The position numbers and the translations under genes are program-made. From positions 124,001 through 188,000 of the forward strand of contig NZ_JAOCQF010000001.1 in the NCBI RefSeq assembly GCF_025380365.1: DNA of 64,000 nucleotides, written 5' to 3'. The first letter of the stretch is position 1. Each line of letters opens with the position of its first letter. The notes below the pieces were generated by a model. The model was not told the origin of the DNA. It did not search any database and saw only the letters and a list, made by a program, of their open reading frames with translations. This stretch comes from Albidovulum sediminis (GTDB lineage: Bacteria > Pseudomonadota > Alphaproteobacteria > Rhodobacterales > Rhodobacteraceae). Below are positions 1-64,000 of this stretch, in pieces.

Positions 1-47
1 ATCCCCGCGATCAAGGCGAGGGCAGCGACAAAGGCCCTTGTCGTCAT
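1..47 (-). CDS. 5' end of a secreted protein gene (truncated by window edge)
   Basis: Only the first 15 codons are inside the window. They read MTTRAFVAALALIAG, which has the charged start and hydrophobic stretch of a signal peptide. A strong Shine-Dalgarno sequence (AGGAGG, complement at 52-57) lies just upstream of the ATG at 45-47. The gene follows purB on the same strand, with about 100 bp between them. Its product cannot be named from this fragment. Confidence 0.6.
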   Translation of the reverse strand, partial: MTTRAFVAALALIAG

Positions 48-147
48 GGTGTCCTCCTTCCCAATGCGGAAAGTGTGGCACCGGCCCGCCCGGTCGGGCA
101 ACGATTTCCGCCCGGCCGCCCCTCCGATCACGCGAACGTGAGCGGCG

Positions 148-1452
148 TCACGCGCCGAAGACCCGCGCGAAGATCGTGTCGACGTGCTTCGTGTGATAGC
201 CGAGGTCGAATTTCTCCTCGATCTCGGCGGGCGAAAGGGCGGCCGTGACCTCGGGATCGGCCAGCAGTTCCTCACGGAAATCCGCGCCCTTCTCCCAGAC
301 CTTCATCGCGTTGCGCTGCACCAGGCGATAGGCATCCTCGCGGCTGACGCCGGCTTGCGTCAGTGCCAGAAGCACCCGCTGACTCATCACCAGGCCCTTG
401 AACTTGTTCATGTTCTTCAACATGTTCTCGGGATAGATCACCAGTTTCTCGATCACGCCCGCCAGCCGGTTCAGCGCGAAGTCGAGGTGGATGGTCGCAT
501 CCGGCCCGATCCCGCGCTCCACGCTCGAATGGCTGATGTCGCGCTCGTGCCAGAGCGCCACGTTCTCCAGCGCGGGGGTCACCGCGCTGCGCACCAGCCG
601 CGCCAGCCCGGTCAGGTTCTCCGTCAGCACCGGGTTCCTTTTGTGCGGCATCGCCGACGATCCCTTCTGGCCGGGGGAGAAATACTCCTCCGCCTCCAGC
701 ACCTCGGTGCGCTGCATGTGGCGGACCTCGATGGCGATGTTCTCGATGCCCGAGGCGATGACGCCGAGGGTGGCGAAGAACATCGCGTGGCGGTCGCGCG
801 GGATCACTTGCGTGCTGATCGGTTCGGGGGTCAGGCCCATCCTTTCGCAGACATGCGCCTCGACTGCCGGGTCGATGTTGGCGAAGGTGCCGACCGCGCC
901 CGAAATTGCCCCCGTCGCCACCTCTTCCCGCGCCGCCTGCAGACGGCGGCGGTTGCGGTCCATCTCGGCGTAGAAGCGGGCGAAGGTCAGGCCCATCGTC
1001 GTCGGTTCGGCATGGATGCCGTGGCTGCGGCCGATGCGCACCGTGTCCTTGTGCTCGTAGGCACGTTTCTTCAGCGCCGCCAGCACGCGGTCGAGATCGG
1101 CCAGCAGGATGTCGGCGGCGCGGACAAGCTGGATGTTCAGCGTGGTATCGAGCACGTCGGACGATGTCATGCCCTGGTGGACAAAGCGGGCGTCCTCGGA
1201 CCCGATGTGTTCGGCGAGATGCGTGAGAAAGGCGATGACGTCGTGCTTGGTCACCGCCTCGATCTCGTCGATGCGGGCGACGTCGAACTCCACGTCCTTC
1301 GCGCGCCAGACCGCCTCGGCGTTGGCCTTCGGGATCACGCCAAGGGCGGCCTGCGCGTCGCAGGCATGGGCCTCGATCTCGTACCAGATGCGAAAGCGGG
1401 TCTCGGGCGACCAGATGGCGACCATTTCGGGGCGGGCGTAGCGGGGGATCAT
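148..1452 (-). CDS. purB: Adenylosuccinate lyase
   Basis: Cytosolic enzyme of purine synthesis. It splits SAICAR to AICAR and adenylosuccinate to AMP, releasing fumarate. The 434-residue protein carries the fumarase/aspartase superfamily signature SSAMPHKRNP in the flexible active-site loop. It also has the conserved TSSDVLDT and GRSHGIHAEPTT segments with the catalytic histidines, and full family length. An upstream in-frame ATG at 1467 would add five residues. The internal start giving MIPRYARPEMV is preferred because it matches the usual N-terminus and has AAGAGG about 8 bp upstream. The call is secure. Confidence 0.96.
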   Translation of the reverse strand: MIPRYARPEMVAIWSPETRFRIWYEIEAHACDAQAALGVIPKANAEAVWRAKDVEFDVARIDEIEAVTKHDVIAFLTHLAEHIGSEDARFVHQGMTSSDVLDTTLNIQLVRAADILLADLDRVLAALKKRAYEHKDTVRIGRSHGIHAEPTTMGLTFARFYAEMDRNRRRLQAAREEVATGAISGAVGTFANIDPAVEAHVCERMGLTPEPISTQVIPRDRHAMFFATLGVIASGIENIAIEVRHMQRTEVLEAEEYFSPGQKGSSAMPHKRNPVLTENLTGLARLVRSAVTPALENVALWHERDISHSSVERGIGPDATIHLDFALNRLAGVIEKLVIYPENMLKNMNKFKGLVMSQRVLLALTQAGVSREDAYRLVQRNAMKVWEKGADFREELLADPEVTAALSPAEIEEKFDLGYHTKHVDTIFARVFGA

Positions 1453-1527
1453 CGCGGCCTCTTGCATGTCCTGGCAATCGCGGCTCTCCTAGACCGCATG
1501 GACCGGGGTGGCAATGGGCGAGGAGCG

Positions 1528-1890
1528 ATGAAACCTGCGCTGATCACGATTCTTCTTGTGGCCGTCACCGTCCTCTGCGCGACCGGGGCGGAGGCGCAGG
1601 AGTCCTGGAAGCGCCTGAAGGAGGGGCAGTTGAACAACGCCCTCGTCACCCAGCGGCTGCGCTTCGAGGATGGTGCGACGCAAAGCTTTGCCGAGGACGG
1701 CTCCACCCGCCATGCGGCGGAGCAGACGCGCCGCGGCTACTGGAAGATCGAGGACGACAAACTGTGCATGGCCTGGCCGCCGGCGGGGGACTGGACCTGT
1801 TCCCGCGTCCACCGGAGCGGTGACGGCAAGCGGCTGCGCTTTACCGCCGACGACGGGGGCACGAAGGTCGGCACCTACATGTCGCGATGA
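1528..1890 (+). CDS. Small secreted protein of unknown function
   Basis: A 120-residue protein with a clear signal peptide: MKPALITILLVAVTVLC, then a cleavage region around ATGAEAQ. It would act in the periplasm or outside the cell. The mature part has two cysteines (in LCMAW and TCSRV) separated by about a dozen residues, which could form a disulfide, and alternating polar/aromatic stretches that suggest a small beta-sheet domain. GAGGAG sits just before the ATG. Its stop overlaps the next start (ATGA), so the two genes are probably co-translated. I do not recognise the family. Confidence 0.75.
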   Translation: MKPALITILLVAVTVLCATGAEAQESWKRLKEGQLNNALVTQRLRFEDGATQSFAEDGSTRHAAEQTRRGYWKIEDDKLCMAWPPAGDWTCSRVHRSGDGKRLRFTADDGGTKVGTYMSR

Positions 1891-2297
1891 CCGCGCCCAC
1901 GCTTGCCGATTTCGCGGGGCTCTGGCGGGTCGAGCGGGCGATCATCGATCACCGCGCAGGGCTTGCAGGCCGATTCACCGGCACCGCCGTGTTCGTGCCG
2001 GACGGGTCCGGCCTGACGTACCGGGAGGAAGGAAGCCTTGCCTTCGGCGCGGCGGCGCCGGTCCGGGCCGAACGGTCCTATCTTTGGTCCGAAAGTGCCG
2101 GGCGTATCGCCATCTGCTTTGCCGATGGCCGGCCGTTTCACGACTTCGACCCCGCCGAGGCCGCGGCCACGCATTTCTGCGCCCCCGACCATTACGCAGT
2201 GCGCTACGACTTTGCCGGCTGGCCGGAGTGGGCGGCCGAATGGCGCGTCACGGGGCCGCGCAAGGACTATCTCATGCGGACCCGCTACCGCCGCTGA
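1887..2297 (+). CDS. DUF6314 family protein
   Basis: A 136-residue cytosolic protein that starts inside the stop codon of the preceding gene (ATGA overlap). It has the layout of DUF6314 proteins: an N-terminal FxGxW segment (FAGLWRVER), a middle region with RAERSYLW, an FADGRPFHDF block, HFCAPDHY, and a C-terminal WRVTGPRKDY motif. The function of the family is not established. The repeated beta-strand pattern suggests a small lipocalin-like barrel, but that is inference. Assignment to the family rests on motif recognition. Confidence 0.8.
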   Translation: MTAPTLADFAGLWRVERAIIDHRAGLAGRFTGTAVFVPDGSGLTYREEGSLAFGAAAPVRAERSYLWSESAGRIAICFADGRPFHDFDPAEAAATHFCAPDHYAVRYDFAGWPEWAAEWRVTGPRKDYLMRTRYRR

Positions 2298-2312
2298 GCG
2301 TGCAGGACCGGC

Positions 2313-3653
2313 TCAGCCGCCCACCAGCGCAGGATCGAAGGGATAGGTCGTCAGGTTCTCGCAGCCGTCCGCCGTCACCAGCACCTGATCCTCGATCTTG
2401 ATCGAGAAGTCGCCGCCCTCGGGGCTGACGAGCGCCTCGGTGCAGATCACCATGCCCTCCTCGATGACATGGTCGAAGGCGCCCTCGGCCCAGGCGTCGG
2501 GGTAGGGGACATAGGGCCATTCGTCGCAAAGCCCGACCCCGTGCATCTTGCAGGAATATTTCTGCGCCCAGTACTGGCCCTCAAGCTTATGGCCGCCGAA
2601 CACCAGTTCGCGGATCGACACGCCGGGCCGCAGCCGCGCCTGGTGGTCGCGGATGTGGTCAAGCGCGTGGTTCATGGCAGAGATCATGGCGTTGGTCGGG
2701 CGTTCGCCTCCGACCCACCAGGTGCGCGAGATGTCGATGCAGATGCCGTAGGATCCGATCAGGTCGGTGTCGAAGGCCACGATCTCGTTCGGCTGGACGA
2801 TCCGGGGGCCGCATTCCTGGAACCACGGATTGGTGCGCGGACCCGAGGCCAGAAGCCGCGTCTCGATCCACTCGCCCCCACGCCGGATGTTCGATTTGTG
2901 CAATTCTGCCCAGATATCGTCCTCGCTTACGCCACCAAGAGGTACGTTTTGTCTGGTGAATGCCTCCATCTCGGCGATCGCGGATTCGCAGGCGTGATGG
3001 GCGCAGCGCATGGCGAGGATTTCGTCCGGGCCCTTGATCGCGCGGGTGCGCTCGGTCAGTTCCTCCCCCTCCATCACCTCGAAGCCCGCGCGTTCCAGCG
3101 CGCGCAGACCGTGGATCTGGATCTTGTCCACCGCCAGCCGCCGGTTCGCGCCCGCATGCGCCCGCATCACCTCTTCCACCTGGCCGGCGAATGAGGTCGC
3201 GTCGCGATCGCCCAGATCGCCCGAGACGGCGTAGAAGAACGACGCACCGGCGCGAATCTCCCGGATCAGCGGGTTGAACGAGACGAGGAAGGGCGCGTTC
3301 TTGTATTCCCAGATCACCATGTGGCCGTCGGCGCAGACAAGGCAGGCGCGAAACGGGTTGTGCGCGTTCCAGAGCTGCATGTTGGTGGTGTCGGTGGCGT
3401 AGCGGATGTTCATCGGGTCGAACATCAGGATGCCGCCGTAGCCGCGCGCGGCCAGGGCCTTGACGATCCGCTCCAGCCGGTCGGCGCGCATCCGCTCCAG
3501 GTTGGGCAGGCTCAGCCCCGCCGCCTCCCATTCACGAAACGCAAGCTGCGTCGGCCCGATTTCCACCCGGTCGTTGTCGTTGGGCGTGCCGTCGCCCAAG
3601 CGGTCGCCCCGGTTGGGGTCGATCTTGCGCCGTTCCGAATAGTGCTGTGCCAT
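2313..3653 (-). CDS. dddP: Dimethylsulfoniopropionate lyase DddP
   Basis: Cleaves the algal osmolyte DMSP to dimethyl sulfide and acrylate. DddP belongs to the M24 metallopeptidase fold but is a lyase. The 446-residue product has the expected N-terminus (RKIDPNRGDRLGDGTPNDND) and length. The metal ligands are readable: the two Asp of FDTD, the Asp of CIDISR, the His of MHGVGLCDEW, the Glu of CTEAL and the Glu of KIEDQ. The motif TRLLASGPRTNPWFQECGP is also typical. It stands alone on the minus strand, divergent from a methyltransferase gene with 138 bp between them. A related M24 peptidase is the only alternative; the overall similarity favours DddP. Confidence 0.9.
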   Translation of the reverse strand: MAQHYSERRKIDPNRGDRLGDGTPNDNDRVEIGPTQLAFREWEAAGLSLPNLERMRADRLERIVKALAARGYGGILMFDPMNIRYATDTTNMQLWNAHNPFRACLVCADGHMVIWEYKNAPFLVSFNPLIREIRAGASFFYAVSGDLGDRDATSFAGQVEEVMRAHAGANRRLAVDKIQIHGLRALERAGFEVMEGEELTERTRAIKGPDEILAMRCAHHACESAIAEMEAFTRQNVPLGGVSEDDIWAELHKSNIRRGGEWIETRLLASGPRTNPWFQECGPRIVQPNEIVAFDTDLIGSYGICIDISRTWWVGGERPTNAMISAMNHALDHIRDHQARLRPGVSIRELVFGGHKLEGQYWAQKYSCKMHGVGLCDEWPYVPYPDAWAEGAFDHVIEEGMVICTEALVSPEGGDFSIKIEDQVLVTADGCENLTTYPFDPALVGG

Positions 3654-3791
3654 GCTCCGACCTCCCCGCGTTGCGGCCAGCTTCGGGGCAGCCACGCCGC
3701 CGTTCCTGTCCGGACGCGACACGCCGATGACGGGTTTGGCCCGTTCCCCCCGGCGGCGGCTCTTGCTAGACCGGAGCAAACGGAGGGGCGC

Positions 3792-4997
3792 ATGTCCACG
3801 GTCGAAGAACACTACGAAGCCTATCCCTATCCCGAGCGCGACCCGGCGGACGAACGCCGGCGGCTGATCACCGGCTCGCCCTCGCACCCGCTCGAGATCG
3901 ACCACTTTCTCTGGGGCGGCCAGCGCGACTGGTCGCGCCCCTTCCGCGCGCTGGTCGCCGGGGGCGGGACGGGGGACGCGCTGATCCAGCTTGCGGCGGT
4001 CCTGACGGCGGCGGGCCGGCGCTACGAGATCACCTATCTCGACCTCTCGCGCGCGGCGCGCGAGATCGCGGAGGAACGGGCAAGGGTGCGTGGTCTGACC
4101 GGCATCACCTTCACCACCGGCAGCCTGCTGGATGCCGCCGACCTGGGGCGTTTCGACTACATCGACTGCTGCGGCGTGCTGCACCACCTTCCCGACCCGC
4201 AGGCGGGTTTCGACGCGCTCGCGCGTGCGCTCGCCCCCGAGGGCGGCATGGGCGTGATGGTCTATGCGCCCTACGGCCGGTCGGGCGTCTATCCCCTTCA
4301 GGACGCCTTCGCCACGCTGACGCGCGGCATGACCCCCGAGGCGCGGCTAAGGACGGCGCGTGCGGTCTACGCGCGCCTGCCCGAAGGCCATCCCTTTCGC
4401 CGCAACCCGCATCTGGTCGATCACGAGCAGGGCGACGCAGGGTTCTATGACCTGCTCCTGCATGCGCAGGACCGGCCCTTCGCCATCGACGACCTTGTCG
4501 CCAGCCTCGACCGCGCCGGCCTGGCCTTTGCCGGGGCTCCGATGGCCGCGCTCTACGATCCGGCGCGGTTCCTGCCCGAGGGCACCGGCCTGCCCGAGGG
4601 GCTGGAGACGGCGGAGCGGATGGCGCTGGCCGAACGCCTGGACGGGACGATCAAGACGCACGTCGTCTATGCGGTGCCGAAGGGCCGGATGCCCGCGCGC
4701 GCCGGCGCCGACCCGCAGTCGGTGCCGCACCTCAAGGGCGTCAGCGGCCCGGACCTTGCACGGCAGGTGGAGCGCAGGGGCGAGGTGGCGGTGACGCGCG
4801 GGACCAGCCGCGTGACCCTTCCGGTCGACCGGGCCGCCGCGCGGCTTCTGGCGCGGATCGACGGGCGCCGCAGCCTGGCCGAGATCGCCGCCGCCGAACG
4901 TCTTGACGCACTCGCCATGGGCGCGCTCTGGCGCCCGGTGGAGCGGGCCCTGACGGGGCAGGGGATACTGCTTTACTCGCGCCTGCTCAGGCCCTGA
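3792..4997 (+). CDS. SAM-dependent methyltransferase with C-terminal extension
   Basis: A 401-residue class I methyltransferase. The SAM-binding glycine motif VAGGGTGDALI lies near residue 55-65, the acidic loop is ITYLDLS, and the post-motif segment is FDYIDCCGVLHHLPDP. A C-terminal region of about 120 residues containing TSRVTLPVDRAAARLLARIDG resembles the regulatory/winged-helix tails found on such enzymes. GGAGGGG precedes the ATG; a much longer in-frame extension upstream is antisense to dddP and was discarded. The substrate is unknown. It ends 9 bp from the convergent sugar nucleotide gene. Confidence 0.8.
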   Translation: MSTVEEHYEAYPYPERDPADERRRLITGSPSHPLEIDHFLWGGQRDWSRPFRALVAGGGTGDALIQLAAVLTAAGRRYEITYLDLSRAAREIAEERARVRGLTGITFTTGSLLDAADLGRFDYIDCCGVLHHLPDPQAGFDALARALAPEGGMGVMVYAPYGRSGVYPLQDAFATLTRGMTPEARLRTARAVYARLPEGHPFRRNPHLVDHEQGDAGFYDLLLHAQDRPFAIDDLVASLDRAGLAFAGAPMAALYDPARFLPEGTGLPEGLETAERMALAERLDGTIKTHVVYAVPKGRMPARAGADPQSVPHLKGVSGPDLARQVERRGEVAVTRGTSRVTLPVDRAAARLLARIDGRRSLAEIAAAERLDALAMGALWRPVERALTGQGILLYSRLLRP

Positions 4998-5006
4998 TGC
5001 CGGCAT

Positions 5007-6416
5007 TCAGGAGCGCGCATAGGCGTCCTCGTAGCGGATGATGTCGTCTTCGCCGAAATAGCTGCCCGTCTGCACCTCGATCAGCACCATCGGCCCGTCG
5101 CCGGGGTTTTCGAGCCGGTGCGTCGCGCCCTGCGGGACATAGACGGACTGGTTTTCCTGCACGATCGACACCTCCGGCCCGATGGTCACGCGGGCGGTTC
5201 CGGTGACGACCACCCAGTGTTCGGCCCGGTGGCGATGGCTTTGAAGGGACAGGATCCCGCCCGGCTTGACGACGATGCGCTTGACCTGGAAGGCGTCGGT
5301 GAGCGTCAGGGTTTCGGACCATCCCCAGGGGCGGTGATCGCGCGGAAAGGCCTCGGCCTGACGAACGCCCTTCTCCTTCAGGGCGGTGACCGCCAGGCGA
5401 ACGTCCTGCGACCGCCGCCGGTCGGCAACCAGCACCGCGTCGCCCGTCGCCACCACCATCACGTCCGACAGGCCGATCCCCACGACCTCGGTCGCGGGAT
5501 CGTCCGACCGCAGGAGCGTCGCCTGGCAGTCGATGGCGGTGCAGCGCGGCCCCGCCACCACCTCATCCTCCCGGGCGGCACTTTCGCGCCAGACCGCTTC
5601 CCAGCCGCCGAGGTCGGACCAGTGCCCCTGGTAGCGGACCACGTCAAGGTTGGCCGCCTTCTCGAGAACCGCATAGTCGATCGAACGATCCGCCAGCCCC
5701 TCCCACGGGGCGGGGGCGAGGCGGCGGAAGTCGAGATCGTCACGCGCGCCGTCAAGCGATGCCTGCACCGGGGCGAGATACTCGGGCGCATGCGCCGCGA
5801 AGGCGGCGACGATCGTGTCCGCGCGCGCCAGGAAGATGCCGGCGTTCCACAGGCAGTTCCCTTCTGCGATCATCGCCGCCGCCCGCGCCGCGTCCGGCTT
5901 CTCGATGAAACCGGCCAGCGGCGACACCGCGCCGGCGTCCCGTGGCAGCAGCAGGTATCCGTAGCCGGTCTCGACCCGGTCGGGGGTGATGCCGAAGGTC
6001 ACGATCCGGCCCTTTCCCGCAGCCTCCATCCCCAGCATGACGGTCGCCCGGAAGGCGGCGGGGTCGCGCACCGCGTGATCGGACGGCAGGATCAGAAGCG
6101 TCGCATCCGCATTGCTGGCGACGGCGGACAATGCCGCGGCCAGGATTGCGGGCGCTGTGTTGCGGGGGGCAGGTTCGATCAGGATCGCGCCGGGGCCGAT
6201 GCCGGCCTCGGCCAGCTGCTCGCCGACGATGAAGCGGAAGTCGGCGGCGGTCATCACCACGGGCGCGGCGAAGGGCGCCCCGGCGACGCGCCGGGCCGTG
6301 GCCTGAAAGGGCGTCTCCTCGCCCAGAAGGCGCACGAACTGCTTCGGGTAGGCCCGGCGCGACACGGGCCAGAGCCGCGTCCCCGAGCCGCCGCAGAGGA
6401 TGACAGGTGTAATCAA
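5007..6416 (-). CDS. Bifunctional mannose-1-phosphate guanylyltransferase / mannose-6-phosphate isomerase
   Basis: Makes GDP-mannose for surface polysaccharides. The N-terminal nucleotidyltransferase domain carries the pyrophosphorylase motif ILCGGSGTRLWPVSRRAYPK and, later, FIEKP and LWNAGIFLA. The C-terminal type II phosphomannose isomerase cupin has SLQSHRHRAEHWVVVTG. The start chosen is TTG at 6414-6416 (protein begins MITPVILCGG), because GGGAGAGG lies 6 bp before it and 469 residues is the usual length. An ATG 16 codons upstream adds a non-conserved leader. It lies downstream of the phosphomannomutase on the same strand, an operon that turns mannose-6-P into GDP-mannose. Confidence 0.93.
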   Translation of the reverse strand: MITPVILCGGSGTRLWPVSRRAYPKQFVRLLGEETPFQATARRVAGAPFAAPVVMTAADFRFIVGEQLAEAGIGPGAILIEPAPRNTAPAILAAALSAVASNADATLLILPSDHAVRDPAAFRATVMLGMEAAGKGRIVTFGITPDRVETGYGYLLLPRDAGAVSPLAGFIEKPDAARAAAMIAEGNCLWNAGIFLARADTIVAAFAAHAPEYLAPVQASLDGARDDLDFRRLAPAPWEGLADRSIDYAVLEKAANLDVVRYQGHWSDLGGWEAVWRESAAREDEVVAGPRCTAIDCQATLLRSDDPATEVVGIGLSDVMVVATGDAVLVADRRRSQDVRLAVTALKEKGVRQAEAFPRDHRPWGWSETLTLTDAFQVKRIVVKPGGILSLQSHRHRAEHWVVVTGTARVTIGPEVSIVQENQSVYVPQGATHRLENPGDGPMVLIEVQTGSYFGEDDIIRYEDAYARS

Positions 6417-6510
6417 CTTCGGCCTCTCCCGTTCCTGGTCCTGCCATCCGGCCGGGCCGGGCAAACCCGATCCGCGGTCAGTTCTTCACGCCTCTGGCGC
6501 TGCGCCGGGT

Positions 6511-7896
6511 TCATTCCCGAAAATGCTCCACCCGCGCCAGCATCCCGGCGACCAGCGCGGCCGCGCGTTCGGGCAGGGCGCTTTCGCCGTAGCAGCGCAG
6601 TTCCGGCGCATTGCCCGAGGGCCGCAGATGGACGACATCGCCCCCCGCAAGCGTCAGCCTGAGACCGTCGGTGAGATCCCGCGCGACCTCCGCGCCCAGA
6701 CCGTCGAGCATGAGCTGAAGCGCCGCCGGTTCCTCCAGAAGGCGGGCGATCAGCGCCCTTGCGCGCGCGGGGGGAAATTCCGTCAGCCGGTCGGCCGCGG
6801 TGAAGCGCGGCGGCACGGTGTCGACGAAGTCCGACAGCGTGATGCCGCGTTCTGCGGCGGCGACAAGGGGAACAAGGGCGGGCAGCATCGAGTCGCGGGT
6901 CATCAGTGCCGGAAGCGGGCCTGCCGGACCCTTGGCGTCGAAGCCCAGCAGAAAACCGCCGTTGGCCTCGTATCCCGCCACGGCGCGGCGTCCCGCGCCC
7001 TCGGCCACCATCGCCTCGATGACCTTCGGCGATCCGATCGCGGTGCGGCGGACGCGGGTAAAGCCCATCGCATCGACGGCGCTGTTGGAGGTGACCGGGG
7101 TGCACAGGATCTCCGCGCCCAGATACCGCGCGCTCAGCGGGCCGAGGATGTCGCCCGGCACCACCCGCCCACGGTCATCGACGACAAGCGGGCGGTCGGC
7201 GTCGCCATCGGCCGACAGGATCGCGTTCAGCCCCTGCGCCCGCACTTCCGCGGCAAGCCGGTGCCGGAGTTCCGGGGCAAGCGCCTCGGTATCCAGCGCC
7301 ACGAAGGTGTCGCTGCGGTCGAAGGGCAGGGCCTGTCCGCCCAGCGCACGGACGGCCTGCGCCATCAGGTCGCGGGCAACGGTCGAATGTTCATGGATGC
7401 CGATCCTGAGGCCCGACAGCGCCTGCGGGCCGAAGGCGCGCGCGTAGCGGTCGAGATAGTCCTGCGCGCAGCTTCCGTCGCCTTCGGCGGGCGCAGAAGG
7501 TGCTGGCGCCGCCGCCGGGGCGAGCGCGGACAGGATCGCGGCCTGTTCGGCATCCGTGATCTCGCCCGCGGGCGTGTAGAACTTGAGACCGTTGCGGTCC
7601 GCGGGGATGTGGCTGCCGGTGACCATGACCGCCGCGCAAGCCCGCGTCTGCGCCCGAAGCGCCAGCGCCGGCGTCGGCACCGCGCCGCAGTCGAAAACCC
7701 GGCTTCCCCGGTCGCGCGCCACCGCCGCCACCACCGCCGCGATGGCCGGGGAGGACGGCCTGAGGTCATGCCCGATGCAAAGCCCCGCGCCGGTGGGGCA
7801 GGACGTGAGGAACGCCTGCACGTAAGCGGCCACGCAGTCCGGCGTCAACTCGTCCACCAAGCCGCGAAGACCGCTCGTACCGAATTTCGGGGGCAT
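6511..7896 (-). CDS. Phosphomannomutase
   Basis: Interconverts mannose-6-phosphate and mannose-1-phosphate, supplying the next enzyme downstream. The 461-residue alpha-D-phosphohexomutase shows all four landmarks: the N-terminal KFGTSGLRG, the phosphoserine loop VTGSHIPADRNG, the Mg-binding loop DGDADRP, and the sugar-specificity loop GYEANGG, with the phosphate-binding RPSGNAPELR near the C-terminus. Substrate preference for mannose is inferred from the adjacent guanylyltransferase gene; phosphoglucomutase activity cannot be ruled out. Gap to the next gene is 94 bp, consistent with one transcript. Confidence 0.92.
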   Translation of the reverse strand: MPPKFGTSGLRGLVDELTPDCVAAYVQAFLTSCPTGAGLCIGHDLRPSSPAIAAVVAAVARDRGSRVFDCGAVPTPALALRAQTRACAAVMVTGSHIPADRNGLKFYTPAGEITDAEQAAILSALAPAAAPAPSAPAEGDGSCAQDYLDRYARAFGPQALSGLRIGIHEHSTVARDLMAQAVRALGGQALPFDRSDTFVALDTEALAPELRHRLAAEVRAQGLNAILSADGDADRPLVVDDRGRVVPGDILGPLSARYLGAEILCTPVTSNSAVDAMGFTRVRRTAIGSPKVIEAMVAEGAGRRAVAGYEANGGFLLGFDAKGPAGPLPALMTRDSMLPALVPLVAAAERGITLSDFVDTVPPRFTAADRLTEFPPARARALIARLLEEPAALQLMLDGLGAEVARDLTDGLRLTLAGGDVVHLRPSGNAPELRCYGESALPERAAALVAGMLARVEHFRE

Positions 7897-7974
7897 GTCC
7901 GGGGCTCGACCGGGAGTTGTTTGTGCTGCATCTGATTAGCAGCTAGCCAGTCGGCGAGGCAACGCAAATCCGCG

Positions 7975-8253
7975 TCAGTAACGGATCTCGAACCCCGGCG
8001 CGACGGAGGCGGGATCGGCCGGGGTGGTGAAGACGTCGGTTACGCGCGCCGCCCCCGGGCCTTCGGACATGGCCGTGACCATCTCCGTCACCGCCTCCTC
8101 AGGTCCGGCCACCAACGCCTCGACCGAGCCGTCGTCGCGGTTCCTGACCCAGCCCCTGAGCCCTCGGGACGCAGCCACGGCCCTTGCCCATGCGCGGTAG
8201 GCAACGCCCTGCACCCGGCCCGTGACCCGCACCTCCACCGCGATCTCGCGCAT
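7975..8253 (-). CDS. acyP: Acylphosphatase
   Basis: Small cytosolic enzyme hydrolysing acyl phosphates. The 92-residue protein has the family length and both active-site signatures: VTGRVQGVAYRAW, containing the phosphate-binding arginine, and GWVRNRDDGSVE, containing the catalytic asparagine. The start ATG at 8251-8253 gives MREIAVEVRV. It is divergent from the 2-hydroxyacid dehydrogenase gene with 99 bp between them. Confidence 0.93.
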   Translation of the reverse strand: MREIAVEVRVTGRVQGVAYRAWARAVAASRGLRGWVRNRDDGSVEALVAGPEEAVTEMVTAMSEGPGAARVTDVFTTPADPASVAPGFEIRY

Positions 8254-8352
8254 TGCCCGCCCTCCGAGCCTGCCTTGCAGGCCCCAGTCTAGCACGAACG
8301 GCCCCTTGACCGAAGTCCCGCGTCCCCGCAGTCTCCGCCCGGAGGAGACGCC

Positions 8353-9360
8353 GTGAAATTCGTCCGCACCGACCGCGAGCTGGAGACGCCCCTGATCGAC
8401 CGGGATCTGGCCGGCCACGGTCGACTTGTCCTTTTGCCCGAGGGGGTGGGCGAGGATCAGCTCGCCGCGGAGGTGGCCGACGCCGATCTTCTCCTGATGT
8501 GCTACACGCCCGTCACCGCCCGCGTGATCGCCGCGGCGACGCGTCTGAAGGCCATCGTGAAGTATGGCGTGGGCATCGACGCGATCGACATTCCCGCCGC
8601 CATGGCGCGCGGGGTTCCCGTCGTCAACATCCCCGAATACGCCGAGGACACGGTGGCCGAGGGCGCCATTGCCCTGATGATCGCGCTGGCCAAGCGGCTG
8701 GTGCCGCTTGACCGGCAGATGCAGGGCGCGGGCTGGGCCTGGCCGACCGCGCGCTGGATGGGCAGCGACATCGCGGGCAAGACCGTGGGCATTGTCGGCC
8801 TGGGCCGGATCGGGCGCAGCTTTGCGCGCATGGCGGGGCAGGGGTTCCGCGCCCGCGTCATCGCCTTCAACCCCGGCATGGACGCGGCAGAGATGGCCGC
8901 CCACGGGGTTGAGAAGATCGACGACCTGCACGACCTCCTCGGGCAGTCCGACTTTGTCTCGCTCCACTGCACGCTGAACGACACCACGCGTCATATCATC
9001 GGCGCGGCCGAACTGGCGGCGATGAAGCCCACCGCCTTCCTCATCAACTCCTCGCGCGGGGCGCTGGTGGACGAGGCGGCCCTTGTCGCCGCGCTGACGG
9101 GCGGGCGCATCGCGGGCGCCGGGCTCGACGTCTTCTCGTCCGAGCCGCTCAGCCTTTCGGGCCACCTGATGAGCCCACTGTTCGGGCTGCCCAACGTCCT
9201 CATGCTGCCGCACCTGACCTTCTACACCGCCGAGGCGATGGAGCGGCTGGAACGCGAGACGCTGGAGCGCTGCGACGAGGCGCTGGCGGGCGGACCGGTG
9301 CTGGTGAAGTCCCGCGACCCCCGCCTGCGCGCCCAGACCCGCGGGGTGCGGTTCGCCTAG
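8353..9360 (+). CDS. D-2-hydroxyacid dehydrogenase (NAD-dependent)
   Basis: A 335-residue member of the D-isomer 2-hydroxyacid dehydrogenase family, which reduces 2-keto acids to D-hydroxy acids. The Rossmann motif [11 protein letters not shown] is near residue 150. The catalytic Arg is in [10 protein letters not shown], the Glu in DVFSSEPL, and the His in LPHLTFYT. The residue after the His is Leu rather than the more usual Ile/Thr. The start is GTG at 8353 with GGAGGAG 5-6 bp upstream. The substrate is not predictable; phosphoglycerate dehydrogenase-like and glyoxylate reductase-like activities are both possible. Confidence 0.88.
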
Positions 9361-9453
9361 GCGCGTCCGCATCGGCGCCCGGCCCGGGCGCGGGCTTCCC
9401 GCGCCGGGACGGGGGCGAGGGGCGGCGGCGCTGCCCGCGCAGGTCCTTCCCCA

Positions 9454-9482
9454 TTGACCGTAAGCCATTTCCCAAGCATATC
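9454..9482 (+). promoter_or_regulatory. Candidate sigma70 promoter of lepA
   Basis: TTGACC at 9454-9459 and CATATC at 9477-9482 are separated by exactly 17 bp. Transcription would start within a few bases of the lepA ATG at 9492, and no Shine-Dalgarno sequence is visible before that ATG. Together these suggest a leaderless or nearly leaderless message. Confidence 0.4.
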
Positions 9483-9491
9483 GCGCGGATC

Positions 9492-11291
9492 ATGACCGAG
9501 CTCGCACAGATCCGCAATTTCTCCATCGTGGCGCACATCGACCACGGTAAATCCACTCTGGCCGACCGTCTGATCCAGACGACCGGCACCGTGGCCGACC
9601 GCGACATGAAGGAACAGCTTCTCGACTCGATGGACATCGAGCGGGAACGCGGCATCACCATCAAGGCCAACACCGTGCGCATCGACTACCGCGCGAAGGA
9701 TGGGCGCGACTACGTGCTGAACCTGATCGACACGCCGGGCCATGTCGACTTCGGCTACGAGGTCAGCCGGTCGATGCGCGCGGTCGAGGGCTCGCTTCTC
9801 GTCGTCGACGCGACGCAGGGGGTCGAGGCGCAGACGCTGGCCAACGTTTACCAGGCGATCGACGCCAACCACGAGATCGTGCCGGTCCTCAACAAGATCG
9901 ACCTGCCCGCCGCCGATGTCGACGCGGTCAAGCACGAGATCGAGGACGTGATCGGCATCGACGCCCAGGACGCGATCCCGATTTCCGCCAAGACCGGCCT
10001 TGGCATCCCCGACGTGCTCGAGGCCATCGTCAACCGCCTGCCGGCGCCGAAGGGCGACCGCGACGCGCCCCTGAAGGCGATGCTGGTCGACAGCTGGTAC
10101 GACCCCTACCTTGGCGTTGTCGTGATGATCCGCGTCATGGACGGCGTGATCCGCAAGGGCGACCGCATCAAGATGATGCAGACAGGCGCGCAGTACGGCA
10201 TCGACAAGCTTGCCGTCCTGCGTCCGCAGATGGTCGACATCGCCGAACTTGGCCCGGGCGAGATCGGCGTTTTCACCGCTTCGATCAAGCAGGTCCGCGA
10301 CACCCGCGTGGGCGACACCATCACCCATGAGAGGAAGCCCTGCGCCACCGCCCTGCCGGGCTTCAAGCCGGCGCAACCTGTCGTCTTCTGCGGCCTCTTC
10401 CCGGTGGACGCCGCCGATTTCGAGGGCCTGCGCGACGGGATCGAGAAACTGGCGCTGAACGACGCCTCCTTCAGCTACGAAATGGAAACCTCGGCCGCGC
10501 TCGGCTTCGGCTTCCGCATGGGCTTCCTCGGCCTTCTCCATCTCGAGGTGGTCCGCGACCGGCTGGAACGGGAATACGACCTCGACCTGATCACCACCGC
10601 GCCCTCGGTCGTCTTCCGGCTGCACATGAAGGACGGCGAGGTGCGCGACCTGCACAACCCCGCCGACATGCCGGACCTGACCTACGTCGACCATATCGAG
10701 GAGCCGCGAATCAAGGCCACCATCATGGTGCCGGACGACTACCTCGGCGATGTGCTGAAGCTTTGCCAGGACCGGCGCGGCATCCAGATGGACCTGACCT
10801 ATGCCGGCTCGCGCGCGATGGTGGTCTACGACCTGCCGCTGGCCGAGGTCGTCTTCGACTTCTACGACCGGCTGAAATCGGTGACCAAGGGCTATGCGAG
10901 CTTCGATTACCAGATGCTCGAATACCGCGAGGATCTGCTGGTCAAGATGTCGATCCTGGTGAACGACGAACCGGTCGACGCGCTGTCGATCATGGTCCAC
11001 CGCGACCGCGCCGAGGCGCGCGGCCGGGTGATGTGCGAAAAGCTCAAGGACCTGATCCCGCGCCACATGTTCAAGATCCCGATCCAGGCGGCCATCGGCG
11101 GCCGCGTCATCGCGCGGGAGACCATCGCGGCGCTCAGGAAGGACGTGACGGCGAAATGCTACGGCGGCGACGCGACGCGCAAGCGCAAGCTTCTGGACAA
11201 GCAGAAGGCCGGCAAGAAGAAGATGCGCCAGTTCGGCAAGGTGGAGATCCCGCAGCAGGCGTTCATCAACGCGCTGAAGATGGATAGCTAG
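9492..11291 (+). CDS. lepA: Elongation factor 4 (back-translocating GTPase LepA)
   Basis: Ribosome-associated translational GTPase. The 599-residue protein has the G1 motif AHIDHGKST, the switch I region with RGITIKA, G3 DTPGHVDF, G4 NKIDLP and G5 SAKTG. The EF-G-like domains follow, and the LepA-specific C-terminal domain contains [20 protein letters not shown] and ends in [12 protein letters not shown]. Length and motifs are canonical. The stop codon lies only 1 bp from the stop of the convergent DUF3800 gene, so sequence acquired downstream abuts the gene directly. Confidence 0.98.
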
Positions 11292-11292
11292 T

Positions 11293-12129
11293 TTAGCGAA
11301 ATAGAGCCCCTCCGGGCTTCTGTGAAATCCCGTCGGAAACCGTCAGGCCGCCCCTAGTTCGGCCACTTGCTTCATTGTACCTGAATTGACTTTCCCTGAG
11401 CCATATTTTGTACCGCTCCTTTATAGTGGTGTAGCCCGGTCTAACGTGAGGGCTGGTCACGTGGCCCTTGCAGCAGGTTTCGATGGCAATCGGCGTGATG
11501 ATCGCGGAGCAAACCAAATCAATAAGTTGCAGGCCGGCGTGATTGTCAGAATGTGAGAAGGCCGGAAGCTCAACGATGCGGTCATACGTGTCGCCGGTGC
11601 CCTTGAATTTTTGAGTGAAGACTGAATGGGCAACTTGAGTGTTCAGATGGTGAACCCTGCTGTCTGACACGACGAAACCGATGTCATTCGCGCGCTCCAG
11701 GTATTTCTGGAAATCCTGATATATAGATTGAATTGAATATGTGTACACAGACGTCCCATTCATGGGCGTGCCGATGCCCTTGACCCACACTCGTCCGACA
11801 ATTTTGGCGGAAGCCGCGGCACACAGTGCGGTCACTTTGTCGATCACGCCAAACGCATGACGTTTCTCGTTGCGCGATGACTGGCAAGCCTGTTTTCTTA
11901 GTTCGGCACCCTTAACTTCGGCGCGAATCCAATCGAGGTGAGTCGCTGTGGCGGGAAGGAGCCTCGGGAAGAACCTCTGCTTTGCTTCGATCATATCCGA
12001 GGTGAGCTTGTGCAGCGATGAGTAATCAACAATCAAGCCCGTGATGGCTAATGTTGGCTGTATGCTAGATGTTGCGCTTTCGAGAGTTCCAGTGCACCCA
12101 GCCTCGTCAACATAGCAAATTTTCACCAT
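11293..12129 (-). CDS. DUF3800 domain-containing protein, probably acquired
   Basis: A 278-residue protein starting MVKICYVDEAGCTG. It has the DUF3800 pattern of an acidic YVDEAG start, a central VSDSR and a C-terminal GLQLIDLV with an acidic residue. This layout is compatible with an RNase H-like fold and carboxylate metal ligands (inference). DUF3800 genes are common on phages and genomic islands; the biochemical role is not established. The gene is visibly more AT-rich than its neighbours and uses codons rare in them (TTT, ATA, AAT). An in-frame ATG 23 codons upstream was rejected because the DUF3800 motif begins at this start. Confidence 0.8.
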   Translation of the reverse strand: MVKICYVDEAGCTGTLESATSSIQPTLAITGLIVDYSSLHKLTSDMIEAKQRFFPRLLPATATHLDWIRAEVKGAELRKQACQSSRNEKRHAFGVIDKVTALCAAASAKIVGRVWVKGIGTPMNGTSVYTYSIQSIYQDFQKYLERANDIGFVVSDSRVHHLNTQVAHSVFTQKFKGTGDTYDRIVELPAFSHSDNHAGLQLIDLVCSAIITPIAIETCCKGHVTSPHVRPGYTTIKERYKIWLRESQFRYNEASGRTRGGLTVSDGISQKPGGALFR

Positions 12130-12146
12130 AGATTTACCCAAATCAG

Positions 12147-12164
12147 CTTGTCTATATTGACAAG
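12147..12164. promoter_or_regulatory. Inverted repeat in front of the DUF3800 gene
   Basis: CTTGTC-TATATT-GACAAG is a perfect 6-bp dyad with an AT-rich centre, 18 bp upstream of the DUF3800 start codon. The position suits an operator overlapping the promoter. The binding protein is unknown. Confidence 0.4.
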
Positions 12165-12234
12165 GATATGCGCAAGAGCCATATCTTTGCCATAGCAATC
12201 GCTAGTAGCCGAACTGCTCCGCAGGCGGCAAGTC

Positions 12235-12267
12235 CTATAGCCACCCTCGGGTGGCTATAGTTGTTTT
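12235..12267 (+). terminator. Rho-independent terminator
   Basis: A perfect 11-bp stem CTATAGCCACC / GGTGGCTATAG with loop CTCG (12235-12260), followed by TTGTTTTT. It would stop plus-strand transcription entering from lepA through the antisense of the DUF3800 gene. Confidence 0.7.
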
Positions 12268-12773
12268 TGCTTGCCAGTGACTCGTCGCGTTCTTGAATTT
12301 CATTTAAGAATCAACGGCTTGCTGTTGGCCTGTCTTAGGGTGGGTTTTCGTGCGTACCACCCCTCGCAGCGAGCTGTAGCAATGCGCAGGTCGGGGTTCA
12401 CCCCGACTCCTTTCGCCCGATTTCGGCGATATGACGAAATCGGGGCACTGCCTCGACGGCCTGCCCTTCGGGCCAGGCGCGATACTGCGCACTCCCGGCC
12501 TGCCCGACGCGAGCAGGCGTTCGACCGGGAACCGGTCCACTAGACCGCTTCTGATCCGGTCTCACCCCAAGCAGCCGCGCCCCGATTTGGCAGCGTCCGG
12601 CTGCACGGATACCCCCTTGGCCTCCGGCTTGCGCATCCAGCCAATCGGACCAGATGGCGTGCCACTATCACGTCACCTGACGGTCCTCGGGCGCCCTGAC
12701 CTCCCACCGTTCCTAAATGTTCGATTCGTGCTATTCTCCCCCCACCAGAACAACCAAGGGAAGGGGACAGACC

Positions 12774-13127
12774 ATGACACCGGACCAACGGAACTACCTG
12801 TCGATGTCGCGTTCGGACCACTTGTTCGCGATCTTGCGCACCTCGCTGTTCGTGCTTGCCGCCAATGCCGGCTTCATCCACTTCGGGCCGGAGGGCTATT
12901 CCGCGCCGCTGACGATGCTGGCGATCGCCGCCGGCGCCTTCGGCATCATCGCCGGGCGGGTGGCGCTCGACGACATCGCCGCCCTGCGCGACGACATGAG
13001 TGACGAGATGAAGGCGACCCACATGGGCCGCGCGCTGGCGGGGCGGAACTTCGCAGCGCTGAAGGCGATCACCTCCGCGCTCATCGGCCTGACCGTCCTT
13101 GCGGAGCTTTACGCGATCTTCGTCTGA
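12774..13127 (+). CDS. Small inner-membrane protein, unknown function
   Basis: A 117-residue protein with about three hydrophobic helices: around residues 17-36 (ILRTSLFVLAANAGF), 44-62 (LTMLAIAAGAFGIIAG) and 97-116 (ALIGLTVLAELYAIFV). A charged loop with DDMSDEMKATH joins the last two. The ATG at 12774 is chosen because AAGGGGA precedes it; an in-frame ATG at 12717 would add 19 residues rich in Pro/Thr. I do not recognise the family and the neighbours give no clue. Confidence 0.7.
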   Translation: MTPDQRNYLSMSRSDHLFAILRTSLFVLAANAGFIHFGPEGYSAPLTMLAIAAGAFGIIAGRVALDDIAALRDDMSDEMKATHMGRALAGRNFAALKAITSALIGLTVLAELYAIFV

Positions 13128-13268
13128 GGGGGCCATCGGCGGCCTTACGCGGTTCCGGTGCCAAAGCCGCGGCGAACGTGCTAGACTGCCCGCTCGGGTG
13201 GGTTTCCGGGATCGGCCTGCAATCCCGTGGGCCGGGCGTAGAGGTGCCTGCCCGGGAGGGACCTTGAC

Positions 13269-13598
13269 ATGGCTCAGTACATCATCACCGGCTGCTACAC
13301 GCCAGCCGCCATGAGCGGCATGATCGCGCATCCGAGCGACCGGGAAAAGGCGACCGGCGCGCTGGTGGCGGCGGCGGGCGGCAAGCTCGAAAGCTTCTTC
13401 CTGACGACGGGGGAGACGGATTTCATCATGCGCGTCACCTCGGACGATATCCTGAAGATGCTCTCGGCGCTGATCGCCGCCGGGGCGTCGGGCGCGGTGT
13501 CGGGCCTCAAGACCGTTCAGTGCTTCACCTCGGCCGAGTTCCTGCAGGCGCAGAAGGCCGCAGGCGCCATCGCCGCGAAATACAGCGCGCCCAGTTGA
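13269..13598 (+). CDS. GYD domain-containing protein
   Basis: A 109-residue cytosolic protein of the GYD family, small ferredoxin-like-fold proteins of unknown function. It shows the family layout: an N-terminal beta strand MAQYIITGCYT, the helix DREKATGALVAAAGGKLESFF, the characteristic turn GETDFIMRV in place of the usual GxYD, and a helix plus strand ending VQCFTSAEFLQA. A good Shine-Dalgarno (GGGAGGGACC) precedes the ATG. It may be a multimeric sensor or binding protein, but that is speculation. Confidence 0.8.
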   Translation: MAQYIITGCYTPAAMSGMIAHPSDREKATGALVAAAGGKLESFFLTTGETDFIMRVTSDDILKMLSALIAAGASGAVSGLKTVQCFTSAEFLQAQKAAGAIAAKYSAPS

Positions 13599-13642
13599 AT
13601 GCAGGGCCGGCGCCCGGCGACGGGTGCCGGCCGCTGACCCGC

Positions 13643-13786
13643 TCAGAACAGCCCGTCGCCGCCTTCCCGATCCTCGACCACCTCGTCGGCCAACACCGCG
13701 CCGCCCGCGCCGACGATGACCGCGGCACAGCCGGGCAACGTGCCCAGCATCAGAAGGGCCAGTATCCATCCGGTCCGTCTTGTCAT
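13643..13786 (-). CDS. Very small lipoprotein (47 residues)
   Basis: Starts MTRRTGWILALLMLGTLPGC. The LPGC lipobox puts the acylated cysteine at residue 20. The rest is a short Gly/Ala stretch with an acidic tail (EVVEDREGGDGLF). GGGAGG lies 5 bp before the ATG. It resembles entericidin-sized lipoproteins in length but I cannot assign it. It faces the convergent GYD gene. Confidence 0.7.
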   Translation of the reverse strand: MTRRTGWILALLMLGTLPGCAAVIVGAGGAVLADEVVEDREGGDGLF

Positions 13787-13928
13787 CGCGTCCTCCCTTT
13801 GCGCTCAGCCTGACAGAGAGACGCGCGGATGGAAACAGGCAACGACGCGCCCCCGCGAGGCGTCCCGGCGGGGCATCGGCACGGCGGGTGGAACGTGCTA
13901 AGCTCGGGCGATCTGGCGGGAGGTGTCG

Positions 13929-14108
13929 ATGACAAGGTTTCTGGTCGCCGCCCTGATCGGCGCGGGGCTCGTGTGGGGGTACCTCACGGTGAACCCCTCG
14001 GCCCGTGCGGGGCTCGGACTGCCGCAAACAGGCGGAGTGCTGACCGGCGCGCCGGCGCGCGGCGTGGCAAACGGGATCGGCAACCTGGCGGGGCGGGTCT
14101 TCGACTAG
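13929..14108 (+). CDS. Small single-span or secreted protein, 59 residues
   Basis: Begins MTRFLVAALIGAGLVWGYL, a hydrophobic segment that may be a signal anchor. A short Gly/Pro/Ala-rich tail follows, ending NGIGNLAGRVFD. GGGAGG is 5 bp before the ATG; a GTG two codons earlier is the alternative start but overlaps the ribosome site. Function unknown. It is the first of three consecutive small envelope genes on this strand. Confidence 0.6.
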   Translation: MTRFLVAALIGAGLVWGYLTVNPSARAGLGLPQTGGVLTGAPARGVANGIGNLAGRVFD

Positions 14109-14164
14109 CCCCGGCCCGGCTGCGCGTTAACCGGCCGTTAACCCTTGGGTGGGAGCGTGCGGCC

Positions 14165-14470
14165 ATGCGCGCTCTGTTCCCCCTTCTTCTCCTTGCGGCC
14201 TGCGGCGCCTCGCCCGCGCCGCAGTTCTTCGGCGCCGAACGGCATGAGGTGCGGCTTTCGGGCATCGACTTCGTCGTCTTCCGCAAGGGCGACCGGGCCG
14301 AGGTCGTGCGCCTGGGCTACCTTGGCCGCGCCGCGCGCGACGCGGTCCCCGCGCTGATGGAGGAGGCGGTCCGCGTGACCACCGGCTGCCGGGCGCTGCC
14401 GGGCTCGAAGGTCACGGGCCTGCCGGGTGATACCGGCGAGGCGCGGTTCGACATCGACTGCGACGGGTGA
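14165..14470 (+). CDS. Lipoprotein, unknown function
   Basis: A 101-residue protein with a lipoprotein signal: MRALFPLLLLAAC, lipobox LAAC with the cysteine at residue 13. The mature part includes HEVRLSGIDFVVFRKGDRAEVVRLG, here described rather than assigned, and two cysteines (TTGC and DIDC) that could form a disulfide near the C-terminus. The periodic beta-strand pattern suggests a small sandwich domain. It lies 56 bp after the previous small gene. Confidence 0.7.
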   Translation: MRALFPLLLLAACGASPAPQFFGAERHEVRLSGIDFVVFRKGDRAEVVRLGYLGRAARDAVPALMEEAVRVTTGCRALPGSKVTGLPGDTGEARFDIDCDG

Positions 14471-14545
14471 TCCAGATCAAGGCGTGGACGGCGGCCGCGG
14501 GGCAACGTTACCACGGAAATGTGCGCAAGGTGGAAAGGGACATCC

Positions 14546-14725
14546 ATGCTTCGCCTCCTCTTCGTGATCTATGCGCTCGCCGCGACGGTGCTTGCGGGTT
14601 CGGCGGTCGTCGCCGTGCTGAGCATGCAGATGCCGGGCGCCCGCCCGATCATCCTGGCCGCCCTCCTGGGCGCGGTGGCGGCGGTTCCCGTCGCCTGGGC
14701 CATAGCCCGCCGCCTGATGGCGTGA
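14546..14725 (+). CDS. Small two-helix membrane protein, 59 residues
   Basis: MLRLLFVIYALAATVLAGS and a second hydrophobic stretch from about residue 34 to 53 (IILAALLGAVAAVPVAWAI) make a helical hairpin, with Arg-Arg at the C-terminal side. AAAGGGA precedes the ATG. No family recognised. It sits 59 bp upstream of the cytochrome b561 gene in the same direction, so the two could share a transcript. Confidence 0.65.
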   Translation: MLRLLFVIYALAATVLAGSAVVAVLSMQMPGARPIILAALLGAVAAVPVAWAIARRLMA

Positions 14726-14784
14726 CGCGCGACGGAACCGCGCCGGCTGCGCGTTCAACATCCGTGTGATATTCGGAGGCAGTG

Positions 14785-15273
14785 ATGAAACCACAAGGCT
14801 ACAGCCGTTCTCAGATCCTTCTGCACTGGGCTGTCTTTCTTCTCCTGATCCCGCAGTTCGTCTTCGAGGACGGGATCAAGGGCGCTTGGCGCGCCTTCCG
14901 ACAGGGACAGGAGGCGGGTTTTGACCCGACGGTGCCGTTTCACGTCTTCGGCGGGCTTGCGATCCTGGCCCTGGTCGGCTGGCGCGTGGCACTCCGTCTG
15001 CGCCGGGGCGCGCCCGAAGCGCCGGCCGGCGGCAGTGTCCTGATGGAAAGGGTCGCCGGGCTGACGCATCTGGGGCTTTACGCGCTGCTGTTCGCCCTGC
15101 CGGTGACGGGCGCCCTGGCCTGGTTCGGCGGGCTGAGCGACCTGAGCGAGGTGCATGAGGTGATGACCACCCTGCTGCTGATCCTGTCGGGCCTGCACAT
15201 CCTGGGCGCGCTCTATCACCAGTTCGTGCTGCGCGACGGGCTCTTGCTGCGCATGAAGCGCCCGGCGGCCTGA
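14785..15273 (+). CDS. Cytochrome b561-type membrane protein
   Basis: A 162-residue inner-membrane protein of the bacterial cytochrome b561 family, which moves electrons between the quinone pool and periplasmic acceptors. The start YSRSQILLHWAVFLLL has the typical first-helix heme histidine. Further histidines lie in the second helix (PFHVFGGLAIL), at VHEVMTTLLLILSGLHI and near LYHQFVLRDG, fitting four helices with two b hemes. GGAGG precedes the ATG at 14785; a GTG one codon upstream is possible. The physiological partner is not evident. Confidence 0.88.
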   Translation: MKPQGYSRSQILLHWAVFLLLIPQFVFEDGIKGAWRAFRQGQEAGFDPTVPFHVFGGLAILALVGWRVALRLRRGAPEAPAGGSVLMERVAGLTHLGLYALLFALPVTGALAWFGGLSDLSEVHEVMTTLLLILSGLHILGALYHQFVLRDGLLLRMKRPAA

Positions 15274-15282
15274 TCCCTCGGA

Positions 15283-16044
15283 TCAGCCGAGGAAGGCGCG
15301 CAGCGCCGCCTCGAACTCGCGCGGGCGGTCGGCATGCAGCCAATGGCCCGCGCCCGGGATTTTCGCCTGTTTCGCCTGCGGGAACAGGTGCTTGATCCCG
15401 GCGCGATGCTCGGGGCGGACATAGTCCGACGCGGCGCCGGAGAGAAACAGCACCGGACCGTCGAAGCGCCCCCCGGTCCCCGGCCAGCCGACGATCCCGG
15501 CCATCTCGGCCTCAAGCACGTCGAGGTTCAGCCGCCAGCGCGGCGGATCGGCCTTCAGGTCCAGCGATTGCAGAAGGAAGGCTCGCACGCCGGGGTCCTC
15601 GACCGTGGCGGCAAGGCGGCGGTCGGCCTCGGACCGGCTCTCGAGGCCCGCAAGGTCGAGCCCGCGCATCGCCGCGATCAGGTGGTTCTGGCTATGCCCG
15701 TAGGCCACCGGGGCGATGTCGGCTACGACCAGCCGGCCGACCTTTTCGCCATGCGTCAGCGCAAGCTGCATCGCGGCCTTGCCGCCCATCGAATGGCCGA
15801 CGACATCGGCCCGCCCGCCGATTGCCTCGATCACTTCGGCGAGGTCGGCGGCCATGTCGGCGTAGCTGTGCGTGGGGAACCACGGGCTTTCGCCGTGATT
15901 GCGCATGTCGACGGTCACCACCTCGCGGTCGGAGGCCATGCGGCGCGCGATGGCGCCCCAGTTGCGCGCCGACCCGAACAGGCCGTGCACGATGAGAAGC
16001 GGGGGCAGGGCGGTGGGCGCCCCGTATCGGGTGATGGTCAGCAT
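15283..16044 (-). CDS. Alpha/beta-fold hydrolase (YbfF-like esterase)
   Basis: A 253-residue cytosolic hydrolase. It has the oxyanion region IVHGLFGSARNW, the nucleophile elbow GHSMGGK, an aspartate in the SGAASDY region and the catalytic His in IPGAGHWLHAD. This combination is typical of the YbfF/ABHD11 group of small acyl esterases. The start MLTITRYG was chosen at 16042-16044; an in-frame ATG much further upstream runs antisense through the next gene. It is convergent with the cytochrome b561 gene (9 bp gap). Confidence 0.88.
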   Translation of the reverse strand: MLTITRYGAPTALPPLLIVHGLFGSARNWGAIARRMASDREVVTVDMRNHGESPWFPTHSYADMAADLAEVIEAIGGRADVVGHSMGGKAAMQLALTHGEKVGRLVVADIAPVAYGHSQNHLIAAMRGLDLAGLESRSEADRRLAATVEDPGVRAFLLQSLDLKADPPRWRLNLDVLEAEMAGIVGWPGTGGRFDGPVLFLSGAASDYVRPEHRAGIKHLFPQAKQAKIPGAGHWLHADRPREFEAALRAFLG

Positions 16045-16150
16045 GGCCCTTCCTAGCGCGGCCCACGCCCCTGCACCAGAGCGTCGCCGCGCCAGAACGT
16101 TGCCCGGTCCGCGCTCCGCCGCTAGGATCGCGCTCCGGAGGAGTGCGCGG

Positions 16151-16522
16151 ATGAAGAGTGTTTCGGTCGAGGAGATGGCGGATCGCATCGCCGCGCTGAT
16201 GGGGGACAGGCTGGGCGTGCGGGGGCGGACCCTCGCCGACAAGCTGCGCCGCGGCGGCGGAAGGCTGCCGAAGCGGATCCGGGCCGAGGCTGAGGTGCTG
16301 AGCCGCGCGGTCGCCGAGGCGGGCCATCCGGTCCTCGCCGCGCGGATGGATCGCGCCCGCGTGGCGGCGGCCTTCGACGCCTGCCTGCGTTACCTGCGCC
16401 CGATCGGGTCGCGGCAAAGGTGGCTGAACCGGCTACTGGATTTCGCCGCGCAGGTCGCCTTTGTCCTTCTCGCGACCGGGCTTCTCTTGCTTTCGACCCT
16501 CGTCTGGCGGGGGTTCCTCTAG
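16151..16522 (+). CDS. Hypothetical protein with C-terminal membrane anchor
   Basis: A 123-residue protein. The first 95 residues are very rich in Arg and Ala, with predicted helices (VEEMADRIAALMGDRL and RAEAEVLSRAVAEAG). The end is a single hydrophobic helix (FVLLATGLLLLSTLVW). This is the layout of a tail-anchored cytosolic protein. GGAGGAG lies about 8 bp before the ATG. I do not recognise a family. It is divergent from the hydrolase gene. Confidence 0.65.
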   Translation: MKSVSVEEMADRIAALMGDRLGVRGRTLADKLRRGGGRLPKRIRAEAEVLSRAVAEAGHPVLAARMDRARVAAAFDACLRYLRPIGSRQRWLNRLLDFAAQVAFVLLATGLLLLSTLVWRGFL

Positions 16523-16633
16523 GCACGTTCCCGCGACCGGGCCCGGCGCCGGGTTGCACCGGGCGGGGCCGGGGACTATCTCTGTGCTGGTTTCGCCCAA
16601 GGCAGGGCGCCGACAGCGACAAGAAGGCAGGAC

Positions 16634-16771
16634 ATGAAGAGCATTCCGAAGAAGCGGCCCGACCTGGCCGGATACCGGGCAGAGATTGCCGCGGCCGCGC
16701 AACCCGCGCCGGTGGAAGCCGTGCCCGCCAGCCGGCCCGTGCCGGTGGGGATCGCCGTTTTTCCGAAGTGA
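16634..16771 (+). CDS. Possible very small protein, 45 residues
   Basis: An open frame with AAGGCAGG before its ATG. It encodes a Lys/Arg-rich start (MKSIPKKRPDLAGYR) followed by Ala/Pro/Val-rich sequence ending GIAVFPK. No membrane segment and no recognised motif. It could be a real small gene or a chance frame in GC-rich DNA. Confidence 0.4.
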   Translation: MKSIPKKRPDLAGYRAEIAAAAQPAPVEAVPASRPVPVGIAVFPK

Positions 16772-16852
16772 TCGGGACGCGCCGCGCGCGCGGGTGACAA
16801 AACAGACTGGGGCGCCCCCTGCGGGACGCCCCTGAAGCCCGGCCCTGACGCC

Positions 16853-18148
16853 TCAGAGCGTCGGGTAGAGCGGGTAGCGCGCGCAAAGCTGCGCGACTTC
16901 GCCCCGCACCTTGGCCTCGACCGCGCCGTTGCCCTCGTCGCCATGGGCGGCAAGGCCGTCTACGACCTCGACGATCCAGCGGGAGATCTGGCGGAACTCC
17001 GCCTCGCCGAAGCCGCGCGTGGTGCCGGCCGGCGCGCCGAGGCGCACGCCCGAGGTCACGAAGGGCTTTTCAGGGTCGAAGGGCACGCCGTTCTTGTTGC
17101 AGGTGATGTGGGCGCGGCCAAGGGCGGCCTCCGCCGCTTTGCCGGTCACCTTCTTCGGGCGCAGGTCGGCCAGGCACAGGTGGTTGTCGGTCCCGCCCGA
17201 GACGATGTCGATGCCGCCCTTCATCAGCTCGTCCGCCATCGCGGCGGCGTTGGCCTTGACCTGCGCCGCATAGGCCTTGAACTCCGGCCGCAGCGCCTCG
17301 CCGAAGGCCACGGCCTTGGCGGCGATCACATGCATCAAGGGGCCGCCCTGAAGGCCGGGGAAGACCGCCGCGTTGATCTTCTTGGCGATATCCTCGTCAT
17401 TGGTCAGGATCATCCCGCCGCGGGGGCCGCGCAGGCTCTTGTGCGTGGTCGTGGTCACGACATGGGCGTGCGGCAGCGGCGAGGCATGGACGCCACCCGC
17501 GACAAGCCCGGCGATATGGGCCATGTCGACATGCAGCCAGGCGCCGATCTCGTCCGCGATGGCGCGGAACGCCGCCCAGTCCCATTCGCGCGAGTAGGCG
17601 GTGCCGCCGGCCAGGATCAGCTTCGGCCGGTGCTGGAGCGCCTTGGCGCGCACGTCCTCCATGTCCAGCCGCTGGTCCTGCTGGCGCACGCCGTAGGAGA
17701 CGACGTTGAACCACTTGCCCGACATGTTGACGGGCGAGCCGTGGGTCAGGTGGCCGCCGGAGTTGAGGTCAAGCCCCATGAACGTGTCTCCGGGCTTCAG
17801 AAGCGCCAGGAACACCGCCTGGTTCATCTGGCTGCCCGAGTTCGGCTGGACGTTCGCGAACTTGCAGTCGAACAGCTGCTTGGCGCGTTCGATCGCCAGC
17901 GTTTCGGCCACGTCGACATACTGGCAGCCGCCGTAATAGCGCTTGCCCGGGTAGCCTTCGGCATACTTGTTGGTCATCACCGAGCCCTGCGCCTCGAGCA
18001 CGGCGAGGGAGACGATGTTTTCCGACGCGATCAGTTCGATCTCGTCGCGCTGGCGGCCCAGTTCGTTGCGGATCGAGCCGAAAAGCTCGGGGTCGCGGCT
18101 GGCAAGGCTCTCGGTAAAGAATCCGGCGTCGCGGTGGGGGGCGTTCAT
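16853..18148 (-). CDS. glyA: Serine hydroxymethyltransferase
   Basis: PLP enzyme that converts serine and tetrahydrofolate to glycine and 5,10-methylene-THF, the main one-carbon source. The 431-residue protein has the PLP-binding motif [14 protein letters not shown] with the Schiff-base lysine. It also has [10 protein letters not shown] near the N-terminus, and NSGSQMN and [15 protein letters not shown] precedes the ATG. It is full length, and divergent from nadK across about 250 bp that contain a short hairpin. Confidence 0.98.
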
Positions 18149-18246
18149 GGGCGTCTCCTGATTTCACGCGTCGTGCGCTCTTTACCCGAGGGGAGGGCAG
18201 CCGAGAAGTTTGAATCCGACCTGATTTGGCGCACCGGCGAAACATG

Positions 18247-18268
18247 GTTTCCGATAGGAAACTTTTTT
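18247..18268. promoter_or_regulatory. Short hairpin with T-run between glyA and nadK
   Basis: GTTTCC-GATA-GGAAAC followed on the plus strand by six T. It could be a weak plus-strand terminator. It lies 99 bp upstream of the divergent glyA start, so the TTTCC-N4-GGAAA dyad could equally be an operator. The sequence alone does not decide. Confidence 0.35.
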
Positions 18269-18401
18269 GCGCTCCACAGCCGCGCGCATCCCGCCGCCCA
18301 GCTTTGCCGCCGGGCGGGGGCCATGGGGCTTGTCTTCGCCGGTCCGGCGTGGATCAATGCCGGCAGTCCCCGGGCACTCACCGGGCGGGCGGGAGGTCAT
18401 T

Positions 18402-19166
18402 GTGTCTGTTCCCATCGCTTTCCTGGCCAGCGAGACCGAGGTGGCGCAATCCGCGCTGTCGCGGCTGGTCGCGCGCTATGGCAACGTCGATCTCGACGCT
18501 GCGGGGGCCATCGTGGCGCTCGGCGGCGACGGGTTCATGCTCCATACGCTGCACGATACCCAGGGACTTGCCGCCCCGGTCTACGGCATGAACTGCGGCA
18601 CCATCGGCTTCCTGATGAACGAATACGCCGAGGAGGGCCTGCAGGAGCGCCTCGCCCGCGCCCGGGAAGAGGTCATCAACCCCCTGTCGATGCGGGCGGT
18701 GGGCGAGGACGGGCAGGTGCGCACGGCGCTGGCGATCAACGAGGTGTCGATGCTCAGGGCCGGGCCGCAGGCCGCCAAGCTCAGGATCACCATCGACGGC
18801 ATCGTGCGGCTTGAGGAACTGGTCTGCGACGGCGCGCTTGTCTGCACGCCGGCGGGATCGACCGCCTACAACTATTCCGCCCACGGCCCGATCCTGCCCA
18901 TCGGCACGCAGGTCCTGGCGCTGACCGCGATGGCCGCGTTCCGCCCCCGGCGCTGGCGCGGCGCCCTTCTGCCAACGACCGCCACGATCCGTTTCGACGT
19001 GCTCGAGGCGGACAAGCGCCCGGTGATGGCCGATGCCGACAGCCGGGTTTCCGTGCGGCGCGTGCGGTCGGTCGAGATCCGCTCGGAACCGGGGGTGCGC
19101 CACCGCATCCTCTTCGACCCCGGCCACGGGCTTGAAGAACGGATCACCCGCGAACAGTTCGTCTGA
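18402..19166 (+). CDS. nadK: NAD kinase
   Basis: Phosphorylates NAD to NADP. The 254-residue protein has the catalytic GGDG motif in IVALGGDGFMLHTLH, the NE-short motif in AINEVSM, and the substrate-binding STAYNYSAHGPILPIG. This is the short alphaproteobacterial form lacking an N-terminal extension. The start is GTG at 18402 with GGGAGG 5 bp upstream, giving MSVPIAFLASE. The open frame extends a further 45 codons upstream without conserved sequence. Confidence 0.95.
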   Translation: MSVPIAFLASETEVAQSALSRLVARYGNVDLDAAGAIVALGGDGFMLHTLHDTQGLAAPVYGMNCGTIGFLMNEYAEEGLQERLARAREEVINPLSMRAVGEDGQVRTALAINEVSMLRAGPQAAKLRITIDGIVRLEELVCDGALVCTPAGSTAYNYSAHGPILPIGTQVLALTAMAAFRPRRWRGALLPTTATIRFDVLEADKRPVMADADSRVSVRRVRSVEIRSEPGVRHRILFDPGHGLEERITREQFV

Positions 19167-19175
19167 CCGCGCGGC

Positions 19176-20545
<1,370 letters not shown>

Positions 20546-20549
<4 letters not shown>

Positions 20550-22069
20550 GCCGCCCCCGCACGCCGGGCGCGCTCGTCGGCCACCAGCCCGATCAGGCGA
20601 TGGAGAAGGTCAAGCGCCTCCTCCCCCTCGGCGCGGCCGATCGCCTCGCTCTGGTGCGCCATCGCGTTCAGCGACTGCGCCAGCGCCTGAAGGCGTTCCG
20701 CCCCGACGGCGCCCGCAAGCGCGATGAGCACATGGGTTGCGGCGCGGATGGCCCCGCGATCCTCTGCCGCCAGCCCCGCGGCAAGCTCCGCTTCCGTGCG
20801 CCGCAGATCGTCATCGAGCCGGTCGAGAAGTTCGCGCGCCGCGGCCGGCCCGGCGATGGACATCAGCCGTTCGAAGGTGTCGCGGTTCATCTCCTCCGGT
20901 GCGGGGGGCGTCTCCTCGCTTCGCAGCGTTCCGGCGCCGTGGAGGACATCGGCGATGGCCTTGCCGAAGACCTCGATCCCCGGCAGCGGCTTGGGCAGGA
21001 TGGCGTCGGCGCCGGCTGCATAGATCGCGTCGCGGTTGGCGCGTAACACATAGGCGGTGACGGCGATCACCGGCATGCGCCGGTTGGCCAGCGTCATCGA
21101 CCGCAGCGTGCGGATAACCTCGATCCCCGACATCCGCGGCATCTCGATATCGATGAGCGCAAGGTCGAACGCCTCGCGCTCCAGCCAGTGCAGGGCTTCG
21201 TCCCCGTCTTCGGCAATGGCATGCTCCGCGCCCATCCGGGTCAGCATCTGGCTGATGATGGCCTGGCTCGTGGGGTTGTCCTCGGCGACAAGGATCTTCA
21301 GCCGGCCGAGATCGGGCAGCGAGCCGGAGGGTTCCTGCCCGGCCAGGCGGTCCCAGGATTCTGCGGGCAGTTCCAGCCGCACGCGGGCGCCGCCCTCGGC
21401 CCGGTTCTCCACCAGGATGCTTCCGCCCAGCCGCCCGGTCAGGTCCTTGGTGATATGCATGCCGAGCCCGAGACCCGGCTTGGCGTTCCCGAGGGGTCGG
21501 CCCTCGTATTCGAACAGCCGCGCAAGGGCGGCGGCCGAAAAGCCGGGCCCCTCGTCCTCGACCGTGATGGTGAGCGCGCCGCCCTCGGTCATCGCCACGT
21601 CGAGCGAGACGCTGCCGCTGTCGGTGTATTTGACCGCGTTCGACAGGATGTTGGACAGGATGCGCTCCAGCGCGATCCGGTCCAGCGCGATCACCCGCGG
21701 AACCTCGGGCGCGCGGGTGACGCGGAATCCCAGGCCCTTTTCATGGGCGCGGGCGGACCAGCGCATTTCCACGTCGTAGAGGAACCGCGCGAGTTGCAGG
21801 TTGCCGGGATGGGCGCTGGCCGGATCCTCCTCGCCCAGCATCGCGGCGAGCGTCTCTTCCATCAGCCGGGCAAGAAGTTCGCCGGCCGTGCGCACCCGTT
21901 CCAGTTGCAGCCGGGTGTGGCCGTCAAGCTGGCTCTGGTCGATCAGCCGGAGCCCGCCGATCACGTCCGATACGGCCGCGCGCAGGTCGTGGCCCAGAAG
22001 CGCCATCCGTGCGGGATCGACGGCGGCCTTGTCCGGTTCGGGCAGTGGCGGGACTGAAGGCAGGGTCAT
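20546..22069 (-). CDS. Cytosolic hybrid histidine kinase with receiver and Hpt domains
   Basis: No membrane span is present. Order: HisKA with [10 protein letters not shown] (phosphoacceptor His near residue 27), HATPase with N box [14 protein letters not shown] and LGLGMHI, a receiver domain (ILVAEDN, phosphoacceptor in [20 protein letters not shown]), and a C-terminal Hpt domain. The Hpt His sits in [15 protein letters not shown]; the lysine usual three residues later is replaced by Ile. The ATG at 22069 gives 507 residues; TTG at 22105 is an alternative, and neither has a good ribosome site. It is translationally coupled to the sigma54-type regulator. Confidence 0.88.
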
Positions 22070-22211
22070 CGGGGATCGGCCGGGCGCGATGGGTCTGAGG
22101 GGCAAGCCCCGGAAGGGCCTGCATGTCGTTCCTATCTATACAGCAATCCGCGCCCTTTCCAACCGGGTAGAGGGGCGGGCCGGAGGCCCGCCCGAGCGGT
22201 CGCTCGCGGTC

Positions 22212-24104
22212 TCAGACGCGCGGATAGCCCAGCGATTTCAATGCCTCGGCGATCTCGTCAAGGATTGCCGGGTCGTCGATGGTCGCCGGCATCTTGTAGG
22301 ACTCGCCATCGGCGATCTTCACCATCGTGCCGCGCAGGATCTTGCCCGAACGGGTCTTCGGAAGCCGGTCGACGACGGTCGCAAGCTTGAAGGCCGCGAC
22401 CGGCCCGATCTGGTCGCGCACGCGCACGACGCATTCCTTGACGACCTCCTCCGGCGGGCGGTTCGTGCCCTTGTTCAGGCACAGGAACCCCATCGGCAAC
22501 TGCCCCTTCAACTCGTCCGCGATGCCGATGACGGCGCATTCGGCGACATCCGGGTGGCCCGCCAGCACCTCCTCCATCGCGCCGGTCGACAGGCGATGGC
22601 CCGCGACGTTGATGACGTCATCGGTGCGCGCCATGATGTAGAGGTATCCGTCCGCGTCGATGTAGCCCGCATCGCCCGTCTCGTAATAGCCGGGGAAGTG
22701 GTTGAGGTAGGACTTGCGGAAGCGGTCTTCGGCGTTCCACAGCGTCGGCAGCGTGCCGGGCGGCAGCGGCAGCTTCACCGCGATGGCGCCAAGCGTGCCG
22801 GGCGCGACAGGGTGGCCGCCCTCGTCCAGGACCTGCACGTCATAGCCCGGCATCGGCACCGAGGGGGAGCCGATCTTGACCGGCAGTTCCTCGATCCCGA
22901 GCGGGTTGGCGGCGATCGCCCAGCCTGTCTCGGTCTGCCACCAGTGGTCGATCACCGGCACGTTCAGGTGCCGTTGCGCCCACTGGATCGTGTCGGGGTC
23001 CGCACGCTCGCCGGCGAGGTAGAGCGCCTGCAGGCTTTTCAGGTTGTAGTCCCCGATCAGCCTGCCCTGCGGATCCTCGCGCTTGATCGCACGCAGCGCG
23101 GTCGGCGCGGTGAAGAAGGACTTCACCTTGTGGTTCTGGATCACGCGCCAGAAGGTGCCCGCGTCCGGCGTGCCCACCGGCTTGCCCTCGAAGACGATCG
23201 TCGTGCAGCCTGCGATCAGCGGTCCGTAGCAGATATAGCTGTGGCCGACGACCCAGCCCACGTCCGAGGCCGCCCAGAAGACATCGCCCGCGCCGACGTT
23301 GTAGACCGCCCGCATCGACCAGTTGAGCGCGACGAGATGCCCCGCGGTCGGCCGCACCACGCCCTTCGGCGCCCCGGTCGTGCCCGAGGTGTAAAGGACA
23401 TAGGCCGGGTGGTTGCCCTCGACCGGCACGCATTCGGCCGGCTGTACCCCGTACTGGAACGAATGCCAGGCGAAGTCGCGCCCCTCGATCAGCTTGGCCA
23501 CTTCCTGCTCGCGCTGGAAGATGACGGTGAAGAGCGGCTTGTGGCTTGCCTGCTCGATCGCGGCGTCGACCAGCGGCTTGTAGTGGACGACCCGCCCCGG
23601 TTCGAGCCCGCAGGACGCCGCGATGATCGCCTTCGGCTTCGCGTCGTCGATCCTGACCGCAAGCTCATGCGCGGCAAAGCCGCCGAAGACGACGGAATGG
23701 ATCGCGCCGAGGCGGGCGCAGGCCAGCATCGCCTCCAGCGCCTCGGGCACCATCGGCATGTAGATGATGACGCGGTCGCCCTTCTCGATCCCCTTGGCGC
23801 GCAGCGCCCCGGCAAGCGAGGCGACGCGGTCGCGCAGTTCGCGGTAGGTGATGCCCTTGGTCGAATGGGTGATCGGGCTGTCGTGGATGATGGCCAGCTG
23901 GTTGCCGCGCCCGGCCTCGACATGGCGGTCGACCGCGTTCCAGCAGGTGTTGACCTTCGCATCCGCGAACCATTCGTAGATCGGCGCTCGCTCGGCGAAC
24001 AGGGCGCGGCTGGGCTTCTCGACCCAGTCGATCGCCTCGGCGGCCTCCATCCAGAAAGCCTCCGGGTCGGACTTCCAGCGGGCGTAGGTTTCCTGATAGC
24101 TCAC
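22212..24104 (-). CDS. prpE: Propionyl-CoA synthetase
   Basis: AMP-forming ligase that activates propionate, and to a lesser extent acetate. The 630-residue protein has the P-loop [11 protein letters not shown], the A5 segment WWQTETGWA, the [10 protein letters not shown] hinge region and the C-terminal TRSGKILR with the acetylatable lysine. The N-terminus ([17 protein letters not shown]) and [15 protein letters not shown] are typical of PrpE. The start is GTG at 24102-24104 with GGAGGAGG upstream. Propionyl-CoA handling fits an organism that also carries dddP, but the two genes are far apart. Confidence 0.93.
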
Positions 24105-24185
24105 GGGGGTCGCCTCCTCCTCGATGCCCGCCTGCGCGGTCGTGAAATGATTATCGTCGGGCTGCCCCTCTCACAAGAATGTTGC

Positions 24186-24196
24186 GCAAATTTTGC
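24186..24196. promoter_or_regulatory. Candidate operator between prpE and murD
   Basis: GCAAA-T-TTTGC, a perfect 5-bp dyad inside TTGCGCAAATTTTGCA, 82 bp upstream of prpE on the minus strand. TTTGCAAA-like half sites are known for short-chain acyl-CoA regulators of the PccR/ScfR type in Rhodobacter, so a role in prpE control is possible. The match is partial. Confidence 0.3.
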
Positions 24197-24317
24197 ACCT
24201 GCAGAAAGAGGTTGCGACAGCCTGCCACGTTTGGCGCTAACAGTGCGGGGAAAGGCCCGGCTTGCCCCCGCTGCGGGCTCGGGGCAATGTCGCGGCGGGG
24301 ATTTTCCGGGGGATGCG

Positions 24318-25721
24318 ATGATTCCGGTCGGCGGATATGCGGGGGCCCGCGTGGCGGTGCTGGGGCTGGGCCGGTCGGGCCTTGCCGTCGCGCGCGCGCT
24401 TGCCGCGGGCGGGGCCGAGCCGCTTTTGTGGGACGACAGCCCCGAGGCGCGCGCGCGGGCCGAGGCCGCGGGCTTCACGCTTTTCGACCTGACGCGGGGC
24501 GCCGCCTGGGACGATGTCGCGGCCCTGGTGGTGTCTCCGGGCATCCCGCATCTGTACCCAGAGCCGAACCGCCTGATCGCCCGCGCGATGGCGGCGGGCG
24601 TGCCGGTCGACAACGACATCGGTCTTTTCTTCCGCTCGTTCGCGACCCCGGACTGGGACGACATGGCGGTGGCGCCGCGTGTGGTCGCCGTGACCGGGTC
24701 GAACGGGAAGTCGACGACAACCGCGCTGATCCACCACATCCTTCAGGCGGCGGGCCGTCCGACGCAGATGGCGGGCAACATCGGCCGCGGCGTCTTCGAC
24801 ATCGACCCGCCGCAGGACGGCGATGTGGTGGTGCTGGAGCTGTCGTCCTACCAGACCGACCTTGCCCGCGCGCTGACCCCCGATGTCGCCGTCTTCACCA
24901 ACCTTTCGCCCGACCACCTCGACCGTCACGGCGGCATGGGCGGCTATTTCGCGGCCAAGCGGCGGCTGTTCGCGGAAGGTGCCCCCGACCGCGCGGTGAT
25001 CGGCGTGGACGAGGTGGAGGGCCGCTTCCTCGCCAACCAGATGGCGCAGGGCGCGGCCGACGACCGGGTGATCCGCATCTCCTCGGGCCAGAAGCTCGAC
25101 GGGCCGGGCTGGTCGGTCTTCGCGCGCAAGGGGTTCCTTGCCGAATGGCGCAAGGGGCGGCAGGTGGCGTCGATCGACCTGCGCGCGATGCCGGGGCTGC
25201 CGGGCGCGCACAACCACCAGAACGCCTGCGCGGCCTATGCCGCGGCGCGCGCGCTGGGCCTTGCGCCGCGCGTGATAGAGGAGGCGCTGGCCTCGTTCCG
25301 GGGCCTGCCGCACCGGTCCCAGACCGTGGGCGAACGGGGCGGCGTGCGTTTCGTCAACGACAGCAAGGCCACCAACGCCGACAGCGCGGCCAAGGCGCTT
25401 CAGGCCTTCGACCGCATCCGCTGGATCGCGGGCGGCCTCGGCAAGGAAGGCGGCATCGCCGCGCTGGCGCCCCATCTCGGCTCGGTCGTCAAGGCCTATC
25501 TGATCGGCCATTCCGCGCGCGACTTCGCGCTGCAGCTTGGCGATCTGCCGCACGAGATCTGCGAGACAATGGAACGCGCGGTGGCCCGCGCGGCGGCGGA
25601 GGCAGAGCCGGGCGAGACCGTGCTTCTGGCGCCGGCGGCCGCAAGCTTCGACCAGTACAAGGATTTCGAGCAGCGCGGCGATGACTTCAACGCGCGGGTG
25701 GCGGCGCTGATCGCGACCTGA
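24318..25721 (+). CDS. murD: UDP-N-acetylmuramoylalanine--D-glutamate ligase
   Basis: Cytosolic Mur ligase adding D-Glu to UDP-MurNAc-L-Ala in peptidoglycan synthesis. 467 residues: N-terminal Rossmann-like domain ([17 protein letters not shown]), ATP-binding P-loop [11 protein letters not shown], the Mg/substrate loop [27 protein letters not shown], and VNDSKATN in the C-terminal domain. It is not flanked by other dcw cluster genes here; psd and pssA follow in the same direction about 100 bp downstream. The long open frame upstream is antisense to prpE and was discarded. Confidence 0.96.
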
Positions 25722-25819
25722 GCGCGCCTTGCCGCGACGGCCGCCGCGCGACCCCGCGGTTGACATCGCCCGCGCTGCGGGTATGCACCTTTGGGCAGGA
25801 ACCGACGCGGAGAGCCAAG

Positions 25820-26512
25820 ATGACGATGATCGGCACGGTGATCAAACCGATGCACCCCGAGGGGCGCAAGTTCGTCGCCGCCTTCGCAGCCGCCACGGTC
25901 GTGCTGTGGCTGATCTGGCAACCGCTGGGCTGGATCGGGCTCGGCCTGACCGTCTGGTGCTACTACTTCTTCCGCGACCCCGTCCGCGTCGTGCCGCTCA
26001 GTGAGGGGCTGGTGGTCAGCCCCGCCGACGGCGTCGTGTCGCTGATCGAGCCGGCGGTGCCGCCGGCCGAACTTGGGTTGCCCGCGGTGCCGCTCCTGCG
26101 GGTGTCGGTCTTCATGAACGTGTTCAACTGCCATGTGAACCGCGCGCCGGTGCCGGGCACCGTCTCGGCCGTGGCCTACCGGCCGGGCAAGTTCCTCAAC
26201 GCCTCGCTCGACAAGGCGAGCGAGGACAACGAACGGATGAGCCTTGCGATCGAGATGGCGGACGGCCGCACCGTTGCCTTCGTGCAGATCGCGGGGCTGG
26301 TCGCGCGCCGCATCGTCTGCTTTGTCGAGAAGGGGCGGCGGCTGGACGTGGGCGAACGTTTCGGGCTGATCCGCTTCGGATCGCGCGTGGACGTCTACTT
26401 GCCGGAGGGGGTGGAGCCGCTGGTGGCGCTGGGCCAGACCATGATTGCGGGGGAAACGGTGATCGCCGACCTGACCGGCGCCGCGCGCCCCGGCGGCCAG
26501 CGGCGGGACTGA
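25820..26512 (+). CDS. psd: Phosphatidylserine decarboxylase (short form)
   Basis: Pyruvoyl enzyme converting phosphatidylserine to phosphatidylethanolamine at the inner membrane. The 230-residue proenzyme of the short class has a hydrophobic N-terminal region ([12 protein letters not shown]), the conserved [25 protein letters not shown] and the self-cleavage site [11 protein letters not shown], where Gly-Ser is split and Ser becomes the pyruvoyl group. The ATG at 25820 has GGAGAG upstream; an in-frame ATG at 25760 adds 20 unlikely residues. pssA starts 4 bp after the stop, so both steps are in one operon. Confidence 0.94.
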
Positions 26513-26516
26513 GCGC

Positions 26517-27269
26517 ATGGCCCGCGCGCCCCGGTCGCAGAAGACCGAACTGCCGCTGTTCCAGCTGATCCCGAACCTCGTGACGCTGACGGCGATCTGC
26601 GCGGGGCTGACCGCGATCCGCTTTGCCTTCCAGGGCAGCATCGAATACGCGGTCGCGCTGATCGTGCTGGCCGCGGTGCTGGACGGGATCGACGGCCGCC
26701 TGGCCCGCGCGCTGAAAAGCGAAAGCGACCTCGGGGCGGAACTGGATTCGCTGGCCGATTTCCTCAACTTCGGCGTTGCCCCGGCGCTGACGCTCTACGC
26801 CTGGACGCTGAGCGAGCCGCGCGGCGCCGGCTGGATCGCGGTTCTCGTCTACGCCATCTGCTGCGTCATGCGGCTGGCGCGCTTCAACGTCGGGATCAAG
26901 ACCGCCGAGGGCGGCGACAAGCGGTTCTTCACCGGGGTGCCCGCGCCGGCCGGGGCGCTTCTGGTGCTGTTCCCGATCTTCGCCACCAAGGCCGTCCCCG
27001 GCTGGCCGGTCATCCCGCGAGAGGCGATCAGCGCCTACATGTTCGTCGTCGCCGGGCTGATGATCAGCCGCCTGCCGACCCCCTCGCTCAAGGCGGCGAA
27101 GGTCCGGGCGGATCACGCGCGCTACGTCCTTGTCGCCGTCATCGCGGTCTTCGCCGCGCTGGTGACCTACCCCTGGGTCACGCTGTTCACGCTCGATGTC
27201 CTTTATCTCGCGGGCCTTGTCGTCGCGTTCTGGCAGTGGCGACAGGGGCGCGGCACCGGCGCCGGCTAG
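26517..27269 (+). CDS. pssA: CDP-diacylglycerol--serine O-phosphatidyltransferase
   Basis: Integral membrane enzyme making phosphatidylserine, the substrate of the psd product encoded just upstream. The 250-residue protein has the CDP-alcohol phosphotransferase signature DGx2ARx8Gx3Dx3D, read here as DGRLARALKSESDLGAELD plus SLAD. About seven hydrophobic helices surround it (for example ISAYMFVVAGLMI and YVLVAVIAVFAAL). NLVTLTAICAGL near the N-terminus is typical of type II PssA. The 4-bp spacing from psd implies co-translation. Confidence 0.94.
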   Translation: MARAPRSQKTELPLFQLIPNLVTLTAICAGLTAIRFAFQGSIEYAVALIVLAAVLDGIDGRLARALKSESDLGAELDSLADFLNFGVAPALTLYAWTLSEPRGAGWIAVLVYAICCVMRLARFNVGIKTAEGGDKRFFTGVPAPAGALLVLFPIFATKAVPGWPVIPREAISAYMFVVAGLMISRLPTPSLKAAKVRADHARYVLVAVIAVFAALVTYPWVTLFTLDVLYLAGLVVAFWQWRQGRGTGAG

Positions 27270-27331
27270 GGCGGCGATTGCGCTAACGGTCAAAGCCGCC
27301 TAACCTGCCGCCGGGTTCAGCGGAGGCGGTC

Positions 27332-28321
27332 ATGAAAACGGTCAACTGGGGTATCCTCGGCGCGGCGAAATTCGCGCGCGAGCACATGGCGCGCGCCATC
27401 CATGAGGCCGAGGGCGCGCGCCTTCTGGCGCTCGCCACCTCCGACCCCGCGAAGGCCGAGGGGTTTCGCGCCTTCTGCCCCGACCTGAAGGTGCACGCGA
27501 GCTATGAGGCGCTTCTGGCCGACCCCGGGGTGGACGCGGTCTACATCCCGCTGCCCAATCACCTGCACGTCGAATGGACCCGGAAGGCGATGGAGGCGGG
27601 CAAGCATGTGCTGACCGAAAAGCCGATCGCGCTTCGCGCGGCCGAGATCGACCCGCTGATCGCGCTGCGCGACCGGACCGGTCTTTTTGCGACCGAGGCC
27701 TACATGATCGTCCATCATCCGCAGTGGCAGCGGACGCAGCAACTGGTGGCCGAGGGCGCGATCGGGCGCATCCTGCACGCCGACGCCGCCTTCAGCTACG
27801 ACAACCGCGCCGACCCCGGCAACATCCGCAACCGCCCCGAAACCGGCGGCGGCTCGATCCCCGACATCGGCGTCTACGCCTATGGTTCGGTCCGCTGGGT
27901 GACGGGGGGGGAGCCGGTGGCGCTGCGGTCACGCATCGTGCGGGAAAACGGCGTCGACGTCTTCGCGCAGGTTGTCGCAGACATGGAGGGTCCCGGCGGC
28001 CGCTTCACCTACACGGCGATGACCTCGATGCGCCTGCCCGCCCGGCAGGAGGTGGTCTTCCAGGGCGAGGCGGGCCTGATCCGCCTGACCGCGCCCTTCA
28101 ACGCCGGCCTTTTCGGCGAGGCGCGGGTGCACATGTTTCGCCCCGGCCAGCCCGATCACGTCGAACGCTTCCCCGGCGCGCGCCAGTACCGCAACCAGGT
28201 CGAGGCGTTCGGGCGCCGCATCCGCGACGGCGCCGCCTATCCCTGGTCGCTCGAGGATGCGCGGGGGACGCAGGCGATGATCGACCGGGTATTCGAGGGC
28301 GAAATGACGCTCGGGTATTGA
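27332..28321 (+). CDS. Gfo/Idh/MocA family oxidoreductase
   Basis: A 329-residue NAD(P)-dependent sugar or polyol dehydrogenase. The N-terminal Rossmann fold starts NWGILGAAKFAREHM. The family motif VLTEKPIAL near residue 95 holds the catalytic-site lysine, and PNHLHVEW precedes it. The C-terminal alpha/beta domain contains GGSIPDIGVYAYG. CGGAGG precedes the ATG. The substrate is unknown. The final codons overlap an FnrL-type box serving the next gene. Confidence 0.88.
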   Translation: MKTVNWGILGAAKFAREHMARAIHEAEGARLLALATSDPAKAEGFRAFCPDLKVHASYEALLADPGVDAVYIPLPNHLHVEWTRKAMEAGKHVLTEKPIALRAAEIDPLIALRDRTGLFATEAYMIVHHPQWQRTQQLVAEGAIGRILHADAAFSYDNRADPGNIRNRPETGGGSIPDIGVYAYGSVRWVTGGEPVALRSRIVRENGVDVFAQVVADMEGPGGRFTYTAMTSMRLPARQEVVFQGEAGLIRLTAPFNAGLFGEARVHMFRPGQPDHVERFPGARQYRNQVEAFGRRIRDGAAYPWSLEDARGTQAMIDRVFEGEMTLGY

Positions 28322-28331
28322 GGCGGATCAA
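28318..28331 (+). promoter_or_regulatory. FnrL/FNR-type box upstream of the host-attachment-like gene
   Basis: TTGAGGCGGATCAA matches TTGA-N6-TCAA. A TATCAT -10 element lies at 28354-28359, placing the box centre about 41.5 bp before the expected start of transcription, the classic class II FNR activator position. The box includes the stop codon of the preceding gene. Confidence 0.6.
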
Positions 28332-28388
28332 GGTTGCCGCCGGGTCAAGGCTGTATCATTCTTTTCGGTAGCAGTGGGGAGAATGGCC

Positions 28389-28832
28389 ATGAGACCTGTT
28401 CGCACGCTTGTCGTCGTCGCCGATGACGAGAACGCGCGCTTCGTCCTGAACGAAGGCGTGGGCAAGGGGTTGAGCGAGTGCGCGGTGCTGTCCGTCGCAC
28501 AGTTCGCAGAGGATACGATCACCTACGACGACCGGCCCGGCCGGGGTTCCGGCGGAGCCGCGGGACGGCACGGCTACGAAGCCGGCGCCACCGCCGACGA
28601 GATGGGGCGCGACCGCTTCGCCCGGCACTTGTCGGAGGCGTTGGAGCAGGAGTGGCGCGAGCTTTCGCCCGACCGGCTGATCCTCGTCGCGCCGCCGAAG
28701 ATGCTGGGCGTGCTGAGAACCAGGATCGGTTCGGGCCCGCGCGCGGCGGTGTCTGCCGAACTGGCCAAGGATCTGGTCAAGGTGCCGCTTGCCGATCTGG
28801 CAGGGCATCTGGAAAGCGTTCTGGTCGCCTGA
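28389..28832 (+). CDS. Host attachment family protein
   Basis: A 147-residue cytosolic protein of the host-attachment family (PF10116), related to bacterial archaeo-eukaryotic release factor-like domains. Visible landmarks are the first strand TLVVVADDENARF, a mid segment DEMGRDRFARHLSEALEQ, and LILVAPPKMLGVLR. The family name comes from a plant-associated bacterium; the biochemical role is not established. The ATG at 28389 is preferred over 28383 and GTG 28374 because of its spacing from GGGGAG. The FnrL-type box upstream suggests induction at low oxygen. Confidence 0.8.
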   Translation: MRPVRTLVVVADDENARFVLNEGVGKGLSECAVLSVAQFAEDTITYDDRPGRGSGGAAGRHGYEAGATADEMGRDRFARHLSEALEQEWRELSPDRLILVAPPKMLGVLRTRIGSGPRAAVSAELAKDLVKVPLADLAGHLESVLVA

Positions 28833-28888
28833 ACGGCGGGGCTGCGGGCGCGCGTTGATCGTGGCGCGTTTCCTGCTAGTGTCGCGGC

Positions 28889-29848
28889 ATGTCGAGGCCA
28901 GGTATTGTTCTTCACCTTCCGGTTGCGCTCCTTCTCGGACAGGAACACATCGCGCCCTATTTCCACAAGCTGCGCGAGGGGCTTGAGGCGCGGCGTCTGC
29001 GCGTGCGCGTCGACGCCCTCGAACGGCAGGGCTTCCTGGACCGGATCGCCGGCGACGAGGATTTCCACATCGTCAACCACGGCGATTTTCGCCATCCGCG
29101 CGTGCTCAACACCGCCTCGGCCTATATCGCGCCGTTCTGGTATCTGGATCCGCAAGGCGTGCGCCGGCACTCCTCGATCGGGGCGAAGGCCTTCGATCCC
29201 GCCACCGTCGACCCCGTCGCGGCGCAGGCGTTCTTCAACGGGCTTCGCCGCCGCCGGATCGGGGAAAGGGTGTCGCGCTATCCGCAGCCCGGCGCGGCGG
29301 AGGCATTCCCGAAGGGCGCCATCGCCGTATTCCTGCAGAAGGGCGATGCCGACGCCGGCGCCCATGTCGGACGCGCCGCGATGATCGACGCGCTGCTGGC
29401 GCGCCACGATACCTCGCCCATCCTGATCAAGCCGCATCCGCGCGACGACAGCCCGGAGACGGCGGCGCTGGTCAACCGGGCCGCAGGCGACCCGCGCGTG
29501 CAGGTGACGCAGGCCAATATCCACGACATCCTGTCCGCCGCGCGCGTAACGGTCACGATCAACTCGGCCGTCGGGCTCGAAAGCCTGATGCACCGTGTTC
29601 CGTCGGTCCTGTGCGGCCCCTCCGATTTCCACCACGCGGCGGTGACGGTGCGCGAGGCGTTCGACCTCGACGCCGCCATCGCCCGGGCGCGGCTTACCCC
29701 ATGGCCCTTCGCAGCCTACCTTTACTGGTTCCTCAAGCTCAACTGCGTGAACGCGGGCGCCCCCGACATGATCGACGACGTCCTCGCCCGCATCGCCGCG
29801 ACGGGGTATGACGTCGGCCGCCTCTCGCCGGGCGGGGTGCGGGCCTGA
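28889..29848 (+). CDS. Capsule polysaccharide synthesis-type glycosyltransferase
   Basis: A 319-residue protein resembling the KpsS/LpsZ group of capsule synthesis proteins. The C-terminal half has the typical ILIKPHPRDD segment and TINSAVGLESLMHRVPSV, matching the nucleotide-sugar binding region of that family (Kdo transferase-like). The N-terminal half, with FHIVNHGDFRHPRVLN, is less conserved. No signal peptide or membrane span. No other capsule genes adjoin it, so the acceptor is unknown; the GDP-mannose genes lie about 21 kb away. Confidence 0.65.
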   Translation: MSRPGIVLHLPVALLLGQEHIAPYFHKLREGLEARRLRVRVDALERQGFLDRIAGDEDFHIVNHGDFRHPRVLNTASAYIAPFWYLDPQGVRRHSSIGAKAFDPATVDPVAAQAFFNGLRRRRIGERVSRYPQPGAAEAFPKGAIAVFLQKGDADAGAHVGRAAMIDALLARHDTSPILIKPHPRDDSPETAALVNRAAGDPRVQVTQANIHDILSAARVTVTINSAVGLESLMHRVPSVLCGPSDFHHAAVTVREAFDLDAAIARARLTPWPFAAYLYWFLKLNCVNAGAPDMIDDVLARIAATGYDVGRLSPGGVRA

Positions 29849-29890
29849 GATTGGGGACCGCGCCGGACGCGGACCGTCGGGCCACCTGAT

Positions 29891-29904
29891 TTGACGTCGA
29901 TCAA
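29891..29904 (+). promoter_or_regulatory. FnrL/FNR-type box upstream of the HtrA-like protease
   Basis: TTGACGTCGATCAA matches TTGA-N6-TCAA (close to TTGAY-N4-RTCAA). A candidate -10, TGATAA, lies at 29927-29932, exactly 36 bp from the box start, the same distance as for the box at 28318. The start codon is 58 bp downstream. Confidence 0.6.
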
Positions 29905-29961
29905 GGACGCTTGCCCGCTTTGCGAGTGATAAAAGCCAAGGGTTTGCGGGGGGATCTGCTC

Positions 29962-30699
29962 ATGTCGGGAAATCCAGCGATCTGTCTTGCCTTGGCGCTG
30001 GCTCTGGCCGGGTTTCAGGGCGCTGCGGCTTCTGCCGAGGCGTCGCACTGTGGTCTTTCGGCGCAAGAGGTCTATGAACGCGCAGCACCTTCGGTCGTTG
30101 AGGTGTTTTCGTTGACGATAGACCGGTTTCGCGTCGCGGGGCGCGTTCTGCCGAGTTTCGGGTCCGGCTTCTATCTGCAGGACGGCAGGGTTGCGACCAA
30201 CTATCACGTCGTCGCCGATGCCCAGAACGTCATCATCTATGATGAAGAAGGCGCCTGGGATGCGATGGTGGTGGGCAGCGACCCGCTTCTGGATATCGCG
30301 CTGCTTGAGCGGGCTTTCGCCCCGGACGAAAGGCAGGGCCTCGAGATCGTCGGGGCGGACATGCTCAGCGTCGGTCAGCAGGCGTTCACCATCGGGTTCC
30401 CGCTTGGCCTCGGCAAGAGCATCTCCGAGGGCATCGTCGCCGGCACCGGACGCGTCATTCCGCGGACAACCTGGGATTGGCTGAGCCCGATGATCCAGAC
30501 CGACGCGGCGGTCAACCCCGGAAACTCGGGCGGGCCGCTTCTTGACGATTGCGGTCGCGTTCTGGGCATGGTCAGCCGATCCATACACGGCGAGACGGCG
30601 GACAACGTGGGCTTTGCTATCCCCGGAGAGGTTCTTGCCCCGGTGCTGGGCGAACTTGCCGAAAACGGTGCGGTTGCGCGCGCTTGGCACGGGCTTTAG
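29962..30699 (+). CDS. HtrA/DegP-like serine protease domain, ends at an in-frame TAG
   Basis: A 245-residue exported trypsin-like protease. The signal peptide is MSGNPAICLALALALAGF with cleavage near AAASAEA. The catalytic triad is readable: His in VATNYHVVADA, Asp in DPLLDIALLE and Ser in NPGNSGGPLLDD. The frame stops at TAG (30697-30699) after AVARAWHGL and continues in the same frame through a PDZ domain to 31068. The full gene was therefore probably one HtrA-type protease of about 369 codons. The ATG at 29962 follows GGGGGG; an upstream TTG is unlikely. It may be a nonsense mutation, a natural split, readthrough or a sequencing error. Confidence 0.75.
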   Translation: MSGNPAICLALALALAGFQGAAASAEASHCGLSAQEVYERAAPSVVEVFSLTIDRFRVAGRVLPSFGSGFYLQDGRVATNYHVVADAQNVIIYDEEGAWDAMVVGSDPLLDIALLERAFAPDERQGLEIVGADMLSVGQQAFTIGFPLGLGKSISEGIVAGTGRVIPRTTWDWLSPMIQTDAAVNPGNSGGPLLDDCGRVLGMVSRSIHGETADNVGFAIPGEVLAPVLGELAENGAVARAWHGL

Positions 30700-30705
30700 G
30701 GCAAG

Positions 30706-31068
30706 ATGGTGACGCCACCCATCCTCATGATCCTCGGGGTGCCGTTCGAGCAGTGGATCGACAGTTCGGGCTTCCTCGTCGAAACGGTCGAACCCGGAAG
30801 CGCCGCGGATCGCGCCGGTCTGCAAGGCGGCGATTGGCCGGTGATCTGGGGCGGGACGCAATACCTTATCGGCGGTGACATCATCACCCACGTCGATGGC
30901 GTCCGCGTCACGGACCTGGCCTCGACCCTGCAACTGGTCAGGGGCCTGACGGTCGGACAGGAGGTGACGGTGACATGGCAGCGCGAGGGTGAGCAGATGG
31001 AGGCGACTGTCGTGCTTCAGGAACGGCCGACACTTCCCGCGGACCTGGAGCAATACCGGCTGAGGTAA
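30706..31068 (+). pseudogene. PDZ-domain remainder of the HtrA-like protease
   Basis: In the same frame as the protease domain, separated from it only by the TAG stop and two codons. It has PDZ features: SSGFLVETVEPGSAADRAGL, GGDIITHVDGVRVTDL and a terminal strand TVTWQREGEQ. The upstream AGGGC next to the stop, then ATG, could allow re-initiation, giving a separate 120-residue PDZ protein without a signal peptide. Without one it could not reach the periplasm, so degeneration or a read error is the simplest view. Confidence 0.6.
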
Positions 31069-31116
31069 GTGTCCGCCACGTGGCGGATGTGCCGGGCGCC
31101 GCCGCCCGGCCAGGTC

Positions 31117-32943
31117 TCACCCTTCCATCGCCTCCAGCTCGTCGATCATTCCGGCGATCATGCTCAGGCCCTTGTCCCAGAACTTCGGGTCGCTGGCATC
31201 CAGACCGAAGGGGGCCAGCAACTCCTTGTGGTGCTTGGACCCGCCTGCCTTCAGCATGTCGAAATACTTCGCCTGGAAGTCCGGCAACCCTTCCTCGTAG
31301 ACCGCATAAAGCGCGTTCACCAACCCGTCGCCGAAGGCATAGGCGTAGACGTAGAAGGGCGAATGGACGAAGTGCGGGATGTAGGCCCAGAACGTCTCAT
31401 AGCCGTCCATGAACTCGAACGCGTCGCCCAGGCTTTCGCCCTGCACGCTCATCCAGAGCCGGCCGATGTCCTCGGGCGTCAGCTCGCCCTCGCGCCGGGC
31501 GGCATGCAGCTTGCATTCGAAGTCGTAGAAGGCGATCTGGCGGACGACCGTGTTGATCATGTCCTCGACCTTGCCGGCCAGCAGCACCTTGCGCTCGGCA
31601 GGCATCTTCGCCTGCGCCAGCAGCTTGCGGAACGTCAGCATCTCGCCGAAGACGCTTGCGGTTTCGGCGACCGTCAGGGGGGTGGAGGCCAGCATCTCGC
31701 CCTGCGGCGCGGCGAGCCGCTGATGGACGCCGTGGCCAAGCTCGTGCGCCAGCGTCATCACGTCGCGCGGCTTGCCGAGGTAGTTGAGCATCACGTAGGG
31801 ATGCACCTCGGTCACGGTCGGGTGGGCGAAGGCGCCGGGCGCCTTGCCGGGCTTCACGCCCGCGTCGATCCAGCCCCGGTCGAAGAAGGGCTCGGCCAGC
31901 TTGGCCATCTCGGGCGCGAAGCCCGCATAGGCCTGCATCACCGTTTCCCGCGCCTCGTCCCAGCCGACGATCTTCTTTTCCTCGATCGGCAGGGGGGCGT
32001 TGCGGTCCCAGACCTGGAGCTTTTCCAGCCCCATCCACTTCGCCTTGAGGCGATAGTAGCGGTGCGAAAGCTTCGGATAGGCGGCGACCACGGCATTCCT
32101 CAGCGCCTCGACCACCTCGGGTTCGACATGGTTCGACAGGTGCCGGGCATGCTGCGCGCTGGGCATCTTGCGCCAGCGGTCCTCGATCTCCTTGTCCTTC
32201 GCCAGCGTGTTGTGGACGCGGGCGAACAGCTTGACGTTGCGGCCGAACACCTCGGCCAACGCGCGTGCGCCGGCCTCGCGCCGGGGGCGCTCCTGCTCGG
32301 ACAGAAGGTTCAGCGTCGCCTCGAGGTTCAGCGGCTCCGCCGTCCCCTCGGGCGTGAAGGTCAGCCCCGCCAGCGTCTCGTCGAAAAGCTTGTTCCAGGC
32401 CGAGGCGCCGACCGACGACTGGTCGTGCAGGAACCGCTCCAGCTCGTCCGAGAGCTGATGCGGCTTCATCGCGCGCATGCGGTCGAAGACCGGCTTGTAG
32501 CGCGCGATCTCGGGCGAGGCGGCGAAGACCTCGGCGTAGCGCGCGTCTTCGATCCGGTTGAACTCGAGGCTGAAGAACACCAGCGGCGTGGTCATCGTGG
32601 TGATGCGGTCCTGGCAGTCCGACATGAACTTGGCACGGCCCGCGTCCACGGTGTTCTGGTAATAACGCAGCCCCGCATAGGACATGAGCCGACCCGCGAC
32701 CGCCTCGATCCGCTCGTAACGTCGGATGCAGTCGAGCATGGCAGCACCGTCGAGCGTGGCCAGCTTGCCCTCGTAATCGGCCGCGAAAACGGCGCAGGCC
32801 CCCTCAAGCCAGTCCAGGTCGCGCTTCACCTCGGGCGCGTCGGGGGCGGCGTAAAGATCGCTCAGGTCCCATTCCGGCAGGTCGCCCAGCCCTCCGGCGG
32901 CGGCGTTGGCGTCGAAGACGGGGCGGGGCAGGCGGATCGGCAT
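31117..32943 (-). CDS. pepF: Oligoendopeptidase F (M3 family)
   Basis: Cytosolic zinc metallopeptidase that degrades peptides. 608 residues with the zinc motif HELGHGVHQ (in VMTLAHELGHG) and, downstream, the third ligand Glu in VAETASVFGEM. FVHSPFYVYAYAFGD near the C-terminus is typical of the M3 substrate site. The N-terminal half is the helical oligoendopeptidase F domain. GGAG lies before the ATG. It is the proteobacterial M3 class annotated as M3 family oligoendopeptidase. Confidence 0.94.
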   Translation of the reverse strand: MPIRLPRPVFDANAAAGGLGDLPEWDLSDLYAAPDAPEVKRDLDWLEGACAVFAADYEGKLATLDGAAMLDCIRRYERIEAVAGRLMSYAGLRYYQNTVDAGRAKFMSDCQDRITTMTTPLVFFSLEFNRIEDARYAEVFAASPEIARYKPVFDRMRAMKPHQLSDELERFLHDQSSVGASAWNKLFDETLAGLTFTPEGTAEPLNLEATLNLLSEQERPRREAGARALAEVFGRNVKLFARVHNTLAKDKEIEDRWRKMPSAQHARHLSNHVEPEVVEALRNAVVAAYPKLSHRYYRLKAKWMGLEKLQVWDRNAPLPIEEKKIVGWDEARETVMQAYAGFAPEMAKLAEPFFDRGWIDAGVKPGKAPGAFAHPTVTEVHPYVMLNYLGKPRDVMTLAHELGHGVHQRLAAPQGEMLASTPLTVAETASVFGEMLTFRKLLAQAKMPAERKVLLAGKVEDMINTVVRQIAFYDFECKLHAARREGELTPEDIGRLWMSVQGESLGDAFEFMDGYETFWAYIPHFVHSPFYVYAYAFGDGLVNALYAVYEEGLPDFQAKYFDMLKAGGSKHHKELLAPFGLDASDPKFWDKGLSMIAGMIDELEAMEG

Positions 32944-33086
32944 CGGTCTCTCCTTCGGTCATCGCGCCCCGACAATGATCATCCGCACCGGCAACCGCAA
33001 GGGCGGGCAGGAGATTTCCGCACCCCGGTTGCGGCCCGGCGGCCGCCGCCCTAGTGTGGCGCGTCCGGACGAAAGGGGGGGCGAAC

Positions 33087-33818
33087 ATGACCTATGCGGT
33101 GGGGTTGTTGCTGAACGAGGGCATGGTGCTTCTGTCCGACACCCGCACCAACGCCGGGATCGATCACATCTCCTCCTACCGCAAGATGTTCCGCTTCGAG
33201 GTGCCGGACGAACGCGTGATCGTCATCCTTACAGCGGGCAGCCTGTCGGTGACGCAGGCCACCATCGCGCGCCTGCAGGAGGCGATCGAGGACCCCGAGG
33301 CGACGGCCGACACCTCGATCCTGCTGGCCCCCTCGCTCCTCAAGGTGGCGGAGATGATCGGCGCCACGCTCTGGTCCGTGCGCGAGGCGATGGACCGCCG
33401 GCTTCACACCAACGGCAGCTTCGGGCAGGCCTCGATGATCGTCGCGGGCCAGCGGCGGGGCGGGGTGATGCGGATGTTCCTGATCTATCCCGAAGGCAAC
33501 TTCATCGAGGCGACCGAGGACACGCCCTTTCTCCAGATCGGCGAACACAAGTACGGCAAGCCCATCCTCGACCGGATCGTGCGGCCCGAAACCTCGCTTG
33601 CCGACGGGCAGAAGGCGGTGCTGCTGTCGATGGACTCGACGCTCCGGTCCAACCTTTCGGTGGGGATGCCGCTCGACCTTGCCATCATCGAGCGCGACGC
33701 CTGCCGCGTCAGCCATGTGCGCCGGATCGAGGCGGGCGACGACGATTTCCGCGCCATGAGCGAGGCGTGGTCGGCCGCGCTGCGCGAAGGCTTCACCAAG
33801 ATCGTGCTTCTGCCCTGA
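33087..33818 (+). CDS. Anbu-type proteasome-like peptidase
   Basis: A 243-residue Ntn-hydrolase related to HslV and the 20S proteasome beta subunit. After Met removal the protein would begin with Thr2 (MTYAVGLLLNEGMVLLSD), the expected nucleophile. SDTRTNAGIDHISSYRKM is the hallmark of Anbu, with the conserved Asp and Lys of the active site. Anbu often sits with transglutaminase-like, alpha-E and ATP-grasp genes; none are next to it here. An in-frame start at 33054 was rejected since it would bury the N-terminal Thr. Confidence 0.88.
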   Translation: MTYAVGLLLNEGMVLLSDTRTNAGIDHISSYRKMFRFEVPDERVIVILTAGSLSVTQATIARLQEAIEDPEATADTSILLAPSLLKVAEMIGATLWSVREAMDRRLHTNGSFGQASMIVAGQRRGGVMRMFLIYPEGNFIEATEDTPFLQIGEHKYGKPILDRIVRPETSLADGQKAVLLSMDSTLRSNLSVGMPLDLAIIERDACRVSHVRRIEAGDDDFRAMSEAWSAALREGFTKIVLLP

Positions 33819-33823
33819 GCCCG

Positions 33824-34759
33824 TCAGCCGCCGCTCTCGGCGAAAAGCGCCAGCGCGCGGTCAAGGAAGGTGTCGCGCACCTCGGGCAGTTCCATCAGGA
33901 TCTCGTGCTCCGCGCCCGAAAAGAGATCGAGCCGCCCGCCCGGCCAGGTGCCCATCAGCGAATCGATTGCCACCGGGTCGACGATCCGTTCCCGCGTGCC
34001 GACGGCGGCGTAGCAGGGAACGGCGGGGGCCGGCCGGGCGCGCAGCAGCCGGGTTTCGGCCAGCGCCTCGTTCAGCCAGTGCAGCGACGGCCCGCCCAGG
34101 CCCAGTTCGGGATGCGTCCGCGCCTGGGTGCGCATGAATTCCCACATCGTCCGGTCGCGGGTGAGGAAATTGTCCTCGAACGGCGCCGCCAGCACATAGG
34201 CCGCGGACGAGGTGCCGGGCGCATAGCGGTGGCCCTGCCGGACGGTGCGCGCGGCCGTGGTCAGCGCCCAGGCCGTGGGTCGGAGCGCGGGGTGGATTCG
34301 GATGCCCCACATCGGCGCGGTCAGCGCCGCCGAACGCACCGGCAGGCCCGCGTGCAGCGCCCTGAGGCCGATGCAACCGCCCATGGAATGGGCGAGAAGG
34401 TGGTAGGGCCCCGGTGCATCGAGGGTCGCGGCCAGATGGAGCAGCGCCGCCACGTCCGACTGATAGTCCACGAATTCATGGACATGCCCGCTCATCGGGT
34501 CGGCGATGATCCGGTCCGACAGGCCCTGTCCGCGCCAGTCGATGACAAGGCAGGCATGGCCCGCCGCCGTCAGGCGCGCGATCGCGGGCCCGTATTTCTC
34601 GATGTATTCGGTGCGGCCGGGAAAGATCAGCACCGTCCCCTTCGCGCCGCCCGCCCAGTAGGCCAGGCGCAGGCGGACTCCGTCCTGCGCCCGGGTCCAG
34701 ACCGTCCGCGCCCCCTCAGGCGCGCGGGCGACATCGGCAAAAAGCGGTGCGGCCTCCAT
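33824..34759 (-). CDS. Alpha/beta hydrolase, lysophospholipase-like
   Basis: A 311-residue hydrolase of the PldB / monoacylglycerol lipase group. It has TVLIFPGRTEYIEKYG (oxyanion region), DWRGQGLSDR, the nucleophile elbow AHSMGGCIGLRAL and the catalytic His in FSGAEHEILME. No signal peptide. The start MEAAPLFADVARAPEG at 34757-34759 is chosen over an ATG 21 codons upstream. The SCP2 gene lies 16 bp upstream on the same strand, which hints at lipid handling for both. Confidence 0.85.
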   Translation of the reverse strand: MEAAPLFADVARAPEGARTVWTRAQDGVRLRLAYWAGGAKGTVLIFPGRTEYIEKYGPAIARLTAAGHACLVIDWRGQGLSDRIIADPMSGHVHEFVDYQSDVAALLHLAATLDAPGPYHLLAHSMGGCIGLRALHAGLPVRSAALTAPMWGIRIHPALRPTAWALTTAARTVRQGHRYAPGTSSAAYVLAAPFEDNFLTRDRTMWEFMRTQARTHPELGLGGPSLHWLNEALAETRLLRARPAPAVPCYAAVGTRERIVDPVAIDSLMGTWPGGRLDLFSGAEHEILMELPEVRDTFLDRALALFAESGG

Positions 34760-34775
34760 CCTCGGGCCCCTTTCT

Positions 34776-35063
34776 TCAGGCCAGTGCGGCGCCCAGCTGC
34801 ATGGCAAGGCCCATGTCGCCATCGACCGACAGCTTGCCGGTCATGAAGGCGGCGGTCGGATTCACGTCGCCGGCCAGCATCCCCCGGAATGTCTCGGCGC
34901 TGGCGGTCAGGGTGACGTCGGCGGCCTCGTCGCCCGCGCGGGCGCCGGTGCCGTCGACCATGATCGCGCCCTCACCCTCGATCACGAACTTCGCGACGCC
35001 CGAAAAGCCGCCGCCCAGCTTGCCGTTCAGCGCCTCGACCGCGGCGTTGATTACTTCGCTCAT
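34776..35063 (-). CDS. SCP2 sterol-binding domain protein
   Basis: A 95-residue stand-alone SCP2 domain, a small lipid-binding fold. It starts MSEVINAAVEALNGKLG, includes GEGAIMVDG and DVTLTASAETFRGMLAGDV, and ends in the typical AFMTGKLSVDGDMGLAMQLG. GGAGGAA precedes the ATG at 35061-35063. It forms an operon with the lysophospholipase-like gene; the natural ligand is unknown. Confidence 0.9.
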   Translation of the reverse strand: MSEVINAAVEALNGKLGGGFSGVAKFVIEGEGAIMVDGTGARAGDEAADVTLTASAETFRGMLAGDVNPTAAFMTGKLSVDGDMGLAMQLGAALA

Positions 35064-35127
35064 CCGTTCCTCCAATTGTGACTGCCGGGGCACTCGATTT
35101 CCGGCGCGGTTCGATTACATTCACGTT

Positions 35128-35688
35128 ATGCGCAATCTTCGGCCAATTCTCAAACCTATCGCTACGGCAGTTACCGTCTTGTTGATGGTCGCCGGCCCGC
35201 TTGCGGCGCAGGACGCGGACATGGACCGGCTTTATGCGGAACTCGCCGATCCCGAGAATGCCGACTGGCCGCGCGCGCAGGCCGACATCCTGCGCGAATG
35301 GTCGAAATCCGGGTCGCCGGCGATGGATCTGCTGCTTCAGCGCGGGCAGGACGCACTGGCCATTGGCGATTTCCCCGCCGCGATCGAGCATCTGACCGCG
35401 CTGATCGACCAGGCGCCCGAATTTGCCGAAGGCTGGAACGCGCGCGCCACCGCCTATTTCCACGCCGGCTACTTCGGGCCCTCGCTGGTGGACATCCAGC
35501 ATGCGCTGGCCCTCAACCCGCGCCACTTCGGGGCGCTTGCCGGACTTGGCATGATCCTCGAGGCGAGCGGCAAGACGGATCAGGCACAACGCGCCTATGC
35601 GGCCTCGCTTGCTATACATCCGCACCAGGACGGGATAAGGCAGGCGCTCGACCGACTTGAGCAGGAAAGCTCGGGCACCGAGCTTTAG
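35128..35688 (+). CDS. Secreted TPR-repeat protein
   Basis: A 186-residue protein with a hydrophobic N-terminal segment (IATAVTVLLMVAGPLAAQ) acting as a signal peptide. Tetratricopeptide repeats follow: AIEHLTALIDQAPEFAEGW, then a repeat ending LALNPRHFGAL, then one ending SLAIHPHQDGI. It would be a periplasmic scaffold. No Shine-Dalgarno is visible. The stop codon sits 11 bp before the helicase start and provides part of its ribosome site (AGGAG). Confidence 0.85.
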   Translation: MRNLRPILKPIATAVTVLLMVAGPLAAQDADMDRLYAELADPENADWPRAQADILREWSKSGSPAMDLLLQRGQDALAIGDFPAAIEHLTALIDQAPEFAEGWNARATAYFHAGYFGPSLVDIQHALALNPRHFGALAGLGMILEASGKTDQAQRAYAASLAIHPHQDGIRQALDRLEQESSGTEL

Positions 35689-35699
35689 GAGTGGCCCAG

Positions 35700-38537
35700 A
35701 TGAACGCGCAGGCGAGGATCGCGGCGGTCCTCGGGCCGACCAACACCGGCAAGACGCATTATGCCATCGAACGGATGCTGGCGCACCGGACCGGCGTGAT
35801 CGGCCTGCCGCTGCGCCTGCTTGCGCGCGAGGTCTACGACCGCATCGTGGCGCTGCGCGGCCCGTCGGTCGTCGCCCTCGTGACCGGCGAGGAGCGCATC
35901 GTCCCCGAACGCGCGCAGTACTGGGTCTGCACGACCGAGGCGATGCCGCAGGAGATCGGCGCGGACTTCGTCGCCGTGGACGAGATCCAGCTTTGCGCCG
36001 ACCCCGAGCGCGGCCACATCTTCACCGACCGCCTGCTCAGGGCGCGGGGCCTGCACGAGACGCTGCTGCTGGGATCGGAAACCATGCGCCCGGCGATCGC
36101 GGCGCTGGTGCCGAAGGCGCAGTTCCTGCGCCGCGAGCGGTTTTCGGCGCTGAGCTATACAGGTTCGAAAAAGATAAGCCGCCTGCCCGCAAGATCGGCC
36201 CTGATCAGCTTTTCTGTTGAAAATCTGTATGCCATCGCCGAACTGATCCGCCGCCAGAGGGGCGGCTGCGCGGTCGTCATGGGGGCGCTCAGCCCGCGCA
36301 CCCGCAACGCCCAGGTGGCGCTTTACCAGAACGGCGACGTGGATTTCATCGTCGCCACCGACGCCATCGGCATGGGGCTGAACCTCGACATCGGCCACGT
36401 GGCCTTTTCCGCCACGGCCAAGTTCGACGGCCACCGGATGCGGTCGCTTTTCCCGCATGAGATGGGCCAGATCGCCGGTCGCGCCGGGCGCTACATGCAG
36501 CCCGGCACCTTCGGCGTCACCGGCGAGGCGCGGCCCTTCGACGAAGACCTTGTCGAGGCGCTGGAAAACCACCGCTTCCGCCCCATCGACCGTCTGCAGT
36601 GGCGCAACCCCGACCTTGACTTCGGCACCGCCGACCGACTCATCGCCGCGCTCGAGGCCGCGCCCGCGAACGAATGGCTGGTGCGCGGGCGCGAGGCGGA
36701 CGACCTGCGCGCGTTCAAGGCGCTTGCCGACCTGCCCGACATCCGCCGCCGCGTGCAGGGGCCGCGCGATGTCCGGCTCCTCTGGGACGTCTGCCGCATC
36801 CCTGATTTCCGCTCCATTTCGTCGGGCGAGCATGTCTCGCTTCTCGACCGGATCTTCGGCTTCCTGCAGGACCAGGGGCATGTCCCCTCGGACTGGCTGG
36901 CCCAGCAGATCGCGCGCATCGACCGGACGCAGGGCGACATCGACACGCTGTCGAAACGCCTCGCCTATGTCCGGACATGGACCTACATCGCGCAACGCTC
37001 GGGCTGGGTCGATGATGAATCCCATTGGCGCGGCGAGACGCGCGCTGTAGAAGACCGCCTGTCGGATGCGCTGCACGGCGCGCTGACACAGCGATTTGTG
37101 GACCGGCGGACATCCGTTCTTCTCCGCCGGCTCAAGCAGAAGGAGAGCCTTGTGGCCGAGGTGAACGACAAGGGCGAGGTGACGGTCGAGGGCGAGTTCG
37201 TCGGCCGGTTGGAAGGGTTCCGTTTCCGCCAGGACGCGTCCGCCACGCCAGACGAGGCGAAGACGCTGCGACAGGCGGCCTACGAATCGCTCCGGCCCGA
37301 GTTTCATCTGCGCGCGGACCGCTTCTACAACGCGCCCGACACCGAGCTGGACTTCACCGAGCAGGGTGGCCTCATGTGGGGCACGCACGCGGTCGGCAAG
37401 CTCGTCAAGGGCGCGGACGCGATGAAGCCCCAGGTCGAGCCCTTCGTGGACGAGGAGGCGGGCTTTGACGTCGCCGAAAAGGTGCGCCGCAGGCTTCAGC
37501 ATTTCATCGACCGGAAGGTGGCCACGCAGTTCGAGCCGCTTCTCAACCTCAGCCGCGACGAGGCGCTGACCGGGCTTGCCCGCGGCTTCGCCTTCCGGCT
37601 GGTCGAGAACCTGGGCGTTCTCCCGCGAGAGACCGTGGCCGAGGACGTCAAGTCGCTCGACCAGGAGGCGCGCGGTGCGTTGCGCAAGCACGGCGTTCGG
37701 TTCGGCCAGTACACGATCTTCCAGCCCGCGCTGCTGAAGCCCGCGCCGACGCGGCTGCGGCTGGTCCTGTCCTCGCTTGCCCGCGGGCTCGACGAGTTTC
37801 CCGAAAGCCCTCCGCCGGGCCTCGTGACCATCCCGAACCTGCCCGACGTGCCGAAGGACTACTACACGCTCTCGGGTTATCACCCCGCGGGCGCGCGGGC
37901 GATCCGCATCGACATGCTGGAGCGGCTGGCCGACCTCCTGCGCACGCAGGACAGCCGCGCGGGCTTCGAGGCGACGGCCGACATGCTGTCGATCACCGGC
38001 ATGACGCTTGAACAGTTCGCCGACCTGATGGCGGGGCTCGGCTACAAGGGCGAGCGCGGCGAACGCGAGAAGGTGCGCACCGAGGTTGCGGCGCCCGCCG
38101 AGGGAGAGGGGGCGAACCCCATCCCAGAAGGCGAGGCGGCGATGCAGACGGTGACCGAGACCGAGGTGTTCTTCACCTTCACCTGGGCGCCGAAGCAGCG
38201 CGCCCCGCGCCACCCGCGCCCGGAACGGCGGGGCGAGCCCCGCGCGGACCAGCAGGGCGAACGCGGCCCACGTCCCGAGAAGCCCGCGCGGCATGACGGC
38301 GGCAAGGGCGGGGAACGGGGCGGAGAGCGGGGCGACAAGGACAAGTCCGCCCGCGGCGGCGACCGTCACGGCGACCGCGGCGGCAAGCCCGGCAAGGGCA
38401 AGCCGCACAACCGCGACAAGGACGCGCGGCGCGACGACAAGCCCCGCAGCTTCGAGTCCCGGCCGCAGAAGAACGACCGCATCGACCCCGACAACCCGTT
38501 TGCCGCGGCTCTCATGGGGCTGCGCGACAAGATCTGA
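35700..38537 (+). CDS. Suv3/MgpS-like DEAD-type RNA helicase
   Basis: A 945-residue helicase of the alphaproteobacterial group related to mitochondrial Suv3. Walker A is GPTNTGKTHYA, the DExx box is VDEIQLC, and motif VI lies in MGQIAGRAGRY. Further on are the Suv3-type C-terminal helical domains. The last 130 residues are a low-complexity tail rich in Arg, Gly, Asp and Lys (for example GGKGGERGGERGDKDK), ending in a conserved-looking DPDNPFAAALMGLRDKI. The ATG at 35700 is preferred over GTG 35691 because of AGGAG spacing. The S4 gene follows after 3 bp, which points to an RNA metabolism operon. Confidence 0.9.
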   Translation: MNAQARIAAVLGPTNTGKTHYAIERMLAHRTGVIGLPLRLLAREVYDRIVALRGPSVVALVTGEERIVPERAQYWVCTTEAMPQEIGADFVAVDEIQLCADPERGHIFTDRLLRARGLHETLLLGSETMRPAIAALVPKAQFLRRERFSALSYTGSKKISRLPARSALISFSVENLYAIAELIRRQRGGCAVVMGALSPRTRNAQVALYQNGDVDFIVATDAIGMGLNLDIGHVAFSATAKFDGHRMRSLFPHEMGQIAGRAGRYMQPGTFGVTGEARPFDEDLVEALENHRFRPIDRLQWRNPDLDFGTADRLIAALEAAPANEWLVRGREADDLRAFKALADLPDIRRRVQGPRDVRLLWDVCRIPDFRSISSGEHVSLLDRIFGFLQDQGHVPSDWLAQQIARIDRTQGDIDTLSKRLAYVRTWTYIAQRSGWVDDESHWRGETRAVEDRLSDALHGALTQRFVDRRTSVLLRRLKQKESLVAEVNDKGEVTVEGEFVGRLEGFRFRQDASATPDEAKTLRQAAYESLRPEFHLRADRFYNAPDTELDFTEQGGLMWGTHAVGKLVKGADAMKPQVEPFVDEEAGFDVAEKVRRRLQHFIDRKVATQFEPLLNLSRDEALTGLARGFAFRLVENLGVLPRETVAEDVKSLDQEARGALRKHGVRFGQYTIFQPALLKPAPTRLRLVLSSLARGLDEFPESPPPGLVTIPNLPDVPKDYYTLSGYHPAGARAIRIDMLERLADLLRTQDSRAGFEATADMLSITGMTLEQFADLMAGLGYKGERGEREKVRTEVAAPAEGEGANPIPEGEAAMQTVTETEVFFTFTWAPKQRAPRHPRPERRGEPRADQQGERGPRPEKPARHDGGKGGERGGERGDKDKSARGGDRHGDRGGKPGKGKPHNRDKDARRDDKPRSFESRPQKNDRIDPDNPFAAALMGLRDKI

Positions 38538-38540
38538 GCG

Positions 38541-38843
38541 ATGGCGGAGGCCGGGCGCATCCGCATCGACAAGTGGCTCTGGCAGGCGCGCTTCTTCAAG
38601 AGCCGGACGCTGGCGGCCGATCGCGTGGCCGCGGGCGCGGTGCGGGTGAACGGGCAGCGCATTTCGAAACCCGCCCATGACGTCGGCCCCGGCGACGTGC
38701 TGACGTTTGCCCAGGGCGGCGAGGTCCGTGTCGTGCGGATGATCGCCCCCGGCACCCGCCGCGGCCCGGCGGCCGAGGCGCGTCTCCTTTACGCCGATCT
38801 GGGCGAACTTCCGGCGGCCGGGGGCCCTGAAGGCGCGGACTGA
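38541..38843 (+). CDS. hslR: S4 domain RNA-binding protein (Hsp15-like)
   Basis: A 100-residue protein with an N-terminal S4 domain (IRIDKWLWQARFFKSRTLAA, then AVRVNGQRI and DVLTF), the Hsp15 type that binds stalled 50S subunits or other structured RNA. A short positively charged linker and variable C-terminus follow. It starts 3 bp after the helicase stop, so the two are co-translated. Confidence 0.9.
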   Translation: MAEAGRIRIDKWLWQARFFKSRTLAADRVAAGAVRVNGQRISKPAHDVGPGDVLTFAQGGEVRVVRMIAPGTRRGPAAEARLLYADLGELPAAGGPEGAD

Positions 38844-38956
38844 TTTCCCTTGCGGCGGCACTTCCGGGGAAGGGCGGTCTTTCCGGCGCGCGCGGTCTTG
38901 AATGATCCCCGGCTTGGGGCTAGGTAGCGACTGAATTCCAAGCCCGGGGTCCGGCC

Positions 38957-39295
38957 ATGACCTATGTCGTCACCGACAACTGCATCGCCTGCAAGTACAC
39001 CGACTGCGTCGAGGTCTGTCCGGTGGACTGCTTCTACGAAGGCGAGAACATGCTGGTCATCCACCCGGATGAATGCATCGATTGCGGCGTCTGCGAACCC
39101 GAATGCCCCGCCGACGCGATCCGGCCCGACACCGAGCCCGACATGGACGACTGGGTGGAGTTCAATCGCAAGTACTCGGAAATGTGGCCCGTCATCACCC
39201 AGCGCAAGGATCCCTTGCCCGAGGCCGAGGCGCGCGACGGTGAGCCGGGCAAGCGCGACAAGTACTTCTCCGAAGCGGCCGGCAGCGGCGACTGA
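38957..39295 (+). CDS. fdxA: Ferredoxin, 7Fe type
   Basis: A 112-residue cytosolic electron carrier. The N-terminal [14 protein letters not shown] lacks the second cysteine of a normal CxxCxxC motif, which marks the [3Fe-4S] site; [12 protein letters not shown] binds the [4Fe-4S] cluster. The C-terminal extension ([18 protein letters not shown]) is typical of FdxA in proteobacteria. It precedes carD, an arrangement seen widely in this lineage. Confidence 0.96.
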
Positions 39296-39383
39296 GCCGC
39301 CGAATCAGCCAACCGATTCGAGGTTCGGGCAGGTCTGGAAGCGACAATATGACCGTCGCTTTCCGGCCTTTACCGGGTGGCAT

Positions 39384-39406
39384 CCCCTTTTTTCGGGGGG
39401 TTTTTT
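39384..39406 (+). terminator. Probable terminator after fdxA
   Basis: CCCC, a seven-base T-rich loop, GGGG, then six T (39401-39406). The stem is short but all G:C, and it is 90 bp after the fdxA stop. Confidence 0.45.
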
Positions 39407-39422
39407 CTGTTATACTGCTGTG

Positions 39423-39480
39423 ACAATAGATCGAGGATGCCCCAAGCCCCGCAGAACACCTGATCTGCGGAGGTTTTTTT
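39423..39480 (+). ncRNA. Candidate short transcript or attenuator leader upstream of carD
   Basis: A TATACT -10 element (39411-39416) sits just after the fdxA terminator. A second hairpin ends the segment: stem CCGCAGA / TCTGCGG (39449-39470), then seven T (39474-39480). A transcript of roughly 58 nt would result: either a small RNA or the terminated leader of carD, whose start is 86 bp further. No good -35 is visible, and an eight-codon frame inside has no proper ribosome site. Confidence 0.35.
39449..39480 (+). terminator. Rho-independent terminator in front of carD
   Basis: CCGCAGA-ACACCTGA-TCTGCGG followed by AGG and seven T. A 7-bp stem with a long T-run makes a good intrinsic terminator. 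Its place ahead of a coding gene rather than behind one suggests attenuation or a small RNA. Confidence 0.6.
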
Positions 39481-39565
39481 GACCGCCACAGCCACGCCCT
39501 GATCCGACCCGCCTGCCGGAACGGATTTGTCGACCGAGGCGGGATCCTTTGCGAGGAATGACTGC

Positions 39566-40075
39566 ATGACCAAGACCAGGAAGAGCGATTTTCGGCCCGA
39601 TGATTTCGTTGTCTATCCCGCGCATGGCGTGGGCCGGATCATCTCGATCGAGGAGCAGGAAATCGCGGGCCTCAAGCTCGAACTTTTCGTGATCTCGTTC
39701 GAGAAGGACAAGATGACGCTGCGCGTGCCCACGCACAAGGCGACCGAGATCGGGATGCGCCAGCTGTCGACGCCCGATGTCGTCACCAAGGCGCTCGAGA
39801 CGCTGAAGGGCAAGGCGAAGGTGAAGCGGGCCATGTGGTCGCGCCGCGCCCAGGAGTACGAGCAGAAGATCAACTCCGGCGACCTTCTGTCGATCGCCGA
39901 GGTGGTGCGCGACCTGCACCGCACCGACGACCAGCGCGAACAGTCCTATTCCGAGCGTCAGCTTTACGAAGCCGCGCTTGAGCGGCTGACCCGCGAAGTT
40001 GCCGCCGTGTCCGGCGTCGACGAGGCGGGCGCGCAGAAGAAGGTGGACGACGTCCTTCTGTCGCGCGCGGCCTGA
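39566..40075 (+). CDS. carD: CarD family transcriptional regulator
   Basis: RNA polymerase-binding factor that stabilises open promoter complexes. The 169-residue protein has the N-terminal RNA polymerase interaction domain (FVVYPAHGVGRIISIEE, KMTLRVPTHKA) and a helical DNA-binding C-terminal domain (AMWSRRAQEYEQKINSGD and LAEVVRD-like IAEVVRDLHRTD). The ATG at 39566 with GAGGAA upstream is chosen over an in-frame start 13 codons earlier. A terminator-like hairpin precedes it and a strong terminator follows. Confidence 0.93.
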   Translation: MTKTRKSDFRPDDFVVYPAHGVGRIISIEEQEIAGLKLELFVISFEKDKMTLRVPTHKATEIGMRQLSTPDVVTKALETLKGKAKVKRAMWSRRAQEYEQKINSGDLLSIAEVVRDLHRTDDQREQSYSERQLYEAALERLTREVAAVSGVDEAGAQKKVDDVLLSRAA

Positions 40076-40098
40076 TCGCAGCCTGATATTGCCCCGAA

Positions 40099-40124
40099 CG
40101 CGGCCCCGGGCGGGCCGCGTTTTT
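40099..40124 (+). terminator. Rho-independent terminator after carD
   Basis: CGCGGCCC-CGGGC-GGGCCGCG (8-bp G:C stem, 40099-40119) and five T. It ends carD transcription and touches the stop codon of the convergent antiporter gene. Confidence 0.75.
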
Positions 40125-42001
40125 CATTCGCTTTCGGGATGCTCCTGATCGGTCCGGCGTTCGCGCGCCTTGGCGAACTTTGCCATCAGCGTCGCTTCAA
40201 GATCGCGGTTCAAAACCTTGGCGCGGGCCACGTATTCCGGGTTCCTTTCGTTCGGCACGCCGGGTTTCCACAGTTCCGCGAGATCGCGGACCGCCTCGCG
40301 GTCGAGCTTGTAGAACAGGGCCTGAAGTTCATGCGCCTCGTATTCGGAAAGCCCCATGTTCTCAAGAACATATCGGCCCATCCTCAGGCTTGAGTCGAAG
40401 TGTTCCCGGACGATGTCGTCGGCCCCCGCGCGATACAGTTCGTAGACATGTTCGCGGTCGCGGGCGCGGGCGATGATGTGCAGGTCCGGGCGCTGCCTGC
40501 GGGCGTAGCGGACGATCTGGATGTTCGCGTCCCGGTCGTCGAGGCAGGCCACCAGGACGCGCGCGGTATCGAGCCCCGCGGCCTTGAGCAGTTCCGGCCG
40601 GGTCGGGTCGCCGACATAGCCCTTGAAGCCGAAGTGCCGCAGAAGCTGGATCGTCTTCAGGTCATGGTCGATGACCGTGGTCTTGAAGCCGGAACTGGTC
40701 ACCATCCGGTTGACGACCTGCCCGTAACGCCCGACGCCGGCGATGATGATGGGTTGGTGATCGTCGATCTCGTCCGCCTTGAGCGGGGTGGTCTCGTCCG
40801 CCAGCCGGCGTCCGAGCACGTCGTAGAGGATGAAGAAGAGCGGCGTCAGCAGCATCGACAGCGCGATGACCAGAAGCAGCGTCTGCGCCAGATCCGCCCC
40901 GATGATGCGCTGCTTCAGGCTGAAGGCCACCAACACGAAGCCGAATTCCCCCGCCTGTGCCAGCCCGAGCGTGAAGAGCCAGCGGTTGCGCCCGCGGATG
41001 CGGAAGACGAGCGAGAGGAGGAAGAGGACAACGCCCTTGGCCAGCATCAGCGCGACCGTCATCCCGATGATCGTCAGCGGCTTGCCGAAGAGAACGCCGA
41101 AGTCGATCCCCGCGCCGACGGTGATGAAGAAAAGCCCCAGCAGCAGTCCCTTGAAGGGGGCGACGTCGCTTTCAAGCTCGTGCCGGAACTCGGAGTTGGC
41201 CAGGACCACGCCCGCAAGGAAGGTGCCGAGCGCGGGGGAAAGCCCGACCATCAGCATCAGCGAGGCGATGGAGGCGACGATCATCAGCGCGAAGGCCGTG
41301 TGCACCTCGCGCAGGCGGGCGGCGTGGACGTAGCGGTAGAGCGGGCGGACGAGGTAATGGCCGCCCGCGACCGTCGCCACCACCGCGCCGAGGGTGACAA
41401 GCGTCACGCCCCAGGCCGGCAGGCTTTCGATCAGGCTGATCGCGGCATGGTCCCCGCCGCTTTCGGCCTGTGCGATGGCGCGCGCGCCGGGCAGGGCCAG
41501 GAGCGGCAGAAGGGCAAGGATGGGGATGACCGCGATGTCCTGCATGAGGAGAACCGCGAAGGCATTCCGCCCGCCCGCGGTCTGCATCAGCTTCTTTTCC
41601 GAGAGCGTCTGCAACACGATCGCGGTCGAGGACAGCGACAGGGTGACCCCGACCGCTATCGCGATGCGCAGGTCGTAGTCGAAGGCCACAAGGCCCGCAG
41701 TCACCAGGACCGCGGTCAGCACGATCTGCAGGCCGCCCAGACCCAGGAGCCGACTGCGCATTGCCCAGAGCGCGCGCGGCTCAAGCTCCAGCCCGATCAG
41801 GAACAGCATCATCACCACGCCGAATTCGGCGAAGTGCTGAAGGTCCTGCGTCTCCGACCCGACAAGGCCCAGGACCGGTCCGATCAGGATGCCCGCAGCC
41901 AGGTAGCCCAGCACCGACCCGAGCCCCAGCCGCGAGGCGAAGGGGACCGCGACCACCATGGTGATCAGGTAGAGCGTGGCCTGGAACAGGAAACCTTCCA
42001 T
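40124..42001 (-). CDS. CPA2 cation:proton antiporter with RCK domain (KefB/KefC type)
   Basis: A 625-residue inner-membrane transporter. The first 390 residues contain about 12 helices, including the CPA2 segments LGYLAAGILIGPVLGL, MMLFLIGLELEPRALW, LLMQDIAVIPIL (with the ion-site Asp) and LAQAGEFGFVL. From about residue 415 a TrkA-N/RCK domain follows with the nucleotide-binding motif IIIAGVGRYGQVVNRM and IDHD. It probably exports K+ or Na+ in exchange for H+. The Lrp-type gene is 7 bp upstream on the same strand. Confidence 0.92.
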   Translation of the reverse strand: MEGFLFQATLYLITMVVAVPFASRLGLGSVLGYLAAGILIGPVLGLVGSETQDLQHFAEFGVVMMLFLIGLELEPRALWAMRSRLLGLGGLQIVLTAVLVTAGLVAFDYDLRIAIAVGVTLSLSSTAIVLQTLSEKKLMQTAGGRNAFAVLLMQDIAVIPILALLPLLALPGARAIAQAESGGDHAAISLIESLPAWGVTLVTLGAVVATVAGGHYLVRPLYRYVHAARLREVHTAFALMIVASIASLMLMVGLSPALGTFLAGVVLANSEFRHELESDVAPFKGLLLGLFFITVGAGIDFGVLFGKPLTIIGMTVALMLAKGVVLFLLSLVFRIRGRNRWLFTLGLAQAGEFGFVLVAFSLKQRIIGADLAQTLLLVIALSMLLTPLFFILYDVLGRRLADETTPLKADEIDDHQPIIIAGVGRYGQVVNRMVTSSGFKTTVIDHDLKTIQLLRHFGFKGYVGDPTRPELLKAAGLDTARVLVACLDDRDANIQIVRYARRQRPDLHIIARARDREHVYELYRAGADDIVREHFDSSLRMGRYVLENMGLSEYEAHELQALFYKLDREAVRDLAELWKPGVPNERNPEYVARAKVLNRDLEATLMAKFAKARERRTDQEHPESE

Positions 42002-42008
42002 CGAACTC

Positions 42009-42482
42009 TCAGACAGGCAGGGGGGCGTCGGGCTTGAACTGGTCCATCACGATCTGGCTTTGCACCCGCGCCACCGACGGGTGCGTCAGCAGCACCTGAT
42101 GGATGAGGCGGTTGAGCGCGGCCAGATCCTCGCAATAGACGCGCAGCAGATAGTCGGCCTCTCCGGTCAGTGTCCAGGCCGATATGACCTCGCTCCGCGT
42201 CGCGACGAGGCGGGAGAAGGCGGCGGCGGTTTCGGTCCCGTGCCGCGCCATCTGCACCTGCACGAAGGCCTGCACCGTCAGCCCCAGCCGGGCCGGGTCA
42301 AGCCGGGCGGCATAGCCGGTGATGAGCCCCTCGGATTCGAGCCGCTGCCGCCGCCGGCCGGCCTGGCTGGCCGAGAGGTTCAGCGCCTCGCCCAGTTCCT
42401 GCGCGGTCAGGTGCGCATCGCGCTGCAGGGCGGCGAGGAGACGCGAATCCGTCTCATCCAGGGAGATGCGTGAATTTTGCAT
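42009..42482 (-). CDS. Lrp/AsnC family regulator, probably of hpd
   Basis: A 157-residue regulator with an N-terminal HTH (ISLDETDSRLLAALQRDAHL, then LSASQAGRRRQRLESEGLI) and a C-terminal RAM effector domain (WTLTGEADYLLRVYCEDLAAL). It is divergent from hpd with 118 bp and a palindromic dyad between them, a common arrangement for amino acid-responsive control of tyrosine degradation. The ATG at 42480-42482 is preferred over 42545, which would place the start inside the operator. Confidence 0.88.
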   Translation of the reverse strand: MQNSRISLDETDSRLLAALQRDAHLTAQELGEALNLSASQAGRRRQRLESEGLITGYAARLDPARLGLTVQAFVQVQMARHGTETAAAFSRLVATRSEVISAWTLTGEADYLLRVYCEDLAALNRLIHQVLLTHPSVARVQSQIVMDQFKPDAPLPV

Positions 42483-42537
42483 TTGTTTGCACTCTAGCGC
42501 GCGGACTTCGCGCAGTCCCATGAAATTTTCATTACAT

Positions 42538-42565
42538 ACGCGCAATATTCGCGTGAATTGCGCGT
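42538..42565. promoter_or_regulatory. Palindromic operator between the Lrp gene and hpd
   Basis: ACGCGCAAT and ATTGCGCGT are perfect 9-bp inverted arms separated by 10 bp. The dyad lies 36 bp before hpd and 56 bp before the Lrp-type gene, where an Lrp-family dimer would bind. Confidence 0.5.
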
Positions 42566-42600
42566 TACCCTGTCGTCAGCGCGCACAGGAGGTCTGTCCC

Positions 42601-43695
42601 ATGGGTCCATTTCCGCATTCCGCCCCGAAATCGGTGATCTCGGCGGCCAATCCCGCCGGCACCGACGGATTCGAATTCGTCGAGTTCGCCCATCCCGAGC
42701 CCGATGAGCTGCGGCAGATTTTCGCCCGCATGGGCTATGAGCTTGTCGCCCGCCACCGGACGAAGGCGATCGAGCTTTGGCAGCAGGGCGACATCACCTA
42801 TGTCCTGAACGCCGAACCGGGAAGTTTCGCCGCCCGCTTCGTCGCCGAACATGGGCCCTGCGCCCCCGCGATGGGCTGGCGCGTCGTCGATGCGGACCAC
42901 GCCTTCCGCCATGCCGTCGCCATGGGCGCCGAGCCCTACGAGGGCGACGACAAGACCATGAACGTGCCTGCGATCAAGGGCATTGGCGGGTCGCTGATCT
43001 ATTTCATCGACCGCTACTACGAAACCTCGCCCTACAACGAGGAATTCGACTGGCTGCAGAAGTCCAAGCCCGAGGGGGTGGGGTTCTACTACCTCGACCA
43101 CCTGACCCACAACGTCCACAAGGGCAACATGGACAAGTGGTTCGATTTCTACGGGCGGCTGTTCAACTTCCGCGAGATCCGCTTCTTCGACATCCAGGGC
43201 AAGTTCACCGGCCTCTATTCCCGCGCGCTGACCTCGCCCTGCGGGCGCATCCGCATCCCGATCAACGAGGATCGCGGCGAGACCGGGCAGATCGTCGAAT
43301 ACCTGCGCCGCTACAAGGGCGAGGGGATCCAGCATATCGCCGTCGGGACCGAGGACATCTACGCCGCAACCGATGCGATCCACGACCGCGGGCTGCGCTT
43401 CATGCCGAAACCGCCGATGAGCTACTACGAGATGAGCCACACGCGCGTTGCGGGCCACGAGGAGCCGGTCGAGCGGATGGCCAAGCACGGCGTCCTGATC
43501 GACGGCGAGGGCGTGGTGGACGGCGGCGAGACGAAGATCCTGCTCCAGATCTTCTCGAAGACGGTGATCGGCCCGATCTTCTTCGAGTTCATCCAGCGGA
43601 AGGGCGACGACGGTTTCGGCGAGGGCAACTTCAAGGCGCTTTTCGAGTCGATCGAGGCCGACCAGATCGCGCGCGGCGTCCTGAAGGCGAGCTGA
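42601..43695 (+). CDS. hpd: 4-hydroxyphenylpyruvate dioxygenase
   Basis: Fe(II) enzyme of tyrosine catabolism; converts 4-hydroxyphenylpyruvate to homogentisate. The 364-residue two-domain vicinal oxygen chelate protein has the three iron ligands: His in YLDHLTHNV, His in GIQHIAVGT and Glu in PIFFEFIQRKGDDGFGEGN, which also holds the closing C-terminal segment. AGGAGG lies 8 bp before the ATG at 42601. The sequence is full length; no homogentisate pathway genes adjoin it in this window. Confidence 0.96.
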   Translation: MGPFPHSAPKSVISAANPAGTDGFEFVEFAHPEPDELRQIFARMGYELVARHRTKAIELWQQGDITYVLNAEPGSFAARFVAEHGPCAPAMGWRVVDADHAFRHAVAMGAEPYEGDDKTMNVPAIKGIGGSLIYFIDRYYETSPYNEEFDWLQKSKPEGVGFYYLDHLTHNVHKGNMDKWFDFYGRLFNFREIRFFDIQGKFTGLYSRALTSPCGRIRIPINEDRGETGQIVEYLRRYKGEGIQHIAVGTEDIYAATDAIHDRGLRFMPKPPMSYYEMSHTRVAGHEEPVERMAKHGVLIDGEGVVDGGETKILLQIFSKTVIGPIFFEFIQRKGDDGFGEGNFKALFESIEADQIARGVLKAS

Positions 43696-43769
43696 GGGAG
43701 GGGGCGGGGGCAGCGCCGGGAAACGGTGCGCCCCTTTGCCTTGTCCGACCCAGCCCGACCCAGCCCTGC

Positions 43770-46631
43770 TCAGCCCTTGTTGGTCATCTTCAGGACGTGG
43801 GTCTTGCCGTTCTTGACGTAGGTCAGTTGCCCGTCGCCGATGCCGGAGACCTTACCGCCGTCCAGCTTGTCCCCGACCGAGACGGTCAGGATGCGGCCCT
43901 TCGAAGTCCGCACCAGCGCGCGCTGCCGCGATGCCGAGCCGACGATGCCGATCAGGCTCAACTCGCCCAGGTCGATGGCATTGGCGATGGTTGCGTTCTT
44001 GGCGACATTGGCTGTGGTCGGGATGTCGGGGGCGGGGGCTTCGGGTTCGGGCTCGTCCAGCTCCTCATGCGCGTCGGCGACGTCGGCGGGGGCTTCGGCT
44101 GCGGCCTCGGCAGGGGCGTCCGGGGCGGCTTCAGCCAGCGCGGCGGCCAGCGCCTGCTCCACGGCGCGGTTCAAGAGGTTCGGCCGCGCCGTCGGGCTGG
44201 GCGAGGTGGCGACGGCATAGCGGGACGCCGTCACCACCGGGGCCGGTTCCGTCTCGGGTGTGGCAACCGGCGCGGCGGCGGCGATGGCCGCAGGCCGGGA
44301 CAGCGGCTGGCGCGCGGCGGTGACCGGGTCCGGCGGGGGTGGCGCGGCGCTGGCCTGATCGTCTGGCGCCGTGATGGAAGGTTCGGAGGTGGCAGGTTCG
44401 GTCGCGCCGGGTTCGGGGACGACAGGTTCGGGTGCGGGCGGCTGAATCGCCGCGGGCCGCGTCACCGGACGCTTGGCAGCCGTCGCCGGGTCGAGCGGTT
44501 GCGGAACGGACTCGGCCGCAGGTTCAGGCTCGGCCGGCGCGGGCGCTGCCGCGGCATCGAGCCCCTCGACGGGCTCGGCCGGTTCGGTCGCGGCGGGGGC
44601 TGAGGCGGCCGCAAGGGCGGCGGCGAGGGCTTGGATTTCGGCGGGCCGCGCAGGCGGGGCGGCATCGGGGCGCCCGGCGATCAGCAGGAAGCCCTGCGGC
44701 GTGCGCACGCCCTCGGCGGTGGCGATGATGTTGCCGTCCGCATCGAAACGCTGAAGCGCGCCGAAGGCCGCCGGTACCGGCTGCGCCGGGGCGGGCCGGT
44801 CGGAGCTTTCGGGGCCGGACGCGGACAGCGCGGCAGGCGGAGCCAGCGCCACGGCGCTTTCGCTGGCGGCGCCGGGGCGGCCCACCTCGGCATCGGGGGC
44901 CGGATTGGCGGCGATTGCGGGGGCAAGTTCGGGCAGCGCGGGCGCTGGTTCGTCCGGCCCCGCAGCCACGGGCGCGCGTTGCCCGGCTTCGGGCGCAGTC
45001 TCGGGCGCAGTCTGGAGCGCGGTTTCGGGCGTGGCCGCCGGCTCAACCTCCACCACGGTCTCCGCCGGGGTCGGGGCGGCGCTGTCTGCGACGGCCTCCG
45101 CGTCGGGGGCGGCGGCTTCTTCGGTCGCCGGCGTGGCCTCGGCGGCCGGTTCTGCGGCCGGTTCCGGGGCCGGCGCGGGCGCTTGGACGGCGGCAGGGGC
45201 CGCCGCCTCGGGGGCGGTGGCGATCGTCTGCGGCTCGGGCTGCGCCGGACGGGTCTCGAAATACCACCACCAGAGGCCGGCGACCCCGGCAAAGAGGACG
45301 GCGGCGGCGGTGGTCGCGGTGCCCAGCATGCGGCGGTTGCGCTGGTGGCGCTGGCGCTGTTCGGCCACGCCCACCGGCGCGCGCACGCGGTCGAGCGCCC
45401 GGATCAGCGTGTCGCCCGCCTCGGCAGCGCCGGGGTCGAGCGGGGGCAGCGACGGGCTGCGCAGCAGCGGTTGCGCGCGCGGCGGGGTCGCGGGCCGTTG
45501 GGGCGCGGGCGGCGCCTTGGGCGCGGCACCGCGCGTCTGGGTCATCTGGATGCGGGAGGTGATGGCCTCCAGACGGCTCGGGCCGGCCGCGCCGGTAGCC
45601 GCCCCCGCAAGCGCCGCGGGCCGATGCGAGGCGAAGCCGGGCACCGGCGCGGCGCCGGCGGGGCTGTCTTCTGCCGGTGCATCGGTATCATCGACGACGG
45701 GACGGACCGACCGCCAGTCGCCATCAAAATCGGCGAAGATGTCGCCCTCATCGGTCATATCCGCAAACGGCGCCTCGTCCGCCGACTCGTCCGCCGACTC
45801 GTCCGCCTCGGGCATCGCCGAAGCGGGTGCGGCCGGCACCGGATCGGCCGGGGCCGTTTCGGCCTCGGCGGGCGCCATGTCCTGCGCGGGCGGGGTCTCG
45901 GCCTTGTCGCCCGAATCGGGGTGCTCCGCCTCGGGGTGCTCCGCCTCCTCATCGGCGCCGGGTTCGACTTTGGCGACAGCCTCAGCGACCGGCTCGGGCA
46001 CCGCCTCGGGAGCGGGGGCAGGTTCGGCGGCGGTGTTGCTTTCCTCTTCCTCAACCATGTCCGCCGCGTCGGCGGCGGGCAGAGGCGGCTGGTCCAGCCG
46101 CACGGGGTCCGTGTCGCGTTCGAACTGCGCGCCGGCGGGCAGGTGCGCGGCCTGCCGCTTGGTCGGGCCGAAGAAGGGCTCGCCCGCGAACTGGCCCGGT
46201 TCGGGGACGGTGACGAAGGCGACCGGGGCGAAGTCGTGTTCCTCGGCAAAGCCCTCCGCCTCGTCGAGCGTGAGGCGCGCGACGACGGCGACCTGCACCA
46301 CCGGGCCATCGCCCGACCAGTCGAACACAAGCTCGTCCACCCGGTAGGGCGTCCGGCCGTCCAGCGCCGCCTCGATCTGGGCGCGGCGGCTGGCCTGGTC
46401 GGGGCCGGGGGCGGACACCTCGGCGTAAAGGATCTGGCTCGGCGGCAGGATCACCTTTGTCTGGAACCCGTCCGGCGCGCTCGCGGCCGCGCGTGCGCGC
46501 AAGGCCGCCATCTGCGCATCAAGATCGTCCGACGCCGGATCGGCGGTGCCCAGATGCGCCCAACCCCCGGGCGTCCTTGCAAGAAGGTCGATCCGTTCAT
46601 CCGACAGGGAAAGCGCAAATCCGGGTTTCAT
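43770..46631 (-). CDS. Large Ala/Pro/Glu-rich single-span membrane protein
   Basis: 953 residues. The first ~170 (FALSLSDERIDLLARTPGGW, VILPPSQILYAEVSAPG, ARLTLDEAEGFAEEH) recall the cytoplasmic actin-like domain of GspL/PilM-type assembly proteins. A disordered acidic Pro/Ala region follows, then one membrane helix near residues 436-458 (AAAVLFAGVAGLWWWYF). A second long Pro/Ala/Glu linker leads to a folded end of about 60 residues (LIGIVGSASRQRALVRTSKG, GKVSGIGDGQLTYVKNGK) like GspC/PilP domains. A fused GspL-to-PilP type trans-envelope protein is my inference. Such proteins are often mislabelled as IF-2 because of composition. Confidence 0.7.
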   Translation of the reverse strand: MKPGFALSLSDERIDLLARTPGGWAHLGTADPASDDLDAQMAALRARAAASAPDGFQTKVILPPSQILYAEVSAPGPDQASRRAQIEAALDGRTPYRVDELVFDWSGDGPVVQVAVVARLTLDEAEGFAEEHDFAPVAFVTVPEPGQFAGEPFFGPTKRQAAHLPAGAQFERDTDPVRLDQPPLPAADAADMVEEEESNTAAEPAPAPEAVPEPVAEAVAKVEPGADEEAEHPEAEHPDSGDKAETPPAQDMAPAEAETAPADPVPAAPASAMPEADESADESADEAPFADMTDEGDIFADFDGDWRSVRPVVDDTDAPAEDSPAGAAPVPGFASHRPAALAGAATGAAGPSRLEAITSRIQMTQTRGAAPKAPPAPQRPATPPRAQPLLRSPSLPPLDPGAAEAGDTLIRALDRVRAPVGVAEQRQRHQRNRRMLGTATTAAAVLFAGVAGLWWWYFETRPAQPEPQTIATAPEAAAPAAVQAPAPAPEPAAEPAAEATPATEEAAAPDAEAVADSAAPTPAETVVEVEPAATPETALQTAPETAPEAGQRAPVAAGPDEPAPALPELAPAIAANPAPDAEVGRPGAASESAVALAPPAALSASGPESSDRPAPAQPVPAAFGALQRFDADGNIIATAEGVRTPQGFLLIAGRPDAAPPARPAEIQALAAALAAASAPAATEPAEPVEGLDAAAAPAPAEPEPAAESVPQPLDPATAAKRPVTRPAAIQPPAPEPVVPEPGATEPATSEPSITAPDDQASAAPPPPDPVTAARQPLSRPAAIAAAAPVATPETEPAPVVTASRYAVATSPSPTARPNLLNRAVEQALAAALAEAAPDAPAEAAAEAPADVADAHEELDEPEPEAPAPDIPTTANVAKNATIANAIDLGELSLIGIVGSASRQRALVRTSKGRILTVSVGDKLDGGKVSGIGDGQLTYVKNGKTHVLKMTNKG

Positions 46632-46788
46632 GCCCTGCGTCTACCATCACTTCATGGCCGCCGGAACGGCCGGGCGGCGCATAATCCTCCTAAAGCAGAA
46701 ATCCGCGCAAGAAAAGGCGCGACCCAAGGATTGACTTGCGGCCTGCGTCCTACCTTCGATGATCCGCACCAAAGCGAAGGAGTTGCGC

Positions 46789-47484
46789 ATGAGGATCCTG
46801 CCCCTGGTATTCGCCGCCGCCATGACGGCCTTTCCCGTTCTGGCCGAAACGCCGGCCCCCGTCATTTCCGTGACCGGCGAGGGGTCCGTGATGGCACCGC
46901 CCGACATGGCGACCTTCTCGCTTGGCGTGGCCACGACCGGAGAGACGGCGCGCGCGGCGCTGGATGCCAACAGCGCCGCGCTCGCCTCGGTTCTGGCGCG
47001 ACTGAAGGCCGCGGGCGTGGCCGATGCGGACATGCAGACATCGGGCCTGTCGCTTGGCCCGGTCTACGACTATTCCGCCTCGGGCAGCGGAGAGGCGCCG
47101 AAGCCGACCGGCTATCAGGCCTCGAACATGGTCACGGTGAAGGTTCATGCCCTTGACGGGTTGGGCGCGCTTCTCGATGCGGCGGTGGGCGAGGGGGCGA
47201 ACACGCTCAACGGCGTGTTCTTCGGGCTTGAGGATACGGCCGAAAAGGCGGATGCCGCCCGGCTTCTGGCGGTGGCCGATGCGCGGCGCAAGGCGACGCT
47301 TCTGGCCGAGGCCGCGGGGGTGAAGCTGGGCCGGATCGTCGCCATCGCCGAGGGCGGCATGGCGGTGCCGTTCGGCGGCATGGGCGGGGTCGCCTTCGAC
47401 AGGGCGGCAGCCTCGGTCCCGGTGGCGGCGGGAGAACTTGAGATCTCGGCGCAGGTCTCGGTGACCTGGGAGATTGCGGAATGA
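46789..47484 (+). CDS. SIMPL domain-containing (DUF541) periplasmic protein
   Basis: A 231-residue exported protein. The signal peptide is MRILPLVFAAAMTAFPVLA, followed by a SIMPL/DUF541 domain: ISVTGEGSVMAPPDMATFSLGV at the front, then YDYSASGSGEAPKPTGYQASN, and DARRKATLLAEAAGVKLG near the end, all typical of the YggE group. AAGGAG precedes the ATG. YggE-like proteins are linked to oxidative stress tolerance, but no precise role is known. It faces the large membrane protein gene divergently. Confidence 0.9.
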   Translation: MRILPLVFAAAMTAFPVLAETPAPVISVTGEGSVMAPPDMATFSLGVATTGETARAALDANSAALASVLARLKAAGVADADMQTSGLSLGPVYDYSASGSGEAPKPTGYQASNMVTVKVHALDGLGALLDAAVGEGANTLNGVFFGLEDTAEKADAARLLAVADARRKATLLAEAAGVKLGRIVAIAEGGMAVPFGGMGGVAFDRAAASVPVAAGELEISAQVSVTWEIAE

Positions 47485-47530
47485 TCGACGGCGCGGCCGC
47501 GTGAGGGGCGGGCGCGCGATCGCGCCCCCG

Positions 47531-47581
47531 CCCGTTTCCATCAGGCCCCCGTTTCCGTCAGGCCCCCGTTTCCGTCAGGCC
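47531..47581. repeat. Three tandem 17-bp copies over the 3' end of metY
   Basis: CCCGTTTCCGTCAGGCC occurs head to tail at 47548-47564 and 47565-47581, with a third copy differing at one base at 47531-47547. The last copy includes the metY stop codon and the end of its coding region, so the gene's tail has been duplicated outward twice. Confidence 0.85.
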
Positions 47582-48861
47582 GTGGCCTTCGCCAGAGCCT
47601 GGTCGAGGTCGGCGATGATGTCGTCGGCATCCTCGATCCCGATCGACACGCGCACGACATTCGGCGCGGCGCCGGCGGCCTTCTGCTGCTCCGGCGTCAG
47701 TTGCCGGTGCGTGGTCGAGGCCGAGTGGATGATGAGCGAGCGGGTGTCGCCAAGGTTCGCGACGTGGCTGAACAGCTCAAGGCTGTCCACCAGCTTGACG
47801 CAGGCCTGATAGCCGCCCCGCACGGCGAAGGTGAAGAGCGCACCGGCCCCCTTCGGGCAGACGCGCTTGCCGCGCTCGTAATAGGGCGACGACGGCAGGC
47901 CCGCATAGGTCACATGTTCCACCCGCGGGTCGTTTTCCAGCCACTCGGCGACCTTGCGGGCGTTTTCCACATGGCGCTGCATCCTGAGGCTCAGCGTCTC
48001 GATCCCCATCAGCGTGTAGTGCGCCCCTTGCGGGTTCATCGTCATGCCGAGGTCGCGCAGGCCGATGGCGATGGAGTGGAAGGTGAAGGCCAGCGGTCCG
48101 AAGGTCTCGTGGAACTTCAGCCCGTGATAGGCCGGTTCAGGCGCGGACAGCGAGGGGAACTTGCCCGAAGCCGACCAGTCGAACTTGCCCGAATCGACGA
48201 TCGCGCCGCCGGTGACGGTGCCGTTGCCGGTCAGGTACTTGGTGGTCGAGTGGACGACCAGCGTCGCGCCCAGGTCGATCGGGCGGCAGAGCCAGGGCGT
48301 GGCCGAGGTGTTGTCGACGATCAGCGGCAGGCCGGCACGGTCGGCCACGTCGGCCACGGCGCGGATGTCGGTGATGTAGCCGCCGGGGTTCGCGATCGAT
48401 TCGCAGAAGATCGCGCGGGTGTTGCCGTCGATGGCGGCGGCAAGCGCGTCGAGGTCGTCGAAATCGACGAACTTCGCCGACCAGCCGAACCGCTTGATGG
48501 TCTGGCTGAACTGCGTGACGGTGCCGCCATAGAGGCGGGTCGAGGCGATCAGGTTGCAGCCCGGTCCCATCAGCGGGAACAGCGCCATGATCTGCGCGGC
48601 ATGGCCCGAGGAACAGCAGACCGCGCCCACGCCGCCCTCCAGCGTGGCGATGCGCTCGCCCAGCACCGCGACCGTGGGGTTGGTCAGGCGCGAATAGATG
48701 TAGCCCACTTCCTGCAGGTTGAAGAGCGCGGCCGCGTGGTCCGCATCGCGGAAGACATAGGCCGTGGTCTGGTAGATCGGAACCTGGCGCGCGCCCGTGG
48801 CCGGGTCGGGCCGGGCTCCGGCATGGATCTGCAGTGTGTCGAAACCGTAGGATCTGGACAT
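47575..48861 (-). CDS. metY: O-acetylhomoserine sulfhydrylase (aminocarboxypropyltransferase)
   Basis: PLP enzyme of methionine synthesis that joins sulfide or methanethiol to O-acetylhomoserine. The 428-residue Cys/Met-metabolism family protein has the PLP lysine in VVHSTTKYLTGNGTVTGG, YIYSRLTNPTVAVLGERIA near the N-terminus and a full C-terminal domain with DTRSLIIHSASTTHRQL. These segments separate MetY from cystathionine gamma-synthases. GAGG is 6 bp before the ATG. No other met genes are adjacent. Confidence 0.93.
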   Translation of the reverse strand: MSRSYGFDTLQIHAGARPDPATGARQVPIYQTTAYVFRDADHAAALFNLQEVGYIYSRLTNPTVAVLGERIATLEGGVGAVCCSSGHAAQIMALFPLMGPGCNLIASTRLYGGTVTQFSQTIKRFGWSAKFVDFDDLDALAAAIDGNTRAIFCESIANPGGYITDIRAVADVADRAGLPLIVDNTSATPWLCRPIDLGATLVVHSTTKYLTGNGTVTGGAIVDSGKFDWSASGKFPSLSAPEPAYHGLKFHETFGPLAFTFHSIAIGLRDLGMTMNPQGAHYTLMGIETLSLRMQRHVENARKVAEWLENDPRVEHVTYAGLPSSPYYERGKRVCPKGAGALFTFAVRGGYQACVKLVDSLELFSHVANLGDTRSLIIHSASTTHRQLTPEQQKAAGAAPNVVRVSIGIEDADDIIADLDQALAKATA

Positions 48862-48937
48862 TCGTGACCTCGTCGGGTGAACCTTGCCCGACGTTAAGGC
48901 AACGCGCCGCCCGGCACAACCGGCGGAGGCCGGGGGC

Positions 48938-49081
48938 TTAGTCGTCGTTGTCGCCCTTCTCGCCCTTGGTGTTAAAGAAAGGCCGGTTGTCGTGGAAGGA
49001 CCGCAGGTCCGATCCGCTGCTGGCGCAGGCGCTGAGAAACAGCGACGCGGCGAAAAGGGTGAAAAGCGAAATCCTGGTCAT
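48938..49081 (-). CDS. Very small lipoprotein, 47 residues
   Basis: MTRISLFTLFAASLFLSAC forms a lipoprotein signal with lipobox LSAC (Cys19), followed by ASSGSDLRSFHDNRPFFNT and an acidic end KGEKGDNDD. GGAGAC lies before the ATG at 49079-49081; a longer in-frame start 21 codons upstream lacks support. Upstream of metY on the same strand (76 bp). Function unknown. Confidence 0.7.
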   Translation of the reverse strand: MTRISLFTLFAASLFLSACASSGSDLRSFHDNRPFFNTKGEKGDNDD

Positions 49082-49365
49082 GGGGGTCTCCGGTTGCGAT
49101 GGGTGATACGCACTGGACCCATGGTACCGCCTGCGGCCGATCACCCGGAAATCAACAGCCGGACAGCCGCGCGTTACCGGACCGGATGGCCGGGCGGCCG
49201 ACGCAGACGAAGCCCCGGCCCCGGCCGGTCTCCGGGTTCACGAGGCTGTCGCGTGATGCTGGCGGTCTTGAGGGGGGCGCAGTCCATCGCGCCGCGGCCG
49301 GCGCCTCTGGCCACTGCAGGCGGGCGGACGGGCGAAGCCTGACGGCGGCTGCGCCCGCGGGGCTG

Positions 49366-49494
49366 TCAGCAGCCGCAGTCTCTGCGCCCGGCGCCGCGCC
49401 GGCGGGGCGAGCAGGGGACGACGCCCGAGCGGGATGTCAGCACGAGGCCGGTCGCAAACAGCGAAAGCGCGGCGAGAATGGCAACGAAAGTCAT
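49366..49494 (-). CDS. Small membrane/secreted protein, 42 residues
   Basis: An excellent Shine-Dalgarno (AAAGGAGGG) precedes an ATG whose frame reads MTFVAILAALSLFATGLVL, a signal or anchor helix. A short basic, Cys-containing tail follows (VVPCSPRR ... RRDCGC). Three cysteines in the last 15 residues might bind metal or form disulfides. No family recognised. Confidence 0.55.
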   Translation of the reverse strand: MTFVAILAALSLFATGLVLTSRSGVVPCSPRRRGAGRRDCGC

Positions 49495-49619
49495 GATGAC
49501 CCTCCTTTCCCGGCCATTGTGACGGAGTCCTCACCGAAATGGAAATCAAGAGGCGGAGAACAATGTTACGGGTGCCCCGCAGAGCGCCCGCACGGCGGGC
49601 GGGCGTGGCTTGCGGCGGG

Positions 49620-51002
49620 TCAGCCCCGGATCCGCAGCGCCACCCGCTGCCCGTCGCGCACGAACTCGATCTGCCAGCGCCGGCTTTGAGCGCGCGCCAC
49701 GGTCTCCAGATCCGAAAGGTCGCGGATCTCGATGCCGTTGATGGCGAGTATCACGTCGCCCTTCTGCAAGCGCGTGGCGCGGGCCGCGCCCTCCACCTCG
49801 GTGACGATGACCCCTTCGGCCGCCAGCGGCAGGCCGAACCGCTCGATCAGCGCCGGGCTCAGCACCGCGGCGGTCAGGCCGTCGAAGATCGTCCGGGCGG
49901 AAATGCGCAGGCTTTCGCCTTCGCCTTCCGGGGCGGGGGACAGCGTGACCTCGGCCTCGGCCATCGCGCCGTCGTGCCAGTAGGACACCGCCGCGGTGCC
50001 GCCGATGCCCATGGTGGTCAGGCGGAATTCCAGCTCCTGCGGGCCGTCGACATCGAGGCCGGAGATCGCGGTGATGACGTCGCCGGCCTGAAGGCCCGCG
50101 GCGGAAAAGGGGCTGTCGGGATGGAGCCGCGTGATGACGACGCCACGCGGCGCGGGCATTCCCATCGCCTCGGCCATGGCGGCGTCGACGACCTGCACCT
50201 CGATCCCCGACCACGGCCGCTCGATCTCGGCCCGCCCGGCCTCGGCCTGCTCGACATACTGGCGCACGAGGTTGGCCGGGATGGCAAAGCCGATGCCGTT
50301 CGACCCGCCCGAACGGGTGACGATCTGGCTGTTGATGCCCAGCACCCTTCCGTCCATGTCGATCAGCGCGCCACCCGAGTTGCCGGGGTTGATCGGCGCG
50401 TCGGTCTGGATGAAATAGCCCCGCCCCTGGCCCATGCCGCCGCCCGAGCGCGCGAGGCCCGAGACGATGCCCGATGTCACCGTCTGCCCGACGCCGAAGG
50501 GGTTGCCGATCGCCAGCACGAGGTCGCCGACCTCGGCCCGGTCGGAATCGGCAAGCGCCAGCGCAGGCAGGTCCGACGCCCCCTCAAGCTGGATCACCGC
50601 GATATCGGCCTCTGCGTCCGACAGGATCACCCGGCCATCGAATTCGCGCCGGTCCGACAGCACGACCCGGATCGCGTCCGCGCCGCCGACCACGTGGTAG
50701 TTCGACACCACGATCCCGTCGTCGCGCAGGATGACGCCGGAGCCGAGCGAGTTCTGCACCCGCGGGGCGGCCTGCCCGAGCCCGAAGAACTGCGAGAAGA
50801 AGGGGTCGTTGGCAAACGGGCTTTGCCGTTGCTCGACGATGCGGCGGGCGTAGATGTTGACGACCGCGGGGGCGGTTTCCCGAACCAGCGGCGCAAAGCT
50901 CAGCGTCATGTCCGCCTGGTCCTGCGGTACCCGGTCTTCGGCCCGCGCGGGCGAGAGCGACGCGGCCAGGGCGCAGACGGCAAGGATCAGAAGCGGTTTC
51001 AC
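49620..51002 (-). CDS. Do-family periplasmic serine protease (DegP/DegQ type)
   Basis: 460 residues with a signal peptide (KPLLILAVCALAASLSPARA). The protease triad is His in VVSNYHVVGG, Asp in DAEADIAVIQL and Ser in NPGNSGGALID. Two PDZ domains follow (PRGVVITRLHPDSPFSAAGL with AGDVITAISG, and AAEGVIVTEVEGAARATRL with KGDVILAINGIEI). It degrades or chaperones misfolded envelope proteins. The start is GTG at 51000-51002 with GGAGGGAC upstream. Unlike the HtrA-like gene at 30 kb, this one is intact. Confidence 0.93.
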   Translation of the reverse strand: MKPLLILAVCALAASLSPARAEDRVPQDQADMTLSFAPLVRETAPAVVNIYARRIVEQRQSPFANDPFFSQFFGLGQAAPRVQNSLGSGVILRDDGIVVSNYHVVGGADAIRVVLSDRREFDGRVILSDAEADIAVIQLEGASDLPALALADSDRAEVGDLVLAIGNPFGVGQTVTSGIVSGLARSGGGMGQGRGYFIQTDAPINPGNSGGALIDMDGRVLGINSQIVTRSGGSNGIGFAIPANLVRQYVEQAEAGRAEIERPWSGIEVQVVDAAMAEAMGMPAPRGVVITRLHPDSPFSAAGLQAGDVITAISGLDVDGPQELEFRLTTMGIGGTAAVSYWHDGAMAEAEVTLSPAPEGEGESLRISARTIFDGLTAAVLSPALIERFGLPLAAEGVIVTEVEGAARATRLQKGDVILAINGIEIRDLSDLETVARAQSRRWQIEFVRDGQRVALRIRG

Positions 51003-51078
51003 GGGCGGTCCCTCCTGCGGATGTGCGCCAGAAATGTGATCGGGGTGAAAGGGATTTCAAGAGGTTCGGACGGGCGCG

Positions 51079-52080
51079 CTATCGCAGCCATAGCTTGGCC
51101 TGCTTGATCCGGTTGCGGATCGCCTGTTCCTTGTGGGGCAGGTTCGCGCGGTCGAACATCGCCCGGACCTCGGCGCCCTTGCCCTGGTAGACCATCCTGC
51201 GGATCGGCTCGTAATCCTTGACGGCCTTCTTGATCCAGTTCGGCGCCAGCGCCGCCTCGACCGCGGCGACGGCGCGGTCATCCTCGCGCGCATAGAGGAG
51301 CGGCAGCAGGCGGTAGTGGCAGGTCAGCGCACCGTCGAGCCCTTCCAGTCCCGGTCCCGGCCGGCCGCCGCCGAGGGAATGGATGACAAGCGGCAGCGCC
51401 ACCTGGTCGAGCCAGGGGTCGAGCGACTGGCACACCAGTTCCTCGGGCGCGTCGTCCCGGATCGCGAGCGCATAGTCGAGGAAGCGTTGGCCGAAGGCCC
51501 GCGCATCGCGATGAAAGAACCAGCCCGCGTTGAAGTAGAGATAGCGTTCCCAGTATTCGTCCGGCTTCGTCCGGTCGAGCGAGGTCTCGAAGTCGAGCCC
51601 GAAGCGGTCGTAGAGCGAGGCCCAGATGCGGGTATAGCCCGGCCCGTAAAGCTCGATCTCGGGCCAGGTGCCCTCGCGCCGCATCGAGGCGGACGGACGG
51701 TCGAAGTCGAACCGCGCCTCCGACAGGGGGCCGGTGAAGGCGGTGTCGGTGTCGAAGAAGACGAAGGGCCGGTCGCCCGGCAGCGCCGCCAGCGCCTCGA
51801 TCTTGTTGCCGTAGGGGTAGGACTGGCCGAAGTGGCGGTTCTCGAACGGCACGATCTCGGCCCCGAGCCGTTCGAGGACCGCACGCAGGTCGGGGTCGAC
51901 GCGCGTTTCGACCTGCCAGAGCGCGCCCGGCTGCGGCTCTGCCATGATCAGGCGGCCCGGAAAGCCGGGATTGGCGGCGCGGAAGGTCGCGGCGAAGATC
52001 ACCGCCTCATAGGCCAGGCGGCCCGCCTGCACCACGCACAGGACGTCGTACGGTTCAACCTGTGGGTGCATCGCTGCCAT
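51079..52080 (-). CDS. Glycosyltransferase-like protein, unknown substrate
   Basis: A 333-residue protein. The segment RPFVFFDTDTAFTGPL contains a DxD motif at the end of a hydrophobic strand, as in GT-A fold glycosyltransferases. YLYFNAGWFFHRDARAF resembles the acceptor-region pattern of galactosyltransferase-like families. There is no membrane segment. ATGs at 52080 and 52071 are both possible and neither has a clear ribosome site. It sits 76 bp upstream of the Do protease gene on the same strand. The catalytic role is an inference from the fold pattern. Confidence 0.6.
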   Translation of the reverse strand: MAAMHPQVEPYDVLCVVQAGRLAYEAVIFAATFRAANPGFPGRLIMAEPQPGALWQVETRVDPDLRAVLERLGAEIVPFENRHFGQSYPYGNKIEALAALPGDRPFVFFDTDTAFTGPLSEARFDFDRPSASMRREGTWPEIELYGPGYTRIWASLYDRFGLDFETSLDRTKPDEYWERYLYFNAGWFFHRDARAFGQRFLDYALAIRDDAPEELVCQSLDPWLDQVALPLVIHSLGGGRPGPGLEGLDGALTCHYRLLPLLYAREDDRAVAAVEAALAPNWIKKAVKDYEPIRRMVYQGKGAEVRAMFDRANLPHKEQAIRNRIKQAKLWLR

Positions 52081-52157
52081 GGCGCTTTATTGCGCCCCCA
52101 TGCCGGGCTGGCAAGGGGGACGGGCGCGCGGGTCGTCCGCCGCACCCGCCGCGGCGA

Positions 52158-53204
52158 TCAGGATTGCGTTATCCCCACGTCTGCACCTTCGCCCAGGGCC
52201 TGACGGAACCGCGCGGGCGTGGTTCCGGCCGTGCGGCGGAACGACCGCTCGAACGCGCTGCGGTCGGAATAGTCGATCCTGAGCGCGATCTCGTCGATCG
52301 AGAGGCTGGGGACCGTCAGCAGATTGCGCGCGACCTCATGCCGGCAGGTGCCGAGGATGGAGGCGTAGCTTGCATGCTCCTCGCTCAGGTGGCGGCGCAT
52401 CGAGCGCTCAGACAGACCGATCGCGCGCGCGATCTCCGCCTCGCCGCAGGAGCCCTGGCCAAGGTTGCGCACGATCTCGTTGCGCACGCGCAGCGGCAGC
52501 GGCAGCGACCGGTCGCGCAGGCGCGCGCAATGCAGAAGCCGGTCCGCCTGTCCCTGAAAGCGCGACCTGTCGCCGCCCGACAGCGGCAGCGACAGAAGCC
52601 GGGCGGGAAAGCGCATGGTGTTCTCGCTTGCGCCATGCACCACCTGGCATCGCATGTGGAAGCCATAGCTGTCGTCGCTGGCGTGCGGCGCGTGCTCGGT
52701 TGCCACGGCGGTGGGGCGCCAGCCCGGACCGGCCGCCCGCTCCACCAGCGAGGCGATGATGCCGAGCGTGAATTCGGCATCCTGGGAACGGGGCCAGATG
52801 CGCGGGTTGAGGATGCGGTAGGTCACCACCGCCTCGTCGTCGCGGCACTCCAGCGTCATGACCGAGTCGCTCTGGATCACCGCGAAGGCGTTGCAGAAAA
52901 GCCGGATGGCGGCGCGCACGTCAGGGGCGGCCAGAACCGTGTCGCCGAACGGGCCCAGAAGCCCGAGGTCGAACTCCCGTCCCGCCAGCCAGCCGAAGAA
53001 CCCGTGCCCGTAGCGGCGCGCGGCGTTCTGCAGGAAGCCGACGAAGGCGGCCAGCGAGATCATCACCTCCTCGCCCTCCGAACGCGCATCGCTGCGCGGT
53101 GCGCGCAGAAGATCCTCAATATCGGGAAGGGAAACGGCGGCCTCGCGCAGAAGCGCGCAAGGACCGGCCAGGCTGCTGGCGACGATCAACGCATCCTTTG
53201 GCAT
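52158..53204 (-). CDS. qhpR: AraC-family regulator of the qhp operon
   Basis: A 348-residue AraC/XylS regulator, divergent from qhpG. The first 230 residues form the AraC-binding-like effector domain; the C-terminal ~100 carry two HTH motifs (GEAEIARAIGLSERSMRRHL, then IDEIALRIDYSDRSAFERSF, followed by RTAGTTPARFRQ). In Paracoccus denitrificans, QhpR activates the operon when an amine substrate such as n-butylamine is present. The 186-bp gap to qhpG contains two copies of TTTGGCCGG, one part of a 16-bp element also found before the acyl-CoA ligase gene. Family is certain; the qhpR name rests on context. Confidence 0.9.
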   Translation of the reverse strand: MPKDALIVASSLAGPCALLREAAVSLPDIEDLLRAPRSDARSEGEEVMISLAAFVGFLQNAARRYGHGFFGWLAGREFDLGLLGPFGDTVLAAPDVRAAIRLFCNAFAVIQSDSVMTLECRDDEAVVTYRILNPRIWPRSQDAEFTLGIIASLVERAAGPGWRPTAVATEHAPHASDDSYGFHMRCQVVHGASENTMRFPARLLSLPLSGGDRSRFQGQADRLLHCARLRDRSLPLPLRVRNEIVRNLGQGSCGEAEIARAIGLSERSMRRHLSEEHASYASILGTCRHEVARNLLTVPSLSIDEIALRIDYSDRSAFERSFRRTAGTTPARFRQALGEGADVGITQS

Positions 53205-53247
53205 GGACCGCTATGCTCCCTTCAACCTAGCGGGGCCGAATCCGGTC

Positions 53248-53256
53248 TTTGGCCGG
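53248..53256 (+). promoter_or_regulatory. Upstream partial copy of the candidate QhpR box
   Basis: TTTGGCCGG, identical to the first nine bases of the full box at 53313, lies 65 bp upstream of it (about six helical turns) and 44 bp from the qhpR start. It could be a second half-site for activation or for control of qhpR. Confidence 0.35.
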
Positions 53257-53312
53257 CTTGATGTTCCGATCATCCGTCAGCACGGGCCTTTCAGGCAAGT
53301 CCGTTGCGTGGA

Positions 53313-53328
53313 TTTGGCCGGAATTGTC
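53313..53328 (+). promoter_or_regulatory. Candidate QhpR box upstream of qhpG
   Basis: TTTGGCCGGAATTGTC, 63 bp before the preferred qhpG start. The same 16 bp occur at 61486-61501 before the acyl-CoA ligase gene. The sites lie in the two non-coding gaps where a shared activator would act. Confidence 0.55.
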
Positions 53329-53390
53329 ATGTTCTTTCGTGGCGGTCCTGCAAGACTTTGCCGATGCCCATGGAGGGGAGGCCATCGGCG

Positions 53391-54710
53391 GTGCTCAGGG
53401 ACCGGTACGACATCGTCATTGCGGGGTGCGGGCCAGCGGGTCTGAGCTTTGCCCTGCGCGCCGCGCGACAGGGCGCGCGCGTCGCCGTGGCGGGGTTGCC
53501 GGCGCCCGGTCCGCGGGTCGAGGGCGCCTCGGCGCGGGTCGCGGCGCTCCTGGCCGAGATCGGGCTCGACATCGCGATCCTCGGGCCGCGGCTGGCGCGG
53601 GCGGTGTCCTGGCCCGGCCTCACCTCGACGGAGAACGGCGAGCATCTGATCGACAGGCAGCGCCTGGATGCGGCGCTCCTCGACCTCGCGCGGGAGGCGG
53701 GGGTGACCTTCGTGCCGGCGGGGGTGCGCCGGCTTGACATGCGTCAGCGCGCGATCGTGCTGGATGGCGGCGCCCTTTTGGCGGGCGGCCTGGTGGTCGA
53801 GGCCCGGGGCCGCCGCGCGCCGGTCGGCCGCGGCCGCCGCCGGGGCCCCGCGACGGTTGCGGTCGCGGGCGCGGTGCCGCGGGGCGAGGGCGCGCCCGGA
53901 AGCCGGGTTGCGGCGGGGCCCTGCGGCTGGCTTTGGCATGCGCGGCCCGTTTCCGGGCCGGACTGGGTGCAGATCGCCGTAGATGCCGCCGACCTTCGGG
54001 AGGAGGGCGTTGCGACGCTCTGGCAGACGCTCACGGGTGGGCTGCCGCTGCCGCAGCAGCAGCGCATGACGGGGTGCGAATTGCGCCTGTCGCGGCCCGA
54101 CCTCGATCCCGGCTGCCTTGCGCTGGGCGATGCGGCGGTGGCGATGGACCCGCTGTCGGGGCACGGCCTTTTCTGGGCGCTGGGTTCCGCGCTGGCCGGT
54201 TTGCCGATGGCGCAGGCGATGCTGTCGGGCGAGGACGGGCTTGCGCGCCGCTTCCACCGTGAGCGGGTGGTGGAAACCTTCTACCGGCAGGCCCGCATCG
54301 GCCGCGATTTCCACGCGCTCGCCGCACCCGCCTTCGGCACCAGATTCTGGCAGGACCGCGCCCGCTGGCCCGATGCGCGCCCGGCCAAGGCCGCACCCGG
54401 CGACCGCTGGCTGCGCCGCGTCGTCGTGCAGGCCGGGCGGCTCGAGGAACGCGCCGTCCTTGCGACAGAGGAGGCGCCGGGCGGCGTCGCCTTTGTCGCC
54501 GGCCTCGCGCTCGAGGGGATCGCCGCGCGCCTTGCCGGGCGCCTGCTGCCGGACCTCGCGGAATTCTCCGCCCGCATCGCCCCCCTCGTCGCCCCCCTTG
54601 CCGCGCCCCGGCAGGCCGAGGCCGCCCACGCCTGGCTGACCCGCGAGGGTTTCGCCGCCAACCCCTTCCCCGGAACCATCTCTGACGCGATACAGGAGGT
54701 CACGACATGA
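53391..54710 (+). CDS. qhpG: FAD-dependent monooxygenase for CTQ biogenesis
   Basis: Flavoprotein that hydroxylates the crosslinked Trp of QhpC, giving the quinone precursor of cysteine tryptophylquinone. Near residue 12 is the FAD dinucleotide motif IAGCGPAGLSFALRAARQG. The second FAD segment is LALGDAAVAMDPLSGHGLFW, as in halogenase- and PHBH-like flavoenzymes. The start chosen is GTG at 53391 (GGGGAGG about 9 bp upstream; 439 residues). ATG 53364 is in frame but lacks a ribosome site. Its stop overlaps the qhpA start (ATGA). Confidence 0.88.
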   Translation: MLRDRYDIVIAGCGPAGLSFALRAARQGARVAVAGLPAPGPRVEGASARVAALLAEIGLDIAILGPRLARAVSWPGLTSTENGEHLIDRQRLDAALLDLAREAGVTFVPAGVRRLDMRQRAIVLDGGALLAGGLVVEARGRRAPVGRGRRRGPATVAVAGAVPRGEGAPGSRVAAGPCGWLWHARPVSGPDWVQIAVDAADLREEGVATLWQTLTGGLPLPQQQRMTGCELRLSRPDLDPGCLALGDAAVAMDPLSGHGLFWALGSALAGLPMAQAMLSGEDGLARRFHRERVVETFYRQARIGRDFHALAAPAFGTRFWQDRARWPDARPAKAAPGDRWLRRVVVQAGRLEERAVLATEEAPGGVAFVAGLALEGIAARLAGRLLPDLAEFSARIAPLVAPLAAPRQAEAAHAWLTREGFAANPFPGTISDAIQEVTT

Positions 54711-56263
54711 TACCCATCCCGCATTCCGGCCCGACGCCGGCGCGGCTCTTGCTTACGGCGGCGGCGCTTGCGCTCTCGGCGGCCGCGCCGGCGCTTGCCC
54801 AGGACGCCGGGCTTCTGGCCAAGGCCTGCGGCGACTGCCACACCGCCGCGGCGGACGGCAGCCTGAGCCGCATCTCCGGCCAGCGCAAGACGCCCGAGGG
54901 ATGGCTGATGACGATCGTGCGAATGCGCCAGTCGCACGGCGCCGACATCGACCGCGCGACCGAGGCGGAACTTGTGCGCCATCTGGCCGACACCCAGGGC
55001 CTTGCCCCGTCCGAGGCGGCCCCCTACCGCTACGCGCTGGAGAAGGACCCGAACGCGATCGAGGGCTTTGACGAGCCGCTGGGCACGATGTGCGCGCGTT
55101 GCCACACCGGCGCGCGGGTGCTTCTCCAGCACCGCACGCCCGAGGAATGGCGCACGCTGATCGACTTCCACGTCGGCCAGTTCCCGACCATCGAGTATCA
55201 GGCGCTGGGCCGCGACCGCGAGTGGTACAAGATCGCCTCGACCGAGGTGACGGATTACCTCGCCGCGGGCCAGCCGCTCGAGACCGAGGCCTGGACCGCC
55301 TGGCAGGCCGCCGACAAGCCCGCCGTGGCCGGCGACTGGGTGGTGCTGACCACGCTTCCCGACGCGGGTCAGGCCTATGGAAGGCTGACGGTCACGGGCG
55401 ACGCCTCGCCCTATCAGGTGGCCGGAAGCCTGACGCTGGCCGACGGGTCGAACCGCCCCGTCACCGGACAGATGAACCTTTACACCGGCTACGAATGGCG
55501 CGCGACGCTCGACATCGGCGGGCAGAGCTACCGGCAGGTGCTGGCGCTCGACGGGGCGGGCGGGATCGACGGGCGGCAGTTCCTGGTCGCGCAGGACAGT
55601 CTGGGCGGGCGGCTGACGGGCGTTCGGGCCGACGCGGGCGCGCGCGTCCTCGGCACCGTGCCCGAAGCGGTCGCGGGGCTGTCCGGCGCCGTGCAGGTGG
55701 TCGGCGCCGGGCTTGACGGGCTGACGGTGGCGGGCGCCACCGCCGAGGGCCTTCAGGCCAACGACTTCGGCGCGACGGTGACGCTGGGCGCCGAGGCGCA
55801 GGGCCTTGCCACGCTTTCGGCGGGCGACAGCAGCGTCGGCGTCGCGCTTTACACTGCGCCCGACCGGCTGACGGTGGAGCCCGAGTTCACCATCGCCCGC
55901 GTCGGCGGCGGGTCGGACAACGGACCCGCGGCGGTGCCCGCGCATTTCAGCGCGGTGGGCTGGCTGAACGGGCCGGACGGGGCGGCGGGAACCGAGGACG
56001 ACATCCGCATTGGCAGCCTTTCCGCCGAATGGTCGACCTCGGACGCCAACGAGACCGCGGCGATGATGCAGGACGCGGCCTATGCCGGAACGCTCGACCC
56101 CAATGGCCTGTTCACGCCTGCGGTCGCCGGGCCGAACGCGGAACGGCCCTTCTCCACCAACAACGCGGGCGATCTGACGATCACCGCGAAGGCAGGCGGG
56201 CTGGAAGCCTCGGGGCGGCTGATCGTGACCGTCCAGCGCTTCATCGACCCGCCGCTGCGCTAG
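54707..56263 (+). CDS. qhpA: Quinohemoprotein amine dehydrogenase alpha subunit (diheme)
   Basis: Periplasmic electron-transfer subunit of the enzyme that oxidises primary amines to aldehydes. 518 residues: a signal peptide (LLLTAAALALSAAAPALAQ), an N-terminal domain with two c-type heme sites, CGDCH at 41-45 and CARCH at 129-133, and three C-terminal beta domains characteristic of the QHNDH alpha chain. Electrons pass from the quinone of QhpC through the two hemes to an external cytochrome or copper protein. GGAGG precedes the ATG, which overlaps the qhpG stop. Confidence 0.95.
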   Translation: MIPIPHSGPTPARLLLTAAALALSAAAPALAQDAGLLAKACGDCHTAAADGSLSRISGQRKTPEGWLMTIVRMRQSHGADIDRATEAELVRHLADTQGLAPSEAAPYRYALEKDPNAIEGFDEPLGTMCARCHTGARVLLQHRTPEEWRTLIDFHVGQFPTIEYQALGRDREWYKIASTEVTDYLAAGQPLETEAWTAWQAADKPAVAGDWVVLTTLPDAGQAYGRLTVTGDASPYQVAGSLTLADGSNRPVTGQMNLYTGYEWRATLDIGGQSYRQVLALDGAGGIDGRQFLVAQDSLGGRLTGVRADAGARVLGTVPEAVAGLSGAVQVVGAGLDGLTVAGATAEGLQANDFGATVTLGAEAQGLATLSAGDSSVGVALYTAPDRLTVEPEFTIARVGGGSDNGPAAVPAHFSAVGWLNGPDGAAGTEDDIRIGSLSAEWSTSDANETAAMMQDAAYAGTLDPNGLFTPAVAGPNAERPFSTNNAGDLTITAKAGGLEASGRLIVTVQRFIDPPLR

Positions 56264-56273
56264 GGAGGACCGG

Positions 56274-57707
56274 ATGGGATACCTGTTCTACCAACCGCAG
56301 AACGCGCACCGGGTCGAGGTCGAGGGGCGCAACCTCCTGTTCCACATCCCCACCACCTCGCTTTTCGAGATCGACAGCCTCGACGCGGCAGTGATCGACG
56401 CCTTCGCCCAGACGGGACGGGCGGACGCCGACGCGATCCGCTCGCTCTTCCCCTCGGCGGAGCCTTCGGACATGGCGCGCCGCATCCAGGGCCTTGTCGA
56501 TCTGGAGATCCTGACTGACGGGCGGGCGCCATCGCCCGAACGGCCGCCGGTCAAGATCACCCAGTTCCCGCTGACGACCATGGTGCTGAACGTCAACACC
56601 GGCTGCAACCTGTCGTGCACCTACTGCTACAAGGAAGACCTCGACACCCCGTCCAAGGGGCGCCGCATGGCCTTCGACACGGCGGTGCGCTCGATCGACC
56701 TGCTGCTGAAGGAAAGCCCCGACCAGAAGACCTATAACATCGTCTTCTTCGGCGGCGAGCCGTTGTCGAACCTCGCGCTGATCCGCGAGGTGGTGGAGCA
56801 TGCCGAGCCGCGGTTTGCAGCCCTTGGCAAGGCGGTCAACTTCACCCTGACGACGAATGCCACGCTTCTGAACGAACAGGTCGTGGACTGGCTCGACGCG
56901 CATCGCTTCGGGCTGACGGTGTCGATGGACGGGCCGAAGGCGCTGCATGACAAGAACCGCAAGACGGTCGGCGGCAAGGGCAGCTACGACGCGGTCGCGG
57001 CCAAGGCGCGGATGCTGCTCGCGCGCTATCGGTCGCGTCCCGTGGGTGCGCGAGTCACGCTGACGGCGGGCGTCACCGCGGTCGAGGAGATATGGGATCA
57101 CCTGAAAAACGACCTCGGCTTTGCCGAAGTCGGCTTTTCGCCCGTCACCTCGGGGCCGATGACCGCCTTCAACCTGACCGGCGACGAACTGCAGGCGGTG
57201 TTCGAGGGGATGAAATCCCTTGGCCGCCGCTATCACCGCGAGGCGCTGGAGGGCCGCAACATCGGCTTTTCCAACATGCACCAGATGATGCAGGACCTTT
57301 ACGAGGGCCGGTCCAAGGCGCTGCCCTGCGGCGCGGGCGTGGGCATGCTCGCCGTCGATCATGCGGGCGAGATCAACCTGTGCCACCGCTTCACCGGATC
57401 GGACATGGAGACCTTCGGGACGGTCACGGACGGCATCGCCCGCGACCGGCTGGCGGGCTTCATCGAGGCGCGCGCCGACCGCACCGGCAAGGGCTGCGCC
57501 ACCTGCCGCATCCGCAACCTCTGTTCGGGCGGGTGCTACCACGAAAGCTATGCCCATTTCACCGACCCGCTGAAACCCGCCTACCATTACTGCGACCTCA
57601 TGCGCGACTGGGTGGATTTCGGCATCGGCGTCTACGGCGACCTGATCGCCCGCGCGCCCGAGTTCTTCCACAATGTCATCGCACCCCGGAGGGCCAACGG
57701 AAAATGA
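56274..57707 (+). CDS. qhpD: Radical SAM/SPASM enzyme forming QhpC thioether crosslinks
   Basis: Cytoplasmic maturase that links Cys sulfurs to Asp/Glu carbons in the QhpC precursor. The 477-residue protein has the radical SAM cluster CNLSCTYCY at residues 111-119 (Cys111, 115, 118). A long Cys-rich SPASM-like C-terminal region ([29 protein letters not shown]) would bind auxiliary Fe-S clusters. The first 90 residues form a RiPP-type peptide-recognition domain. GGAGGACC precedes the ATG; the stop overlaps the qhpC start (ATGA). Confidence 0.95.
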
Positions 57708-58027
57708 AACCCCTGAACCAGAAAGCCGACCGTGTGCTGAAGGCCGCGGCCGAGGACAAGATGGACGAGGTCCGCGCGATGCAGACCGTGACCGCAGGCT
57801 GCGCCACGACCTTCGATCCGGGCTGGGAAGTCGACCCGTTCGGGTCGGTCGCCGCGCTCTGCCAGCCGATGGAGGCGGACCTCTACGGCTGCTCGGACCC
57901 GTGCTGGTGGCCCGCGCAGGTGCCCGACACGATGGTGGTGCACCCCGACTGGGACGCCAACGCGACCAGCGCCGCACGCGACTGGCGCGCGCTCGGCTCG
58001 GTCTTCCCCGGCGACAGCAATACCTGA
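57704..58027 (+). CDS. qhpC: Quinohemoprotein amine dehydrogenase gamma subunit (CTQ carrier)
   Basis: The 107-residue precursor of the catalytic subunit. A leader of about 26 residues ([20 protein letters not shown]...) precedes the mature chain. Using mature numbering of the Paracoccus protein, every modified residue is present: Cys7-Glu16, Cys27-Asp33 and Cys41-Asp49 for the thioethers, and Cys37-Trp43 (in [12 protein letters not shown]) for cysteine tryptophylquinone. In the precursor these are C33/E42, C53/D59, C67/D75 and C63/W69. Modification by QhpD and QhpG occurs before export, and QhpE removes the leader. It is coupled to qhpD by ATGA. Confidence 0.96.
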
Positions 58028-58037
58028 GGTGAAAGCG

Positions 58038-59132
58038 ATGAAGACATTCCTCACCGGGCTTTCCCTGGCCCTTGCCGGGGTTCTCGCCCCCGCTTCGGGC
58101 GCAGAGGCGCGCGACCTGCTCGTGACGGTCGCCCGGCCCGACAACCTCTATGTCATCGACGCGGCCAGCCGCACGGTGATCAAGGACTGCACCATCGGCG
58201 CGGAGCATCCCTCGCCGGGGGTCACGGTGATGTCGCCGGACGGGCGCATCGCCTACATGCTGCTCGACCGCTGGCAGAACGTCGTCGGCGTCAACATCGA
58301 GACCTGCGAGCGGGTGTTCTTCGCCCGCCAGTCGGAGGAGAAGGTGATCCGCCGCTCCATCGCCTCGCTGGCGGTGTCGCGCGACGGGACGCGGCTTTAC
58401 ACCGTGCGCAACCCGGTCCGGCACCATCCGGACCACTACGAGGTGATGGAACCCGAGTTCGCCGTCTTCGACACCGCCGCGGGCCTTGACGCAAAGCCGC
58501 TCGCGATCCATCCCGCGCCGCGCCGTTCCACGCTGATGGCGGCCGACGACGCCGGCACGGTCTATATCGCGGGGCACGACGTCTTTGCCGTCAATCCTGA
58601 GACCGGAGACACCAGCGTGGCGATCGCCAACGCCAACTGGGACCGCCCGACCTATTCGGGGCCGGACGTACTCGCCTTCTGGCCGATCGGGACGCAGAAC
58701 GACGAGTTCATGCTGCTCTACTCCGCCGCCGTCTTCACCGACGAGAAGAAGGAGGAGATGGCCGATTTCGTCTGGGGCTACGAATCCGTCGACCTGAAGA
58801 CCGGCGAGACCGAGATCAAGGACTTCGCCTCGTTCGAGGTCATCATGTTCTCGGCGGTGCGCAACCCCAATGCGGAGAACGAGCTTTACGGCGTCTACAC
58901 GCAACTCTCCAAGCATGACGTGGCCACGGGCGAGCTGATCAAGCGGGTGGACCTGCCGCATACCTACTACGTCATCAACATCTCCTCTGACGGCAAGGAG
59001 GTCTACGTCGGCGGCACCAACAGCGACATCGGCGTCTACGACACCTCGACGCTTGAGCGCATCGGCGAGATCCAGCTGCCCTCGGGTGGTGACATGAGCG
59101 TCAGCACGCTTCAGATCGTGCAGGCCGAATGA
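58038..59132 (+). CDS. qhpB: Quinohemoprotein amine dehydrogenase beta subunit (propeller)
   Basis: Periplasmic seven-bladed beta-propeller subunit that packs against QhpC and forms part of the substrate pocket. 364 residues with a signal peptide (MKTFLTGLSLALAGVLAPAS) and repeated propeller strands such as RPDNLYVIDAASRTVI, VMSPDGRIAYML and NISSDGKEVYVGG. The ATG at 58038 is chosen: GAGGTG, which overlaps the qhpC stop, lies 6 bp before it. GTG at 58029 would sit inside that ribosome site. The end overlaps the qhpF start (ATGA). Confidence 0.94.
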   Translation: MKTFLTGLSLALAGVLAPASGAEARDLLVTVARPDNLYVIDAASRTVIKDCTIGAEHPSPGVTVMSPDGRIAYMLLDRWQNVVGVNIETCERVFFARQSEEKVIRRSIASLAVSRDGTRLYTVRNPVRHHPDHYEVMEPEFAVFDTAAGLDAKPLAIHPAPRRSTLMAADDAGTVYIAGHDVFAVNPETGDTSVAIANANWDRPTYSGPDVLAFWPIGTQNDEFMLLYSAAVFTDEKKEEMADFVWGYESVDLKTGETEIKDFASFEVIMFSAVRNPNAENELYGVYTQLSKHDVATGELIKRVDLPHTYYVINISSDGKEVYVGGTNSDIGVYDTSTLERIGEIQLPSGGDMSVSTLQIVQAE

Positions 59133-60808
59133 CCGCCCTGCCGGTCACCGGCGGGGCGCTTCCGGCCCGGATGCGGCGCGGATTGATCCGGCGCGCCTTC
59201 GGGTCGGAATGGCTCTTCGACCGGCTCCGCCCCTATCTGGGGCGGGGCCTTCTGCTTCTGGCGCTCGGCCTTCTGGCGGCGGGGCTGGCGCTGGTTCCGC
59301 CCTGGCTTACCAAGCTGGTGATCGACCGCGGGCTGGTGGCGCGCGACCCGGACGCACTGGTCACCTGGGCGCTGGCGCTCTTCGGCGTGGGCTTCGTGGC
59401 GTTGATGCTCTCGGCCCTGTCCAACGTGCTTTACATGCGCGCCTCGGTCGCGATGCTGGCCGACCTCCGGCTGTCGTTGGCGCGCCTCGTGCTGGGGCGC
59501 TCGCCGCTCTGGCGGTCGGGCCAGCAGGCGGGCGAGATCATGGCGCGCCTCGACGGCGACGCGGGCGAGGTGCAGCAGTTCGCCTTCAACCTGCTGCTGA
59601 CCGGGGCCTCGGCGCTGGTCCGGCTTCTGGGCGGCGCGGCGCTGCTCTTCGCGCTGAACGCCCCGCTGGCGCTGGTCGCGGTGATGCTGGCCCCGCTCGA
59701 ATTGCTGTTCCTGACCTGGGCCCGCCCGCGGACCGAGGCGGTGACGCGCGCGGCCCGCGCTGCGCGCGGCGATCTGGCGGCACGGCTGACCGAGATGATC
59801 CAGGGCCTGATGCCGATCCAGGCCGCGGGCGGCGAGCGGGCGGTGATGACCGGCCTCGGCCGCGCGCAGGAAAGCCTCAACCGCGCGCTTCTGGGCGCGC
59901 AGGTCTGGGGCGAGGTCACGCGGACGGTGCCCGCGACGCTCGCCGCGCTGGCGCGCGCGGGCGTGGTGCTGATGGGGGGCTTCGCGGTCATCGAGGGGAC
60001 GCTGTCGCTGGGCGGCTTCGTCGCCTTCCTTGCCTACCTTGCCTTCCTGACCGGGCCGGTGCAGTCGCTGCTTGGCCTCTGGCAGGCGCGCGTCCGCGTC
60101 ACCGCCGCGCTGGAGCGGATCGACGGCCTGCGCCGCGATCCGCCGGGCGAGCCGCGCTGGCCCGAGGTGCCGGTGCCGCTGCCCGCGGGGGGGGGCGCGC
60201 TGGCCTTCGAGGATATTCCCCTTGCCGATGGCGGGCGCCTGAGCGCGGCGATCCCGGAGGGCACGAAACTGCGGATCGCGGGGCCGAGCGGGGCAGGGAA
60301 GTCCACGCTTCTTGCCCTTCTTCAGCGTCACGCGGACCCGGCGCGGGGGCGGATCCTGCTCGACGGCGCGGATATAGCGACGCTTTCCCGCGCCGACCTG
60401 CGCGCCGCGGTGATGCTGGTGCCGCAGCGGCCCTTCCTGCTGTCGGGCAGCGTGGCGGAAAACCTCGCCCTCTCCGCGCCCGATGCGGGGCGCGAGGAGA
60501 TGGAGCGCATGCTCGCGCTCGTCGGTCTCGACGGGCGGCTGACGCCCGAAAGCCGGCTGGGCGAGGACGGGCTGACGCTGTCGGGGGGCGAACGGCAGCG
60601 CCTCTGCCTGGCCCGCGCGCTTCTGGCGCCCTTCCGCGTCCTCATCCTCGACGAGGCGCTGTCGGAGGTGGACCCGCCGGCCGTGCGCCGGATCGTCGCC
60701 GCCATCGACGCGGGCTGGGGCGGCTGCACCCGCATTGTGGTGAGCCACGGCGGGGCCGAGGCCCTTGGCGCGTTCGACCGGGTGATCGAGGTCGGGGGCA
60801 GGGCGTGA
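59129..60808 (+). CDS. qhpF: ABC transporter for QhpC export
   Basis: A 559-residue fused transporter: an N-terminal exporter membrane domain of about six helices (e.g. LLLALGLLAAGLALVPPWL), then a nucleotide-binding domain with Walker A GPSGAGKST (385-393), signature LSGGERQRL (from residue 484), Walker B VLILDEALSE (Asp508-Glu509) and switch His540 in VVSHGG. In the Paracoccus system QhpF is the membrane step that delivers the crosslinked QhpC, which lacks a Sec or Tat signal, to the periplasm. Start overlaps qhpB, end overlaps qhpE. Confidence 0.93.
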   Translation: MTALPVTGGALPARMRRGLIRRAFGSEWLFDRLRPYLGRGLLLLALGLLAAGLALVPPWLTKLVIDRGLVARDPDALVTWALALFGVGFVALMLSALSNVLYMRASVAMLADLRLSLARLVLGRSPLWRSGQQAGEIMARLDGDAGEVQQFAFNLLLTGASALVRLLGGAALLFALNAPLALVAVMLAPLELLFLTWARPRTEAVTRAARAARGDLAARLTEMIQGLMPIQAAGGERAVMTGLGRAQESLNRALLGAQVWGEVTRTVPATLAALARAGVVLMGGFAVIEGTLSLGGFVAFLAYLAFLTGPVQSLLGLWQARVRVTAALERIDGLRRDPPGEPRWPEVPVPLPAGGGALAFEDIPLADGGRLSAAIPEGTKLRIAGPSGAGKSTLLALLQRHADPARGRILLDGADIATLSRADLRAAVMLVPQRPFLLSGSVAENLALSAPDAGREEMERMLALVGLDGRLTPESRLGEDGLTLSGGERQRLCLARALLAPFRVLILDEALSEVDPPAVRRIVAAIDAGWGGCTRIVVSHGGAEALGAFDRVIEVGGRA

Positions 60809-61458
60809 TCCGCGTGGCGCTGATCGACGGGCCGCTTGCCGCGGACCATCCCGCGCTCGGCGCGCGCAACCTGCTGCGGGCGGGGGATGCGGCGGGGCCC
60901 GAGGGCACGCACGCCGCCGCCATGGCCGCCGCGCTGCTGGCGGGCTGTCCGGGCGCGCGGATCGACAATCTCGTCGTCTTCGGCGGGGGCCTGACCACCA
61001 CCGCGGAATGCGTGGCCTCTGCGCTTGAGGCTGCGGAGGGGGCGGCGCTTGTCCTTTGCGCGTTTGGCATGGCACGCGCCGACCCCGGCATGGCGGCGGC
61101 CGTCGCGCGCCTTCTGGACGCGGGCGCGCTGGTGGTCGCAGCCGCCCCCGCCCGTGGCGCGCCGGTCTACCCGGCCGGGTTCGCGGGGGTGGTTTCGGTT
61201 CAGGGCGATGCGCGCTGCGGGCCCGGAGACTGGTCGCGGCTTGACCTTCCGCAGGCGCGGTTCGGCGCCTGTCCCGCGCTCGCGGGTCACCCCGGCGTCG
61301 GCGGGGCGAGCGTGGCGGCCGCGCATTTCGCCGGCATCGTCGCGCGCCGGATCGGGGCGGGCGAGGACCCCGCCGGGGTGATCGCCGAACTGGCGCGCAC
61401 CGCCCCCCATCAGGGCCGGGAGAGGCGGGGAATCGCGCCTGCGGCGCCGCCGGGCTGA
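60805..61458 (+). CDS. qhpE: Subtilisin-like leader protease for QhpC
   Basis: A 217-residue S8-type serine protease that removes the QhpC leader. The triad is readable: Asp8 in VALIDGPLAADHP, His36 in GTHAAAMAAALL and Ser169 in VGGASVAAAHFAG. The protein is much shorter than secreted subtilisins and has no signal peptide or prodomain, which fits an intracellular processing enzyme. The start is GTG at 60805 in a GTGA overlap with the qhpF stop. It is the last gene of the qhp operon. Confidence 0.92.
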   Translation: MIRVALIDGPLAADHPALGARNLLRAGDAAGPEGTHAAAMAAALLAGCPGARIDNLVVFGGGLTTTAECVASALEAAEGAALVLCAFGMARADPGMAAAVARLLDAGALVVAAAPARGAPVYPAGFAGVVSVQGDARCGPGDWSRLDLPQARFGACPALAGHPGVGGASVAAAHFAGIVARRIGAGEDPAGVIAELARTAPHQGRERRGIAPAAPPG

Positions 61459-61485
61459 GGCGCGGCCGGGCTGCCCGCCGGAGAG

Positions 61486-61501
61486 TTTGGCCGGAATTGT
61501 C
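61486..61501 (+). promoter_or_regulatory. Candidate QhpR box upstream of the acyl-CoA ligase gene
   Basis: TTTGGCCGGAATTGTC, identical over 16 bp to 53313-53328 and on the same strand. It lies 27 bp after the qhpE stop and 123 bp before the ligase ATG. The perfect repeat in two non-coding gaps flanking one operon argues for a common regulator. Confidence 0.55.
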
Positions 61502-61623
61502 GTCGGTGCGGGGGCTGCTGCCTCTGGCCCGGCGGGCGCGCATGGCGCAGAATGCGGCTCCGTCCCGGGGAGGGGGCGGGAAGTGCGCGCAGGCCCTTTG
61601 CGGAAGGGACGAGGGAGGAGAGG

Positions 61624-63339
61624 ATGCAGCCAGACGATACCGGCTTTCCGGCAGGCGGGCTTTCAGAGGTCAGGGGCGCGCTGGACGAGCCGCTGATCGA
61701 GGCGACGATCCCCGCGCTGCTGGCCCGGACCGCCGCGCGGATGGGGGATGCGCCGGCCCTTGTCTTTGCCGCGCAGGGCATCCGCCGCACCTGGCGCGCG
61801 TTCGCGGAGGAGGTCGACCGCCTCGCCGCCGGCCTTGCCGCGCTGGGGCTGGCCAAGGGCGACCGCGTCGGCATCTGGTCGCCCAACCGCTACGAATGGC
61901 TCCTGACGCAGTTCGCGACGGCCCGCCTGGGTGTCATCCTCGTCACCATCAACCCGGCCTACCGGGTGTCGGAACTGGACTACGCGCTCCGGCTGACGGG
62001 CTGCGCGGCGCTGGTCCTCAGCCCCCGCTTCAAGGGCTCCGACTATGTCGCCATGCTGGCCGAGGTCGTCCCCGAATTGCCGGCGTCCGCGCCCGGCGCG
62101 CTGGCGTCGGCGCGGCTCCCCGCGCTGAAGCATGTGATCGTGATGGGCGAGGAACGCCACCCCGGCACCTGGGCCTTCGACGAGATCCTGGCCCGGGGCG
62201 AGGGGGCGGATGCAACCGCACTCGACCGGATCGGCGCGACGCTTCGCCCGGAAGACCCGATCAACATCCAGTTCACCTCGGGCACCACCGGCCTGCCCAA
62301 GGGGGCGACGCTGACCCACCGCAACATCGTCAACAACGCCCATTTCGTCACCGGCAGGCTGAAGCTGACCGGGGCGGACGGGCTCTGCATCCCGGTTCCC
62401 TTCTACCACTGCTTCGGCATGGTCATGGGCACGCTCGGCTGCGTGACCAAGGGCGCGCGGATGATCGTCCCGGCCGAGGCGTTCGACCCCGTCTCGGTCC
62501 TCTCCACCGTCGAAGCCGAGGGGGCGACGGCGCTTTACGGCGTGCCCACGATGTTCGTCGCCATGCTGGAACACCCCGATTTCGCGCGCTACGACCTTTC
62601 CACCCTGCGCACCGGGATCATGGCGGGCGCACCCTGCCCGATCGAGGTGATGAAAAGGGTGCAGACGCTCATGCACATGCGCGAGGTCACCATCGCCTAC
62701 GGAATGACCGAAACCAGCCCGGTGTCGTTCCAGTCCGCCACCGACACGCCGCTGGAAAAGCGCGTGGCCTCGGTCGGGCGCATCCACCCGCATGTCGAGG
62801 TCCGCATCGTGGACGAGGCGGGGCGCACCGTGCCGGTGGGCGAACAGGGCGAGTTGCTGACGCGCGGCTATTCGGTGATGAAGGGCTACTGGGACGACGC
62901 CGTGCAGACCGCGAACGCCATCGACGCCGAGGGCTGGATGCACACCGGCGACCTCGCGCGCATCGACGCCGAGGGCTACTGCAACATCACCGGCCGGGTG
63001 AAGGACATGATCTGCCGGGGCGGCGAGAACATCTATCCGCGCGAGATCGAGGAGTTCCTCTATACCCATCCCGACGTCAGCCAGGTGCAGGTCTTCGGCA
63101 TTCCCGACGACCGTCTGGGCGAGATCGTCTGCGCCTGGATCGTGCCGAAGCCGGGCGCCGCGCCGTCCGAGGCTGCGATGCGCGACTTCTGCAAGGGCCG
63201 CATCGCGCATTTCAAGATCCCCGCACTCGTCCGCTTCCGCGACAGCCTGCCGATGACCGTCACCGGCAAGCCGCAGAAATACCTGATGCGGGACGCGATG
63301 ATTGCCGAACTCGGTCTTTCGGTCGCACAAACGGCCTGA
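61624..63339 (+). CDS. AMP-dependent acyl-CoA ligase
   Basis: A 571-residue member of the acyl-CoA synthetase family. Motifs: P-loop [33 protein letters not shown] and [32 protein letters not shown], and the C-terminal catalytic Lys in [10 protein letters not shown]. It activates a carboxylate through an acyl-AMP; chain length is not readable, though this subgroup often takes short to medium chains. GGGAGGAG precedes the ATG. Its place right after qhpE with a shared upstream element suggests it activates the acid formed from the amine-derived aldehyde (inference). Confidence 0.92.
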
Positions 63340-63371
63340 GCCCCGGGCCGTTACGGGGCGCCTGCGGTGGC

Positions 63372-63584
63372 TCACGCCTCCGGACCGCCCTTGCCCTGCC
63401 CGAGGCGGGCCGCCATCCGGCCTGCGCGCAGGCACCAGATGCAGAAGCGGTCGCCAAGGGCGCTGCACAGGATCATCCCCACGAAGACCGGCGACAGAAG
63501 CACGGCTGCGAGTGCCGCCGAGAACCCGGTGGACCGGGGAACCTGGCGGAATGTCCGGGGCGGCGGCTTCTTGAGCTGTTGCAT
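63372..63584 (-). CDS. Small membrane protein, 70 residues
   Basis: Begins MQQLKKPPPRTFRQVPRST, then one hydrophobic helix (AALAAVLLSPVFVGMILC) and a basic end with FCIWCLRAGRMAARLG. Two cysteines spaced CIWC recall small metal- or thiol-active motifs but nothing firm follows. The ribosome site is weak; a longer frame to 63668 is possible. Convergent with the ligase gene. Confidence 0.45.
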   Translation of the reverse strand: MQQLKKPPPRTFRQVPRSTGFSAALAAVLLSPVFVGMILCSALGDRFCIWCLRAGRMAARLGQGKGGPEA

Positions 63585-63766
63585 GCAAGTCCCAAGAATT
63601 GCAGGAAAAGGAACGGGCGGACTCGCAACGGGGGAGGGCAGGATGGGTCGCCGCTCCGCGCGGATCAACCCTTCGCGACATTCTTTTTTCCGCCCCGATT
63701 GCGCCGCAATTCCGCCAGAATCGCGATCGTGCTGCCGCGCTGCCTCGGCGGTGGCTCAGTTGATGC

Positions 63767-63798
63767 TTGACATATCAGTTCTGATTTACAGATATACA
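63767..63798 (+). promoter_or_regulatory. Promoter/operator region of the Xre-type gene
   Basis: TTGACA (63767-63772) is followed by AT-rich sequence with AGATAT at 17-bp spacing and TATACA slightly further. Between them lies the dyad ATCAG-TT-CTGAT (63774-63785), well placed for self-repression by the HTH protein encoded downstream. Confidence 0.5.
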
Positions 63799-63822
63799 AT
63801 CATCCCGTTCAGGACATGGAAG

Positions 63823-64000
63823 ATGATCACCTCTGCCCAAATGCGTGCCGCCCGCGCGCTTCTTGGTCTCGACCAGAAGACGCTGGCGGAACTGTCCGGT
63901 GTTTCGGTCCCTACCATCCAGCGGATGGAGGCGAGTGCTGGCACCGTGCGCGGCGTCGTCGACAGCCTGACGAAGGTGGTCGAGGCGCTGGAGGGCGCGG
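63823..64000 (+). CDS. Xre-family HTH regulator (3' end outside window)
   Basis: The first 59 residues are visible: MITSAQMRAARALLGLDQKT leads into LAELSGVSVPTIQRMEASAG, a complete Cro/C1-type helix-turn-helix, then VRGVVDSLTKVVEALEG. Many such genes encode small stand-alone repressors of 70-100 residues. The AT-rich promoter with a central dyad suggests autoregulation. Target genes lie outside the window. Confidence 0.85.
   Translation, partial: MITSAQMRAARALLGLDQKTLAELSGVSVPTIQRMEASAGTVRGVVDSLTKVVEALEGA

Follow-up and report, generated by a model that had tools for sequence, protein, structure and literature searches.

A 16-bp element at both ends of a qhp operon as a probable operator of the AraC-type regulator QhpR

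The 16-bp element TTTGGCCGGAATTGTC, which lies upstream of qhpG and again upstream of an acyl-CoA ligase gene at the two ends of a quinohemoprotein amine dehydrogenase (qhp) operon, is very probably the operator of the divergently encoded regulator QhpR and is called the qhp box here. Box 1 would drive the qhp operon and box 2 the ligase gene, binding and induction being predicted from the sequence. The first-pass annotation had placed both exact copies correctly on the plus strand (Table 1), but its argument that a chance 16-bp repeat is unlikely was worded too strongly, since the GC-rich window (the whole stretch of 64,000 nucleotides analysed) contains 72 repeated 16-mers, whereas 20 order-2 Markov sequences contain 15.7 on average. 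Because repeated 16-mers are so common in the window, the case stands on conservation and not on repetition.

The two boxes and their genomic setting

Within the operon, the equivalogs for the alpha and beta subunits, the radical SAM maturase, the protease and QhpG all exceeded their cut-offs, while the gamma subunit was identified by eye. The qhpR gene is divergent from qhpG; its product passed the NF049968 cut-off and the qhp genes adjoin it. As previously annotated, both copies of the element are situated in apparently non-coding gaps at the two operon ends. Box 1 lies between qhpR (ATG 53204, minus strand) and qhpG, whose start is likely the GTG at 53391 behind GGAGGGGAGG, 62 nt from the box. 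An alternative qhpG start, TTG 53304, would place box 1 inside the open reading frame and was judged unlikely, by eye only. Box 2 lies in the 165-bp gap that separates the stop codon of qhpE (61458) from the ligase start, ATG 61624; this start stands behind AGGAGAGG, 122 nt away from the box. A consensus promoter was not found near either box.

Table 1. Features of the qhp locus in the window.
Feature	Position	Strand	Remarks
qhpR, AraC-type regulator	52158..53204	-	NCBIfam NF049968 337.6 bits, cut-off 250; Arabinose_bd + HTH_18
qhp box 1	53313..53328	+	probable QhpR operator of the qhpG-A-D-C-B-F-E operon; matrix 26.2; same place in relatives
qhpG, flavin-dependent monooxygenase	53391..54710	+	NF049967 345.6 bits, cut-off 240; start codon inferred
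qhpA, quinohemoprotein amine dehydrogenase alpha subunit	54707..56263	+	TIGR03908 500.3 bits, cut-off 274.35
qhpD, radical SAM maturase	56274..57707	+	TIGR03906 712.7 bits, cut-off 453
qhpC, gamma subunit, 107 aa	57704..58027	+	within the 57092-58027 frame; overlaps the qhpD end; identified by eye
qhpB, beta subunit	58029..59132	+	TIGR03907 386.9 bits, cut-off 223.2
qhpF (presumed name), ABC transporter	59129..60808	+	ABC_membrane + ABC_tran
qhpE, subtilisin-like protease	60805..61458	+	NF049966 173.1 bits, cut-off 165
qhp box 2	61486..61501	+	probable QhpR operator before the acyl-CoA ligase gene; matrix 26.2; similar arrangement in G1367 and G1382
acyl-CoA ligase	61624..63339	+	NF009233 (fatty acid CoA ligase) 838.9 bits, cut-off 832; AMP-binding + AMP-binding_C

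The possibility that the 16-mer is scattered through its own genome was checked and not borne out: the 4.29-Mb genome (G000) contains two exact copies only, both flanking qhp, as well as two matches with two mismatches, the backwards-read control giving one match. Allowing up to three mismatches, three matches were detected in the window, whereas 100 shuffles averaged 0.33 and never gave more than 2. With a matrix built from the sites of relatives, the window being left out, the next best site of the window after the two boxes scored 12.0. Identity between the surroundings of the two copies stops at the edges of the 16-mer.

Conservation of the box and its association with QhpR

At a threshold of at least 15 bits, this matrix detected a site in the qhp promoter at 20 of 21 loci possessing QhpR and the qhp genes (leave-one-out) and at all 14 such loci added later, which are partly non-independent as Leisingera and Paracoccus occur in both sets; five of ten Paracoccus and two of 14 Leisingera records were examined. 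The element is thus conserved before the qhp operons of relatives where QhpR is present, the second point that the first-pass annotation had left to be verified. The L051 promoter reached only 13.3 and did not beat its own shuffles. When the 16-mer alone was used without the matrix, its best or tied-best match was in the qhp promoter in all 22 rows listed (L016 and L048 being the same contig), with ties at a place outside the promoter in L042, L044, L050 and L051. Contigs reached twice, as recognized by their length (L013=L119, L014=L083, L016=L048, L040=L042), were counted once in the promoter counts.

Sixty-two qhp loci showed no QhpR by tblastn (thresholds 33% identity and 700 bases, within the examined stretch); none of them had a site of at least 15 bits. 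These loci are mostly gamma- and betaproteobacterial and several are short contigs, so lineage, contig shortness and regulator are partly confounded in this comparison. In the Cupriavidus locus L202, likewise without a QhpR hit, no site exceeded 10.5. Six class-level qhp loci (L190-L195), two of them short contigs, in which QhpR was not seen in the examined stretch, were left out of all three promoter counts (20/21, 14/14 and 62). Three of them (L193, L194 and L195) lack a strong site at qhp, L195 having one of 15.2 elsewhere, while the 20.0 site of L192 is not located at qhp.

The QhpR model score alone is insufficient to assign a QhpR, since 20 of 26 loci over the NF049968 cut-off show no qhp genes in the examined stretch. 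In these 20 loci no site of at least 20 bits was found, and five contain one of at least 15. The first recognition helix, S-x-R-S/T-L/M-R/H-R, is present in all 31 box-bearing QhpR proteins shown, but in only one of the 14 regulators shown from QhpR-like loci without qhp (14 of the 20 were aligned, and L271 and L281 overlap).

An exact pattern scan of 390 genomes of the order gave matches in 14, against three matches in the backwards control. Three of the 14 (G000, G130 and G023) have a match at qhp and the other 11 one match each; each of the latter overlaps with an open frame of at least 80 aa, which says little as the DNA is GC-rich. The matches in L158, L160 and L164 are possibly intergenic. 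Thirteen genomes carrying both QhpR and qhp genes yielded 31 matches, 12 exact and 19 with one mismatch, against three in the backwards control. Eleven of the 12 exact matches lie inside the qhp cluster. The one-mismatch matches comprise six in the cluster, including one before the G1367 ligase, and 13 away from it; seven of the latter were checked by homology search with the window genes only, and the G1353 ones fall within open frames.

Architecture of the box

AraC-family activators possess two helix-turn-helix units, bind phased pairs of sites and are positioned against the -35 region. The qhp box is a site of about 16 bp with two sub-boxes about 10 bp apart, as in AraC-type operators. Its internal repeat, WTTGKC / WTTGTC, has a spacing of 10 bp, which is accompanied by high mean scores at offsets of 10, and would suit a single AraC DNA-binding domain whose two helix-turn-helix units occupy successive major grooves. 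In relatives, the boxes are single, arranged as a 21-bp tandem, or form inverted pairs spaced 23, 32-35 or 44-45 bp. Across 18 promoters, the inverted spacings gave a Rayleigh R of 0.92 for a 10.5-bp turn. This helical phasing would correspond to AraC-type behaviour, QhpR being the obvious putative binder. What separates the QhpR orthologues from the AraC family in general is the use of one element family as single, tandem and inverted sites. A tandem copy at +21 bp occurs in seven promoters picked by eye after the sequences had been seen, with 8.7 bits or more in six; over all 27 scored sites this offset ranks only fifth. The +21 copy of L019 scores 0.0 yet retains TGTCCGG.

While a second half-site in helical phase is present in part of the relatives, the boxes of the window are single. 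No well-scoring second half-site was found at offsets between -44 and +59 (excluding the nearest 8 bases). With both strands considered, the next best site between qhpR and qhpG reached 2.0 and that in the surroundings of box 2 -4.8. A partial box of 9 bp, TTTGGCCGG, with a score of -1.4, begins 65 bp before box 1, at 53248. Inspection of 24 sites by eye for a -10 element at a fixed distance behind the box was not convincing overall, and no plain one follows box 2 of the window. In G1367 and G1382, 24 bp separate the ligase box from a downstream TATCCT, possibly a -10 element, which would set this box against the -35 position.

A close parallel comes from Pseudomonas, where ArgR, a regulator of the AraC/XylS type, recognizes the ARG box TGTCGCN6GNAA in tandem with 5 bp between (PMC10963909, available part). 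Both boxes are 16-bp half-sites, and the 21-bp tandem register is the one seen in Leisingera and others. The reverse complement of the window box with one flanking base, YGACAATTCCGGCCAAA, also has G2, C4 and A15A16 of the ARG box (by eye). On the other hand, sequence and regulon differ, the window has single boxes, and the available part of this paper describes no inverted phased pairs for the ARG box such as the qhp boxes of relatives form.

Extension to the ligase gene and alternative explanations

The proposal that the regulon reaches the ligase gained support from other genomes. G1367 and G1382, which represent two further species within a single genus, have a putative operator about 104 bp before the orthologous ligase gene, the first of a ligase-aldehyde dehydrogenase pair that is not behind qhp on the same strand. 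Box pairs precede an aldehyde dehydrogenase gene at four of five examined Paracoccus plasmid loci (L197, L198, L199 and L201), and in Leisingera thetidis aldehyde dehydrogenase and ligase genes stand close behind qhp, which would likewise connect the two steps. Of 80 qhp loci, 28 have a ligase homologue of at least 54% identity at a distance of no more than about 10 kb. The ligase-box link is not universal among qhp loci: L018, L119, L083 and L260 have a ligase near qhp and no strong box before it, aldehyde dehydrogenase and ligase of the last two being divergent from qhpR and without a box.

It is conceivable, though unlikely, that only box 1 is a QhpR operator and that the ligase gene is reached by read-through from qhp, box 2 being a relic or a minor internal site. 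Since no recognisable terminator was found in the gap between qhpE and the ligase gene, read-through is possible; the L. thetidis ligase lies on the qhp strand behind a second regulator and the aldehyde dehydrogenase, and in L042, the nearest relative, the second box is located between araC2 and aldehyde dehydrogenase and does not adjoin the ligase. However, box 2 is a perfect copy in unrelated flanks, suggesting a separate constraint on it, and boxes are also present before the G1367 and G1382 ligases, which are not located behind qhp on the same strand. It is quite improbable that another regulator common to these alphaproteobacteria binds the box. QhpR binding was deduced from sequence, the distribution of the box partly follows lineage, and L191 (a pair of 17.3 and 12.0 before qhpG) and L190 (a single site of 18.0, some 155 bp upstream of the part of qhpG that was matched) have sites where QhpR was not seen in the examined stretch. 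Yet the box tracks QhpR-bearing qhp loci, including those of Caenispirillum (L097) and an unassigned proteobacterium (L067), whereas the Azospirillum qhp loci L060 and L078 have neither box nor QhpR in the 21 kb examined. The concentration of exact matches in the qhp cluster of the 13 QhpR genomes also argues for QhpR.

A core promoter with sigma-54 or sigma-70 hexamers instead of an operator is very improbable. Some boxes with their flank read TTGACA on the reverse strand, and TTGGC...TTGTC slightly resembles a -24/-12 element, but a core promoter is at odds with tandem and phased inverted duplicates and would not be expected to track QhpR. The sigma-54 consensus has GG and GC 12 bases apart; by our reading, the box separates its GG and GT steps by 10 bases and lacks a C at -12, and a sigma-54 promoter was rejected because of the spacing. 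A chance repeat, for which the many repeated 16-mers of the window could be cited, is hardly credible in view of the conservation at the qhp promoters of relatives and the ligase box in two other species.

With QhpR as the binder, an amine inducer would cause occupation of box 1 and start transcription of qhpG-A-D-C-B-F-E, while binding to box 2 would start that of the ligase gene, whose product would load the acid derived from the aldehyde onto CoA. In other species, this step would be coupled through the position of the genes behind qhp or through boxes ahead of aldehyde dehydrogenase. According to the available parts of PMC7876137, qhp genes including qhpR are needed for amine-induced expression and the regulator is n-butylamine-inducible. 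The QhpR-controlled qhp operon of Paracoccus denitrificans (NF049968; PMC7876137), which is reported to be amine-inducible, shares regulator family and operon genes with the window but differs in gene order. The analysis proposes an operator sequence for QhpR; neither such a sequence nor a link to a ligase was found in the literature searched, as far as its text was available, and Nakai 2014 may give one.

These arrangements suggest that amine oxidation and the activation of its product with CoA belong to one regulon, so that a single amine signal could switch on the whole route. The fate of the aldehyde, oxidation to the acid followed by CoA metabolism, thereby becomes testable. Beyond the window, we are inclined to think that the QhpR lineage controls the whole amine-to-acyl-CoA route and that its operator was recruited repeatedly by downstream genes, while changing among single, 21-bp tandem and phased inverted forms. 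The recruitments would comprise the ligase (genus of the window, G1367/G1382), aldehyde dehydrogenase (Paracoccus) and perhaps araC2 (L042). If true, this would be a regulon rewiring that keeps the pathway coupled, and the variety of wiring around a fixed pathway would provide a compact comparative system for regulon change in bacteria.

Beside the pattern-scan counts, the genome of the window also gave 15 sub-threshold matches with one mismatch. Minor regulon members may be among its weaker matches.

Conservation of the 16-mer at qhp promoters

The 16-mer is present in two exact copies in the 4.29-Mb genome. As claimed by the first-pass annotation, both are located in gaps of the window, one between the divergent genes qhpR and qhpG, the other between qhpE and the acyl-CoA ligase gene (table below). 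Since the flanks are unlike and identity ends at 16 bp, the repeat does not resemble a recent duplication. The annotation also held that a chance repeat is improbable, but this argument from the repeat itself was too strong, as the window (69% GC) contains 72 repeated 16-mers, where 20 order-2 Markov sequences have 15.7 on average. What distinguishes the qhp box from the other repeats is its conservation.

Genome contigs were searched with a QhpD alignment and the best 80 loci of a longer list were analyzed. QhpR was present in 18 of them. Together with three QhpR-bearing qhp loci from family genomes (L015, L018 and L019), 21 loci provided 26 boxes for a position weight matrix (scores in bits), from which the window was excluded. 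Each window copy scored 26.2, the next best site of the window 12.0. Conservation ahead of the qhp operons of relatives was borne out: in leave-one-out scoring, the qhp promoter reached at least 15 in 20 of the 21 loci (L051 scored 13.3), exceeded 50 letter shuffles in 20 and surpassed the remainder of the locus in 19, the exceptions being L051 and L042. In 14 later-fetched loci that carry both QhpR and qhp, drawn from plasmid records and additional genomes, all promoters scored at least 15 and above all 50 shuffles, and 11 surpassed the remainder of the locus. In the three exceptions (L198, L199, L201), a higher-scoring site precedes an aldehyde dehydrogenase gene. The 62 qhp loci among the best 80 without a QhpR match revealed no site of at least 15 (maximum 14.8). 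In this comparison, lineage is partly confounded with QhpR presence, since most QhpR-less loci belong to gamma- or betaproteobacteria, and a number of them are short contigs. Six additional class-level qhp loci with no QhpR in the stretch examined gave mixed box results. Of 20 loci fetched with the QhpR model and devoid of qhp genes, none had a site of at least 20, and five had sites of at least 15.

Box architecture and QhpR as candidate binder

QhpR, QhpG, QhpA, QhpD, QhpB and QhpE are equivalogs above the NCBIfam cut-off, and the ligase is a fatty acid CoA ligase family protein. QhpR comprises an Arabinose_bd and an AraC-type DNA-binding domain. The box consensus, (A/T)TTG(G/T)CCG(G/A)AA(A/T)TGTC, contains two similar sub-boxes spaced by 10 bp. 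While the window boxes are single, seven promoters (L043, L048, L049, L050, L052, L018, L019) possess a second copy at +21 bp, scoring at least 8.7 in six and 0.0 in L019. Divergent qhpG-qhpA and qhpR-aldehyde dehydrogenase promoters harbor inverted pairs, each box oriented toward its own gene, with start-to-start distances of 23, 32, 33, 35, 44 or 45 bp in 18 promoters examined. Relative to a 10.5-bp turn, the Rayleigh R was 0.92 over these promoters, a value that overstates independence as they are related, and 0.84 on the six distinct distances (p about 0.015). Spacing in register with the DNA helix is more in keeping with protein binding than with an RNA structure.

The first recognition helix S-x-R-S/T-L/M-R/H-R was found in all 31 aligned QhpRs accompanied by boxes and in one of 14 QhpR-like regulators from loci lacking qhp. 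The 16-mer is a real regulatory element and very probably the operator of QhpR, as predicted; QhpR would act as an activator binding the box in response to amine. The qhp box would belong to a known kind, the AraC-type operators that serve a small regulon for one pathway. PMC7876137 reports that amine-induced expression requires the qhp genes, qhpR among them, under a regulator inducible by n-butylamine. No QhpR operator sequence was found in the literature searched, including passages of PMC8172795; the original study by Nakai (2014) may describe one.

The bases flanking the inverted boxes (L119, L099, L015) vary among species and are palindromic within each, as if the arms had been corrected against each other.

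Proposed reach of the regulon to ligase and aldehyde dehydrogenase

When 13 genomes carrying both QhpR and qhp were scanned for the pattern, 31 sites matched. The qhp cluster contains 11 of the 12 exact matches; of the other 19, which have one mismatch, 13 are located outside it. The proposal that the regulon extends to the ligase was supported by comparison among genomes. In genome G1367, a one-mismatch box lies about 104 bp upstream of a ligase orthologue (71% identity to the window ligase), the first gene of a ligase-aldehyde dehydrogenase pair adjoining qhpG. Its congener G1382 shows the same box-ligase arrangement, and in both TATCCT follows the box after 24 bp. Four Paracoccus plasmid loci (L197, L198, L199, L201) have a second inverted pair between qhpR and aldehyde dehydrogenase, which is missing there in a fifth (L200). 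In L042, the nearest relative, a second box between a second AraC-type regulator and aldehyde dehydrogenase outscores the qhp-promoter site. In Leisingera thetidis, qhpE, the second regulator, aldehyde dehydrogenase and an AMP-binding protein are annotated consecutively on one strand, overlapping at one junction and separated by 15 and 71 bp at the other two. Of the best 80 loci, 28 have a ligase homologue (identity at least 54%) no more than about 10 kb away from qhp. On the other hand, no box accompanies the aldehyde dehydrogenase and ligase genes that diverge from qhpR in L083 and L260 (best scores -4.7 and 0.4), the ligase downstream of qhpE in L018 has only a weak site (8.2), and that of L119 has no box upstream. 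Overall, the ligase has good comparative support as a putative second target of QhpR.

Several relatives have the second AraC-type regulator in the interval separating qhp from aldehyde dehydrogenase/ligase, a position where the window lacks it; a cascade from QhpR to this regulator is possible.

Coordinates of the features
Feature	Location	Remark
qhp box 1	53313-53328	window, plus strand
qhp box 2	61486-61501	window, plus strand
Acyl-CoA ligase gene	61624-63339	window
Second AraC-type regulator	L042:15142-16095	AraC_binding_2 + HTH_18
Second AraC-type regulator	L196:15227-16222	AraC_binding_2 + HTH_18
Box-like site, G078 contig C43	L183:2240-2255	
Box-like site, G078 contig C43	L314:5603-5618	9.5 kb from the other site
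Inverted boxes with flanks	L119:8260-8320	
Paracoccus contaminans qhp region	L200:9085-14138	annotated qhpA split or short

Unusual records and further box-like sites

Going by the qhp genes alone, mislabelling or contamination is possible for two records: L048, titled Nocardioides marinus, has a qhp region resembling Leisingera loci, and L104, titled a Klebsiella pneumoniae MAG, carries qhp genes unexpected for that name. In Paracoccus contaminans, the qhpB and qhpF stretches are annotated with short hypothetical genes only; given these and the state of qhpA, the operon may be decaying or contain sequencing errors. The two sites of genome G078 lie near a QhpR-like regulator (NF049968, 154.6 bits, under the cut-off of 250), a PRK07529-type acyl-CoA synthetase and an aldehyde dehydrogenase whose closest match is benzaldehyde dehydrogenase MdlD; a paralogous aldehyde/acid regulon may be present here. 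In genome G002, CTGTCCGGAAATATC or CTGTCCGAAAATATC accounts for 29 of 39 pattern matches, a dispersed box-like repeat.
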